Shown here: positions 1-51,665 of the stretch, piece after piece
Layout of the letters: each line of letters starts with the position of its first letter
Position numbering within the stretch: the first letter of the stretch is position 1
Origin: Leptolyngbya sp. DLM2.Bin15
GTDB lineage: Bacteria; Cyanobacteriota; Cyanobacteriia; RECH01
Direction: 5' to 3'
Assembly (NCBI GenBank): GCA_007694125.1
Contig: RECH01000224.1
Location: 1-51,665 of the forward strand
Length of the DNA: 51,665 nucleotides
Notes under the pieces: model-generated
What the model was told of the DNA's origin: nothing
Database searches by the model: none
What the model saw: the letters and a program-made list of their open reading frames with translations, nothing else
Made by a program: the position numbers and the translations under genes

Positions 1-707
1 GCCTTTGCCACCTTCACCGCCTCTTGCCAGGTGGAATGCCCCCAGCCGACCTTGCTCGACTTTTCTGAATAATATTCATCATCCGTGTAGGTCGAGTCGT
101 AGATCATCACATCGGCATCGCGGGCCAGCCACATGACGTTCTCATCTAAGCGATCGGTGTAATGCTCTGTGTCGGTGATGTAGGCTGCCGCGTAGCCATT
201 CCAGTTGACCCGATAGCCCACTGCTTCCCCAGGATGATTGAGCAGAGCATTCTCCACCAAAACATCGCCAATCTGCACCGCTTCACCCACCTCTAAATCA
301 CAAAACGACATTTGTGATCCCATAATCTGTAGCGGCACGGGGAAGTTGGGGTGGAGCATTTGGTCATTCAAGCGCTGCTCAATGGTTGAACCATTGGGAG
401 CCACCGCTCCATAAATGTTAAAACGATTCCCTTTCACAAAGGCTGGCGTAAAAAACGGAAAGCCTTGAATGTGATCCCAATGAGAGTGAGTGAAAAAGAG
501 GTGTCCTTCCACCGGGATTTGGGACATCAACTCTTGCCCTAGAACGCGCAGCCCTGTTCCACCATCAAACACGATGCGATGTCCTGCGACCTGCATCTCA
601 ACACAGGAGGTGTTTCCACCGTAGCGCACAGTCTCGGGCCCCGGACATGCAATACTGCCCCTCACTCCCCAGAAACGAACAATGAATTGATCTTGTGCGT
701 TAGACAT
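1..707 (-). CDS. MBL-fold metallo-hydrolase, C-terminus cut by the window edge
   Basis: The reading frame is open on the minus strand from an ATG at 707 to the window edge, so only the N-terminal 235 or so residues are present. The start reads MSNAQDQFIVRFWGVRGSIA. The GVRGS motif and the following PGPETVRYGGNTSCVE stretch are typical of a metallo-beta-lactamase subfamily often annotated as phosphodiesterase-like or RNase Z-like. The zinc-site signature THSHWDH is present near residue 75, with another metal-ligand candidate in NHPGEAVGYR and an ITDTEH motif further on. The physiological substrate cannot be read from the sequence. The family call is firm; the function is not. Confidence 0.85.
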   Translation of the reverse strand, partial: MSNAQDQFIVRFWGVRGSIACPGPETVRYGGNTSCVEMQVAGHRIVFDGGTGLRVLGQELMSQIPVEGHLFFTHSHWDHIQGFPFFTPAFVKGNRFNIYGAVAPNGSTIEQRLNDQMLHPNFPVPLQIMGSQMSFCDLEVGEAVQIGDVLVENALLNHPGEAVGYRVNWNGYAAAYITDTEHYTDRLDENVMWLARDADVMIYDSTYTDDEYYSEKSSKVGWGHSTWQEAVKVAK

Positions 708-1019
708 GAATATCCCTTGCCAAGGTTCTATCGAATCATAGACAGTGAGCCGAGATAGGTGGCTAAAACCATTTCGAATATAGCCAGTTTTACCCCAGAA
801 CTCTAGCGGATGCGGAAACCAAGTAGAAATTTTTACAATCACATAACTCAGAACACGCAGTTCTGAACCTGCTCTGTAAGGCTTAGCCTAGATCCTAGGC
901 TCTATTGAAGTATGCTCGATGGCTTGGTTTCAGCGCTACCCTGAAAATATTGAACGATCACCCTACGAAGTGAACATTGGTAGATGATGGTGGTTAATCT
1001 CTACCCGCCTTAGTTTAAC
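708..1019. other. Intergenic region with two small hairpins
   Basis: This is the 5' flank of the MBL-fold gene and the 3' flank of surE, both on the minus strand. It holds two perfect inverted repeats: TCAGAAC/GTTCTGA (848-866, loop 5) and AGCCTAG/CTAGGCT (885-901, loop 3). Neither has a convincing T-run, so they are weak candidates for the surE transcript end. No gene is seen. Confidence 0.5.
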
Positions 1020-1865
1020 TTAGCAGGTCAGCCAGTCTGTATGCCAACCTTGCAAGGTCTGCAGCCCTGAAGGACTTGTCAGGTTAAATTGAAGGGGGGT
1101 CACTGTAATGTAGCGATGTTGAATAGCTCGAACATCCGTTTCTACAATCTCCAATGGTACCTCTAAGCCCTCAGGATGCTTACCCTCTAGTTTAACAGTA
1201 GGATTAAAGGACGGATCATCAACCTCCTCCAACACTTCACCTGCCAACCAATAGTAGATCTTGCCGCGCGGATCGATGCGTTGTTCAAACAAATCCGTAT
1301 AGCGGCGAATGCCTTGTTGGGTAATTTTGACCCCAGCAATGTCGGTCTCGCGCACCGCTGGAATGTTGACATTTAACAACATAAGGTGGGGCAGAGGATG
1401 CTGGCTGAGGTGATGCAGGAGGGTTTTGGCAAAGTTGGCGGCGGGCTGAAAGTCTTGGGAGGAAAAGCTGGCGAGGCTAAAGGCTACGCTGGGGATGCCT
1501 TCCATCACGCCTTCCATAGCAGCGGAGACGGTGCCCGAATAGAGAATATCGGTGCCCAGATTCGAGCCATGGTTGATGCCTGAACATACGATATCTGGCG
1601 GTGCATCCAGGAGGGTGCCCAAGGCCAGCTTCACACAATCTGATGGCGTACCCGAACAGGCCCAAGCTTGAATGGAATCATGGAACACAGATTCGACCCG
1701 CTCAACGCGGATGGGTTTGTGTAGGGTGAGGCCGTGCCCGGTGGCCGATCGCTCTCGATCGGGGCAGACTACGGTCACGGTGTGACCAGCCGCCACGAGG
1801 GTGTTGGCTAAGGTGCGAATGCCCAGGGCAAAAATACCGTCGTCGTTGCTAATGAGAATATTCAT
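1020..1865 (-). CDS. surE: 5'/3'-nucleotidase SurE
   Basis: This is a 281-residue protein of the SurE family of metal-dependent nucleotidases, which dephosphorylate nucleoside monophosphates in the cytoplasm. The N-terminus [19 protein letters not shown] carries the NDDG metal-binding motif of the family. The downstream blocks [13 protein letters not shown] and [25 protein letters not shown] match the conserved active-site loops. Length is within or slightly above the usual 250-280 residues. The ATG at 1865 sits at the family's conserved start, so the start is secure. The gene is divergent from pheS. Nothing odd is seen. Confidence 0.95.
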
Positions 1866-2194
1866 GGTGACAGGTCGATGGGCAGGGAGTGGAACGGGGC
1901 ACAGGCCTTATTGTAGGGGTATTGGTCAGATTGAAACGGCAGCGGATGGGGATGGGGCGATCGCCATTGCTCAAGACTGCTGTTAGAGTTGAAGAGGGGC
2001 AATTTTCTAAGGGCGTTCAATCCCTGACGTGGCGGGCATCTTAGCATGTAAGATCAGCATGTGGGATGACAGGGTTTCGATCTAGAGCCATGGTCAGAAC
2101 TATGGTCAGAACCATGGAACCATCCTCTAGTCAGCCGCTTTCAGAGTTCCCTTAGCACCTAGCTCTAAACCACCGGTCTTAGCAGTTTTAATCC
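1866..2194. other. Divergent surE/pheS intergenic region
   Basis: It must contain the promoters of surE (minus) and pheS (plus), but no clear -10/-35 pair stands out. A 12-bp unit (C/T)ATGGTCAGAAC is tandemly duplicated at 2089-2112. One HIP1-like site is present near 1958. No small gene is supported. Confidence 0.5.
2089..2112. repeat. 12-bp tandem duplication
   Basis: CATGGTCAGAAC is followed directly by TATGGTCAGAAC, differing only in the first base, just upstream of pheS. It is one of several short two- or three-unit tandem repeats in the intergenic DNA of this window. Confidence 0.8.
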
Positions 2195-3199
2195 ATGACT
2201 AGCACAACCACCCGCGATCTAGAATCTCAGTTGAATGCATTGCAACAGGAGGCCCAACAAGCGATCGCCCAGGCCGAGAATCTGGAGCAGTTGGAGCCGC
2301 TGCGCATTCAGTATTTGGGCAAAAAGGGTCAGCTCTCCAAGGTGTTGGGAGGGATGGGTAAGCTTGATCCTAGCGATCGCCCTCAGATTGGAGCCTTGGC
2401 CAATGAGGTGAAACAGGTCGTGCAAACGGCGCTGGATGAAAAGCGGGGGGCGCTGGCTGCTGCTGCCATTGAGGCGCGTTTGGCCGCCGAGACCTTAGAT
2501 GTAACCATGCCGGGGGTCTATCGTCCCCAAGGGCACAGCCATCCCTTGTCGAGCACCATCGAGCGATCGCTGGATGTCTTGGTGGGGCTAGGCTATACCG
2601 TGGCCCAAGGGCCCGAAATGGAAACCGACTACTATAACTTCGAGGCGCTCAACACCCCAGCGGATCACCCTGCCCGCGATATGCAGGACACCTTCTATCT
2701 GCCCGACGGCAACCTGCTGCGCACCCACACTTCATCGGTGCAGATCCGCTATATGGAGGAGCATGATCCTCCGATTCGGGTGGCGGCTCCGGGGCGCGTG
2801 TATCGTCGGGATACCGTCGATGCAACCCACGCGGCGGTGTTCCATCAAATTGAGCTGTTGGCCATTGATGAAGGACTGACATTCACCGATCTCAAGGGCA
2901 CCATCAAGGTATTTTTGGAAGCCATGTTTGGCGATCTGCCCATTCGCTTCCGTCCCAGCTTCTTCCCCTTCACCGAGCCATCGGCGGAGGTGGATGTGCA
3001 GTGGAAGGGACAATGGCTGGAAGTTTTGGGCTGCGGCATGGTGGATCCCAATGTGCTTAAGTCGGTGGGCTATGACCCAGAGGTCTACACGGGATTTGCG
3101 GCGGGCTTTGGCGTAGAACGGTTTGCCATGGTGCAGCATCGGATTGACGATATTCGCCGTCTTTACACCAGTGATCTGCGCTTCCTGCGGCAGTTTTAG
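2195..3199 (+). CDS. pheS: Phenylalanine--tRNA ligase alpha subunit
   Basis: This is a 334-residue class II aminoacyl-tRNA synthetase alpha chain, which charges tRNA-Phe as an alpha2beta2 enzyme with PheT. The N-terminal helical arm (about residues 1-90) is followed by the catalytic core. Recognisable blocks are [15 protein letters not shown] and [12 protein letters not shown]. Class II motif 2 lies around [13 protein letters not shown], and motif 3 lies in [10 protein letters not shown] near the C-terminus. The length is typical for bacterial PheS. pheT is not adjacent, as is common in cyanobacteria. The ATG start gives the expected N-terminus. Confidence 0.96.
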
Positions 3200-3278
3200 C
3201 GAGACGGTGTGCCACACGATGCGTTACGACTTCGCCTAACAGCATCCTACTGGCATGACACAAGGGCGATCGCCCGTC

Positions 3279-6200
3279 TCAACCCTGATCGCTCGATGAT
3301 GGTTCGTTGGATGACGGGGCTTGCTGCGCCAGCAGGTGGGTGAGTTCGTCGGCAGCTAGGGGTGGGCTAAACCAATAGCCTTGCATGATGTCACAGTGAA
3401 GCGATCGCAGTTTTTCCATTTGATCGCTGGTTTCGACGCCTTCGGCCACCACCGTTAAGTTCAGTCCCTTACCCAGGGTGACAATGGCGGCAATGATCGC
3501 CTCATCGCTGGCATTGGTGGCAATATCCTTCACAAAGGCGCGATCGATTTTGAGGCTTTGCAGAGGGAAATGCCGCAGATAGTTGAGAGACGAGTGACCA
3601 CTGCCAAAGTCATCCAGGGCAATGCGTACCCCCATCCGCCGCAGGTGATGCAAGGTTTGCGACGTGTAGTCTAAGTTGTCCATCACGGCCGTTTCCGTGA
3701 TTTCTAGCTCCAGCAAATTGGGGTCTACGCCGGTTTCATGGAGAATGGTGGCGATCGCTTGCGGTAGCCCGGGGGCCTGAAACTGGCGGGCTGAAAGATT
3801 GACGGCGATCGGGATGGGTGGCAGTCCTAGTTCAGACCAGCGCTGGCTCTGTTGGCAAGCGGCGCGCAAGACCCATTCCCCAATCGGCACAATCAGTCCA
3901 TTATCTTCTGCCAAGCTAATGAAGGTTTGGGGGGCAATCAAGCCTAACGACGAATGCTGCCATCGCAGCAGTGCTTCCACTTGGGTGATCCGCCCCGTGT
4001 GGGCTTCCACTTGGGGTTGATAATGCACCACAAATTCCTGACGCTCTAGGGCATGGTAGAGATGATTATTGAGAATCAGCCGCTCGGAGGCCTGGGAGTG
4101 GATGGTGGCGGTGTAAAACTGGTAGTGATCCCGCCCTTGGTCTTTGACTCGATAGAGGGCCGCGTCAGCATTTTTCAGCAGGGTTTCTAGATCCTGCCCA
4201 TCTTGGGGATACATGGCAATGCCAATGCTGATGCTGATATGTAGTTCTTGGCCGTTGATGTAAAACGCGGGTCTGAGGGCGGCCGTGATCCGTCCTGCGG
4301 TGTCTGCAGCAGTCTGGGCAGATTGCAGATGGGGCAAGAGCAGGGTAAACTCATCGCCCCCCCAACGGGCCATCACCTGATCCTCACTGAGGCAGGCCTG
4401 TAAGCGCTGGGTCACCTGCTGTAAAAGCTGGTCGCCGGTGGCATGGCCGAGGGTATCGTTGATAATTTTGAAGCGATCCAGGTCAAGAAAGGCCACCGCC
4501 ACGAGGGTGTTGCTTTGCTGAGCGGCGGCGATCGCTTCTGGTAAACATTGCTCAAAGCGATTTCGGTTAGGCAAACCGGTGAGGGCGTCGTGGAAGGCTT
4601 GGTAGCGCATTTGCGCTTCGGTCTGCTGACGCTTGAACGCTCCGCTGAGGCTGGCGGCAATGGTAGACAGGATCGAGGCTTCGCTGGGTGTCCATTGGCG
4701 ATCGCGGTGGCAATCATCAAAGCCGATATAGCCCCAGAGGTGATCGTCGATCACAATTGGGAACATAATCAAGGCCCGAATGCGATCGCGGTTGAGTAAG
4801 GCCTGTTCTGATTCGGGAAAGTCTGTGACGGCACCATGAATGGGCTGCCCTTGGCAAAAGGTGGTGTACCAGCGCTCTAGACCATAGTTGTTGTAGCACT
4901 GATTTTGCCAGTGATCTTGGTGAATGCTGGGTTTGGCACCAGGGCTAACCCATTCAAACCGCATACTCATGCAGAGTTCGCCGGTTTCGGGATGGGGATG
5001 ATTTTCGTAAATATAGGTGCGATCGGCTTCCACGGCCTGGCCCAAAATTTTCAGCACGATTTGCAGGGTGCTGTTGAAATCTGAACTGGTGAGCAGATGG
5101 TGGCTGGCGGTGGCCACGCCTTCCATGAGGCGATCGTGCTTAAGGAGTTCTGCTTCTTGCAGCTTGCGCTGGGTGATGTCTTCCACCGTACCTTCATAAC
5201 GAATGACGGTGCCGGCTTCGTCGTAGATTGCCCGAGCACATTCCGAGATCCAAATAATGCTGCCATCTTTGCGATACACCTGGGACTCAAAGCCCCACAC
5301 CGTGCCTTCCACCTGCATCAAGTGCTCAAACTCATCCCGGCGCACCATGTTGACGTAGAGCTGCTGGCGAATGTTGGTGAGTTCTGCCATCAGTTGCTCC
5401 GGCGACTCATAGCCATAGATGCGGGACAGCATGGGGTTGACGGTCACATAATGCCCATCGGCGGTGGTTTGGAAAATACCTTCCACAGCATTCTCAAAAA
5501 TGCTGCGATACTTGGTTTCCGTTTGTCGTAGCCGTTCGTCCATTTGCTTGCGGGCAATGGCAATCCCAGCTAGTTGAGTCGCGGTGTCAATGCGATGCCA
5601 GTCTTCATCCTGGGGCGATCGCATCTCGTGGGCATAGAGGGCAAAAGCGCCCAGCACCTGGCCTTGGGACGACAAAATTGGACTTGACCAACAGGATCGC
5701 AGCCGATACTGCCGGGCCAGGTCGCGAAAGTTTTGCCACAGGGGATCGGTATAGGTATCCTGCACCACCACCCGCTGACGACGATAGGCCGCGGTGCCAC
5801 AGCCGCCCATGTTGGGAGCGATCGCCAGACCATTAATGCGATCGCAGTAGTCGGCGGGCAAGCTGGGAGCTGCACCCGTGTAGAGTGCCTGCTGCTCAAG
5901 ATCCGCGAGCAAAATGGAGCCCACCATACCCTTCGACTGCTGTTCAATGGCATGAACCAACACCGTTAGGGTTTCCGTGAGGGGGCGATCGGTGGCAATC
6001 ATCTCCAGCACCTGTTTTTGGTGATCGAGCCAAATCGCGGCCTGCTGCCGTTCGGTGACATCGCGGGAGATGGCGATAATTTCCTGCACCATGCCGGTGC
6101 GATCGCGAATTACCTCGCTGGTGGTTTCAAACCAGCAATAGCTGCCATCTTGACAGCGGATGCGATAGGTGAGGCGTTCATGCTTGCAGGTGGTATCGGT

Positions 6201-7340
6201 GAGCAAACGCTGGTGCAGTTGGGTGAACGTGGGTTGATCCAGAGGATGCACCAAGTGATGCACCTGCCTGCCCAGTAGTTCATGGGGATGGTAGCCCAAG
6301 AGCCGCTGAGCTGCTGGGGATGCGTAGAGATACACGCCGTTGAGGGTATGGCGAGAAATGAGGTCGGTGGAATGTTCGGCGAGTAATCGATAGCGCCGTT
6401 CACTCTCCCGCAGCAATTCATCGGCCTGGATGCGATCGGTGATGTCTTCAAAGGTGCCGAGGATGCCCACCACGTTGCCCGCGTCGTCGTGCATGGGGAT
6501 GCGGCTGACGTCTTTCCAGCGCTCTTGTCCGTTGGGCAGGCATTCCTTATGGACAAGGTGGAACTGGGCGCGATCGCGCTCCATGACCACGCGATCGCGC
6601 TGACGATGATCCGCCGCCGTATCGGCATCCCAAAAATCGGCATCGGTTTTGCCCACCACCGCATCTGGACTCGTCAACCCTAAATGATCTGCCCAGGCCT
6701 GGTTCACCCCTTGATAGACCGACTGTCGATCTTTCCAGAAAATATACTGGGGCACATGATCCAAAATCAGCTTCAGCAACTGAGATTGATCCCGTAGCGC
6801 CTGTTCCGCCTGCTTCTGGACACTAATGTCGGTGATAAACCCTTCTAGCCCCAGCACTTGCCCCTGGTCGTCATAGAGCCCATAGCCCTGTTCCCACAGC
6901 CACTTGGTGGCCCCCGATCGGGTGCGTACGCGATAGTCCATCACATAGGGTTGGTGCTGGGCGATCGCTTGGTTGATGGTCTCAAAGACATGGGGGAGAT
7001 CCGCCTCATGGGTGATGTCGGTGTAGGACAGGAGGCGATCGCTGCCGATCAGTTCATGGCTGTGATAGCCCAAGAGCCCATGGCAACCGTCACTCAGGTA
7101 GGTAATTGACCACTCTGGATCGGGATTGGCGGTGAAGATCATGCCCGGCAAGGAGTTGATCAGCCGCATCAGCTGAGACTGATGGTGAATGATGGTGGCG
7201 TAAAGTTCTGAGTCAATGGCCCCACCTGCAGGGTCAATCTGTCCATCTGCAAACTGGGTGCGCAGTTGATCCATTAATCCTGCAGACAAGGGCAACACCT
7301 GCACCAGGCCCTGGGTATCACGGTTTATGTCATTCATCAT
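3279..7340 (-). CDS. Multi-sensor diguanylate cyclase/phosphodiesterase (PAS-PAS-PAS-GAF-PAS-GAF-GGDEF-EAL)
   Basis: This 1353-residue soluble protein lacks an obvious membrane segment. By eye the domain order is: PAS at about 55-175, PAS at 185-305, PAS at 315-430, GAF at 440-600, PAS at 605-725, GAF at 735-905, GGDEF at about 915-1075 and EAL at about 1085-1335. The cyclase signature WGGDEF is intact, as are the EAL-domain motifs VEALLRW, DDFGSG and VVAEGVET. Both synthesis and breakdown of cyclic di-GMP are therefore possible on sequence grounds. The input signal is unknown, and the GAF domains show no convincing bilin-binding signature. The gene is convergent with pheS and monocistronic. 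The start is ATG-ATG, so 7337 is an equally good start. Confidence 0.93.
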   Translation of the reverse strand: MMNDINRDTQGLVQVLPLSAGLMDQLRTQFADGQIDPAGGAIDSELYATIIHHQSQLMRLINSLPGMIFTANPDPEWSITYLSDGCHGLLGYHSHELIGSDRLLSYTDITHEADLPHVFETINQAIAQHQPYVMDYRVRTRSGATKWLWEQGYGLYDDQGQVLGLEGFITDISVQKQAEQALRDQSQLLKLILDHVPQYIFWKDRQSVYQGVNQAWADHLGLTSPDAVVGKTDADFWDADTAADHRQRDRVVMERDRAQFHLVHKECLPNGQERWKDVSRIPMHDDAGNVVGILGTFEDITDRIQADELLRESERRYRLLAEHSTDLISRHTLNGVYLYASPAAQRLLGYHPHELLGRQVHHLVHPLDQPTFTQLHQRLLTDTTCKHERLTYRIRCQDGSYCWFETTSEVIRDRTGMVQEIIAISRDVTERQQAAIWLDHQKQVLEMIATDRPLTETLTVLVHAIEQQSKGMVGSILLADLEQQALYTGAAPSLPADYCDRINGLAIAPNMGGCGTAAYRRQRVVVQDTYTDPLWQNFRDLARQYRLRSCWSSPILSSQGQVLGAFALYAHEMRSPQDEDWHRIDTATQLAGIAIARKQMDERLRQTETKYRSIFENAVEGIFQTTADGHYVTVNPMLSRIYGYESPEQLMAELTNIRQQLYVNMVRRDEFEHLMQVEGTVWGFESQVYRKDGSIIWISECARAIYDEAGTVIRYEGTVEDITQRKLQEAELLKHDRLMEGVATASHHLLTSSDFNSTLQIVLKILGQAVEADRTYIYENHPHPETGELCMSMRFEWVSPGAKPSIHQDHWQNQCYNNYGLERWYTTFCQGQPIHGAVTDFPESEQALLNRDRIRALIMFPIVIDDHLWGYIGFDDCHRDRQWTPSEASILSTIAASLSGAFKRQQTEAQMRYQAFHDALTGLPNRNRFEQCLPEAIAAAQQSNTLVAVAFLDLDRFKIINDTLGHATGDQLLQQVTQRLQACLSEDQVMARWGGDEFTLLLPHLQSAQTAADTAGRITAALRPAFYINGQELHISISIGIAMYPQDGQDLETLLKNADAALYRVKDQGRDHYQFYTATIHSQASERLILNNHLYHALERQEFVVHYQPQVEAHTGRITQVEALLRWQHSSLGLIAPQTFISLAEDNGLIVPIGEWVLRAACQQSQRWSELGLPPIPIAVNLSARQFQAPGLPQAIATILHETGVDPNLLELEITETAVMDNLDYTSQTLHHLRRMGVRIALDDFGSGHSSLNYLRHFPLQSLKIDRAFVKDIATNASDEAIIAAIVTLGKGLNLTVVAEGVETSDQMEKLRSLHCDIMQGYWFSPPLAADELTHLLAQQAPSSNEPSSSDQG

Positions 7341-8268
7341 TCAGGATGCATCAGGAGTAAGTGGTCTAAACCGTAGGCTGGCCCTGTATACCTAAGCCAA
7401 GAAAGGGGCGATCGCCATCGTCCCTCCATCAACAATCGGGGCGGAGGTTGACGTAAATGTGCCTCCCTTAGATACCTATGTGATACCTACAGTAGATGAG
7501 GGAGACATTGTAGATGCAGCAAAACCTAGATGTGTGGCCAGGATGAGAACCATGGTCTATGCCTAAAGGGTCTATGCCCAAGACGACAATCAACTTAAGG
7601 ATAAACAGCGCTATGAACGATGACGACTTTGACAGGATGGATGGGGATGGTCATGGGGATGCGGTCAGGCCCGCTTGTTGTTGGGTGTAACCAGAAGCCA
7701 CCGCTTCGATCAGCTTGCCCCCACTATGCCTAAGTTAGATCATTTTTATTCATAGACCTAGAAACACTGTAGATTCCTGGCATGATGTTAGACGTTGGCC
7801 GATTCCTGATGGTTCATTGTTTGAGCTTGATAGGGCGATCCCTGCCCAACCCTATTCAGAACCATCTCAAACTCTAGGCAATGGAAATGTAAGATTCGTC
7901 ACCTCTTGGGTATTGCATTGACCTAAGGTACCGTTGCGATCGCCCCCATAAATAGGATGAGACACCTCTAGCCTTGACGTGCGGTGCCACCACGACCAAG
8001 CCGCAGCAAGAATTCGGATAGCCGCCCCAAATTTCTCATGAAAACTAGGCAATACTGAAGACACGGATTCCTGTGGGAATAGTTCTCCATGGGGATACCT
8101 GGGGAGTGGGGTCAGTCGGCATTCACGTCGTCTCTTCATTGTTCTATGACCTTACTCCCCACCTAGAAGACTCTACCAGAGTCGTGAGGCGCTTCTAGCG
8201 TTTATTGTGGCGAAAGATGAGGGCTTGAACCTCGGCCCGATCAGTTGTGTTGTAGTGTGCAAATAGTT
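7341..8268. other. Long intergenic region without a supported gene
   Basis: About 930 bp separates two divergent genes. It should hold the promoter of the GGDEF/EAL gene (minus) and of pepA (plus). It contains short direct repeats: GATACCTA at 7471 and 7482, and GGTCTATGCC at 7554 and 7569. A 90-codon open frame on the minus strand (7867-8139) shows no recognisable domain and was not accepted. Nothing else is seen. Confidence 0.5.
7554..7578. repeat. Short direct repeat, period 15 bp
   Basis: GGTCTATGCC occurs at 7554-7563 and again at 7569-7578 in the long gap upstream of the GGDEF/EAL gene. It is one of the group of short tandem or near-tandem duplications in this window. Confidence 0.7.
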
Positions 8269-9741
8269 ATGGATCTTCAAGGTATAGAGACATCAAGAGT
8301 AGACTGGGCGGGCGATTGCCTAGCCATTGGCCTTGCTGAAGAAGCGATCGCCCTTAATGACGACCTGATTGCTCTTGATCATGTGCTGGAAGGCGCATTG
8401 GCGGAGTTGATTGAGGAAAGCGAGTTTAAGGGCAAGCTGGGCAGCAGTGCCGTTGCGCGGGTGGGTGGGCAAAGCGCCATCCGCAAGGTAGCGGTGATTG
8501 GCTTAGGCAAAACAGATGCCCTCTCGCTGGATCATCTGCGGCGGGGTGCGGCTAGTGCTCTGCGGGTGGCGAAGCGCGAAAAATGTCAAACCCTAGGGTT
8601 GAGTTTTCCGGTATGCCAGGGTGATCCGGCGGCATCGGCCCAGGCGATCACCGAAGGCATGGAGCTAGCGGCCAACCAGGATATCCGCTTCAAGTCGTCG
8701 TCCGATGGCGCAGACTTGAAACTCAAGCGGGTTGATTTACTGGGTCTGGCAGGACAAGCAGCCGCGATCGCCCGTGCCCAAACGATCTGCCAAGGGGTGA
8801 TCCTGGCCCGTGAACTGGTGTCAGCTCCGGCCAATGTGGTGACGCCCATTACCCTGGCAGAGACGGCCCAAGCGATCGCCCAAGACCATGGTCTAGACCT
8901 GAAAATCCTAGAGAAAGAGGATTGTGAACAGCTAGGCATGGGAGCATTTCTAGGCGTGGCCCAAGCCTCTGACCTGCCGCCCAAATTTATTCACCTCACC
9001 TATCGCCCCAGCGGCACCCCTCGGCGTAAGTTGGCGATTATTGGCAAAGGGCTCACCTTCGATTCCGGTGGGCTGAACATCAAACCCTCGGGCAGCGGCA
9101 TCGAGATGATGAAAACCGATATGGGCGGTGCCGCTGCCACCCTGGGAGCTGCCAAGGCGATCGCTCTCCTGAAGCCCGATGTGGAGGTTCACTTCATCAG
9201 CGCCGCCACGGAAAATATGATCAGCGGCCGGGCCATGCACCCCGGTGATATTTTGACCGCGTCCAACGGCAAAACCATTGAAGTCAACAACACCGACGCG
9301 GAAGGCCGCCTCACCCTCGCCGATGCCCTGGTCTATACCGACAAGCTAGGCGTAGACGCCATGGTGGATCTAGCCACCCTCACCGGAGCCTGCATCGTCG
9401 CCCTTGGGGATGACGTGGCCGGGCTTTGGAGTGACCAGGATGCGATCGCCCAGGAGTTGACCCAGGCTGCCCACCAAGCCGGCGAAAAGGTCTGGCGGCT
9501 GCCCATGGAGGAAAAATACTTCGATGGGCTCAAGTCGGTTGTGGCCGACATGAAAAACACCGGCCCCCGAGCTGGCGGAGCGATTACGGCGGCGCTGTTC
9601 CTCAAACAGTTTGTCACCACAACACCCTGGGCCCACCTCGATGTGGCCGGCCCGGTGTGGACAGAGAAGGAAGATGGCTACAACAACCCCGGCGGCACCG
9701 GCTTTGCGGTGCGCACCTTGGTGAACTGGGTGCTGAATTAG
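8269..9741 (+). CDS. pepA: Leucyl aminopeptidase (M17)
   Basis: This is a 490-residue cytosolic M17 aminopeptidase that removes N-terminal residues from peptides using two metal ions. The signature octapeptide NTDAEGRL is intact near residue 340. The metal-binding blocks KGLTFDSGG and KTDMGGAA lie upstream. The frame is open to a TTG at 8245, but the ATG at 8269 (MDLQGIETS) gives the N-terminus expected for cyanobacterial homologues, so it was chosen. Length is typical. It is convergent with the GNAT gene downstream. Confidence 0.95.
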
Positions 9742-9754
9742 GGCCGTCTCCCGC

Positions 9755-9779
9755 CTTGGAGCTTAGTCTTGGAGCTTAG
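9755..9779. repeat. 13-bp tandem duplication
   Basis: CTTGGAGCTTAG is present twice in a row (9755-9766 and 9768-9779) in the short gap between the convergent pepA and GNAT genes. The second copy ends immediately before the GNAT stop codon. Confidence 0.8.
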
Positions 9780-10261
9780 AGCGTCTCTAGGCTCCAAGCG
9801 GTGAGGGCATCCGCTTCAATTCTCTGGTTGTGCAGCACCATGGTGGTGGTTTGGTTTTCTGCAAACCCGATGCGCTCGTAAAACTGCTGCTGGTGAGTCG
9901 TCATCAGGTACACCCGCTCCACGCGGTTTACGTGGGGATGGGTGAGCACGGTTTCCACCAGCTTGCGCCCCAGCCCAGCTCCTTGATAATCGCCATGCAC
10001 CACCACGTCCCAAATGGTGGCGCGGTAGATGCCGTCGGAGGTGGCTCGGGCAAAGCCAATTAAGCGATCACTGTCCCAGAGCGTGGCAATGGGGCGGCTG
10101 TTGTCCAAGGCGATCGCCCATTCCTCTACGCTGCGATCCTGGGCCCAAAAGGCCGTGCGGCGAAACAAGGTTTGCACCTGCTGAAGGTCAAGATCCTGCA
10201 CCAAGGCATGACCCTGACCGCGGTCATCGTACACCCGAGCCTGAATATGACGACAATCCAT
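9776..10261 (-). CDS. GNAT-family N-acetyltransferase
   Basis: The product is about 161 residues from the ATG at 10261 (MDCRHIQARVYD). The frame continues upstream to 10303, which would add 14 residues. The acetyl-CoA binding loop YQGAGLGRKL matches the GNAT motif A pattern Q-x-x-G-x-G/A. It is followed by a conserved tail containing YERIGF. The order IARATSDG, WDVVVHGDYQG and YLMTTHQQQFYERIGF is typical of small cyanobacterial GNAT proteins. The substrate cannot be assigned. Internal-start choice is uncertain. Confidence 0.85.
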   Translation of the reverse strand: MDCRHIQARVYDDRGQGHALVQDLDLQQVQTLFRRTAFWAQDRSVEEWAIALDNSRPIATLWDSDRLIGFARATSDGIYRATIWDVVVHGDYQGAGLGRKLVETVLTHPHVNRVERVYLMTTHQQQFYERIGFAENQTTTMVLHNQRIEADALTAWSLETL

Positions 10262-10370
10262 AGATGATTTAACAAGGTTAATAATGAACAAGAGGGTACT
10301 CATCGTCCCATCGGATAGATTCTAACGGGTGCAGATAGGCGATCGCCCCCAGGGAAACCACGGCTCCTCG

Positions 10371-10394
10371 TCTGCGTCTAGGCCTGCATCTAGG
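10371..10394. repeat. 12-bp imperfect tandem duplication
   Basis: TCTGCGTCTAGG is followed by CCTGCATCTAGG (10 of 12 identical) in the intergenic region between the GNAT gene and the cytochrome gene. Confidence 0.6.
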
Positions 10395-10509
10395 TACACC
10401 AAGCGTCGTCCCTAGAGCATCCCGATGATCAACCACCCCCAGTGAAGAGGTGCCTATCCCCCGATGGGCGGATGGGAGTCTTGCCTGATATGCTGTGGTG
10501 GGAGTGGGA

Positions 10510-10536
10510 GACTTGTCAACCCTAGGTCAACAAGTC
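10510..10536. promoter_or_regulatory. Inverted repeat upstream of the cytochrome c gene
   Basis: GACTTGT (10510-10516) pairs with ACAAGTC (10530-10536), about 55 bp upstream of the cytochrome start. This is a possible operator or leader hairpin. No known regulator consensus was recognised. Confidence 0.3.
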
Positions 10537-10591
10537 CTGAATCTTGCGACCCATGGGGTGCTCCTCTGTTGATTCCTAGTGTCTGTCATCT

Positions 10592-11176
10592 ATGGCCCGT
10601 TTTGATTCTTCTCCGCCATTTCAGGGGCGATCGCCCCGCATCATTGTGGTCATGCTCGTGGGTTTGTTGAGCATCATGCTTGGTCTAGGATTGGCGCAGA
10701 CTCATCCTGCCCTAGCCTCTAGCCCGCAAGCGATCGCTCAGTCTGACACCCAGACCGCTCCCCTCGCCCTACCCGAGCGTCCCAGCATTGGCACCGTCGA
10801 TCCGGTGCCGGAAGACTACCACCTAGGGCAACAGCGCTATCTGGAAACCTGTGCCGGTTGCCACTTGCCCCTGCCCCCCGCCGTTATGCCCGATGAAACC
10901 TGGCGGCAGCTTCTGCAGGATCCACAGCACTATGGCGTGATTCTACCCCAGCGGTTGCCCACCCAAACCGTCCAGATCTGGGAATATCTACGCGACTTCT
11001 CCCGGCCCCTGCGGGAGCGAGAAACAGTCCCCTATAGACTCGATACATCCCGCTACTTTGCCGCTCTCCACCCTCAAGTGGAGTTCTCTGCCCCCGTCAC
11101 CGCCAACAGTTGTACTGCCTGCCACATTGGCGCTGAAGACTATAACTATCGCCAGCTCACCGCCGAATGGCAATGA
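10592..11176 (+). CDS. Exported diheme cytochrome c
   Basis: This 194-residue protein has an N-terminal hydrophobic segment at about residues 16-42 ending in HPALAS, consistent with a signal peptide for export to the thylakoid lumen or periplasm. Two covalent heme motifs are visible: CAGCH near residue 90 and CTACH near residue 175. Between them is a conserved block (DETWRQLLQDP, WEYLRDFSRPL, ETVPYRLDTSRYF). This matches a cyanobacterial diheme cytochrome c family whose partner is not established. It is monocistronic, with secA about 215 bp downstream on the same strand. Electron-transfer function is inferred only from the heme motifs. Confidence 0.88.
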   Translation: MARFDSSPPFQGRSPRIIVVMLVGLLSIMLGLGLAQTHPALASSPQAIAQSDTQTAPLALPERPSIGTVDPVPEDYHLGQQRYLETCAGCHLPLPPAVMPDETWRQLLQDPQHYGVILPQRLPTQTVQIWEYLRDFSRPLRERETVPYRLDTSRYFAALHPQVEFSAPVTANSCTACHIGAEDYNYRQLTAEWQ

Positions 11177-11391
11177 TGGCGAGGCGGGGTTAACCGCACT
11201 GCCGCCGTCTAAGGCAAGTGATAGTATGAAGATACTTCGGTTTTCAGCCGAGGCACTACGTTGATGGATATTTTTGCGCCCAGCGATCGCCCCTTTGTAG
11301 GTCAGGTCATCCTGGCTGCGATCGCCCCAGCCATCCAGTTATTGAAAACTGCTATCCTCCTGCCGACCGTCTTTATATACTCATCCCCACC

Positions 11392-14304
11392 ATGCTCAAG
11401 AAACTGCTAGGCGACCCCAACGCACGCAAGCTGAAAAAATACCAGCCTGATGTTGTTGACATCAATTTGCTAGAAGAAGAGATCCAAGTTCTGTCGGATG
11501 ACGATCTCAAGGCCAAAACTGGCGAGTTTCGGCAGCGGATTGAAAAGGGCGAGACCCTTGATGCGTTACTGCCAGAAGCCTTTGCCGTTGTGCGGGAAGC
11601 GGGACGGCGCGTGTTGGGTATGCGCCACTTCGACGTGCAGTTGATTGGTGGGATGGTGCTGCATGATGGGCAAATTGCCGAGATGAAGACCGGGGAAGGC
11701 AAAACCCTAGTCTCCACCCTGCCAGCCTACCTGAATGCCCTAGAGGGTAAAGGCGTTCACGTGATCACGGTGAACGACTACCTAGCCCGCCGGGACGCGG
11801 AGTGGATGGGGCAGGTACACCGATTTTTAGGCCTCTCCGTGGGGCTGATTCAGCAGGGCATGAGCCCAACGGAGCGGAAGCAGAACTACGCCTGCGATAT
11901 CACCTACGGCACCAACAGTGAGCTGGGGTTCGACTATCTACGAGACAACATGGCCACAGCCATGGCCGACGTGGTGCAGCGGCCGTTTAACTATTGCATC
12001 ATCGATGAAGTGGACTCGGTGCTGATTGACGAAGCCCGCACGCCGCTGATTATTTCTGGGCAGGTGGAACGCCCCAGCGAGAAATACATCAAGGCAGCTG
12101 AGGTAGCCAGTCATTTTTGGCGCTCCAAGCAGGCTGCCCTCCGGGAAGTAGAACAAAAGCAGGCCCAAGCAGAGCTGTTGCAAAGTGAGGGCGATCGCGA
12201 TCAGGCCGCCCAATGTTTCCGCGAATCTCAAAGTGCCCAAGAACGCACCGAATGGTACTACGAAGTAGACGAAAAGGCGCGCAACGTCCTCCTGTCAGAC
12301 GAAGGCTTCATTGAAGCGGAAAATATGCTGGAGGTGAAGGATCTCTTTGATCCAGACAACCCTTGGGCTCACTATATTTTCAATGCCATCAAGGCCAATG
12401 AACTGTTCACCAAAGATGTGAACTACATCGTCCGCGATGGCGAAATCGTAATCGTGGATGAGTTTACCGGACGGGTGATGCCGGGACGGCGCTGGAGCGA
12501 TGGTCTACACCAAGCCATCGAAGCCAAGGAAGGGGTGGAAATTCAGCCGGAAACCCAAACCCTCGCCACCATTACCTACCAAAACTTCTTCCTGCTCTAT
12601 CCCAAGCTGGCGGGCATGACCGGTACGGCGAAGACGGAAGAAGCCGAATTTGAAAAAATCTACAACCTAGAAGTGACGATTATTCCCACCAATCGTCCCA
12701 CCCGCCGCCAAGATCTATCGGACGTGGTCTACAAAACCGAAGATGCCAAGTGGCAGGCGATCGCCCTGGAATGTGCGGAGATGCACGAGCAAGGACGGCC
12801 GGTGTTGGTGGGAACCACCAGTGTGGAAAAATCGGAGGTTCTATCCAAGCTGCTGTCTGAGCAAAGCGTTCCCCACAGTTTGCTGAATGCCAAGCCGGAG
12901 AACGTTGAGCGAGAGTCAGAAATTGTGGCTCAGGCTGGACGTAAGGGCACCGTCACCATCGCCACCAACATGGCGGGGCGCGGCACGGACATCATCCTGG
13001 GTGGGAACGCGGACTACATGTCTCGGCTGAAGGTGCGGGAATATTTCATGCCCCGGATTGTCCAGCCTGAGAACGAAGACACCGTATCGGTGACCAAGGT
13101 GATGGCCGGCGGTCGGGGCAAGGGGCAGGGTTTTACGCCAGGCAAGAAGGCCAAAACTTGGAAGGCCTCGCCCCAAATTTTCCCCACTGACCTTTCGAAG
13201 GAAGCGGAATCGACCCTGCGAGAGGCTGTGGATTTTGCCGTGGCCACCTACGGCGAGCGATCGCTCTCTGAACTCAAGGCGGAAGACATCATCGCCACGG
13301 CGGCCGAAAAAGCGCCTACGGACGATGCGGTGCTGCTGAAGATGCGGGACGCCTGCAACCTAGTGCGTTTGGAGTATGAGCGCTTCACCCATGCAGAACA
13401 TGATGAGGTGATTAGCCTCGGTGGTCTGCACGTAATTGGCACAGAGCGCCACGAGTCGCGCCGGATTGATAACCAGTTGCGCGGTCGGGCTGGACGGCAG
13501 GGTGACCCTGGTTCCACCAAGTTTTTCCTCAGTTTGCAAGATAACCTGCTGCGCATTTTCGGGGGCGATCGCGTTGCCGTGTTGATGAATGCCTTCCGAG
13601 TTGAAGAAGATATGCCCATTGAGTCGGGGATGTTGACGCGATCGCTGGAAGGAGCCCAGAAAAAGGTTGAGACCTACTACTACGACATCCGGAAGCAGGT
13701 CTTTGAATATGACGAAGTGATGAACAACCAGCGGCGGGCCATCTATGCCGAGCGGCGACGGGTGCTAGAAGGGCAAGACCTGAAGGAACAGGTGATTAAA
13801 TACGCTGAGCGCACCATGGATGACATTGTCGATGCCTACATCAACCCGGATCTACCGCCGGAAGAGTGGGATCTGCAAAGCCTGGTGAACAAGTCCAAAG
13901 AGTTTGTCTATCTGCTGGCGGATCTGGAGCCAGAACAGATTGACGATCTATCCATGGGCGAAATGAAGACCTTCCTCCATGAACAGGTGCGCATCGCCTA
14001 CGATATGAAGGAAGCCCAGGTGGATCAAATTCAGCCCGGTCTGATGCGCCAAGCGGAGCGCTTCTTCATCCTGCAGCAAATTGACACCCTCTGGCGGGAG
14101 CATTTGCAGCAAATGGATGCCCTGCGAGAGTCGGTGGGTCTGCGCGGCTACGGACAAAAAGATCCGTTGATTGAATATAAGAGCGAGGGCTATGAGCTGT
14201 TCCTAGAGATGATGACCTCCATTCGTCGGAATGTGGTCTACTCCCTCTTCCAGTTCCAGCCGCAGGCTCAGCCCGCCCCGAAGAAGTCCTCCGAGGTGGT
14301 CTAG
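11392..14304 (+). CDS. secA: Preprotein translocase ATPase SecA
   Basis: This 970-residue SecA drives protein translocation through SecYEG at the plasma and thylakoid membranes. The Walker A block MKTGEGKT lies near residue 98 and the Walker B/DEAD-type DEVD near 205. The second nucleotide domain contains [10 protein letters not shown] and [11 protein letters not shown]. Two insertions make it longer than bacterial averages: a charged segment at about 240-285 and a glycine/lysine-rich stretch around 565-600, both usual for cyanobacterial SecA. The C-terminal zinc-binding tail of the E. coli type is absent. The protein ends in [11 protein letters not shown]. The stop codon is followed one codon later by the next gene. 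Confidence 0.97.
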
Positions 14305-14307
14305 GGA

Positions 14308-15036
14308 TTGTCTAGGTTACTGCAAGTCACCGTCGTCCTAGCCATGAGTGCCGATGGGAAAATTGCCGATGATCAGCGATCGCCGGCCCGCTTTGGCTCA
14401 GAACGCGATCGCCTTCACCTAGAAGCTCGCTGGGCTGAAGCCGATGCCGTGTTGATCGGTGCGGGCACCCTGCGTTCCTACGGCACCACCTTGCTGATCC
14501 GCCAACCCCATCTAGTGGCCCAGCGGCGGGAGCGGGGGCAGCCCTCCCAGCCCGTGCAGATTGTCTGCTCGGCATCGGGACAGTTGAACCCCAGCGATCG
14601 CTTCTTCTCCCAGCCCGTGACACGCTGGCTGTTGACTAGCGCTACCGCAGCCGATCAGTGGCGCGATCGCCCTGAATTTGAGCATCTCGTCATCGCCAGT
14701 CCCGATCCAGCTACCCCGTTGGATCTCCGGCAAGCGATCGCCTTAATTAGGGCCCAGGGCATCCAGCACCTCGTGGTGGGCGGTGGTGGCCAGCTCGTCT
14801 CATCTCTCCTCGCCGCCGATCTCGTGGACGATCTTTGGTTGACCGTTTGCCCCCTGTTGCTGGGCGGCCGTTGTGCCCCCACCCCCCTAGACGGCAGCGG
14901 CTATGCCCAAGCGATCGCTCCCAGATTGGCCTTGTTATCCGTGGAAGCGATCGCTGACGAGGTATTTCTCCACTACCAGATCAAGCGATCGAATCTTGGC
15001 AGCCCATCTCCACTAGGTGACCTGAAGCCGGTCTAG
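14308..15036 (+). CDS. RibD C-terminal-type reductase (stand-alone)
   Basis: This 242-residue protein matches the reductase half of RibD (dihydrofolate-reductase-like fold, NADPH-dependent pyrimidine-riboside reduction in riboflavin synthesis). The deaminase domain is absent. Visible motifs are VVLAMSADGKIAD at the N-terminus, ADAVLIGAGTLRSYG and LVVGGGGQLVSSLLAADLVDDLWLTVCPLLLGG. The first ATG (14344) would cut off the beta strand preceding MSADGKI, so the TTG at 14308 is the likely start. GAGGTGG lies 10-16 bases upstream of it. The gene lies in the same reading frame as secA with only one codon between the secA TAG and this TTG. That implies translational coupling. Whether it serves riboflavin synthesis is not shown by its neighbours. 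Confidence 0.85.
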   Translation: MSRLLQVTVVLAMSADGKIADDQRSPARFGSERDRLHLEARWAEADAVLIGAGTLRSYGTTLLIRQPHLVAQRRERGQPSQPVQIVCSASGQLNPSDRFFSQPVTRWLLTSATAADQWRDRPEFEHLVIASPDPATPLDLRQAIALIRAQGIQHLVVGGGGQLVSSLLAADLVDDLWLTVCPLLLGGRCAPTPLDGSGYAQAIAPRLALLSVEAIADEVFLHYQIKRSNLGSPSPLGDLKPV

Positions 15037-15046
15037 CAGGACATCC

Positions 15047-15775
15047 CTAGCTCGTCTCATCCTTGCGCCGCGCCCAAGTTGTTGCTCGCCAAATATAAAC
15101 CAGCAACGTTCCCGACAATAGGGCTCCCAAGTTCCACTGCACAGAATTTTTAAAGAGCGCTAACTGTTGGTTAGCCCGCAGTGTGTTGTACTCCTCCGTT
15201 AGGCTAGCGCGTCCAGAATTAATCTCATCCCGCAGAATCTCTTTAATCTGATCTGGATCATCTAGATTAACCGATGCCCCCTGGGATTCTAGAAACGCCA
15301 GAATATCTGCGGTGCTGGCCTGATCTAACTGTTCCTCCAGATTGGCTGCCTCCGCAAGCTGGCGATCGTATTCCGCCGTAGCCGTCACTGCATTTTGGTG
15401 GTTGATACGAAACGTGTTCACAATACCCAAGGGCGTCATCAGAAAAAATAGAATCCCTAATACTAAACACAGCCATGACAACCCTTGAATAATCGGACGT
15501 TCCCAGGGTTTACGGAAACTCATTCCACCAAAAAAGATCAGCAAGAAGGCTAGTAGCAACACCGGAACCCGCTCTACAAGACCACCGATCGCCTGGAATT
15601 CCCAGGTTGGATTCATGAAGGTCAGCGGCGTTAGGAATGCAACCCAACTCAAAAATGCCAGCACGAGCAAACCATAGCCGACCCAGCGAAACGGTGCAAT
15701 CGACTTCGAGACACTGAGATTAAACTGGCGCATTCCCTCAATAATTTGAGGTAAATCATCACTAGAAGGGGTCAT
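15047..15775 (-). CDS. HpsJ-like membrane protein of the cyanoexosortase locus
   Basis: The product is about 242 residues from the ATG at 15775. An upstream in-frame GTG at 15820 would add 15 residues, and neither start has a strong ribosome binding site. There are four hydrophobic segments: two close together in the first half (around LVLAFLSWVAFL and VLLLAFLLIFFGG), a third at LSWLCLVLGILFFL, and one near the C-terminus (LGALLSGTLLVYIW). Between the third and fourth is an acidic, probably helical region rich in Glu, Gln and Ala. This layout matches the HpsJ-like family that accompanies cyanobacterial exosortases. HpsJ itself was defined in hormogonium polysaccharide secretion. It is the last gene of the four-gene minus-strand cluster. 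Its biochemical role is unknown. Confidence 0.78.
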   Translation of the reverse strand: MTPSSDDLPQIIEGMRQFNLSVSKSIAPFRWVGYGLLVLAFLSWVAFLTPLTFMNPTWEFQAIGGLVERVPVLLLAFLLIFFGGMSFRKPWERPIIQGLSWLCLVLGILFFLMTPLGIVNTFRINHQNAVTATAEYDRQLAEAANLEEQLDQASTADILAFLESQGASVNLDDPDQIKEILRDEINSGRASLTEEYNTLRANQQLALFKNSVQWNLGALLSGTLLVYIWRATTWARRKDETS

Positions 15776-15829
15776 AGATTGTTGAAGGGATAAACGATAA
15801 CGGATGAGTTCATGGAGCACTGCCCTAGG

Positions 15830-16501
15830 TTACCGCGTTGGGTAGTGAGCAACCCACCAAGCGTGCCATGATTGCCATGCGGCTTGAAGTACAGCTTGAT
15901 CCTGGATCTGGGTCGCTGGAGATGTATCCATCGACAATAGCGTCCATAGACAACGATAGTCTTCAATGCGTCGCTGTCCAATCAACCATTCTAGAATCTG
16001 TGCAAATGACAGGCGACTGAGGCGGCGAGTGTCTTGAAATTGCTCAGCCGTTACGGTGCTGTCGCCATTGACGGCAATACAGGCTGTAAGATACAGCGTT
16101 TCTTGAGCAGGCGTTGTGGCGATCGCATACCTATTCACCCCATCCTGGTGGGGCTGCAGGGTGAGATGGGCAAGGTGGGGAGAATGGGTGGCTAGGAGCG
16201 TGGCCACATCACCATCCGTGGATGTTAAATACCAAGCATCGACCATCAGAGAGCGATCGCCCTGGCGATAGTCATACTGGGCAGTTGCCATTAAAAAGTC
16301 TACGTCCGGCAGGGTGGAGATAGACGATGTAGCCTGCCAATCCCCATGGTCTCCAGGAACGACATCAGGAAACTCGTAGGATGTGGCCGGCGCATACTGG
16401 GAATCGGGAGCCAGGATCACCCGCCCTAAAACCACTGCTGCACCGCCGCACAGCAGCGCAAGCCCGGCTATCCTCAGTGACTTCCACGCCAAAATAGACA
16501 T
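15830..16501 (-). CDS. Cyanoexosortase-associated protein (EpsI-like)
   Basis: This 223-residue protein has an N-terminal membrane anchor (ILAWKSLRIAGLALLCGGAA) followed by an extracytoplasmic domain with no metal or catalytic signature that I recognise. Its position directly after the exosortase gene is the hallmark of the cyanoexosortase system-associated proteins, which occupy the place of EpsI in proteobacterial systems. The start ATG at 16501 overlaps the exosortase stop as TGATG, indicating translational coupling. The frame extends one codon further to a TTG. Function in sorting or in polymer export is inferred from context only. Confidence 0.75.
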   Translation of the reverse strand: MSILAWKSLRIAGLALLCGGAAVVLGRVILAPDSQYAPATSYEFPDVVPGDHGDWQATSSISTLPDVDFLMATAQYDYRQGDRSLMVDAWYLTSTDGDVATLLATHSPHLAHLTLQPHQDGVNRYAIATTPAQETLYLTACIAVNGDSTVTAEQFQDTRRLSRLSFAQILEWLIGQRRIEDYRCLWTLLSMDTSPATQIQDQAVLQAAWQSWHAWWVAHYPTR

Positions 16502-17361
16502 CAAAACTGTGTTGGGAGAGCTGTATCTGGACGGTCACGACGCAATAGCAGTAGACAGAAAGCGCCAAATAGGACAACAGAGGTGATCGCAAAGATCAGT
16601 GATCCGGTGCCCTCATGCCAATAGTCAAACGCTGGCTTGTTATTGGCGGCGGCAAGTACGGCCATCAGCGACACTCGAATAGCATTGACGACAAAACCCA
16701 GGGCGATCGCCACCATGGGCGTCACAAGTTTCTTCGGTCGTGATAGCGGAAACATCATCATAAACACCACCGCTAGCCCCAACAGATAGGTCATGGCTTC
16801 TAGACCAGAACAACCTTCGTAGACCTGAACTGCGCCCCCCGGCAACCGCACAAAGACGGTATCACGAGTTACGTCAAAGCCGGCATACCAGAGCAGGAAT
16901 GCCGAAAACTTGGCTGTTAGGGGAGAGATATCAACGGCTAAGGAGATCAGAACTCTCGGAACGCCCAGAAAAAAGAGGATAGTTAACTCTCGCCAAAACT
17001 GCCGCAGCCCAGCAAAACCAGCCGCCAGCAGTGCTAAGCCCAGCCCAGCTATAAAGGGAGCAATACGCACAAAGCTATTGAACTGCTCAGGCATGGAAAG
17101 ACTGTAGACCAACGTCCAGCCCACGAGCCCACTCCCCAGCAGAGTAGCGCCTAGGCTGGACTGCAGGCACAATTGCCCACGCCGATCTTGAATCAGAGAA
17201 GCGATCGCCATGTAGAAAAGAATCATCATGCCGACATGATCGGATTCATCTACGCGCCACGTCAGCGTGAGCAAAATAGCCGCAAGGCAGCCTGATAAGC
17301 CCATGAGCCAAAACTCAGGCTGCTGGATAGATGTTGGAGATACCCTAGGAAGATGATGCAT
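16501..17361 (-). CDS. Cyanoexosortase (PEP-CTERM sorting transpeptidase)
   Basis: This 286-residue multispanning membrane protein has about eight hydrophobic segments. The three exosortase catalytic residues are visible in their usual contexts: Cys184 in YEGCSGLEAM, Arg229 in NAIRVSLMAVL and His249 in YWHEGTGSLIF. Exosortases are thought to cleave and transfer proteins carrying a C-terminal PEP-CTERM signal at the cell surface. The adjacent upstream gene encodes such a protein, so a dedicated enzyme-substrate pair is likely. The companion genes resemble the cyanoexosortase A group, but the exact subclass cannot be fixed without a profile search. The ATG at 17361 has a modest AAGGA-type site upstream. 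Confidence 0.9.
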   Translation of the reverse strand: MHHLPRVSPTSIQQPEFWLMGLSGCLAAILLTLTWRVDESDHVGMMILFYMAIASLIQDRRGQLCLQSSLGATLLGSGLVGWTLVYSLSMPEQFNSFVRIAPFIAGLGLALLAAGFAGLRQFWRELTILFFLGVPRVLISLAVDISPLTAKFSAFLLWYAGFDVTRDTVFVRLPGGAVQVYEGCSGLEAMTYLLGLAVVFMMMFPLSRPKKLVTPMVAIALGFVVNAIRVSLMAVLAAANNKPAFDYWHEGTGSLIFAITSVVLFGAFCLLLLRRDRPDTALPTQF

Positions 17362-17377
17362 GGTAATCCTTGGTTTC

Positions 17378-17406
17378 AGGGTTTGGATGGTCTGTATCCA
17401 AACCCT
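17378..17406 (-). promoter_or_regulatory. Intercistronic hairpin between PEP-CTERM substrate and exosortase genes
   Basis: A perfect 11-bp inverted repeat, AGGGTTTGGAT (17378-17388) and ATCCAAACCCT (17396-17406), has a 7-base loop in the 58-bp gap. There is no T-run after it on the minus strand. A transcript-stabilising or attenuating stem-loop is therefore more likely than a full terminator. Confidence 0.6.
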
Positions 17407-17419
17407 ACGTCAAGCGAAT

Positions 17420-18235
17420 CTAGGCATTGCGCTGGCGGCGCTTGAACCATGCGCCAAAGCCAATTGCCAGACCCGTACCTACCAGGGTCATGGGTTCCGG
17501 TACTTCTTCAATGGGAGGTTGGCTGACAATCGGAGGTTGGCTGACAACTGGCTCCTCGACGATGGGTTCACCAACAACCGGCTCCTCGACGATGGGCTCT
17601 TCAACGATGGGCTCTGGTTCCACAGAGGATGGGCCACTTACAAACGAATCACTGCCATCAGGAAATCCTTGCACATCTAGCCCAATTCTCAGGGTATTGG
17701 ACGCTAGGGCTGCCAGAACTGTTGCCAAATCTCCCGTGAAGCGAATGCCGAGGGTTTCGCCACCACTTAAGCGGTTACCTGTGTTGCCGGAGCTGACTCC
17801 TGCGCTGAAGAAAGTGTTTTCAGCCAGGAAGCCAACACCTGGATCGTCACCCTGAGACAAGTTGCCAGAGGTTTCCTGGAAGTTGACAACCCCAATATTG
17901 TTGACTCCAATCACAGGGTTAGAGAGGATAGGCGATGTGGCATCTGGGTTGAAGTAGTTGAAGTAAATCTGGCTGACAAAGTAGTTCACGCCGGTCGTCG
18001 GGAGAACTGAAAATCTAAAGAGAACACTGCCTTCTGAAGGAGAGGTGACTCGAAAGCGAAATGCATCTACGAAGGAATCCCCGGCGAGATTGCTATCTGT
18101 GGTTGGAAAGGTATTTTCAAACTGATAGGTATCCGTTGATCCGGGAACTAGGGTTGCAGCCGTAGCAGGTAGAGCTGTGGCGATCGCTACGCTACTAGCA
18201 GCCAACAAGGACGGTAGAAATGCTGTGAACTTCAT
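17420..18235 (-). CDS. PEP-CTERM sorting-signal protein, probable exosortase substrate
   Basis: This 271-residue exported protein has an N-terminal signal peptide (start MKFTAFLPSLLAASS, cleavage after a TALPATAA-like end). It has a central beta-rich domain without known catalytic motifs. A proline/glutamate/valine stalk at about residues 205-245 is made of repeated EEPIVEEPV-like units. The C-terminus is a PEP-CTERM signal: VPEPMT, a hydrophobic stretch (LVGTGLAIGFGAWF) and a basic end KRRQRNA. The gene is the first of the minus-strand cluster and precedes the exosortase. It is probably a surface or secreted protein processed by that enzyme. The central domain's function is unknown. Confidence 0.88.
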   Translation of the reverse strand: MKFTAFLPSLLAASSVAIATALPATAATLVPGSTDTYQFENTFPTTDSNLAGDSFVDAFRFRVTSPSEGSVLFRFSVLPTTGVNYFVSQIYFNYFNPDATSPILSNPVIGVNNIGVVNFQETSGNLSQGDDPGVGFLAENTFFSAGVSSGNTGNRLSGGETLGIRFTGDLATVLAALASNTLRIGLDVQGFPDGSDSFVSGPSSVEPEPIVEEPIVEEPVVGEPIVEEPVVSQPPIVSQPPIEEVPEPMTLVGTGLAIGFGAWFKRRQRNA

Positions 18236-18650
18236 GGTGTCTCCTGAATGCAGTCTGTATCTCAGTGTTTTTTCGCTTAGTGCGTGAGGCGTAGCTTGAA
18301 TATATAGAGGCTCTTCTTGACCGGGTTGTTTGTTTTCCTAGGTTATGCCCCTAGCACTATGGCCTGGGAGTTAGCGCATGACCTCATGGAAAGTCCTATG
18401 CCTATCAACAGCCCGTTAGATTGGTGTATTCAGCGTGTTAATGAAGATGAATGGTGAGTTCAGAGCGTCTTCTGCACGACATCCTAAGTTGATCCGTTCA
18501 ATCGACCATTCTGCGCTGGGGTGGGGGCGACGCAGAAGTCGTGCCTGACTTCTTCACCATATCAACTTCGATTCTCTGGGGTAAGTCTTTTTTTTGACCT
18601 TTAGTGAATTTGCGTGAGAACTTTACTCACACTTCATAAAACTGAGAATC
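18236..18650. other. Intergenic region with structured element
   Basis: This lies upstream of the PEP-CTERM gene (minus) and downstream of a small hypothetical gene. On the minus strand a TATATA run near 18300 could be part of the PEP-CTERM promoter, but no matching -35 was found. The middle holds the multi-stem element listed separately. A small inverted repeat GTGAG/CTCAC occurs at 18614-18630. Confidence 0.45.
18486..18595 (+). ncRNA. Candidate structured RNA: closed multi-stem fold followed by T8
   Basis: An outer stem AAGTTGAT (18486-18493) pairs with ATCAACTT (18561-18568). Inside it are CTGCG (18511-18515) with CGCAG (18531-18535), and AAGTC (18536-18540) with GACTT (18547-18551). A run of eight T follows at 18588-18595 on the plus strand. 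The pairings are exact, but no known RNA family was recognised. It could equally be a decayed repeat element. Confidence 0.35.
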
Positions 18651-18944
18651 TCAGCGGCGAATCGAAGCACTGCGTAAAACATCTGGAATGTCAACCTCGT
18701 CATCAAACTCCAGCATGGTTTCCGACAGCGGCAAATAGCCAGACTCGCTGAAGCTGATCAGCAGCCGACCTAGGGCAATCCAGACCTCTGCCTCAAACTC
18801 CCAATCGCGATCGCGGGGGGCAGAGCCGGCAATGGAGCGGAGCGCCCAAAAGAAAGTATTGCGGACGGTTGACCCCCCTTTTTTGAACCGGGGAACATCA
18901 TCCTTGTGTATCGATAGGAGGCGATCGCTCAGTATTGCCCGCAT
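18651..18944 (-). CDS. Hypothetical protein, 97 residues
   Basis: This small open frame starts at the ATG at 18944. The product mixes basic N-terminal and acidic C-terminal parts: a KDDVPRFKKGG segment, a hydrophobic helix around EVWIALGRLLISF, then an acidic stretch LEFDDEVDIPDVL. No signal peptide or known domain is seen. Amino-acid composition looks protein-like rather than random, and the codons contain typical HIP1 sites. It follows leuA on the same strand but is separated by two terminator-like hairpins, so it is probably independently transcribed. I do not recognise the family. Confidence 0.45.
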   Translation of the reverse strand: MRAILSDRLLSIHKDDVPRFKKGGSTVRNTFFWALRSIAGSAPRDRDWEFEAEVWIALGRLLISFSESGYLPLSETMLEFDDEVDIPDVLRSASIRR

Positions 18945-19034
18945 AAATCAAGGTGCCGAATACTACGTACTTTTAAAAGCTTCAGTATTTTTTCTGGCAA
19001 AAAATAACTGATCCAAGAATAAACAGTAGACATA

Positions 19035-19118
19035 CCTGTTTTCTGCCGTGATGAGGCTACCCTGATCAAGACAGAAAACAGGGCAAGCAGACCCAGGATG
19101 AGCTCAAGGTCTGCTTGC
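19035..19118 (-). terminator. Two adjacent hairpins downstream of leuA
   Basis: Reading from leuA on the minus strand, the first hairpin uses GCAAGCAGACC (19083-19093) and GGTCTGCTTGC (19108-19118), an 11-bp perfect stem with a 14-base loop. It is directly followed by a second 11-bp perfect stem, CCTGTTTTCTG (19035-19045) with CAGAAAACAGG (19072-19082). The second arm supplies a TGTTTTCTG run right after the first stem. Together they make a plausible double terminator for leuA. Confidence 0.6.
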
Positions 19119-19138
19119 ACGCTTAGAGAAGGGAGCGA

Positions 19139-20764
19139 TTAGGCCTGGGCAACCGCTTCAGTCACAGGATGCTGGGGATGGAGCGATCGCCCCTGTTCCA
19201 GCACAAAGGACAAGCGGTTCAGGGCATTTACGTAGGCATGGGCAGAGGCTACCACAATGTCGGTGTTGGCGGAGTGGCCGGAGAAAATCCGATCCTCATG
19301 GCGCACCCGCACCGTCACTTCCCCAATGGCATCAATGCCTGCGGTTACCGACTGCACGGAGAACTCAATCAGCTCATTGGGCAGGTCGATGACCCGGTTG
19401 ATGGCGCGATAGACCGCGTCTACGGGCCCCGTGCCAATCGCCGCATCGGTGAGCTCTTGACCATCGGGGGTCAACAGGGTGACCGTGGCGGTGGGCTTAG
19501 AATGGTCGCCGCAGGACACCTGCAGGTGCTCAAGCTGGTAGCGCGCTGGGGTATGTTGAATTTCATCGTTGACGATCGCTTCCAGATCCCAATCGGTGAT
19601 CTCCTTCTTCTTGTCCGCCAACTCTTTAAAGCGGAGGAAGGCGCGATTGAGTTCCTGATCGCCCAATTCAAAGCCCAGCTCCTTGAGACGGGTGCGGAAG
19701 GCATTGCGCCCGGAATGCTTGCCTAAGACAATTTGGTTGTCGGTGAGCCCAATGGACTGGGCATCCATGATTTCGTAGGTGAGCTTATGCTTCAGGACGC
19801 CATCTTGGTGGATACCAGACTCATGGGCAAAGGCATTGGCACCCACGATCGCTTTGTTGGGCTGCACAAACATGCCCGTCAAGTTGGAGACCATGCGGGA
19901 GGTCTTGTAGATCTGGCGGGTGTCGATGTTGGTGAGGGGCGCTTCCGACTCGGCAGGACGACCCAAGAAAGGATTGAAGTACTGACGACGCACGTGCAGC
20001 GCCATCACCAATTCTTCCAGGGCCGCATTGCCGGCCCGTTCGCCAATGCCGTTGATGGTGCATTCAAGCTGGCGAGCGCCATTTTTCACCGCTTCTAGGA
20101 AGTTGGCTACCGCTAAGCCCAAGTCATTGTGACCATGGACGGAAATGATCGCTTGGTCAATGTTGGGCACATGTTCGGTGATGCCGCGAATGATCGCCCC
20201 AAATTCGCTAGGCGTTGTATAGCCGACGGTGTCGGGGATATTAATGGTGGTGGCTCCAGCAGCGATCGCCCGTTCCAACACTTGATACAAAAACTCGGGA
20301 TCGGAGCGACCGGCATCTTCCGGCGAAAATTCCACATCGTCTACAAAGGACTTGGCAAAGCCCACCATCTCTTCAGCGATCGCCAACACCTCGGCGCGAG
20401 TCTTGCGCAGCTTATATTCCAAGTGAATATCCGACGTGGCGATGAAGGTATGGATCCGGGGCTTGGCTGCCGGAGTGACGGCATCAGCCGCTGCCTGGAT
20501 GTCTTGTCGGGTGGCGCGGGCTAGGCCGCAGATCGTAGGGCCATCCGCCGTACCCACCTGCTGAGCAATTTTCTGCACCGCTTCAAAATCGCCAGGGCTA
20601 GCAAAGGGGAATCCGGCTTCAATCACGTCCACACCCAGTCGTGCCAGTTGCCGAGCGATCGCTAGCTTTTCTTCGACGTTCAGAGTTGCACCAGGCGATT
20701 GTTCACCATCGCGAAGCGTCGTATCGAAAATGATAATGCGGTCGGGCTGAGACTGGGTGTTCAT
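19139..20764 (-). CDS. leuA: 2-isopropylmalate synthase
   Basis: This 541-residue enzyme catalyses the first committed step of leucine synthesis: acetyl-CoA plus 2-oxoisovalerate gives 2-isopropylmalate. The N-terminal TIM-barrel signature [15 protein letters not shown] and the metal-binding [14 protein letters not shown] motif are intact. The C-terminal regulatory domain for leucine feedback is present at about 400-530. The tail VTEAVAQA is typical of cyanobacterial LeuA. The gene is monocistronic, with hairpins downstream. The ATG at 20764 gives the family N-terminus. Nothing is missing. Confidence 0.97.
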
Positions 20765-21119
20765 GGGTGATTCACTAAGTATTCAAAACTTGGACAATAA
20801 CAGTCATGGACATCATGGTGCGAACTATCAAGGCTCTCCTCCACTCGTCATGGGTGGTCGTTAGACCCTTCACTGTAGACGGACATCCCTTGATGAAACA
20901 TGGTCTACCGCAAGTTGATAGACCGACTACAACCTATTCTAAGCCTTCAGTTTCCGATCGAGGCATTCCACGTCAAGAGCACCAGATGTTGATGGAGACC
21001 CTCATCTTGCATTTCTCACCCACCATCCTTCCGCCAAGCAGGTAGAAGGATGGTGAAGGGAGGGTGACATGGCTCCCCTGGGAAGATGAGGGGTCGTTGA
21101 CGTGGGTGTGCTGGGTTGC
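20765..21119. other. leuA upstream region
   Basis: About 355 bp lies between the NYN gene's 3' end and the leuA start (both minus strand). It includes a terminator-like hairpin at 21021-21055. No leader peptide with a leucine run or known riboswitch was seen. Confidence 0.4.
21021..21055 (-). terminator. Hairpin downstream of the NYN-domain gene
   Basis: CACCATCCTTC (21021-21031) and GAAGGATGGTG (21045-21055) form a perfect 11-bp stem with a 13-base loop, about 65 bp beyond the stop codon. The T-run is weak on either strand, so this is a moderate terminator candidate. Confidence 0.5.
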
Positions 21120-21638
21120 CTAGCCGTCTACCTTCTCAATTTGGGGGCGAATATCATTGAGGTCGATATAGCGATCGGTGGCGTTGCGCAGTTCCCGAGC
21201 AATCATGCCTTCCGTAGACACCACCGTGATATGGGTATTCTTGGAGCGCAGCAGTTCAATGGCCCGTTCAAAATCTCCATCGCCGCTAAACAAAATGACG
21301 CAATCGTACTGATCTACCGTGTTGAACATATCCACGACGATTTCAATATCAAGATTGGCCTTTTGGGAATAGCGCCCAGAGGTATCGTCATAATATTCCT
21401 TCAGAATTTTGGTGCGCACCGTATAGCCTAGGCTAATCAACGCATCCCGAAAACCCCGCTGGTCTTGGGCATCCTTGAGCCCGGTATACCAAAAGGCATT
21501 GATTAACCGCACATCGGAAGGGTTAGTAAAATACTCTAGAACCCGTTTGGGGTCGAAGAACCAGCCATTTTTTTGCTGGGCATAGAACATATTGTTCCCG
21601 TCTACAAAGATAGAAAGACGGTTTGTAAGACTAGACAT
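21120..21638 (-). CDS. NYN-domain protein (LabA/DUF88 type)
   Basis: This 172-residue protein consists of a single NYN (PIN-like) domain. Acidic residues expected for a metal-dependent RNase site are present in IFVDGNN, ANLDIEIVVDMF and LFSGDGDFERA. Proteins of this type in cyanobacteria include LabA, a clock-output regulator, but many paralogues exist and a clock role cannot be claimed here. The ATG at 21638 (MSSLTNRLSIF) is preferred to a TTG three codons upstream. The gene has a long upstream gap and appears monocistronic. Confidence 0.88.
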   Translation of the reverse strand: MSSLTNRLSIFVDGNNMFYAQQKNGWFFDPKRVLEYFTNPSDVRLINAFWYTGLKDAQDQRGFRDALISLGYTVRTKILKEYYDDTSGRYSQKANLDIEIVVDMFNTVDQYDCVILFSGDGDFERAIELLRSKNTHITVVSTEGMIARELRNATDRYIDLNDIRPQIEKVDG

Positions 21639-22263
21639 AAAGGTCAAACGTAATAAGTGGACTTAATTTGAAGTCGTTGACTCAGGAGTTAAACGGGAGG
21701 CCATGGCCTACCAGGGCTGAACCTCAAATCTAGATGGTGTTGCATCTTAACGATAGTGTTGATGGGGATCACTGCTGAACCCATGCCCCAGGGTTGAGTT
21801 CTATCAGGCTATTCGGGGCAAGCACCGAATAGGAACCTGTCAGGCTAGCGTCCGCGGATCACGGGCGATCGCCAACTCGGCCCTAGAGCCCACACGATGT
21901 AATCGTGGCATGGGCTTCAACAACCACGGTTGGTTGCTTGGCATCAACGCCAGATCTACGTCCATCTCGATGGAATGGCCGTAGATGGGGGTATGTTCAA
22001 CAGGTGACTTTTATATAGCTAAGCTGACTCAGGATTTGAAGCAGATTGAGCGCACTTGACCCAGGGGTCGATGATCCCAACCGAGCTACCATAACAGCAT
22101 TTGCATAACGATTTGATTGAACGTGTCCCTCTCGATCGATCCATGGGATTGAATGAGAGAGATAACACTATATTTAATTATAGGAAATCCATCTTCGGGT
22201 CAGCCTCTAGACGTGCAGGTTTTTGATCCAGTCTAGGGCGATCGCTGACAATTGCTATCGCTC
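21639..22263. other. 625-bp intergenic region
   Basis: This lies between two minus-strand genes. There is an AT-rich patch near 22165-22185 with a TATAAT on the minus strand but no convincing -35. No small gene or RNA gene was supported. Confidence 0.4.
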
Positions 22264-23292
22264 TCAAGCCCTGCTGAGGATGGTCTCAGATGGTGCATCT
22301 GCCGAGCTGGTTGCCGTCAGTAAGGTAACTAGCGCTTCCCAAACTCGCTGGGCCGATGCGGTGAGAAAGTCGCGATCCAGGGTTTCGGGGCGATCGCTAG
22401 CCTGGTGATAGTGGGGGTTGCGAAAGTTGGCGGTGTCGGTCACCAAAACTGCACCGATGCCCTGCTCCCAAAAGGCGGCATGGTCACTGCGGGCCACGTC
22501 CGGCAGCAGGGTACTCTCCGCCGGTACCAGCAGGCTGAGGATGGGCGGGGTGCGATCGCTGTCTGTGGGGGCAAAGGCTTCCACTAGGTCTGGATGGGGG
22601 CGATCGCCGATCACCGCGAGAAAGTCACCGCGATCGCTCATGGGATTCAGGGGCCAGCGCTCTGGATAGGTTTGGCAACCGGGACGATAGCAAGCGTAGC
22701 CCACCATATCCAAGATGATCGCGCCTTGGAGTCCTTGGAGCTGGTCTGTATCAGCAGCCAAGGCACGACTGCCCACCAGTCCCGTTTCTTCTTGATCAAA
22801 GATGGCCAGGGTGAGCGATCGCTGGGTCTGCATCTGTCCTGTGCCCAGCAAGCGAGCCACTTCGAGTACAACTGCGATACCACTGGCATTGTCATCGGCA
22901 CCGGGGGACTGGGCAACGGTGTCATAGTGGGCTCCTAGGAGCAAGCGATCGCCCCCTGGAGGGGGTGAACCGAGATGGGCCACTAGGTTGACACCCTCGG
23001 CAAAGGGCAACCGCTCGGTCTGCCACCCTGATTCCGTGAGCGACTGCTCTAGATAATCCAGAGCCTGCTGGCGATCGCCCTCTTCCACCCGAGGAAAGGA
23101 CAGGGCCGCAACATCCGCCATCAACCGCTCCGGATCGACATACATCAGCTCTGAACCTCGCTCCTCACCCATCGGATCCGCCGCCAGACCCTGAGCTGGC
23201 AGATGTACCTCCAGCAGCCGATGGCCACCCAAGATCCCGAGGATGACGCCCAGCACTAGCAGCAGTGCCAACCAACGTTTCTGACGCATCAT
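22264..23292 (-). CDS. M28-family metallopeptidase, membrane-anchored or exported
   Basis: This 342-residue protein begins with an uncleaved anchor or signal (KRWLALLLVLGVILGILGG). The M28 zinc ligands are visible in LLLGAHYDTVAQ and GADDNASG. The general-base pair is in DQEETGLVGS, and later histidine/aspartate ligands are around ARSDHAAFWEQG. This points to an extracytoplasmic aminopeptidase. Specificity cannot be read. The gene follows the GH57 gene by five bases, so the two are probably co-transcribed. The start is ATG-ATG at 23292/23289. Confidence 0.9.
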   Translation of the reverse strand: MMRQKRWLALLLVLGVILGILGGHRLLEVHLPAQGLAADPMGEERGSELMYVDPERLMADVAALSFPRVEEGDRQQALDYLEQSLTESGWQTERLPFAEGVNLVAHLGSPPPGGDRLLLGAHYDTVAQSPGADDNASGIAVVLEVARLLGTGQMQTQRSLTLAIFDQEETGLVGSRALAADTDQLQGLQGAIILDMVGYACYRPGCQTYPERWPLNPMSDRGDFLAVIGDRPHPDLVEAFAPTDSDRTPPILSLLVPAESTLLPDVARSDHAAFWEQGIGAVLVTDTANFRNPHYHQASDRPETLDRDFLTASAQRVWEALVTLLTATSSADAPSETILSRA

Positions 23293-23297
23293 GTCCC

Positions 23298-26003
23298 CTA
23301 ACCCACTTCAGGATCGGCCATCAGTCCTTGAGATAGCTGTTCTACCTCTACATGATCCTGAAAGGCGATGCCCTCCAGTTGGTCAATGTGCTCTAGCCAG
23401 AAGGGTACGTCAATGGCCAGGGTTCTCCCTAGCTCCAACAGGCGGCCAATGTGGGGCAACGACCAATCCGGCAGGGGATGGGGTGCTTCTAGACCGGCCT
23501 GCCGCCATTGCTTCAGTTGGGGCAGGAGTTGGGTGTTAAAGCTCTTGAGGTATAGCTCCTGGGCCCGATCTAGGGATAGGCCTAGATGGAGGCGATCGCC
23601 CACTTGAATCAGGTTCTCCAGCCAAGGAATCATCTCGTCTGCCACATCCGCCTCGGCGCTATGGAATAGGTGCCAGAGGGTGCGGATCACCAGTTGTTCA
23701 ATCACCTGCTTGGCCTGGGGAAGGCGTAGATCGCAGCGGAAGGAGTTGGCCTCGGTGGCGATCGCGTCCAGATCCGCCACGTAGCCTAGGCATTGCTGTA
23801 GGTTGAGATGGGAGAAGTCCCCCGTATCCCGCTCCAGCGATCGCACCGCGCTCATGGCTCGATGGGTGATGGCAATTTCCGCCGCCACTTTCAGCTCTTG
23901 GGGTGGATCCAGCTCATCTCGCTGGAAGGCCATCAGCACGCCGTAGTTATCGCGGTAGACCTGGGTATAGAGCTGATCTAGGCGAGTCAGGGTTTCCTGG
24001 GTCAGCAGCCGCATGATCCGATGGCGTTCTTCAGCGAAGAGGGTTTGTAAACTATAGGACTGATCGCCAAAGGCCCGGCTCATGGCTAAAATCACATGGG
24101 CGGCGCTGGCCTGCTGCAGGGAGTCGAAAATATCCTGCTTCATTTGGCTATAGAGCCGTCGTCCGGGAAAGGTTTGGATGCAGCAATGGAAGTCCCAACC
24201 GCCCAAATGCAGCACCGCCAGCATCAAGTCAGCGCGTTCCTGGGTGATGTCTGAGGTCAGCACCACTTGCCCCACCGCTAAGGTCAGCGCCCCAATCCGC
24301 TGCAGTTGGTAATCTACCTGATGGGCGGTATAGCAATAGATGCGCTGTTGTTTGGCATAGGCGGTGAACAGGGAGCTAATGGCATAGTGGGCTGCTACCT
24401 GGTTGTGGGTAATCTGGGACGACACCACCAACTGATGGTACAGGTCTGCCCCATCTCGATAGGTCTCCACATTGCTAGGAGCCGCCGACAAGCGCCGCAA
24501 AAATTCTGGCTCAAGCTGAATGCCGGTGACGTCCGCCGCTAGCTCAATGGCTCGGGCGGCATAGCGGAGAATCTGAACGCCCTCGGGGCGGGAAATTTCT
24601 TCAAAAAACCAGCCGCAACTGGTGTACATCAACAGGGAATGGCGCTGCATTTCCAGCAGGCGCAGGGCGTCCACCCGTTCGGCTTCGGTGAGAGGATGGT
24701 CTTGGTGGGCGGCAAAAAATTCGGCAACGTTCTCGGGGGAGCGATCGCGAATCACCTGAATGTAGTTATCCCGAGCGCTCCAGGGATCGCCAAACAGTTG
24801 AGCACCCACTTCTTCGTAAATAGCCACGAGGCGATCGCGCAACCAATCGAGGGAATCCCGCAGGGGCCGCCGCCATTTTTGGTGCCATAGCCCACCACCG
24901 CCACAGCCACAGTCATCCTGCCAGCGATCGACCCCGTGGGAGCAGCTCCAGGCTGTCACGGGCTTGAGTTCCACTTCCCAGGTGGGCGGACAAATGCTCA
25001 GGTAATGGGCATAGTTGGTCACCGTCCAACCTCGACGGGGAAACTCCACCGCCACGGCATAGGCCACGGCTTTTTCGCGCCCAGCTTTATGGTGCCCGAA
25101 GGTTTCGCCATCGGTGGCAGCGGAAATGAGTTGGGAGGAGCGATCGCCCCGAACGGCCTGACCAATGCGGCCAGCAAAATGCTGGGAGCTGCTCAAGACT
25201 TCGTTAAAGCCCATATCGCGGGAGATCGGGCCGTCGTAGAAAAAGATGTCGAGGTAATCACGTTGGCGATCGCCCCCCGGCACAAAGCAGCGGTAGGGCT
25301 GGGTGGGATCGATCTGACTGCCGCCCACCTCTAGCCAGTCGGCATGGGCCGCTTCGTTGTCATGGGGAATCCGCCGGCAGCGCTGGGCCTGGGACGGAGC
25401 TAGGACAATGAAGCGAATCCCCTCCGCCACCAACGCCTTCACCGTATCGGCATCCACTGCTGTTTCTGCCAGCCACATGCCCTCAGGGTTGCGACCAAAG
25501 CGAGAGTAGAAATCTGCCTTGCCCCAGCGAATTTGCGTATATTTATCGCGCTCGTTGGCCAGGGGCAAAATGATGTGGTTATACACCTGAGCAATGGCGT
25601 TACCGTGCCCCTGGAGGCGATCGCAGCTTTGGCGATCGGCAGCCAGAATCCGCTGATAGGTTTCCACATCGTGGCGCTCCAGCCAGCTCATCAGCGTGGG
25701 GCCAATGTTGAAACTGATGTATTCAAAATTGTTGACCAGCCCCACCAGTTCACCCTGGTCATTCAAAATCCGCGCAAAGGCGTTGGGGCGATAGCATTCA
25801 TGGTGGATGCGCTCATTCCAGTCGTGGAACGGTGCAGCGCTGGGCTGGCGCTCAATCGCATCCAGGTAGGGATTTTCCCGAGGCGGCTGATAAAAGTGAC
25901 CATGAACCGTCACATATACCCCCGTCGCCACGCGCAGTGGATCGGGATGGGTATCAGCGTTCACCTCAACCGAGGCGGAAGAATGGGGGAAATGAGTCAC
26001 CAT
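23298..26003 (-). CDS. Glycoside hydrolase family 57 protein with DUF3536 domain
   Basis: The product is about 901 residues from the ATG at 26003 (MVTHFPHSSAS). A GTG at 26069 would extend it by 22 residues. The GH57 N-terminal block VTVHGHFYQPPRENPYLDAIE is intact. The candidate nucleophile glutamate is in MWLAETAVD and the acid/base aspartate region in SAATDGETFGHH. The C-terminal half corresponds to DUF3536, common with GH57 in cyanobacteria. GH57 enzymes act on alpha-glucans, but the substrate of this subgroup is not established. Its neighbour five bases downstream is the M28 peptidase. Confidence 0.9.
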   Translation of the reverse strand: MVTHFPHSSASVEVNADTHPDPLRVATGVYVTVHGHFYQPPRENPYLDAIERQPSAAPFHDWNERIHHECYRPNAFARILNDQGELVGLVNNFEYISFNIGPTLMSWLERHDVETYQRILAADRQSCDRLQGHGNAIAQVYNHIILPLANERDKYTQIRWGKADFYSRFGRNPEGMWLAETAVDADTVKALVAEGIRFIVLAPSQAQRCRRIPHDNEAAHADWLEVGGSQIDPTQPYRCFVPGGDRQRDYLDIFFYDGPISRDMGFNEVLSSSQHFAGRIGQAVRGDRSSQLISAATDGETFGHHKAGREKAVAYAVAVEFPRRGWTVTNYAHYLSICPPTWEVELKPVTAWSCSHGVDRWQDDCGCGGGGLWHQKWRRPLRDSLDWLRDRLVAIYEEVGAQLFGDPWSARDNYIQVIRDRSPENVAEFFAAHQDHPLTEAERVDALRLLEMQRHSLLMYTSCGWFFEEISRPEGVQILRYAARAIELAADVTGIQLEPEFLRRLSAAPSNVETYRDGADLYHQLVVSSQITHNQVAAHYAISSLFTAYAKQQRIYCYTAHQVDYQLQRIGALTLAVGQVVLTSDITQERADLMLAVLHLGGWDFHCCIQTFPGRRLYSQMKQDIFDSLQQASAAHVILAMSRAFGDQSYSLQTLFAEERHRIMRLLTQETLTRLDQLYTQVYRDNYGVLMAFQRDELDPPQELKVAAEIAITHRAMSAVRSLERDTGDFSHLNLQQCLGYVADLDAIATEANSFRCDLRLPQAKQVIEQLVIRTLWHLFHSAEADVADEMIPWLENLIQVGDRLHLGLSLDRAQELYLKSFNTQLLPQLKQWRQAGLEAPHPLPDWSLPHIGRLLELGRTLAIDVPFWLEHIDQLEGIAFQDHVEVEQLSQGLMADPEVG

Positions 26004-26391
26004 AAAAGCATATCCAAGGCAAACGTCTTTTAACTCTCTGGGCAGCGGCACGATGCGAATGGTGCGCACAGCTTAACGATCAGCCATACCTATCCAGCGA
26101 TCTAGCAAACCAGCGAGCTAGAAACAGGGTCAAGGCTAGGCAGGACAACGGGTCGTCAACTTGAGCGTTCAACCGCTGAGCGCATCCCACCCAGGGGACG
26201 GCACCACACCTATAGGTTATCCTAGGGGGCGATCGCCCAGATGTGACCCGAACCTCAGACAATTTACAGGATTGCCCGCAGCGCCCAGACCATCACCCGC
26301 ATCAAAAAATCGGGGATTGCTCAGGCCATCCTGGCATGTCCCCGATTTCAATGCTAACCCGTGAATTTTCCTAGACGTTGACTAGCCTGGC
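26004..26391. other. Intergenic region between glnA and the GH57 gene
   Basis: It holds the glnA terminator (26303-26348) and presumably the GH57 promoter. The GH57 frame is open on the minus strand to a GTG at 26069. No additional gene is supported. Confidence 0.45.
26303..26348 (-). terminator. Rho-independent terminator of glnA
   Basis: AAATCGGGGA (26307-26316) pairs with TCCCCGATTT (26339-26348). On the minus strand the stem is followed by a T-rich stretch ending in TTTTTTGAT. It lies about 45 bp after the glnA stop. Confidence 0.75.
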
Positions 26392-27813
<1,422 letters not shown>

Positions 27814-28577
27814 GAATTACTCCTTAGTTTCCAGGCTGCGGTTGCAGAACAAACAACGTGTGAGGGATCAACAAACTAGCGGATTGGGAACTCGGTCACG
27901 GAGGGCTAGACCACCACCCAGTTGAAGATTCGCCTAGATTTGGCGATCGCCCAGTGAACCAAATTGACAGATGCCATCTAGTGGCGATCGCCCCGTTTAC
28001 CGTCCCCTTAACCAAGCTTTTTCAATCACCTCATATCGAGGAAGCCATGGGGAATCGGCCAGGGAAGATGCTTTTATACCTGAATCATCCTAGAAATTGG
28101 GTTGACCACATTTTGTATCAAGAACTACAAAACCTTGATGTCGTCTGAGAATTTGGGCTGGAATTCTGTGGAATTCTTAAGGTGCATTCTGAAGATTCAT
28201 GGCCTCGCGATCGCCCCTCGGGTTCAAAATCCTGCCCAACCCATGGTGGGCTCAATCGAGGTCAACTGCCCCGATAGCAGCAACTCGCCGGCCGCCCTGC
28301 CGCTGCCCTGCACCCAGTCCATACAAAACTTAACAATCCTCAAGGGCTGAAGGCTAGGCTGAATCCCGATTACAGCCAACCTCGCATGATACACTTATGT
28401 CTGAAATTCATTCCTTATTGTGAGCGAGACGGCAGCCTTAGGGGAGCGATCGCTATGTCATGAGGGGCTAGGCTGTCTAGATTGGCTCCATTGCCCCCTT
28501 AGAGGTGTTCCTCAGTTTTGTGAGAGCGCCGCGACCTATAGTAAACATTTGTTAGGAATTGTTGGGAGACAAACTTC
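27814..28577. other. Divergent glnA/apcF intergenic region
   Basis: This 764-bp region contains the NtcA-type glnA promoter at 28087-28128, which leaves a glnA leader of about 265 nt, and the apcF promoter further right. The glutamine riboswitch consensus was sought in the glnA leader and not found. No small gene was supported. Confidence 0.5.
28087..28128 (-). promoter_or_regulatory. NtcA-activated class II promoter of glnA
   Basis: On the minus strand the sequence reads GTA-N8-TAC (28128-28115), then exactly 22 bases, then TAGGAT (28092-28087), which fits the -10 form TAN3T. This is the canonical NtcA-dependent promoter architecture. It points toward glnA, a classical NtcA target. The start of transcription should lie near 28080. 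Confidence 0.85.
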
Positions 28578-29087
28578 ATGCGGGACGCAGTCACGAGCCT
28601 AATTCAGAACTACGACGTCACCGGCCGATACTTTGACCGCGATGCTCTCGATACCCTAAAGTCCTATTTTGAGTCTGGGGTGTCCCGAGTTCAGGCAGCA
28701 GCCATCATTAACGCCAATTCATCCAACGTGGTCAAGCGCGCTGGGTCTACTCTCTTTGAGCAGGTGCCTGAGCTAATTCGCCCAGGCGGCAATGCTTACA
28801 CCACCCGTCGCTATGCCGCTTGCTTGCGGGATATGGACTACTACCTGCGCTATGCCACCTATGCTTTGGTGGCCGGCAGCACGGATGTGTTAGATGAGCG
28901 TGTCCTACAGGGGCTACGCGAAACCTATAACTCGTTGAGCGTGCCCATTGGCCCCACCGTCATGGGTATTCAAATCATGAAAACCATGGTCAAACAAATG
29001 TTGGCAGATGCCGGAGTTGAAGATACGGCGTTTGTAGACCAGCCCTTCGACCACATGACCCGCGAACTCAGCGAAGTGAATATCTAA
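28578..29087 (+). CDS. apcF: Allophycocyanin beta-18 subunit (phycobilisome core)
   Basis: This 169-residue phycobiliprotein replaces one allophycocyanin beta subunit in the core cylinder and takes part in energy transfer to the terminal emitter. The phycocyanobilin attachment cysteine is Cys82 in YAACLRDMDYYL. Asn72 in GGNAYTT is the site methylated in beta-type subunits. The start MRDAVTSLIQNYDVTGRY and end FDHMTRELSEV are characteristic of ApcF rather than ApcB. The ATG at 28578 is the conserved start. The gene stands alone, as apcF usually does, and has a strong hairpin downstream. Confidence 0.95.
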   Translation: MRDAVTSLIQNYDVTGRYFDRDALDTLKSYFESGVSRVQAAAIINANSSNVVKRAGSTLFEQVPELIRPGGNAYTTRRYAACLRDMDYYLRYATYALVAGSTDVLDERVLQGLRETYNSLSVPIGPTVMGIQIMKTMVKQMLADAGVEDTAFVDQPFDHMTRELSEVNI

Positions 29088-29461
29088 GCGATCGCTTCTT
29101 GATGGTGGTTACTGAGAACCCACTATTTCAGTGCAGCCATGATCCCCTTCGACATCCCCAGTCCCCTGATGGGACATCAGAGTCGCAATCTGATCACGGT
29201 GGATGTTTGGGGATCGGGCCACCTGTTGGCATGAATGGACTGAGTAGCCTGATCTAGCCGATTGCCCAAATAACTTCAATCCCCCCGATGACTTAACTTG
29301 AGCTATCGGGGGGATTGTTGTCATGGAATGCTGGTCACAGGATATGGGTGACAAAACAGAGCGCGGCGGGTTGTTCGAGGCGTATCCGGGCAAAGCATCT
29401 CATCCGCGCAAGAGCGTCACGGCTCTCTGCGGTACCGGTCTATCCCAACTCATCGTGGTGA
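29088..29461. other. Intergenic region after apcF
   Basis: It contains the 13-bp hairpin at 29277-29317. A 94-codon minus-strand frame that reads through this hairpin was rejected. Nothing else is seen. Confidence 0.45.
29277..29317 (+). terminator. Strong hairpin downstream of apcF
   Basis: CAATCCCCCCGAT (29277-29289) and ATCGGGGGGATTG (29305-29317) form a perfect 13-bp stem with a 15-base loop, about 190 bp after the apcF stop. The following TTGTCAT is a poor T-run. Because apcF and the next gene are convergent, it may act on both transcripts. Confidence 0.6.
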
Positions 29462-29995
29462 TCATACGCCCCCCAATTGATTGAGCAGCCAGGCTAGGCG
29501 TACCTGGGCAATATCTAGGCTATCGAGAATCTTAGAGTTGGGCGGCAGATCATCAAGCCCGCCATCTTGTTCTGGCACCCCCCCTAGGCGGGTGACGGTG
29601 CTGCGCAGGCGATCGGAGAGCAGGATTGAGAGGGCTCGATAGAAATGGGACGCAAACCCCACATCTTGGGATAGCTTAGCGGTGAGCATCAGTCGAGGGA
29701 TCGCCCAAACCGAGGCATCTTCTAGGGCCTGCACCGTAGCAGAGGGAGGACGATCTTCAACAAACGACATTTCGCCCACCAACTCTCCCACGGAGATATG
29801 GGCCACTTCTCGGTTGCCCAAGGCTTGGACGCAAACGGCAAAGGTGCCGGTCAAGATCAAATATAAAGCGTCAATAGACTCACCTTCTTGGATGAGCATT
29901 TGTCCGGCAGCTAGGTGACGGTGCTGGCCGTTGGTGAGCAGCCATTCAAAGTCGCGATCGCTTAGTTCTGCCAGAATATAGAGTGATTTTTTCAT
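29462..29995 (-). CDS. Cyclic-nucleotide-binding-fold protein
   Basis: This 177-residue protein has a single cNMP-binding domain (about 5-125): QMLIQEGESIDALYLILTG followed by the phosphate-cassette-like GEMSFVEDRPPSATV. In cAMP-binding members an arginine precedes the S/A-A-x-V segment. Here that position is proline (PPSATV), so cyclic-nucleotide binding is doubtful. There is no DNA-binding helix-turn-helix. The C-terminal 50 residues are helical and end in AWLLNQLGGV. It may be a structural or regulatory domain protein. It lies downstream of cruP on the same strand with a gap of about 190 bp. Confidence 0.85.
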   Translation of the reverse strand: MKKSLYILAELSDRDFEWLLTNGQHRHLAAGQMLIQEGESIDALYLILTGTFAVCVQALGNREVAHISVGELVGEMSFVEDRPPSATVQALEDASVWAIPRLMLTAKLSQDVGFASHFYRALSILLSDRLRSTVTRLGGVPEQDGGLDDLPPNSKILDSLDIAQVRLAWLLNQLGGV

Positions 29996-30182
29996 AACCG
30001 TGGTTTGAATAATGGACTACAGGTGAATGGACAGACCCATCGGATCCCCAAAGCGATCGCGGTTCATCAGGGCGGCGTTGCAGGGGGATGGTTGATAGTA
30101 GCTGATTTCGTTCAAGAATGTCCTCGTCCGATCATCCTAAAAGGGCGATCTGCAAGGGCGATCGCAGACCCAGGACATAATT

Positions 30183-31775
30183 CTAGGGGCGATCGCTGGG
30201 GTTAGAGGATGGCGGTAGATGGTAGTCTTGTCCCGATCCATACTGCCAAGCGTCGAGTAGGCGGCTGAGGTAGTAGCGCTGGGGATTGGGCCAGGTTTTA
30301 ATCTGAGATTGCCACAGGGCACCGAGCTGGAAGAGCGCAGCGTAGATCCCTAGGTTGAGGTAGTGTCTCGTCCAATCCAACAGGGCCGGGATGCCCACTT
30401 GCGGCACGACGTTGATCACGGTGCCTGGATGGAATAGGCCCGTGCGCACCAGGGTTTGCAGCAGGGCCGGAAACTGCACCACATCTTGTAGAAAGGGTTT
30501 GAGGACAGGATCGCCCAACTGGGACATTTCTTGGAAGACGGCGGCCAGGAGTTCATTGATCTGGTTGGGGGCGATCGCTTGCTGAACACCGACGCTCATG
30601 GCTTTTTGAAACAGCCAGGTGACGCTGAGGTTGGGCTGGTAGGGCTGCAGGCGCGCTAGGGCCGCTTGGCTGAGTAGGTCGGCATCAAGGGCGCTATGAA
30701 TACCTTGGGTGAGGCGATCGAGGTGGCGAATCATGTTGCCAAAGCCGCCAAAACTTAAGGGCGACTGACTGCCGCTGCTGTCGCCAATGGGCAAGATTCG
30801 ATCCCAGGGCGATCGCAGGGGACTGTGGCGATAGCAAGGAAAAAAGCCGAAGAGGGCGCGTTTCCAGGTGAGGCTATCTAGCTCAACGCCTTGATACTCC
30901 GGCAAGAGGCGGAAATAGTCGTCAAATAGGCTTTCTAAGCTAGGGCGATCGGGATGCAGATCCACGTAGGTGAAGAGATAGGTGGTGCGGCCATCCTTGG
31001 CGGGAAATGCTTCCCAAAAATACTGGCACTGGCGCTGAATCGGCGTGAAGGACACAAAGAGGTCGCCGGTGGCATTTTCCGGGTAGCCCCTGGCACAGGT
31101 GCCGACGACTAAACAGGCGGCGTCAGGTGGCGTACCTTGGCGAGCCTGCAGGGCAATGGGCGAAAAATGTCCCATGGCATCCAGCACCAGTCGGGTTGTC
31201 AACGTCTGGGTGTGATCGCCTTGGCGGGTCGCGATCGCCACTCCGTTGCGGTGAACCGTGAGAGACTCCACGGCCGTTTGTTCTAGCACCTGCCCACCCG
31301 CGTCTAGAAACCGCTGTTTCAGGCAGTCTAAGAGGATCACCGGATCCACACCGCTATTGAGGACACCCTCCACCCAAACACCTGGGCCATCGCCAAACTG
31401 AATGCGCGCCGGGCCATAGTCCGTGGCGATCGCTGCTTCTAATTCCGCCGCCGACAGCAGCCCCACCTGCACCAAGGCTGCTAGTTCGTGGCGCGAAATA
31501 TTCCACTCCTGCTCCCGCCCCTTAAGCACACCGCGCTCCAACACCGCCACCCGCCAACCCCGTTGGGCCAAGGCGCAGCCGATCATAATCCCCAAGGTGC
31601 CGCCACAAACTGCCACATCCCAGTCGGGGGATGCGATGTGGGTATCGTCTTGATGGACGACCTTGGGTGTGGGAACGGTGCCCTGTTTGTAGTCCTGCCA
31701 GCGGGCATCTAGGCGACGCAGCCCGCTGAGGCTATCACCCGGCAATTGGGAAAGGATGTGTTCAGTGTGGGTCAT
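30183..31775 (-). CDS. cruP: CruP-type FAD-dependent lycopene-cyclase paralogue
   Basis: This 530-residue flavoprotein has an N-terminal dinucleotide-binding fold: WDVAVCGGTLGIMIGCALA, followed by VAVLERG. Recalled plant and cyanobacterial CruP sequences share the blocks GREQEWNISR, WVEGVLNSGVDP, GDSSGSQSPLSFGGFG and LGDPVLKPFLQDVVQF. All of these are visible here. CruP is related to the CruA lycopene cyclase and is linked in plants to limiting carotenoid oxidation. Cyclase activity for this copy is not certain. No other carotenoid gene is nearby. The ATG at 31775 is the natural start. Confidence 0.82.
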   Translation of the reverse strand: MTHTEHILSQLPGDSLSGLRRLDARWQDYKQGTVPTPKVVHQDDTHIASPDWDVAVCGGTLGIMIGCALAQRGWRVAVLERGVLKGREQEWNISRHELAALVQVGLLSAAELEAAIATDYGPARIQFGDGPGVWVEGVLNSGVDPVILLDCLKQRFLDAGGQVLEQTAVESLTVHRNGVAIATRQGDHTQTLTTRLVLDAMGHFSPIALQARQGTPPDAACLVVGTCARGYPENATGDLFVSFTPIQRQCQYFWEAFPAKDGRTTYLFTYVDLHPDRPSLESLFDDYFRLLPEYQGVELDSLTWKRALFGFFPCYRHSPLRSPWDRILPIGDSSGSQSPLSFGGFGNMIRHLDRLTQGIHSALDADLLSQAALARLQPYQPNLSVTWLFQKAMSVGVQQAIAPNQINELLAAVFQEMSQLGDPVLKPFLQDVVQFPALLQTLVRTGLFHPGTVINVVPQVGIPALLDWTRHYLNLGIYAALFQLGALWQSQIKTWPNPQRYYLSRLLDAWQYGSGQDYHLPPSSNPSDRP

Positions 31776-31851
31776 AAAAGCAGGATGGGATAGAGTCGCT
31801 ACCTTGATCCTAGCGCTCTCCTCCGAAAATCCTGCAGATCGCTACGAATCC

Positions 31852-32427
31852 CTAGAGGGTATCTTCTCCGGCATAGGGCATCGGCGTAGACGGCGCAATC
31901 ATGTGGCTGGACATGAAAAACTCCACCAAGAGGGAGCCAAAGCGGATCACATCGCCATCATGAAGATCGTAGCGATCGCCCGCTCCCAAGCGCTGACCAT
32001 TGATCCAGGTGCCGTTGCTGCTGCCCACATCGGCGAGATAAAACTGACCTGAATGGTGACCAATCACCGCATGGTGCCGTGAAATGGACAGGTGTAAAAT
32101 TGGCAGGGCACAACTGGAATGACGACCCACTAGCCAGCTAGAAGCGATCGCCGTGGCCCAGACCTCGCCCACCTTTTCGGCAGATGCTACCAGATTGGTG
32201 ACTAAGAAATTCGTGCGTCCCGTAGCGATCGCCTGGATATAGTTGGAGGTTACCTGACAGCGTTCCCGCACCTTGAGGACGGGCTGCATCACCGTTTTAA
32301 CTTTATCCAAGTTATAGCCGCAGTCGGCAATCAACGAACAAGAGACCGACGGTGGACATTCCACTACGCTAAATGGCCAGTCGGTAGATGAACTAGGCCA
32401 GGAAGGCTGCACGTCTAAGTTTGACAT
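31852..32427 (-). CDS. FHA-domain protein
   Basis: This 191-residue protein has a C-terminal forkhead-associated domain (about 95-180), which binds phosphothreonine peptides. Its signature is complete: the ISRHHAVI strand, then DVGSSNGTWINGQRL, then DGDVIRFGSLLVEFF. The N-terminal 90 residues contain several cysteines (SCSLIADCGYNL) and no known domain. It probably takes part in Ser/Thr-kinase signalling, but no kinase gene is adjacent. The ATG at 32427 is used. It may be co-transcribed with cruP (gap about 75 bp). Confidence 0.88.
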   Translation of the reverse strand: MSNLDVQPSWPSSSTDWPFSVVECPPSVSCSLIADCGYNLDKVKTVMQPVLKVRERCQVTSNYIQAIATGRTNFLVTNLVASAEKVGEVWATAIASSWLVGRHSSCALPILHLSISRHHAVIGHHSGQFYLADVGSSNGTWINGQRLGAGDRYDLHDGDVIRFGSLLVEFFMSSHMIAPSTPMPYAGEDTL

Positions 32428-33057
32428 CGTTCGTACTGAGTTCTCTCTGAAAGTCGCTAGATTAACGTTGCTCTGAGAAAGAACGGATGAACGCCGCTGG
32501 CGATCGCCCTAGGTCTCTCAGAATCGCACCCTCGCTTAACTGCCTGCGCTGTGGATTTAGGCTTCCTATCCTGATCCACCCTGCACCCTTCCGAACGAAA
32601 TGCCCTACGGGGAGGTATGCTCCCAGATCCTATTGTTACGGTACGTCGGCGATGTCCTAGATCTTGGGCGATCGCCACCGGTTAGCCCTGACAGACCACG
32701 AAGCACGGATGAAATTGCGTGCATTTACGAATAAACGGAGCGCGATCGCATCGATATCGCACCTGTAGATTCCGCAATTAAAAGCTACTGAGTCTCCTTC
32801 TTTAAAGCGTATACGCGCTAAATTCATGAAAACTTCATAGAATCAACAATGTTTAGTGAAAAATTAATCACCTCGGGGGCATAGAGAGCGATCGTGAGCT
32901 AAGCCGCTGATTGGAAGGGGGAACTACGCTGGGGTTGGGATAAAAACTTCGGTGGGACGTCAAGTTTTCGGAGACAATGATAGACGGTGAAAAATCGGTC
33001 GAACCAAGACCGAGCCGCCAAACACTGGCTTCCACTCCACACCTATCGTTTTGATTG
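32428..33057. other. Divergent intergenic region, 630 bp
   Basis: This lies between the FHA gene (minus) and the amidase gene (plus). It contains an AT-rich stretch (32765-32870) with the perfect palindrome GCGTATACGC at 32807-32816, a possible operator. A 73-codon minus frame here was judged spurious. Confidence 0.45.
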
Positions 33058-33876
33058 ATGCCGATGAAATCTTATCTCGCTGCTGCTGTGCAGATGAACA
33101 GTCTGCCTGATATTGAAAAAAACCTGGTTCAGGCGGAAGACCTGATCGATCTAGCGGTGCGTCAGGGGGCGCAATTGATTGGACTTCCTGAAAATTTCTC
33201 ATTTATGGGAGATGAAGCCGACAAGCTGGCCCAAGCCGAGGCGATCGCCACCCAAAGCGAAAAGTTTCTACGAACCATGGCCCAACGCTATCAGGTGACG
33301 CTGCTAGGGGGTGGGTTTCCAGTGCCGACAAGCGACGGGAAGGTCTACAATACGGCGCTGCTGATGGGCCCCGAAGGCCAGGAACTGGCTCGCTACCAAA
33401 AGGTGCATCTCTTTGATGTGAATCTGCCGGATGGCAATACGTACCATGAGTCGAGCACGGTGACGGCCGGCACGCACCTACCGGGTATCTACGCCTCTCC
33501 AGACCTTGGCAACCTAGGGTTATCGGTGTGCTATGACGTGCGCTTTCCAGAACTCTATCGCCATCTCTCGAAGCTGGGGGCAGAGGTCTTGTTCATTCCG
33601 GCAGCCTTCACCGCCTACACCGGTAAAGATCATTGGCAGATCTTGCTGCAGGCCCGGGCGATCGAAAATACCTGCTACGTGATTGCGCCGGCCCAAACTG
33701 GCAAGCACTATGCCATGCGCCAAACCCATGGCAACGCCAGCATCATTGACCCCTGGGGTATGGTCTTAGCCAATGCGGGGCAAAAACCCGGTGTGGCGAT
33801 CGCTGCCATTGAACCTAGTCGTCTTGGCCAGGTGCGACGGCAAATGCCTTCGTTGGAACACCGAGTCTTTGCCTAG
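33058..33876 (+). CDS. Nitrilase-superfamily carbon-nitrogen hydrolase (Nit1/Nit2-like)
   Basis: This 272-residue protein carries the full catalytic triad: glutamate in LIGLPENFSFM, lysine in YQKVHLFDV and cysteine in LSVCYDVRFPELYR. The block after the cysteine and the ARAIENTCYVIAPAQTG segment resemble the Nit1/Nit2 branch, whose members hydrolyse deaminated glutathione or omega-amides. The exact substrate is not settled by sequence. The frame is open to a TTG at 33055. ATG codons at 33058 and 33064 are both possible starts, and no clear ribosome binding site decides between them. The gene is monocistronic. Its stop codon overlaps a 16-bp tandem repeat. Confidence 0.9.
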   Translation: MPMKSYLAAAVQMNSLPDIEKNLVQAEDLIDLAVRQGAQLIGLPENFSFMGDEADKLAQAEAIATQSEKFLRTMAQRYQVTLLGGGFPVPTSDGKVYNTALLMGPEGQELARYQKVHLFDVNLPDGNTYHESSTVTAGTHLPGIYASPDLGNLGLSVCYDVRFPELYRHLSKLGAEVLFIPAAFTAYTGKDHWQILLQARAIENTCYVIAPAQTGKHYAMRQTHGNASIIDPWGMVLANAGQKPGVAIAAIEPSRLGQVRRQMPSLEHRVFA

Positions 33877-33915
33877 CCCATCACTTGTCTAGCCCATCAT
33901 TGGCCTAGCCCATCA
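33873..33915. repeat. Three-copy tandem repeat, period 16 bp
   Basis: CTAGCCCATCA occurs at 33873-33883, 33889-33899 and 33905-33915. The first copy contains the stop codon of the amidase gene. It looks like a slipped duplication of the gene's own 3' end. Confidence 0.85.
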
Positions 33916-34103
33916 ATAGTATTTGCTTAGTCAGGCCATCAAGATCATAAATGAGGACAATGGGCGATCGCGGCTGTAGCCTTGGCCACATCTACGGTGG
34001 AACAATGGGCTAGTTCTGGGAGGCGATCGCCCAGCATTGGAAACTCATGACGTCGGGTGATCCTCATCTTGTGAAGAACCTTGTAGAGTAAACAGGATGA
34101 GTT

Positions 34104-35600
34104 GTGGAACCCATGGTTGACCTTATGACTTGGCTACCCTTGCCCCTCGCGGCATTTTTGAATCCCAGTATGCTTGCCCCTCCCCTGTTGGCCACTAGCG
34201 AAGCGGCTGAGGCGGGAGGCTTCATTTTGGCGGGTGTACTGGTCAGCCTCATCTCGGTGTATTTAGCGGCCAAGATCGGCGGTGAGATCTGCGCCCGCAT
34301 CAACCTTCCGCCCGTGTTGGGCGAGTTAGTCGGGGGGGTTGTCGTTGGGGTTTCTGCCCTGAATCTCTTGGTTTCACCGGACATGGTTGGGAGTGCCGAC
34401 CACTCGCTGATTATCCGTTTCTTGGAAACCACGGCCGGGCTCTCGCCAGAGCTAGCGCCAACGGTATTTGAAGCGGAGAGCGAAGTGATCTCAGTTCTAG
34501 CGGAACTGGGGGTGATCATTTTGCTGTTTGAAATTGGTCTTGAATCTGATCTCAAAGAACTGATCCGCGTGGGGCCTCAGGCAGCGATCGTCGCCATTGT
34601 CGGCGTAGCCTTGCCCTTCGCTGCCGGTACCGCCGGCTTGATTGCTTTCTTCGGCGTCGCAACCGTACCGGCTATTTTTGCTGGGGCTGCCCTCACGGCA
34701 ACCAGTATCGGCATCACGGCCAAGGTTTTGGCCGAACTCCAACAGCTTAAAACCAAGGAAGGTCAAATCATCATTGGGGCAGCCGTGCTCGACGATGTCT
34801 TAGGCATCATTGTGCTGGCTGTGGTCGCCAGCCTGGCTAAAACTGGGGAAATCGAAATCGCGAACGTGATTTACCTGATTGTGGGAGCGGCGTCATTCCT
34901 GATTGGTTCCATCCTGCTAGGACGCTTGCTCAGCCCTGTGTTTGTTTCATTGGTCAACCAACTACAGACCCGAGGACAGCTCATTCTCACCTCTCTCGTA
35001 TTTGCCTTTACCCTGTCCTACATTGCCTCGGCGATTCAACTAGAGGCGATCCTCGGTGCCTTTGCGGCAGGTTTGATTTTGGCGGAGACTGAGAAACGCC
35101 ACGAGCTAGAAGAACAGGTTTTGCCCATTGCAGACATGCTCGTTCCGGTCTTTTTTGTGACGGTGGGGGCCAGTACCGACCTCAGCGTTTTAAATCCCAT
35201 GGTGCCCAGCAATCGCGAAGGGTTGATTATTGCTGCCTTCCTGATTGTGGTGGCGATTATCGGAAAGGTAGTCACAGGATTTACCGTCTTTGGGCAGCCG
35301 GGCATCAATCGTTTAGCGATTGGGGTCGGTATGATTCCTCGGGGTGAGGTGGGTCTGGTGTTTGCCGGTGTGGGCTCTGCCAGTGGCGTCCTATCGGAGT
35401 CCCTAGATGCAGCCATTATTGTGATGGTCATCCTAACGACTTTTGTGGCACCACCGCTACTGCGAGTTGTGTTTCAGAAGGGGGAAGAGGCATCCCAAGG
35501 GCTTCAAACCTCTGCTGCGGTTCTGAGTGGAGCAGATGGAGCTACGCTCAACGCCGAGACAGGGCAGACAGGTTCAGAAGATTCTGAGCACAAATCTTAG
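34104..35600 (+). CDS. CPA2-family cation/proton antiporter
   Basis: This integral membrane protein of about 498 residues has some twelve or thirteen hydrophobic segments. Conserved blocks are LPPVLGELVGGVVVG, LLFEIGLESD, the ion-binding region GAAVLDDVLGIIV (paired aspartates) and IPRGEVGLVFAG near the end. This is the Na+(K+)/H+ exchanger group that includes cyanobacterial NhaS proteins and KefB-like transporters. Ion specificity cannot be read. A polar C-terminal tail of about 35 residues follows the last helix. The start shown is a GTG (MEPMVDL). The ATG at 34113 (MVDLMTW) is an alternative. Confidence 0.9.
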   Translation: MEPMVDLMTWLPLPLAAFLNPSMLAPPLLATSEAAEAGGFILAGVLVSLISVYLAAKIGGEICARINLPPVLGELVGGVVVGVSALNLLVSPDMVGSADHSLIIRFLETTAGLSPELAPTVFEAESEVISVLAELGVIILLFEIGLESDLKELIRVGPQAAIVAIVGVALPFAAGTAGLIAFFGVATVPAIFAGAALTATSIGITAKVLAELQQLKTKEGQIIIGAAVLDDVLGIIVLAVVASLAKTGEIEIANVIYLIVGAASFLIGSILLGRLLSPVFVSLVNQLQTRGQLILTSLVFAFTLSYIASAIQLEAILGAFAAGLILAETEKRHELEEQVLPIADMLVPVFFVTVGASTDLSVLNPMVPSNREGLIIAAFLIVVAIIGKVVTGFTVFGQPGINRLAIGVGMIPRGEVGLVFAGVGSASGVLSESLDAAIIVMVILTTFVAPPLLRVVFQKGEEASQGLQTSAAVLSGADGATLNAETGQTGSEDSEHKS

Positions 35601-35948
35601 CGTGAGATGAGAAACCCTAGTCGGTGTTTTTGGGTCTAGTCCTACCTTGTGATCACGTGCGGTTTCCCTGTATTCTTCACCTGCACCCTAGGGGCTAGCA
35701 CGTTCCGTTGTCCTCTGGCAGCGGCGCTAAACTTGCATTCACCAGATTCCCCAGAGCATGACGGTTGTTCGCCTGAGAGTGAGGTGATCAGAGAGCGATC
35801 GCCTCTATCACCATCAAGTCACGTCATTTCTCAAGCATTTCGCCTAAACTAGGCTACTCAGTCTTGCTCTGAGACAATCGATACAGGAGAACTGCGACGA
35901 CTGTCCCCCACCCGTGGGACACAGCGTCTAACTGTTTAGGAGGCTCAC
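35601..35948. other. Intergenic region before the cell-wall amidase gene
   Basis: About 350 bp with no supported gene. The last bases hold the AGGAGG ribosome binding site described for the next gene. No clear terminator for the antiporter gene was found. Confidence 0.4.
35938..35943 (+). promoter_or_regulatory. Strong ribosome binding site deciding a GTG start
   Basis: A perfect AGGAGG lies five bases upstream of the GTG at 35949. No ATG lies near the beginning of the frame, so this site fixes the non-ATG start of the amidase gene. Confidence 0.8.
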
Positions 35949-37736
35949 GTGAACGTTCATTGGCTACTCTCTGGCATAATCGGAGCGATTGGATCGATCT
36001 TGATTGCCCTGCCTGCTGATGCGGGGCAAATCCAATCTTGGTCCTACGATAGCCGTGCCAACCGCCTTGTGTTTTCCACCTCATCTGGCGTCCAACCTCG
36101 TGCCCAGCTCATTTTTAACCCAACCCGGTTGGTGATTGACCTACCGGGCACCACCCTAGGATCGGCGGCCAGTAGCCGGATGATTGGCACAGAGGTCGCG
36201 GAGGTGCGGCTCGGGCAGTTTAATAGCCAAACGGCCCGGATTGTCATTGAGCTGAGCCCTGGCTACGTGATCGATCCCCAGCAGGTGGTTGTCCAGGGAG
36301 AAACGCCAACCCAGTGGACGGTGCAGTTACCAACGCCGGAACGCGGAGAAACACCGACAGCGATCGCTCCATCCCCTAGCGCTCCCCCTGCCTCAGCGGC
36401 TACTCTACCCGTCAACGGGGCTGGCACGCGCCTAGAAAATGTGCGCGTCACACCCGATGGTTTTTTCATTCGCACCACCGGAGAAGCCGCTAGCGTAGAC
36501 GTTGATCAGGGATCACAAGCCATCACGGTGGACTTCAGCAATACGGTGTTATCCTCTCAAGTCATCGCTGATTTGCCCGTCAACCGCTATGGCGTAGGCA
36601 GCCTGACCTTCAGCCAGCTTGATACGTCTCCCCCTACGGCTCGGGTGATCATGAACCTGAATCAATCGGGGATGGAATGGCAGGCGAGTGCCAGCAGCGG
36701 CGGGGTCGTGCTGCTACCCAGGAATAGGGCCCTAGCCCAAGAGCTAGATCAGTTACCCTCTGACCTGAGTGAGGTGCCGGCGCAGGTATCTCCTAGCTCA
36801 GGTTCCTTGTCTACGATTCAGGCGATCGCCCTCCAGGATGGGGAAACCCAACTGCTGATTCGCGCCGATGGCCCCATTCGTCCTACCAGCCAATGGGATG
36901 CCGCTAGCGGCAGCTATCAAATTACGGTCGCCGGGGCGCAGTTGGCAGAGCGAATTTCTGGCCCCCAACTGAGCGCCAATAGCCCCCTGGTGCGGGTGCG
37001 GGTGCGGCAAGCCACGGCGGATACGGTGGTCATCCAAGTTGAACCGGCACCCGGCACTCAGCTCGGCAACCTGAATCAACTCAGCTCCCAACTGGCAGCT
37101 CTGCCCATCAACCGTTCTGATCAAGCCATTTCGGTGCCGCCGCCCAATACGCCGGGTAGTTCAGGGACGGCCTTGGGGGTGCAGAATCGAGAGGGACGCG
37201 TGGTGGTGGTTATTGATCCGGGGCACGGCGGTCGAGATCCAGGCGCAGTGGGGCGCGGTGGCATACAGGAAAAAGACATCGTGCTGTCGATTTCCAACCA
37301 AGTGGCTAGTTTGCTGGAACAACAGGGCATTATGGTGGTGATGACCCGCCGGGATGACCGTGAGGTGGATTTGCAACCCCGAGTTTCCATGGCAGAGCAG
37401 GCTAATGCTGATTTATTTGTTAGTATCCATGCCAACGCCATCAGCCTCAGCCGCCCTGAGGTGAATGGTGCGGAGACCTATTACTATTCCGATGCCGGGT
37501 TGCGGCTGGCTCGGGTCATTCACGACAGTATGCTGGGGACAGGTATAAGAGATCGCGGCATTCGCCAAGCGCGTTTCTATGTTCTTGTGAATACATCAAT
37601 GCCCGCCGTTCTCTTAGAAACTGGGTTCGTGACGGGCGAAGAGGATGCACGGCTGTTGGCCGACCCAGCGTTTCGTACCCGCATGGCGGAAGCGATCGCC
37701 AATGGCATTGCCCAGTATGTCCGCCAAAATTTCTAA
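35949..37736 (+). CDS. N-acetylmuramoyl-L-alanine amidase (AMIN + amidase_3)
   Basis: This 595-residue exported enzyme cleaves the amide bond between MurNAc and the stem peptide, acting in cell separation or septal-junction formation. A signal peptide (about 1-25, ending in PADAG) is followed by an AMIN domain (about 30-130). A proline/alanine-rich linker and a second AMIN-like region (about 160-250) come next. The C-terminal amidase_3 domain (about 418-593) has the zinc-site motifs VVIDPGHGGRDPGA, EKDIVL, FVSIHANA and VLLETGFVTGEED. This is the AmiC type found in cyanobacteria. The gene precedes murI, another cell-wall gene, by about 110 bp, so the two may be co-expressed. Confidence 0.93.
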   Translation: MNVHWLLSGIIGAIGSILIALPADAGQIQSWSYDSRANRLVFSTSSGVQPRAQLIFNPTRLVIDLPGTTLGSAASSRMIGTEVAEVRLGQFNSQTARIVIELSPGYVIDPQQVVVQGETPTQWTVQLPTPERGETPTAIAPSPSAPPASAATLPVNGAGTRLENVRVTPDGFFIRTTGEAASVDVDQGSQAITVDFSNTVLSSQVIADLPVNRYGVGSLTFSQLDTSPPTARVIMNLNQSGMEWQASASSGGVVLLPRNRALAQELDQLPSDLSEVPAQVSPSSGSLSTIQAIALQDGETQLLIRADGPIRPTSQWDAASGSYQITVAGAQLAERISGPQLSANSPLVRVRVRQATADTVVIQVEPAPGTQLGNLNQLSSQLAALPINRSDQAISVPPPNTPGSSGTALGVQNREGRVVVVIDPGHGGRDPGAVGRGGIQEKDIVLSISNQVASLLEQQGIMVVMTRRDDREVDLQPRVSMAEQANADLFVSIHANAISLSRPEVNGAETYYYSDAGLRLARVIHDSMLGTGIRDRGIRQARFYVLVNTSMPAVLLETGFVTGEEDARLLADPAFRTRMAEAIANGIAQYVRQNF

Positions 37737-37849
37737 TGGAGCGATCGCTCTGCTAGGATGCTTGTTCGCTTTGGGGTTGGTTCTCCGCCCCGATGGCTCC
37801 CACGCTTGTTGACCATCCTGTTTTCATCCCTTGATAGTTCACAGTCCCT

Positions 37850-38716
37850 ATGCCTAATCTTTCAGCCTTGGATCTGCCGTTGCCCGGTGTTCAGCCTGCC
37901 CGCATTGGAGTGTTTGATAGCGGTGTGGGTGGTCTCACCGTTTTGCGTGAACTCTATCGCCAGCTACCCCAGGAATCGATCCTCTACTTCGGCGATACGG
38001 CCCGCCTGCCCTACGGAGAGCGATCGCCCGCTGATATTCTGCAGTTTGTGCGCGAAATTGTTGCTTGGATGATGCAGCAGCAGGTAAAAGCCATCCTCAT
38101 GGCCTGCAATACCAGCTCTGCCCTGGCATTGGAAAGCATTCAGTCAGAATTTCCGGTGCCGATTTTAGGGTTGATTTTGCCCGGTGCGCGGGCGGCCGTC
38201 CAGCAGGGTCGGCGGATTGGCGTAATTTCTACCCCAGCGACGGCCAAAAGCCATGCCTACCAGCAGGCTATTCAGGAAATTGACCCTAGCGCTCAGGTTT
38301 GGGAAGTGGGCTGTCCTGAGTTTGTGCCGCTGATTGAGCAAAATCAAATTCACAGCCCGCAGCTGCGACGGGTGGCGGAAGCCTACCTACAGCCTCTGAT
38401 CGATCGGCAGATTGATACCTTGATCTACGGCTGCACCCACTATCCCCACCTGGCCCCGGTGCTGCAGTCTATTTTGCCGAAAACGGTGCAATGCATCGAT
38501 CCAGCGGCCCACGTCGTGATGGCGGCGGCCCAAGAGCTAGAACTCCTCGGTCTGCGATCGCCCCAGCTTGCCATGCCCACCCGCTTCTGCGTCAGCGGTG
38601 CTCCCCAGCAGTTTGCCCATATCTCTAGTCAGTGGCTAGGCTTCACACCCCAGGTAGAAGCCATTTCCCTCCATGAGCTGTCGGCCTGCGTGGGAGCCCA
38701 GGCAGATTTAGCCTAG
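37850..38716 (+). CDS. murI: Glutamate racemase
   Basis: This 288-residue enzyme makes D-glutamate for peptidoglycan. Both catalytic cysteines are in their conserved blocks: MACNTSSALAL and IYGCTHYPHL. The N-terminus GVFDSGVGGLTVLRELYRQLP and the YFGDTARLPYGERS loop are diagnostic. It starts at an ATG at 37850 (MPNLSALDLPLP). The gene follows the amidase gene on the same strand, and a HIP1-paired hairpin lies after it. No anomaly was seen. Confidence 0.96.
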   Translation: MPNLSALDLPLPGVQPARIGVFDSGVGGLTVLRELYRQLPQESILYFGDTARLPYGERSPADILQFVREIVAWMMQQQVKAILMACNTSSALALESIQSEFPVPILGLILPGARAAVQQGRRIGVISTPATAKSHAYQQAIQEIDPSAQVWEVGCPEFVPLIEQNQIHSPQLRRVAEAYLQPLIDRQIDTLIYGCTHYPHLAPVLQSILPKTVQCIDPAAHVVMAAAQELELLGLRSPQLAMPTRFCVSGAPQQFAHISSQWLGFTPQVEAISLHELSACVGAQADLA

Positions 38717-38757
38717 GTAGCCTCATCGTCGAGCTCGTCAACGCTCAGGATCTAAGC

Positions 38758-38792
38758 CAGAAGCGATCGCCAGATGGTAGCGATCGCTTCTG
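38758..38792. terminator. Hairpin built from two HIP1 sites between murI and psbN
   Basis: CAGAAGCGATCGC (38758-38770) and GCGATCGCTTCTG (38780-38792) form a perfect 13-bp stem with a 9-base loop. Each arm contains a complete GCGATCGC octamer. It lies between convergent genes (murI plus, psbN minus) and may terminate both. The T-run is weak. Confidence 0.6.
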
Positions 38793-38840
38793 CAAAACCC
38801 AATACACTCAGGAATTTTCACGAATTGTTACATAAGTTTA

Positions 38841-38978
38841 CTAATCTTCGTGATCCTCAAATGGATCGCTAAGCTCCCGAGACGGTGGCCCAAACGAGGT
38901 GTAGATTGCCCAGCCTGTCACGGCCACCATTGCCGCGCAGATCGTAATTCCAAGCACCATGGCAGGTTCTAGTTGCAT
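38841..38978 (-). CDS. psbN: Photosystem II assembly protein PsbN
   Basis: This 45-residue membrane protein is needed for PSII assembly rather than being a stable subunit. The product has one transmembrane helix (about residues 7-28) followed by the signature AIYTSFGPPSRELSDPFEDHED, of which TSFGPPS and DPFEDHED are nearly invariant. The stop is at 38841-38843. It lies divergent from psbH, 91 bp away, on the opposite strand, as in other cyanobacteria and plastids. It is too short for most gene callers. Confidence 0.95.
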   Translation of the reverse strand: MQLEPAMVLGITICAAMVAVTGWAIYTSFGPPSRELSDPFEDHED

Positions 38979-39069
38979 AACTTAAAATCAAATCCACAAA
39001 TATACGTGCGTCCTTCCCATATAATATTACAGATAATTAAACCGCTTAGAATTTCACGACGGGTTACTC

Positions 39070-39273
39070 ATGGCACAACGGACTTGGTTAGGAGACTTGA
39101 TCAGACCCCTTAACGCTGAATACGGTAAGGTTGCTCCCGGTTGGGGAACGACTCCGCTCATGGCCGTGTTTATTTTGCTATTCTTCGTCTTTTTGCTCAT
39201 CATTCTGCAAATCTACAACTCCTCCATCATTTTGGATGGGCTAGATGTGGATTGGAGCACCTTGGGCAAATAG
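39070..39273 (+). CDS. psbH: Photosystem II protein PsbH
   Basis: This 67-residue single-span thylakoid protein lies next to CP47 in photosystem II. The N-terminal segment [30 protein letters not shown] is diagnostic in its parts [10 protein letters not shown] and APGWGTTP. A helix follows (about 28-50), then a short lumenal tail. The start is the ATG at 39070. The gene is monocistronic, opposite psbN, with a compact terminator downstream. Confidence 0.97.
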
Positions 39274-39331
39274 TTGATCGGTTCATACCTTCAAATTTGG
39301 ATGCATTTGTGGTTTGCAAATGGTTCCTCTA

Positions 39332-39355
39332 CCCCGGTCATACCGGGGATTTTTA
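39332..39355 (+). terminator. Rho-independent terminator of psbH
   Basis: CCCCGGT (39332-39338) and ACCGGGG (39342-39348) form a tight stem with a 3-base loop, followed by ATTTTTA. It lies about 60 bp after the psbH stop. Confidence 0.8.
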
Positions 39356-39677
39356 TGGGTATGTCCCGCAACGCATGAACCATGCATGAACGCAGAGGCT
39401 CTAGGGGCGATCGCTCATCTAGACCTGATTCTTGTGCGAAAAAATGTCCCAGACTAGGAGCATTTTGCGCTAGGGTGAATAACAAGCTAGCTTGCGCCAC
39501 GCCCCCCTTGCCTGATCCAACCTGCGGTAGGCAGTCAACGGTGTGACTTGCTCAGGGGTCTTGAATCCCTAGGCACCACGCCCTAGAGGTTGGCTCATGT
39601 TCTGCCGGGTGGAAGCTGAGTGACGATCGCCCTTAAAAGGCTCATACTGTTTGGTGCTGCCGTAGGAGAACTAGACC
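39356..39677. other. psbH/tatA intergenic region
   Basis: About 320 bp upstream of tatA. It contains the perfect palindrome AAGCTAGCTT near 39483. No gene is supported. Confidence 0.4.
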
Positions 39678-39995
39678 ATGAATGTATTCGGGATTGGACT
39701 ACCGGAAATGGCCGTGATCACAATCTTGGCCCTTGTAATTTTTGGCCCGAAGAAGCTGCCAGAAATTGGGCGAAGTGTCGGTAAAGCCATTCGCGGGTTC
39801 CAAGAGGCGTCTAAAGAATTTGAAACTGAGTTCAAGCGGGAAGCCGAACAACTTGAAAAGGTTAGCAAGCAGCCCATGGAGGCAACCCTAGAGCCTCCCA
39901 CCCCCAAGGCCCTAGGTTCAACATCGGAGCCTGAAGCTGACGTGGAAACGGCGAAGACTGAGGAGCCTGCTACCTCCGAGTCATCGGTGAGCTAA
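39678..39995 (+). CDS. tatA: Twin-arginine translocase subunit TatA
   Basis: This 105-residue protein forms the pore-like component of the Tat pathway in thylakoid and plasma membranes. It has a short N-terminal membrane helix (IGLPEMAVITILALVIF), the FGPKKLPEIGRSVGKAI hinge and amphipathic helix, and a charged, disordered tail. The FGPKKLPEIG motif is diagnostic. It could equally be labelled TatE/TatB-like, but length and helix pattern fit TatA. It is monocistronic with a GAGAACTAGACC leader before the ATG. Confidence 0.93.
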   Translation: MNVFGIGLPEMAVITILALVIFGPKKLPEIGRSVGKAIRGFQEASKEFETEFKREAEQLEKVSKQPMEATLEPPTPKALGSTSEPEADVETAKTEEPATSESSVS

Positions 39996-40534
39996 GGGCA
40001 AGCGACTGCACCTAGCCCTTGGGATTGTTAACCAGATCCTCTTAACCAGATCCTCGCAAGCCCTCACCCTCGTCCTATGCCAAGGGGCGAGGGAATCGGA
40101 AGGGTGGATCGATTTCCCTTGCAAGAGGGTTAGGGATGGGGAACATCAGCGTTTGCCCGCCAACCCAGGGTCAGACATGCCCATGGCCTCCTATCCGGAT
40201 GTAGGTGGATTCATGGGATGGGCAAGGTCTTGACCCGTAGCGATCGCAGCTCATTCCCTTGGCATTGACGATCGGTCTTGCCAGGTCAAGGATTGGGCCT
40301 GACCAAGCATCCCTGGGGCGATCGCTCCGGGGCTTTTCCATGGGCTGCGCTATCTAAGATCCAGCGCTCAGTCTAGACCGCCTACCCTGGTTGACGGAAT
40401 AAACGCGACCCTCACCCCCAACCCCACGCTCTGAGGGCAAGGGATGTTGAATTCATCCATGCTGGAGTCTCTGATCTAGGAGAATGGGTGTGAGATTCTA
40501 AAAACGTCCAGTGCTCGATAAGTAAAGCACCACC
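39996..40534. other. Repeat-bearing intergenic region before pth
   Basis: A perfect 14-bp tandem repeat lies at 40028-40055. Two degenerate copies of the common cyanobacterial CCTCACCC...GGG intergenic repeat begin at about 40062 and 40412. The first has a CCCTCG/CGAGGG stem (40067-40072 with 40088-40093). No gene is supported. Confidence 0.5.
40028..40055. repeat. 14-bp perfect tandem duplication
   Basis: TTAACCAGATCCTC occurs at 40028-40041 and again at 40042-40055 without spacer, shortly after tatA. Confidence 0.9.
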
Positions 40535-41206
40535 ATGGCTAATCCTCCCTCTCGCGAGCCATCGCGATCGCCCGTCACCGAACCGGCTGCCCTAGTGATT
40601 CCCCAACTGATCGTGGGACTAGGCAATCCAGGACGGCAGTATGATCAAACCCGGCATAACGTGGGCTTTATGGCCGTCGATCGTCTAGCCCAGTCCTGGC
40701 AGATACCGCTGGCGGAGCATAAGAAGTTCAACGGCTATTTTGGCGACGGACGTGGCCCCCATGGCGATCGCATTCTGATCCTCAAGCCGACGACCTATAT
40801 GAACCGCTCTGGGCAGTCCATTCGCGCCGTGGTGGATTGGTTTAAGCTGCCGCCAGAGTCGGTGCTGATCATCTACGACGAGATGGATTTGTCCGTGGGA
40901 CGGTTGCGGATGCGCCTATCGGGATCGGCGGGCGGCCACAATGGCATGAAGTCAGCGATCGCCCACCTAGGCACCCAGGCATTTCCACGGCTGCGCATCG
41001 GCATCGGCAATCCTAGAACCGAAACCCCAGGATCAAACCAAGGCACGGTATCCCATGTGTTGGGCAAGTTTTCCCCCGCCGAAGGCAAGGTGATTGCCGA
41101 CATCCTAACGTTGGTGCTGGATGCCGTTGAAATGGGGCTGAAGCAAGGCATGGCCAAGTCTATGAGCCTCTACAATGGGCGATCGCTCGACCTGCCGCCT
41201 AGCTAG
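40535..41206 (+). CDS. pth: Peptidyl-tRNA hydrolase
   Basis: This 223-residue enzyme recycles peptidyl-tRNA released from stalled ribosomes. The core begins IVGLGNPGRQYDQTRHNVGFM, where the histidine of RHNVGF is catalytic. Other conserved blocks are LKPTTYMNRSGQS and GSAGGHNGMKS. The N-terminal 25 residues before the core are longer than in E. coli Pth, common in cyanobacteria. The ATG at 40535 is used; no closer in-frame ATG precedes the core. The DUF3146-like gene lies about 160 bp downstream on the same strand. Confidence 0.95.
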   Translation: MANPPSREPSRSPVTEPAALVIPQLIVGLGNPGRQYDQTRHNVGFMAVDRLAQSWQIPLAEHKKFNGYFGDGRGPHGDRILILKPTTYMNRSGQSIRAVVDWFKLPPESVLIIYDEMDLSVGRLRMRLSGSAGGHNGMKSAIAHLGTQAFPRLRIGIGNPRTETPGSNQGTVSHVLGKFSPAEGKVIADILTLVLDAVEMGLKQGMAKSMSLYNGRSLDLPPS

Positions 41207-41368
41207 GTGCAATCCTAGGAGCAGACCGCATCGCTCAGCAGATCGGTGATTGAAATCCATGGAGGGTGCATTTATGATGGCCTTCGTTTATCAGGTTGAC
41301 CGTGGCAATGGGCGCTCTCAAACACCCGTTCCTATTGCCCGGTCAGTTGTAGTGGTGGAGCAGACACC

Positions 41369-41635
41369 TTGGCCTCGAAACGACGATTACCCCAAACCAC
41401 AGCCCATGTCCGCATCACCCACCAATCTTGGCAGACCGGTCGCATTGAGGGTGAGGTGCGGGCTAATGATTATGAGTGGCAATTTCAATGGAAGTTTCGC
41501 ATCGGAGAACTTTCCATTGAGCCCTCCTTAGGACGAGCCCTAATTCAAGATCCCCTAGGGCGTTTTTTAGAGAGCTCTGACTATCAGCTTGAACCCGGGG
41601 GAGACTATTCCTTCACCATTCGTGCAGACATCTAA
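41369..41635 (+). CDS. Small conserved cyanobacterial protein (DUF3146-like), TTG start
   Basis: This 88-residue protein has RLPQTTAHVRITHQSWQTG, then YEWQFQWKFR, then LGRALIQDPLGRFLE and YQLEPGGDYSFTIRA. I associate it with the cyanobacterial DUF3146 family; function unknown. No ATG or GTG lies between the upstream in-frame stop (41297) and the core, so a TTG at 41369 is the likely start, with GGAG eight bases upstream. An overlapping frame (ATG at 41274, preceded by GGAGGG) encodes MMAFVYQVDRGNG and runs past this point in the +1 frame, raising the possibility of a frameshifted N-terminus. A strong terminator follows. Confidence 0.7.
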   Translation: MASKRRLPQTTAHVRITHQSWQTGRIEGEVRANDYEWQFQWKFRIGELSIEPSLGRALIQDPLGRFLESSDYQLEPGGDYSFTIRADI

Positions 41636-41701
41636 GGGGAGTTTAGGACGTTTTCAACGAGCTATAGATGGTAGCTATAGAGCGCGAAAAGCCTTGCCAA
41701 G

Positions 41702-41737
41702 AGGGCGATCGGAGTTATTCCGATCGCCCTTTGCTTT
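41702..41737 (+). terminator. Rho-independent terminator after the DUF3146-like gene
   Basis: AGGGCGATCGGA (41702-41713) and TCCGATCGCCCT (41719-41730) form a perfect 12-bp stem with a 5-base loop, followed by TTGCTTT. Each arm carries a HIP1-like GCGATCG/CGATCGC core. Confidence 0.85.
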
Positions 41738-41890
41738 AGGGTATGTGAATGAGAATCAGTTCTCAGAAAGTAATATCCAACACTTCTTGGGTATGTTAGA
41801 TTATGGGAAACTTCACGAAATCATTACATTTAAGCTCAAAAATCCCAAGAAACTTTGTTTCCAATCGTCATCAATGGTGCATTACCCAAC

Positions 41891-42298
41891 ATGTCTTCTC
41901 AATCTCTCAGTCGTTTCTGCAAGGGTCATGAATGTTTGGATGCGCAGGATACCTCTGCCTTAAATTCCATTTTTTTTACATCCATTCCCCCTGAGCGCAT
42001 AGGTTTGAACGGTGACTATGACCACAATGGCTTGTCTAAGCGGGTGAGCCTAGCCTTGAGTGAACAGTTCAGCCCTAGTGAACTTCAAGATCTGCACATT
42101 ACGCAGCGCGGTGCCGTTGTGGTGTTAACAGGCAATGTCGAGACGCGATCGCTCCTAGAGCACATCACCCAAGTTGCCCAAGCCATCCACGGTGCAACCG
42201 AGGTCGAAACCCTAGGCGTTCTGATCTCAGATCCCGTCGCAGAGTATAGCTACCTCCCCAATTTTTCGCCCTTTAGCTCCTCCTCCTACGCCTACTAA
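41891..42298 (+). CDS. BON-domain-like protein
   Basis: The product is 135 residues from the ATG at 41891 (MSSQSLSRF). The frame is open further up to 41855. The second half (about 50-115) resembles a BON domain: a short helix (LSKRVSLALSEQF), a strand with HITQRGAVVVLTGNVETRSLLEHI, then a helix and a strand ending TLGVLIS. BON domains bind phospholipids or other hydrophobic ligands. There is no signal peptide. The N-terminal 40 residues have no match I know. It is monocistronic and convergent with the ChaN-like gene. Confidence 0.7.
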   Translation: MSSQSLSRFCKGHECLDAQDTSALNSIFFTSIPPERIGLNGDYDHNGLSKRVSLALSEQFSPSELQDLHITQRGAVVVLTGNVETRSLLEHITQVAQAIHGATEVETLGVLISDPVAEYSYLPNFSPFSSSSYAY

Positions 42299-42334
42299 TC
42301 CCGGCGGGCAGAGGGGTTGTGTCTGTTCAAGGTC

Positions 42335-43243
42335 CTATTCTGGCAGCCAAAGATAATCTGCTAGGGGTGGGAATGGGGTATCAGACGGCAAGGTTGACGC
42401 TGCAGGCTCATCACCTATGGGTGTGTCACTGAATAAAAGCGATCGCTGACGGAAGTTGGGCCGGTCATCCAGCCGCCGCTGCACACGGCTAGGGATGCCA
42501 TAGTGGTAGACAATATGTCCCCGCCCAGCTAGGACGACCATGACCGTATCAGGGCGATCGCTCACAAAGTCGGCGATCGCTTCCGCCATGGTTTCATCCC
42601 AGAGCACCTGAGCGAGAAAGAAGTTTTCAAACCCTTGGCTATGCCCGTGGGAATGCTGGGCGTAGAGATCCCCTAAAAGCTGGCGATAGCCCACGGAACT
42701 GGTATCCAGATCTTGGATGGCTGGCACCCAGCGATAGTCATCGGGCTGAAGACCTAGCAGGCCCTTTTGGGCCACCCGTCGGGTAATTTCCGTGGGGGTA
42801 TTCAGGGCCACCACCGGCAGTTGATGGGCTTGGGCAAAGCGCAGGATCGGCGCATAATATTCCCAATCGTAGCCCCAGCGCTGATCATACTCCGTCTGTT
42901 CCCGGAGTTCAGCTTCGCTAATGTCACCGGCAAGGTAGTGATCAAGACTGGCTTGGAACGGACGCTGGATCATTTCTAGACCGATCGCTAGGTCGGGATT
43001 GCGATCGTAGAGCTGTTGGATAATCGCTAACTGGCTGGCGTGGTCGGCGGCTTGATTATGGGTTTCCCCCAAATACACCACGTTCATCTGGGCAAGATCG
43101 TCTAGCACTTGATCCACCGTCACGGTTTGCATCCCATCTCGTAGATTAGACACCGTTTGGGCCGAGCTACCCAGGGGCGCAAAGACCACTAAGGCAATGG
43201 ACAGGCTAGACAAGAGAGCGATCGCACGGGCAGAGATAGACAT
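42335..43243 (-). CDS. ChaN-family (heme-binding uptake-like) exported protein
   Basis: This 302-residue protein has a signal peptide (ALLSSLSIALVVFAPLGSSAQ). The conserved block VVYLGETHNQAADHASQLAI is typical of the ChaN/PhuW-like fold. It is followed by LAIGLEMIQRPFQASLD, YDQRWGYDWEYYAPILRFA, LPVVALNTP and a C-terminal VMVVLAGRGHIVYHYGIP. Related proteins are iron-regulated lipoproteins binding heme. No lipobox cysteine is visible here. Role in iron or heme handling is family-based. The gene is divergent from the downstream ECF41 operon region. Confidence 0.88.
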   Translation of the reverse strand: MSISARAIALLSSLSIALVVFAPLGSSAQTVSNLRDGMQTVTVDQVLDDLAQMNVVYLGETHNQAADHASQLAIIQQLYDRNPDLAIGLEMIQRPFQASLDHYLAGDISEAELREQTEYDQRWGYDWEYYAPILRFAQAHQLPVVALNTPTEITRRVAQKGLLGLQPDDYRWVPAIQDLDTSSVGYRQLLGDLYAQHSHGHSQGFENFFLAQVLWDETMAEAIADFVSDRPDTVMVVLAGRGHIVYHYGIPSRVQRRLDDRPNFRQRSLLFSDTPIGDEPAASTLPSDTPFPPLADYLWLPE

Positions 43244-43435
43244 AGTAGGCGCTGTGGATGGGCGTATCTTCTATCATGCCTGAATGCTATAGAAAACGTG
43301 CGTTCGACTGGCATACCCACGGTCATCCGAAGCTGGTTGAAGGAAAGAAAGCAATGACTAGCCAGATTGATCCGCTACCTGAAGATTTGACCCTGATGGA
43401 CGGACAAAACCCCTGCGATCCTGATTCTCAAGTAG

Positions 43436-43534
43436 GTTGGGTTAGCGTCAGCGTAATCCAACGCAATCTAGGCTGGTACTGGGTTTGACGTTGCTCAACC
43501 TGGCCTAGGCAAAAAGATTTGTCAGTCAATCAGG
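43436..43534. repeat. Dispersed intergenic repeat, copy A
   Basis: It begins with an imperfect palindrome GTTGGGTTAGCG (43436-43447) and CGTAATCCAAC (43452-43462), a form widespread in cyanobacterial intergenic DNA. The segment 43480-43534 is identical at 51 of 55 positions to the reverse complement of 51611-51665 at the window's right end. Confidence 0.8.
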
Positions 43535-43542
43535 ATTTGACC

Positions 43543-43569
43543 TGTCACACCAGGTGCGTTTGATTCGTC
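43543..43569 (+). promoter_or_regulatory. ECF41-type promoter of the sigma-factor operon
   Basis: The sequence TGTCACA (43543-43549), a 16-base spacer and CGTC (43566-43569) match the promoter described for ECF41 sigma factors. It points into the operon starting at 43608, which encodes an ECF41 sigma factor, so autoregulation is likely. Confidence 0.85.
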
Positions 43570-43607
43570 TTATGGATGAAGGCCAATTTTAAGACTAAGG
43601 GCAAGCT

Positions 43608-44078
43608 ATGCAAACTCGACTAGATCTGGAGCAGACTAATCCAGCCGCCTATCGGGCTATGATGCAGCTAGAACGGCATGTCAGGGGGAGTGGTCTTGAT
43701 TCGACCATCCTAGAGCTGATTAAAATTCGGGCTTCTCAAATCAATGGCTGTGCTTTTTGCATCGATATGCACACCCAAGATGCCAGGCTAGACGGTGAAA
43801 CCGAGCAGCGCATCTATGCGCTCAATGCCTGGCGCGAGACGCCATTCTTTACCGCCGAAGAACGGGCCGTACTAGCTCTAACAGAAGCAGTTACGCTAAT
43901 TGCCTCAAGTATTGTCTCTGATGCCATCTTTGACGACGTCAGCCGCTACTTCGCACCGAATGACATTGCCAAGCTGCTCATGGCAATCGTCACGATCAAC
44001 AGTTGGAACCGTATTGCCATTACAACCCAAATGTTACCGGGTTCTTATCAACCACAACCCGTCAAAGCTTCTGTTTAG
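43608..44078 (+). CDS. Carboxymuconolactone decarboxylase/AhpD-like protein
   Basis: This 156-residue helical protein belongs to the AhpD-like CMD superfamily. The redox CxxC pair is Cys48 and Cys51 in NGCAFCIDMHTQDAR, with His55 close behind; this is the alkylhydroperoxidase core motif. The remainder (FFTAEERAVLALTEAVTLI, then IVTINSWNRIAI) fits the family. CMD genes are the most frequent partners of ECF41 sigma factors, in the group known as COE genes. It is the first gene after the ECF41 promoter. It probably handles an electrophile or peroxide, but the substrate is unknown. Confidence 0.92.
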   Translation: MQTRLDLEQTNPAAYRAMMQLERHVRGSGLDSTILELIKIRASQINGCAFCIDMHTQDARLDGETEQRIYALNAWRETPFFTAEERAVLALTEAVTLIASSIVSDAIFDDVSRYFAPNDIAKLLMAIVTINSWNRIAITTQMLPGSYQPQPVKASV

Positions 44079-44108
44079 TTGAATGTAATTCACAGGAAAT
44101 CTATTGCT

Positions 44109-44723
44109 ATGGCACATCTATTACACATTGATGCCAGTCCTCGGGGGGAGCGATCGCACTCTCGCCGCATGACCCGCGAGTTTGTTGAACAATGGCAGCA
44201 GGTTCACCCCAAGGATACTGTCACCTATCGAGATCTGGGCCGCAACCCGGTTCCCTACGTCGATGAACCCTGGATTGCGGCGGCGTTCATGCCACCCGAA
44301 GAGCGATCGCCTGAGATGTGGGATGCGATTCGCCTTAGCGATCAGCTCGTAGACGAATTCTTGGCTGCAGATATCTACGTGATCGGTGTTCCGATGTATA
44401 ACTTCAGCGTTCCTGGCGTTTTCAAATCATACATTGACCAGATTGTACGGATTGGCCGCACGGTCGCCTACGGCACAGATGACTCTGCCAACTCTGTATT
44501 CAAGCCGCTAGTCTTAGGTAAGAAAATGTTTGTTGTCGAATCTCGCGGCGACTCTGGGTTTCAACCCGGTGGGCAATACGAGATGATGAATCATCATGAT
44601 CCTTATCTCGTCACTGTTTTTGGGTTTATTGGCATTACCGACATCACCTTCATTCATGTTGGCAACGATGTCGAATCGATATCTAGCGCGCGCACCCAAA
44701 CCATTGAACTACTGGCTACTTAG
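44109..44723 (+). CDS. azoR: FMN-dependent NADH-azoreductase-type flavoprotein
   Basis: This 204-residue flavodoxin-fold quinone/azo reductase has the N-terminal FMN phosphate loop HIDASPRGERSHSRRM. The FMN-contacting VPMYNFSVPGVFKSYIDQIVRIGRT and the SRGDSG region are typical of AzoR. Such enzymes reduce quinones by two electrons and protect against thiol-reactive compounds. The frame is open to a TTG at 44079, but the ATG at 44109 gives the conserved start. It lies 30 bases after the CMD gene and 28 bases before the sigma gene, so it is part of the operon. Confidence 0.93.
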   Translation: MAHLLHIDASPRGERSHSRRMTREFVEQWQQVHPKDTVTYRDLGRNPVPYVDEPWIAAAFMPPEERSPEMWDAIRLSDQLVDEFLAADIYVIGVPMYNFSVPGVFKSYIDQIVRIGRTVAYGTDDSANSVFKPLVLGKKMFVVESRGDSGFQPGGQYEMMNHHDPYLVTVFGFIGITDITFIHVGNDVESISSARTQTIELLAT

Positions 44724-44751
44724 CGTGATGTAATCAATCGCCTAGATTTCT

Positions 44752-45630
44752 ATGAGTGATCTAAAAACCTTCAACCAATACCGCCCGCTACTGTTCTCAA
44801 TCGCCTACCGCATGTTGGGAACCGTCACCGATGCTGAAGATATGGTGCAAGAAACATTTCTGCGCTGGCAACAAACCGCAGAAGCCCAGGTAAGATCTGC
44901 CAAAACCTATTTGTCAACCATTACTACCCGTCTCTGTATCGACTATCTGCGCTCTGCCCGCGTGCAGCGAGAGCAGTATGTGGGGCCGTGGCTACCTGAG
45001 CCAATGCTGACCCAGCAAACGTCAGGCTCAACTGATGTGGTGGAGTTAGCAGATACTCTCTCGACAGCCTTTTTAATAGTGCTAGAAAAGCTCTCGCCCC
45101 TAGAGCGAGCCGTATTTCTACTTCGAGTTGTCTTCGACTATGACTACGACGAGGTGGGACATATTGTGAATAAGACCCCAACCTATTGTCGGCAACTGGT
45201 GCATCGAGCCCGACAGCACCTAACGTCCCAGCGGCCTCGCTTTGAAGTTGCGCCCCAGCGACAGGAGCAACTCGTAGAGCAATTTCTCCGGGCGTGCCAG
45301 CAGGGTGACTTGCAGGGTTTGATTAAGCTGCTCGCCGAAGATATTACATTCTGGTCAGATGGCGGCGGCAAGGTATCCGCTGCTCTGAAGCCTGTTTATG
45401 GGGCGGTAAAAGTTGCTCGACTGTTGCTAAACATTCGGCGTCGCAAACCGCCTTCAACGCGCGATTATCCAGCCGAGATCAATGGTCAGGTAGGAATGCT
45501 TCACTTTGTTGATCATCAACTTTCCCGCGTGTACACCTTTGACTTTACTAGCGATCGCATTCAGTCGATTTACATTGTGGGCAATCCTGACAAACTCAAG
45601 TCATTGAGACAAGACTTGCCCGTCAATTAA
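44752..45630 (+). CDS. sigJ: ECF41-family RNA polymerase sigma factor
   Basis: This 292-residue protein has sigma-2 (about 8-72), sigma-4 (about 103-155) and a C-terminal SnoaL-like extension (about 170-292). All three class signatures are present: WLPEP at 80-84 between the sigma regions, DGGGK at 203-207 and NPDKL at 278-282. In ECF41 proteins the C-terminal domain replaces a separate anti-sigma factor and controls activity in cis. No anti-sigma gene is nearby, in line with this. Its predicted target promoter lies at 43543-43569 ahead of its own operon. The name SigJ follows general annotation use, not demonstrated orthology. The ATG at 44752 is the natural start. Confidence 0.95.
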   Translation: MSDLKTFNQYRPLLFSIAYRMLGTVTDAEDMVQETFLRWQQTAEAQVRSAKTYLSTITTRLCIDYLRSARVQREQYVGPWLPEPMLTQQTSGSTDVVELADTLSTAFLIVLEKLSPLERAVFLLRVVFDYDYDEVGHIVNKTPTYCRQLVHRARQHLTSQRPRFEVAPQRQEQLVEQFLRACQQGDLQGLIKLLAEDITFWSDGGGKVSAALKPVYGAVKVARLLLNIRRRKPPSTRDYPAEINGQVGMLHFVDHQLSRVYTFDFTSDRIQSIYIVGNPDKLKSLRQDLPVN

Positions 45631-45687
45631 ACACCTCAATGTTCTATCTATAGCCAAACCAAATGTAAAATCATGGAGGAATTGATC

Positions 45688-46407
45688 ATGGCTAACAAAC
45701 AGTCGGTTTGTACCACTTGTGGCTACAACATGATTGGTGAAATGCCAGATGTTTGTCCGCTCTGCGGGGCCAAACATGACCATTTTTTGACCTGGGATGA
45801 AGTCGAGAAAACCTATCGCGTGACGCCCTATCGGGTCAATGACTATGTTGCCCAACTAGTGTCTGTCCCTCGTTTGGGATTTGAACATGCGGCCTATTGC
45901 CTTGACACCGATGAGGGTGCAGTTTGGATTGATTGCCCCTCTGCCTTCAATCGAGACTTGGAGCCAATAAACGCAATCTACTTCACCCACCCAGATTTTA
46001 TGGGTGCATCTAACCAGTATCGTGAACTCTGGGGCGCAAAGGTTCATCTGCACGCTCTGGATACTGATGTTCCCTATGCGAGGCCATTTCCTGTCGATCG
46101 CCAGTTTTATGGTGATTTCAGCGAGGGTGGTCTTGAAGCCTTCCATATTGGTGGACATTCACCAGGTTTCACGATTTATATCTACAAACAGGTGTTGTTT
46201 ATCTGTGACTATGCCGAACCTCCAGGGGCTAAGATGCGTCTTAACCCCTTTGGACCCCGAGACGAGACGTTGCGAGGCGCAGAGCGAATCCTAGAGGTGA
46301 TTGCGGAGCGATCGCTTGAAACCGTCTGCGGTGTCAACTTTGTTACCGATTTTGAGAGCTGGCGTGAAGATTTTAAGCACCTAATCGATCGAGTGAAGTC
46401 TCCTTAG
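45688..46407 (+). CDS. Rubredoxin-like zinc-ribbon fused to a degenerate metallo-beta-lactamase domain
   Basis: This 239-residue protein has an N-terminal rubredoxin/rubrerythrin-type ribbon using Cys8, Cys11, Cys23 and Cys26 (CTTCGYNM, VCPLCGA), then an MBL-like domain (about 45-235). The MBL zinc signature HxHxDH is not intact: the matching place reads THPDFMG (100-106), although the later HIGGHSPG and an FICDYA motif remain. This suggests loss or change of the metal site. The ATG at 45688 is chosen because GGAGGA lies seven bases upstream; an ATG at 45673 overlaps that site. It follows the sigma gene by 57 bases and ends the operon. An electron-transfer or sensor role is possible but unproven. 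Confidence 0.8.
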   Translation: MANKQSVCTTCGYNMIGEMPDVCPLCGAKHDHFLTWDEVEKTYRVTPYRVNDYVAQLVSVPRLGFEHAAYCLDTDEGAVWIDCPSAFNRDLEPINAIYFTHPDFMGASNQYRELWGAKVHLHALDTDVPYARPFPVDRQFYGDFSEGGLEAFHIGGHSPGFTIYIYKQVLFICDYAEPPGAKMRLNPFGPRDETLRGAERILEVIAERSLETVCGVNFVTDFESWREDFKHLIDRVKSP

Positions 46408-46608
46408 TCGGCGAAAACACTTAAATAACACACAGACGTAACGCTCAACACCAAGCGTTCTCTCTGCAAAACCGATGTAGGTGCTCTACACCATCTTTTC
46501 GGATGCCGCCGTCATGTGCTACTGGAACACCGCCCCTAGGAACATGTGGGGGCGGTAAGGACGATCGCCAACGATGTTGAAGCTCGTCGTACCGGCGACT
46601 ATTTGCTG
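46408..46608. other. Region downstream of the ECF41 operon
   Basis: There is no clear terminator directly after the operon. ACCGCCCC (46529-46536) and GGGGCGGT (46549-46556) form an 8-bp hairpin that could serve as one, or could mark an old IS end. No gene is seen. Confidence 0.4.
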
Positions 46609-46962
46609 CTAGGCATTGAGCAAAAGTCCGATGCCTAGCTGATTGGTATCTGTACCCTGTTTAAGGTCGTCGGTGTTGTCAGGGGTGAGGGTGACGTTGA
46701 GCGGTGCCCCCTGCTCATTGACTACCAAATTCAGCTTGAAACCCAAGAACCAATCCACCAAGGTTTTGCCGTGAACTGCCAGTTTCGCAAAGACTCGGTG
46801 CCGAGGAATCCGACGATTATGGCAGACCTTGAGCGAGGTGCTATCGATGAAGCTGATCCCCGTGCATGGATTAAAACAGTGCTTGAGGTAAATGCATCAT
46901 GACACCAAGGCAGAGGAGCAGAAATCATCCATAGGGCAGAACAGTTTTTCTAAACTAGACAT
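46609..46962 (-). pseudogene. IS982-type transposase remnant
   Basis: On the minus strand an ATG at 46962 begins MSSLEKLFCPMDDFC, a typical IS982-family N-terminus. An in-frame TGA follows after 18 codons. The same frame then resumes with the catalytic block FIDSTSLKVCHNRRIPRHRVF, followed by GKTLVDWFLGFKLNLVVNEQG and NVTLTPDN, and stops at 46609. Most of the N-terminal domain and the region after the second catalytic block are missing. It cannot encode an active transposase. Confidence 0.8.
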
Positions 46963-47016
46963 AGGTGGGGCTTGCTGGATATAGTTTGACACTTTCCAGC
47001 TTATACAGCCCCACCT
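46963..47016. repeat. Inverted repeat flanking the transposase remnant start
   Basis: AGGTGGGGCT (46963-46972) pairs with AGCCCCACCT (47007-47016), and an inner GCTGG/CCAGC pair extends the stem. It begins right at the transposase ATG. It may be part of the old IS end or leader. Element boundaries and target duplication could not be identified. Confidence 0.6.
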
Positions 47017-47688
47017 TTTCTGTTGCTCTTAACCCGAACTGAGGGGCATGAAGATGTGTCAGTCAGTCAGCGTAGGAACAAGGACGTAGAACCATGGAAA
47101 CGGCTTCTTTTCTACCCTGCTGGGCGTCAGAGGGGGGAGGATGAGAGGGCTGTTTGCATATGTGCAAGCGATCGATTCTGTCACAAGGGACTCATCAAAA
47201 ACTCAGGTTGCCGTGCCACGATGGAACTCAAGAGGCACAGTTAGCCCTGCGGTTAGTCCAGTCTACAGTGAGCCTCACGCCTAATAGTGAGCCTCATGCC
47301 CATGGATAGGCTGATGGCAGGATGTAGGGATATCAGCATCCCCGTAATCTGAGGAAGCAAAGGTGTATCCCTTCATAGTCCTCATCACAACGCTCTCTCA
47401 CCATGTCTTAGTCCCTCATGGCTTATGCAAGATCTGCGGTGCGACAGCCAGTTGTTGTCTATCGACGGTCTTATCACCAGGCCATCCAGCTAGGGAATGC
47501 CCTCCGTAGATATACTGAAGAAATTTGGCAGTCTCCGGTTATACAGCATAAGAATTGGTGATATTCGGCACGCCAGCACGGTCTAGAACCCTGTAGGATC
47601 CGGGAAGCTGGCGGTTCAACCCTCGCAAGCTTGTAGTCATTGGCCTGATTCACGTCCGTACCACTGCGTATTATTCTCCCAACTTGGT
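47017..47688. other. Decayed region between IS remnant and ABC gene
   Basis: About 670 bp without a supported gene. It contains a 19-bp-period tandem repeat at 47267-47300 and low-complexity remains. Short open frames here show no domain. It probably represents former IS or gene debris. Confidence 0.45.
47267..47300. repeat. Tandem duplication, period 19 bp
   Basis: AGTGAGCCTCACGCC at 47267-47281 is repeated as AGTGAGCCTCATGCC at 47286-47300 (14 of 15 identical), separated by TAAT. Confidence 0.8.
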
Positions 47689-48456
47689 ATGATTTCTTTA
47701 CCTTTGTCCCAGCGTCGCCGTCTATCCAAGACTCGCTCTACCTCTCATCTAGCCCAGGCATCAGAGGGCAATCGCGCCATTGTGGCTCGGGACATTAACA
47801 TGGTGTTTGGGGAAGGAGCCCAGCAGTTTCAGGCCCTGTACAACATTGACCTAGAGGTTGCTCGGGGTGATATCCAGCTTTTGATGGGCCCATCCGGGTC
47901 AGGTAAAACCACGCTGCTTTCCATCCTAGGCGGAATTCTACATCCAACGTCTGGAGAGGTGCAACTCCTAGGTCAAACCGTTACAAACCTTTCTCGAAAG
48001 CAGTTATCCGCCTTTCGTCTGCACTCCATCGGCTTCATTTTTCAAGGGTTCAACCTTTTTCCTGCCCTCACGGCCGCCGAAAATATTGAGCTGGCCCTGA
48101 AGCTCAAAGGCGTGAAAAAGCGCCCAGCCCATTGGGAAGCCATGATGCTCCTAGATCAAGTGGGCTTAGGCGATCGCGCCCATCATTTACCCAAGGATCT
48201 CTCCGGTGGGCAAAAGCAGCGGGTGGCGATCGCTCGGGCCCTAGCTGGCAACCCAGCGTTGATTATGGCGGATGAACCCACCGCTGCCCTAGACTCCCAC
48301 AGCGGTCATGCTGTGATTGACCTCCTGCGCACCCTAGCCAAAGACAAGGGCTGCACGGTGCTGATGGTCACCCATGATCCCCGGATCATCGATATTGCTG
48401 ACCACGTCACCTATCTAGAAGATGGGCGGCTACAGGCTCACCCCACCTTGGCGTAG
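47689..48456 (+). CDS. ABC transporter ATP-binding protein, DevA/LolD-MacB type
   Basis: This 255-residue nucleotide-binding subunit has Walker A GPSGSGKTTLL, Q-loop IFQGFNLFPALT, signature LSGGQKQRVAIARAL, Walker B LIMADEPTAALDS and the switch histidine in VTHDP, all intact. The N-terminal 35 residues before the core are basic and variable. The sequence fits the DevA branch, which normally works with a DevC-like permease and a DevB-like membrane-fusion protein to export lipids or other compounds. Neither partner is adjacent: upstream is decayed DNA and downstream is tsaC on the other strand. Its 3' end overlaps tsaC by 27 bp in convergent orientation. Confidence 0.9.
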   Translation: MISLPLSQRRRLSKTRSTSHLAQASEGNRAIVARDINMVFGEGAQQFQALYNIDLEVARGDIQLLMGPSGSGKTTLLSILGGILHPTSGEVQLLGQTVTNLSRKQLSAFRLHSIGFIFQGFNLFPALTAAENIELALKLKGVKKRPAHWEAMMLLDQVGLGDRAHHLPKDLSGGQKQRVAIARALAGNPALIMADEPTAALDSHSGHAVIDLLRTLAKDKGCTVLMVTHDPRIIDIADHVTYLEDGRLQAHPTLA

Positions 48457-49035
48457 AATCGTCCAGCCATTGCCCGTCCACTGCGCTACCGTGGAGGGCA
48501 AGCCTGCTGGCTGCGTTGCGGCCTCCAGCTCCTGGTTGAGGGTGGCGATCGCCTCTGGATGCAGTGTCAGAACCGTGGGGAAGCTAGCTGCAATCTCATC
48601 CAGGCTTTGCAGGGCCGGCTCACCGGAGCGATTGGCGCTGGTGGTGGCTAAGGGGCCGGTTTGCGCCAGAATATGGCGGGCGATCGCACAGTTGGGGACG
48701 CGGATGCCAATGCTGGTGGGGTTGGTGGGATTCATCGCTGTCGGTACGCGATCGCTAGCCGGCAAAACGAGGGTCAATGCGCCCGGCCAATGCTGCTGGG
48801 CAACTTCTTGCCAATAAAGCCAATCAGATTCGCTCCCGGTCACGTAGGGCCAAAGATCCAGGGCCTTGGCACCCATGAGAATTAAAGGTTTGGCCTGGCT
48901 CCGCTGTTTGAGCGTAAACAACTGCTCTGCATGGGCTGGAGCGCTGGCCAGGGCGGGCACGGTATCGGTGGGGAAGGACACAAGACATCCTGCCCGGACA
49001 CCCGCAACTAGCTCCGCAAGGGACACGTGTGGCAT
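48430..49035 (-). CDS. tsaC: L-threonylcarbamoyladenylate synthase (YrdC/Sua5 family)
   Basis: This 201-residue enzyme makes threonylcarbamoyl-AMP for the t6A modification of ANN-decoding tRNAs. YrdC-domain blocks visible are CLVSFPTDTVPALA, KQRSQAKPLILMG, SIGIRVPN and LATTSANRSGEPA. The C-terminal Sua5 domain is absent, so TsaC-type is the better name. The ATG at 49035 is conserved in position. It lies about 170 bp downstream of prmC on the same strand, and its 3' end overlaps the ABC gene. Confidence 0.93.
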   Translation of the reverse strand: MPHVSLAELVAGVRAGCLVSFPTDTVPALASAPAHAEQLFTLKQRSQAKPLILMGAKALDLWPYVTGSESDWLYWQEVAQQHWPGALTLVLPASDRVPTAMNPTNPTSIGIRVPNCAIARHILAQTGPLATTSANRSGEPALQSLDEIAASFPTVLTLHPEAIATLNQELEAATQPAGLPSTVAQWTGNGWTILRQGGVSL

Positions 49036-49206
49036 GGGTTAGAGATGGGGATCTTGGAATGAAAAGTTGGCAATGTGCAGCGAACGCTTGACCAAGGTGA
49101 GGCTGAGGATATTGTTTGGGATCGGGATCACCTGCCGCGAGCAGATGTATCCGGCACCCGCCTGCCCTATTGTATCGGTTGGATTGGCACCTTTGGCTCC
49201 TAGAAT

Positions 49207-50112
49207 TCATGACTGCTTGCGAAAGGCGAGGGCAAAGCGCTCCCGTCCAGCCAAATCGAGATGAATAGCAATTTGGTCATACTGCCCTGTCTGCTGAAGC
49301 AGCGATCGCACCGCCTCTCCCTGACCATCCATGAATTCCACTAGCCAAAGCCCACCAGCTTTGAGGTAGCGAGGCGCGATCGCCGCTAGATGGCGAATAC
49401 AGTCCAACCCATCGGCTCCACCGTCTAGGGCCAGGCTGGGTTCATGGTGCTGCACTTCGGGCTGCAGTGTATCCAGCAGCGCCGTGGGAATGTAGGGCGG
49501 ATTAGCCACCATGCCGCTTAGGGGCATAGCTTCCGGCGGTAGTCCGGCAAACCAAGATCCTTGGCTCACCTGCAGGCGATCGCTCATCCCGCAGGTGACC
49601 GCATTCGCTTGGGCGATCGCTAAGGCCTCAGCACTGACATCCACCGCATACATCCTGGCTTCGGGCAAAAGCTGGGCCAGGCCAAGGGCGATCGCCCCGC
49701 TCCCCGTTCCTAGATCGGCCCAAGCTCCGGCAGCTAGATGGGGATGGTGCTGAACTGCCGCCGCCACCAGATCAATGATGCCCTCCGTCTCAGGGCGCGG
49801 AATTAACACTGCTGGCGACACCTGGAGGCAGAACCGCCGCCACCGCACCCGACCCGCTAGATATTGCACCGGTACGCGATCGCGCAATCGCTGATTCCAA
49901 AGGCGATCAAGGTCTGCCAAGGTGACATCCAACGTCACCTGTGGACGAGTTTTAAAGCTTTCTAGCCGCAGCGTTAGCCGATCGATCGAGCACAGCTCCT
50001 GCATCAGCCACTCTAGTTCAACCAAGGGCACCTCCGCAGCGATCGCCGCCTGCCGAGCGCCCTGCCACCAATGCCAAAGCTGTTGTCCAGAAATCGTGCG
50101 ATCGTCCATCAT
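49207..50112 (-). CDS. prmC: Peptide chain release factor N5-glutamine methyltransferase
   Basis: This enzyme of about 301 residues methylates the GGQ glutamine of release factors RF1 and RF2. The SAM-binding motif is ADLGTGSGAIALGLA, and the catalytic NPPY tetrad is in GMVANPPYIPTALL. The N-terminal helical domain (about 1-85) leads to VQYLAGRVRWRRF and VLIPRPETEGIID, conserved in PrmC. The start is ATG-ATG at 50112/50109; the frame continues to a TTG at 50127. tsaC lies downstream on the same strand. Both act in translation. Confidence 0.95.
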   Translation of the reverse strand: MMDDRTISGQQLWHWWQGARQAAIAAEVPLVELEWLMQELCSIDRLTLRLESFKTRPQVTLDVTLADLDRLWNQRLRDRVPVQYLAGRVRWRRFCLQVSPAVLIPRPETEGIIDLVAAAVQHHPHLAAGAWADLGTGSGAIALGLAQLLPEARMYAVDVSAEALAIAQANAVTCGMSDRLQVSQGSWFAGLPPEAMPLSGMVANPPYIPTALLDTLQPEVQHHEPSLALDGGADGLDCIRHLAAIAPRYLKAGGLWLVEFMDGQGEAVRSLLQQTGQYDQIAIHLDLAGRERFALAFRKQS

Positions 50113-50241
50113 GCGTTCAATCAGCAACCCACATGTACATTCCCAATAGCAAACGCAGCAGATGTATACAATCTGCTGCGCTGCCTGCTAGCTAACCGGC
50201 AAGCCCGGTCTATCGACTCTCAATTTCATCCCAATGCACGA

Positions 50242-51033
50242 CTATTGAGGTTGGGGTGCGCTATCAAGAATATACTGCAACGAATCGGTGGGAGGAATCA
50301 ACAAAATGCGATTGAGTTCATCATTATCGCTGGTTTGCAGGGTTTCAATCAGCCCTTCTAGGTTGATCACCTGAATTTCAATCGAACTTGCAAGCGACGG
50401 CTGGGCTTCCGTCAAGCGAGCCAGCATGGATTCAATTTGGGTTTGTTGGAAGAAGATAGGAATAAAGCGCTCCTGTTCTCCTTGAGCCGTTGCCTCTTGG
50501 CCAGACTCAATGGTGAGGAAGCCCCCTTCTCCTTCTAAGGAACGAGCGATGAATAGGGGTACCCCTTCAAACTCATTCACATTTTGCCCTTGAGTGCGCA
50601 GAATATCGACGGCTGACTCTACTTCATCCACCATAGGCACAAAGACAAATTCAATGCCGGCCGACTCTTGGCGACTAGTCAAGGCAAGTTGATATACTTC
50701 TGCCAAGGACACAGGAACGACTTGCACGGATCCAGCCAAAGCCGGATTTTGTGACTGCAAGTTGTTCAAGAAGCGCTCAGCATCCTCTTGGCTGATAAAT
50801 ACGCCGGCTACGGGGGTATTGGGAGCGTCTACCCCCTCGGTGACACTTTCAGGAGCAGCCACAAGGGGAGATCCACTAGCATCGGTGATCGTAAATACGG
50901 GGACAGAACGCAGGCGTTCCATAACTTGCTCATCGGTGAGGGCAAGGGCCGATAAATTGCCCGTCAAGATAGCACCGGCTAATGATCCGGCAACAATACC
51001 CAGCGCAGTACTCCAACGCATTAATGACCTCAT
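50242..51033 (-). CDS. tic22: Tic22-family periplasmic protein
   Basis: The product is about 263 residues from the ATG at 51033 (MRSLMRWSTALG), with AGGAG six bases upstream. The frame is open to 51093 but the extra residues are not needed. A signal peptide (about 1-32, ending in NLSALA) precedes the mature chain. The Tic22 fold is visible as two similar halves: VPVFTITDASGSPL, PVAGVFISQEDAERFLNNLQ and VPVSLAEVYQLAL, then the second half starting VPLFIARSLEGEGG. Cyanobacterial Tic22 is a periplasmic or lumenal chaperone-like protein linked to outer-membrane biogenesis. The acidic tail is typical. It is monocistronic. Confidence 0.9.
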   Translation of the reverse strand: MRSLMRWSTALGIVAGSLAGAILTGNLSALALTDEQVMERLRSVPVFTITDASGSPLVAAPESVTEGVDAPNTPVAGVFISQEDAERFLNNLQSQNPALAGSVQVVPVSLAEVYQLALTSRQESAGIEFVFVPMVDEVESAVDILRTQGQNVNEFEGVPLFIARSLEGEGGFLTIESGQEATAQGEQERFIPIFFQQTQIESMLARLTEAQPSLASSIEIQVINLEGLIETLQTSDNDELNRILLIPPTDSLQYILDSAPQPQ

Positions 51034-51467
51034 AATTGCTCCTATCAAAACAATTGAACATTTATAAACATGAACTCGGTCAATGGCTTGCACGACTGAG
51101 TTTCCAGCATCCGATTCTGTGAAGCGATCGCTTAGGGCATCACCGAAACAATCTGGATCATCCTATCGGATTTTTGAGAAGGATGACGGGTATGACCTGA
51201 AATTGATCCCTTGACAATGTGTCCTGCCCTGAGTTGCTATGACGCGGCGGTATCCATGAGAGTTCCGTACCTATGGAAGCGCCGACGGAGGTGCCGGTCG
51301 GGCAAGACCAGCCGTTCCCTGCTTTTCACTAGGGGCGATCGCTCCTCCGGATAGCCGGAAGCATGGACGGTCAGTATCACCTAGAGATGTCCAAACAATA
51401 TCACTCAGCATGAAGGCTTCGTGATAGGTTGGGCGGCTCATTTGAGAATAAAGGCACAGGGCCAAGT
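51034..51467. other. Intergenic region between tic22 and tRNA-Pro
   Basis: About 430 bp including the tic22 promoter region. No gene is supported. A 103-codon minus-strand frame that covers the tRNA was rejected as a tRNA shadow. Confidence 0.5.
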
Positions 51468-51541
51468 CGGGATGACAGGATTCGAACCTGCGACATCCTG
51501 CTCCCAAAGCAGGCGCGCTACCAAGCTGCGCTACATCCCGA
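51468..51541 (-). tRNA. tRNA-Pro (anticodon UGG)
   Basis: The minus-strand sequence folds as a full cloverleaf of 74 nt. Acceptor stem CGGGATG pairs with CATCCCG, with A as discriminator. The anticodon stem CTGCT/AGCAG encloses a loop carrying TGG, and the T-arm contains GGTTCGAATCC. The 3' CCA is not encoded. The C1-G72 pair typical of bacterial tRNA-Pro is present. Confidence 0.97.
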
Positions 51542-51610
51542 ATCACTCGACCCTTAGTATAGCCTGTTTTGGTCGTATCCATCTGCGATATCGTTGATGT
51601 GTGAGCGATG

Positions 51611-51665
51611 CCTGGTTGACTGACAAATCTTTTTGCCTAGGCTAGATTGAGCAACGTCAAACCTA
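51611..51665. repeat. Dispersed repeat, copy B (reaches window edge)
   Basis: The reverse complement matches 43480-43534 at 51 of 55 positions. The copy runs off the window, so its full length is unknown. Confidence 0.8.

Follow-up and report, generated by a model that had tools for sequence, protein, structure and literature searches.

A probable autoregulated ECF41 sigma factor operon, with a rubredoxin-like fourth gene, in Leptolyngbya sp. DLM2.Bin15

An ECF41 sigma factor gene that lies behind CMD and azoreductase genes, with the sequence TGTCACA-N16-CGTC ahead of all three, raises the question whether this locus forms a closed regulatory unit and how the unit came to be where it is. COE>ECF41 operons with a TGTCACA promoter were described by Wecke et al. 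in 2012, two cyanobacterial members included (PMC3426412), and 97 of 107 COE>ECF loci have the motif before the COE gene (PMC3426412). The COE>ECF order and the motif found here match the main layout published there (PMC3426412). The novelty that the earlier note attached to a cyanobacterial ECF41 locus with a promoter-COE-ECF layout was therefore overstated. Beyond this survey, no work on the function of cyanobacterial ECF41 proteins was found in the literature searched. Within the window, which is the whole stretch of 51,665 nucleotides that was analysed, the locus is very likely an autoregulated ECF41 operon. Its features are collected in Table 1.

Table 1. Features of the ECF41 locus (positions in the window), and a small gene found at related loci (positions within each locus)
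Feature	Position	Strand	Evidence
-35 element TGTCACA of ECF41-type promoter	43543..43549	+	exact match; same place in relatives
-10 element CGTC (43566-43569) in extended form TT-CGTC-TTAT	43564..43573	+	conserved flanking columns
Predicted transcription start region	43576..43580	+	conserved columns 34-37 from motif start
CMD/AhpD-like protein, 156 aa, CxxC-xxx-H (CAFCIDMH)	43608..44078	+	PF02627 E 8.5e-21; TIGR00778
FMN-dependent azoreductase / NADH:quinone oxidoreductase type flavoprotein, 204 aa	44109..44723	+	PF02525 (Flavodoxin_2) E 1.6e-46
ECF41 sigma factor, 292 aa, with sigma2, WLPEP linker, sigma4 and putative SnoaL-like extension	44752..45630	+	TIGR02957, SigJ NF007214
Rubredoxin-like zinc ribbon and MBL-type protein, 239 aa	45688..46407 (alternative start 45673)	+	PF21349 E 1.1e-8
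DDE transposase remnant (DDE_Tnp_1_3)	46654..46896	-	PF13612 E 2.8e-27, translated fragment
3.84-kb stretch absent from two congeners	43297..47137		left homology ends 43296, right begins 47138
Gene of ~136-residue protein at related loci	L008:4579-5001, L009:4594-5001, L010:4594-5001, L016:4594-5001, L018:4609-5001, L037:4582-4986		

Four genes follow one another on the plus strand, encoding the CMD/AhpD-like protein, the azoreductase-type flavoprotein, the ECF41 sigma factor, and the rubredoxin-like/MBL-type protein, with intergenic gaps of 30, 28, and 57 bases. A ChaN-like gene (42335-43243, minus strand) lies upstream of the operon and diverges from it, and profile matches revealed no anti-sigma factor gene among the neighbours in 42335-46407. 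The assignment of the sigma factor to ECF41 is borne out by two models that match along the protein, both above their cut-offs, namely TIGR02957 (380 bits, cut-off 323) and the SigJ model NF007214 (341 bits, cut-off 271). It contains sigma2 (PF04542, residues 7-70) and sigma4 (PF08281, residues 111-157) only, followed by a C-terminal extension of ~100 residues that runs up to residue 292. The SnoaL-like match of this extension (PF12680) is weak, at 18.3 bits and E 0.0037, below the Pfam cut-off of 27. The closest solved relative is SigJ of Mycobacterium tuberculosis (PDB 5xe7, residues 4-282, with the alignment running through SigJ residue 297), which according to this sequence alignment has the same domain order over residues 4-282 and likewise contains WLPEP and NPDK. 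In the text of Wecke et al., ECF41 is named by WLPEP and three C-terminal motifs, whose strings are given in a figure only (PMC3426412). All three signatures named in the earlier note are indeed present, i.e., WLPEP at residue 80, DGGGK at 203, and NPDKL at 278. As markers of the group they are unequal: among 25 cyanobacterial ECF41 proteins WLPEP occurs in every one and NP[DE]KL in 23, but DGGGK in only 13, and 62 other relatives carry DGGGK in 48 cases and NPDKL in 43.

The COE partners listed for ECF41 are CMD proteins, oxidoreductases such as those with Flavodoxin_2, and epimerases (PMC3426412). The two genes ahead of the sigma factor are of listed types (PF02627 and PF02525; PMC3426412), just as the earlier note had proposed. 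Solved relatives of the CMD/AhpD-like protein are 2ijc and 2gmy, and its CAFCIDMH sequence corresponds to the CxxC that is present in all ECF41-linked CMD proteins (Wecke et al. 2012, PMC3426412). The flavoprotein matches the azoreductase PDB 3keg with an E-value of 1.2e-51. The locus resembles the RSP_0606-ecf41Rsp operon of Rhodobacter sphaeroides and the ydfG/ecf41Bli operon of Bacillus licheniformis in the C-terminal extension and WLPEP linker of the sigma factor, in its CxxC-containing CMD-family partner without an anti-sigma gene, and in the TGTCACA-N16-CGTC/TGTT promoter before the partner gene (PMC3426412). It differs from them in the azoreductase gene between the CMD and sigma factor genes, in the rubredoxin/MBL-type gene that follows, and in the extended -10 form common to the cyanobacterial loci.

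Does the operon have its own ECF41 promoter? It opens with TGTCACA-N16-CGTC at 43543-43569 (plus strand), as had been claimed. The window contains no other exact match, 0.01 being expected from shuffled sequence, and 38 bases separate the end of the motif from the CMD start. The heptamer TGTCACA is specific for ECF41 (PMC3426412). Conservation was assessed at 20 ECF41 loci of named cyanobacterial genomes and at four plasmid loci. At 17 of the 20 the exact motif precedes the ECF41 operon and is oriented like it, all four plasmid-borne copies have it as well, and the spacer is 16 at every motif-bearing cyanobacterial locus, so that the conservation asked for upstream of orthologous operons was found. 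As to the three remaining loci, the motif lies behind the sigma gene and before an alpha/beta-hydrolase gene in L015, before a nearby SMI1/KNR4-like gene in L037, and is absent altogether from L030. Because the 22 aligned sites were picked by the motif, its own invariance there is uninformative; the evidence lies in the columns around it. Directly before CGTC a T stands in 21 of 22 sites, and it is followed by T (21/22), T (19/22), A (19/22), and T (16/22). A conserved TGAA, at 43577-43580 in the present locus, is kept among the cyanobacterial loci near the expected start, so that transcription would begin within the region given in Table 1. No such pattern is present in the ten bases before TGTCACA, and the extended -10 form is weaker in non-cyanobacterial loci.

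The comparison with Kaiparowitsia implicata (L007), where the same promoter precedes a CMD-azoreductase-ECF41 operon, delimits the conserved region sharply. The homologous DNA extends from 43542, the base that directly precedes the -35 element, to 45596 within the sigma gene, and the 61 bases upstream of the promoter are just 21% identical. The promoter and transcript-start sequence are conserved, and the DNA before the promoter is not. These data bear on an alternative reading, in which a housekeeping sigma factor drives most transcription of the unit from a different promoter and the ECF41 motif would be a minor site or a relic. In its favour, the motif is often missing from orphan ECF41 genes (PMC3426412), and L030 among the 20 cyanobacterial loci is without it. 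Against this, the two promoter halves, the spacer, and the transcript start are conserved where neighbouring DNA is not, and a scan of 43240-46700 for one consensus type found no sigma-70-like site on the plus strand. We therefore regard housekeeping transcription as very improbable and retain the ECF41 promoter.

The proposal that TGTCACA-N16-CGTC occurs only near ECF41 genes, by comparison, had to be given up. Of 18 ECF41-bearing genomes searched, two were duplicates, and in the 16 distinct ones the bare motif gave 36 matches versus 32 for the reversed control pattern; the ECF41 locus accounts for about one match in each genome, and the remainder is at chance level. The genome of Leptolyngbya sp. 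DLM2.Bin15 itself has three matches with spacer 16 and one to the control, again about the chance frequency. Since the bare motif is this frequent elsewhere, it is position and conservation, not the string, that identify the promoter. A wider regulon in this genome was also considered and rejected: of three other matches with spacers of 15-17, none is convincing, as one falls within a reading frame and the TCGTC form is missing from the other two. A second motif copy was observed at a contig end of Mastigocoleus testarum (L101:103-129), closely similar to the one before the SMI1/KNR4-like gene of L037, and perhaps marks a second target.

How such an operon would work can be outlined by analogy. 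The extension inhibits ECF41 proteins, and ligand binding is thought to change its conformation (PMC3426412; 2022 review PMC8999054), upon which the sigma factor activates the COE promoter (PMC3426412; PMC8999054). Without a signal, the putative SnoaL-like extension would keep the sigma factor inactive, until a small-molecule or redox signal lifts this inhibition. The freed sigma factor would then take RNA polymerase to 43543-43569, and a transcript from ~43576-43578 would yield the CMD/AhpD-like thiol protein, the quinone/azo reductase, and more sigma factor, probably along with the rubredoxin/MBL-type protein. The outcome would be positive feedback together with the induction of thiol- and flavin-based redox enzymes. 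In this scheme the inhibition by the extension and the promoter recognition are taken from other species; the gene identities, order, spacing, and promoter conservation were established here. Sigma factor and promoter do share one locus, which is the part of the earlier closed-circuit claim that holds; the circuit itself we infer from characterized ECF41 systems, and operon-wide transcription and a role in redox or electrophile detoxification are likewise presumed. In the two species studied, ECF41 mutants had no phenotype that could be reproduced, and peroxides, paraquat, and phenotype arrays all gave negative results. Quinone, electrophile, or metal stress is our guess, prompted by the enzymes of the operon and by the CusA/CzcA and ChrB genes that neighbour plasmid copies.

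Whether the fourth gene belongs to this unit is less clear. It is probably the last gene of the operon, and is placed in the transcript solely because it follows the sigma factor gene after 57 bases and because no terminator-like site was found between them on the plus strand. Its rubredoxin domain is of the rubrerythrin type, and its relatives are annotated as MBL fold metallo-hydrolases. Judged by eye, the MBL metal motif HxHxDH reads FTHPDF, and since none of the three sequences compared has kept the first or the last histidine of the motif, hydrolase activity is doubtful. A structure model from three sequences was poor (mean pLDDT 44.6). Apart from the genome's own copy, a search of 386 cyanobacterial genomes at E 1e-20 returned no relatives. 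Beyond that search they exist in Iningainema, Chlorogloeopsis, and a Stanieria plasmid, where the gene lies between stress genes, and a Nitrosococcus plasmid has a further homologue. The Iningainema and Chlorogloeopsis homologues are 72-74% identical. Both lie outside the ECF41 operon and not directly behind a motif, the former ~2.0 kb before its sigma gene and the latter ~3.6 kb after, and both are adjoined by an AraC-type regulator gene. It is accordingly possible, if on the whole somewhat improbable, that the fourth gene is an unrelated neighbour outside the operon that perhaps arrived with the transposase remnant. Kaiparowitsia, the closest relative, has no such gene behind its sigma factor, where the homology stops at 45596, and homologues usually stand apart from ECF41, on plasmids near stress genes or near AraC-type regulators. 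The shared strand, the short spacing, and the lack of a terminator-like site argue for membership instead, and so does the fact that Iningainema and Chlorogloeopsis keep the gene within 4 kb of ECF41. On balance we favour its inclusion as the last gene.

As to the origin of the operon, a search of 386 genomes of the phylum found the sigma factor in just 6, its own included. In a quick tree the 25 cyanobacterial sequences form one clade (SH-aLRT 94) beside Chloroflexi sequences; L090 and L091, the two most distant matches of the phylum search, fall outside it. The present sigma factor pairs with that of Kaiparowitsia with a support of 100. The operon proteins are 83% (CMD), 83% (azoreductase), and 84% (sigma factor) identical between the two, the core proteins MurI and Pth 66% and 65%. 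Kaiparowitsia has a DUF6463 gene in place of the rubredoxin/MBL-type gene, and the neighbouring genes differ. In two congeners, whose MurI and Pth are 96-98% identical, a search for the sigma factor was negative. Operon and transposase remnant share the 3.84-kb stretch, which lies at a junction that neither congener has; the congener homologues of its left and right flank are on different contigs, and in congener G388 right-flank homology begins at 47191. No other copies of the remnant (46420-47060) were found in the genome. Because the operon is far more similar to that of Kaiparowitsia than the core proteins are, lies at a rearrangement junction, and is absent from the congeners, it was most likely gained horizontally from another cyanobacterium, a reading for which the basis, two core genes and as many congeners, is small. 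Descent of the operon from the ancestor of the genus, with later loss from the two congeners, appears unlikely. The small congener sample leaves room for such losses, but the excess identity to Kaiparowitsia, the position beside a transposase remnant, the lower G+C content (49.7% in the operon vs 54.6% in the window), and the rarity of the sigma factor in the phylum speak for acquisition.

Related gene pairs occur on plasmids. ECF41-azoreductase pairs were observed on conjugative or mobilizable cyanobacterial plasmids (L137, L138, L139, and L140), and two of these pairs have metal-resistance genes nearby, CusA/CzcA efflux in L138 and ChrB in L140. The pairs of pCHRO.01, pGLO7428.02, Chondrocystis plasmid1, and pANSO36B stand behind the same promoter form as the present operon. 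Unlike it, they lack a CMD gene and fall into a separate azoreductase-type subclade of the sigma tree, and their first gene mostly encodes ~230 residues (SMI1/KNR4-like in pGLO7428.02). An SMI1/KNR4-like gene of ~200-230 residues stands directly behind an ECF41 motif at three loci (L066:3648-4346, L138:1601-2296, and L037:5893-6486); its Pfam match is weak in L037 and L138 and missing in L066, and this target type is outside the COE list. At six loci, a ~136-residue protein, hydrophobic by eye, is encoded between partner and ECF41 genes (Table 1), and three examples examined had no Pfam match.

Taken together, the operon is an ordinary, well-preserved example of the known ECF41 switch. What is new is its place at a rearrangement junction, with a transposase remnant alongside and horizontal transfer likely, the fourth gene, which Kaiparowitsia does not have, and a predicted extended cyanobacterial promoter form, YTCGTC-TTAT, with a conserved putative transcript start. 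Tentatively, cyanobacterial ECF41 may be viewed as a mobile, self-contained cassette in which the promoter, an exchangeable set of redox enzymes (CMD, two azoreductase lineages, epimerase, and others), and the sigma factor move together, in part by way of conjugative plasmids on which metal-resistance genes lie nearby, with the rubredoxin/MBL-type target newly added here. The presence of several linked redox enzymes in few cyanobacteria, and on plasmids sometimes beside metal-resistance genes, suggests quinones, electrophiles, and metals as candidate inducing conditions. ECF41 is widespread, and the extended -10 of the cyanobacterial promoter form provides a sharper search pattern.
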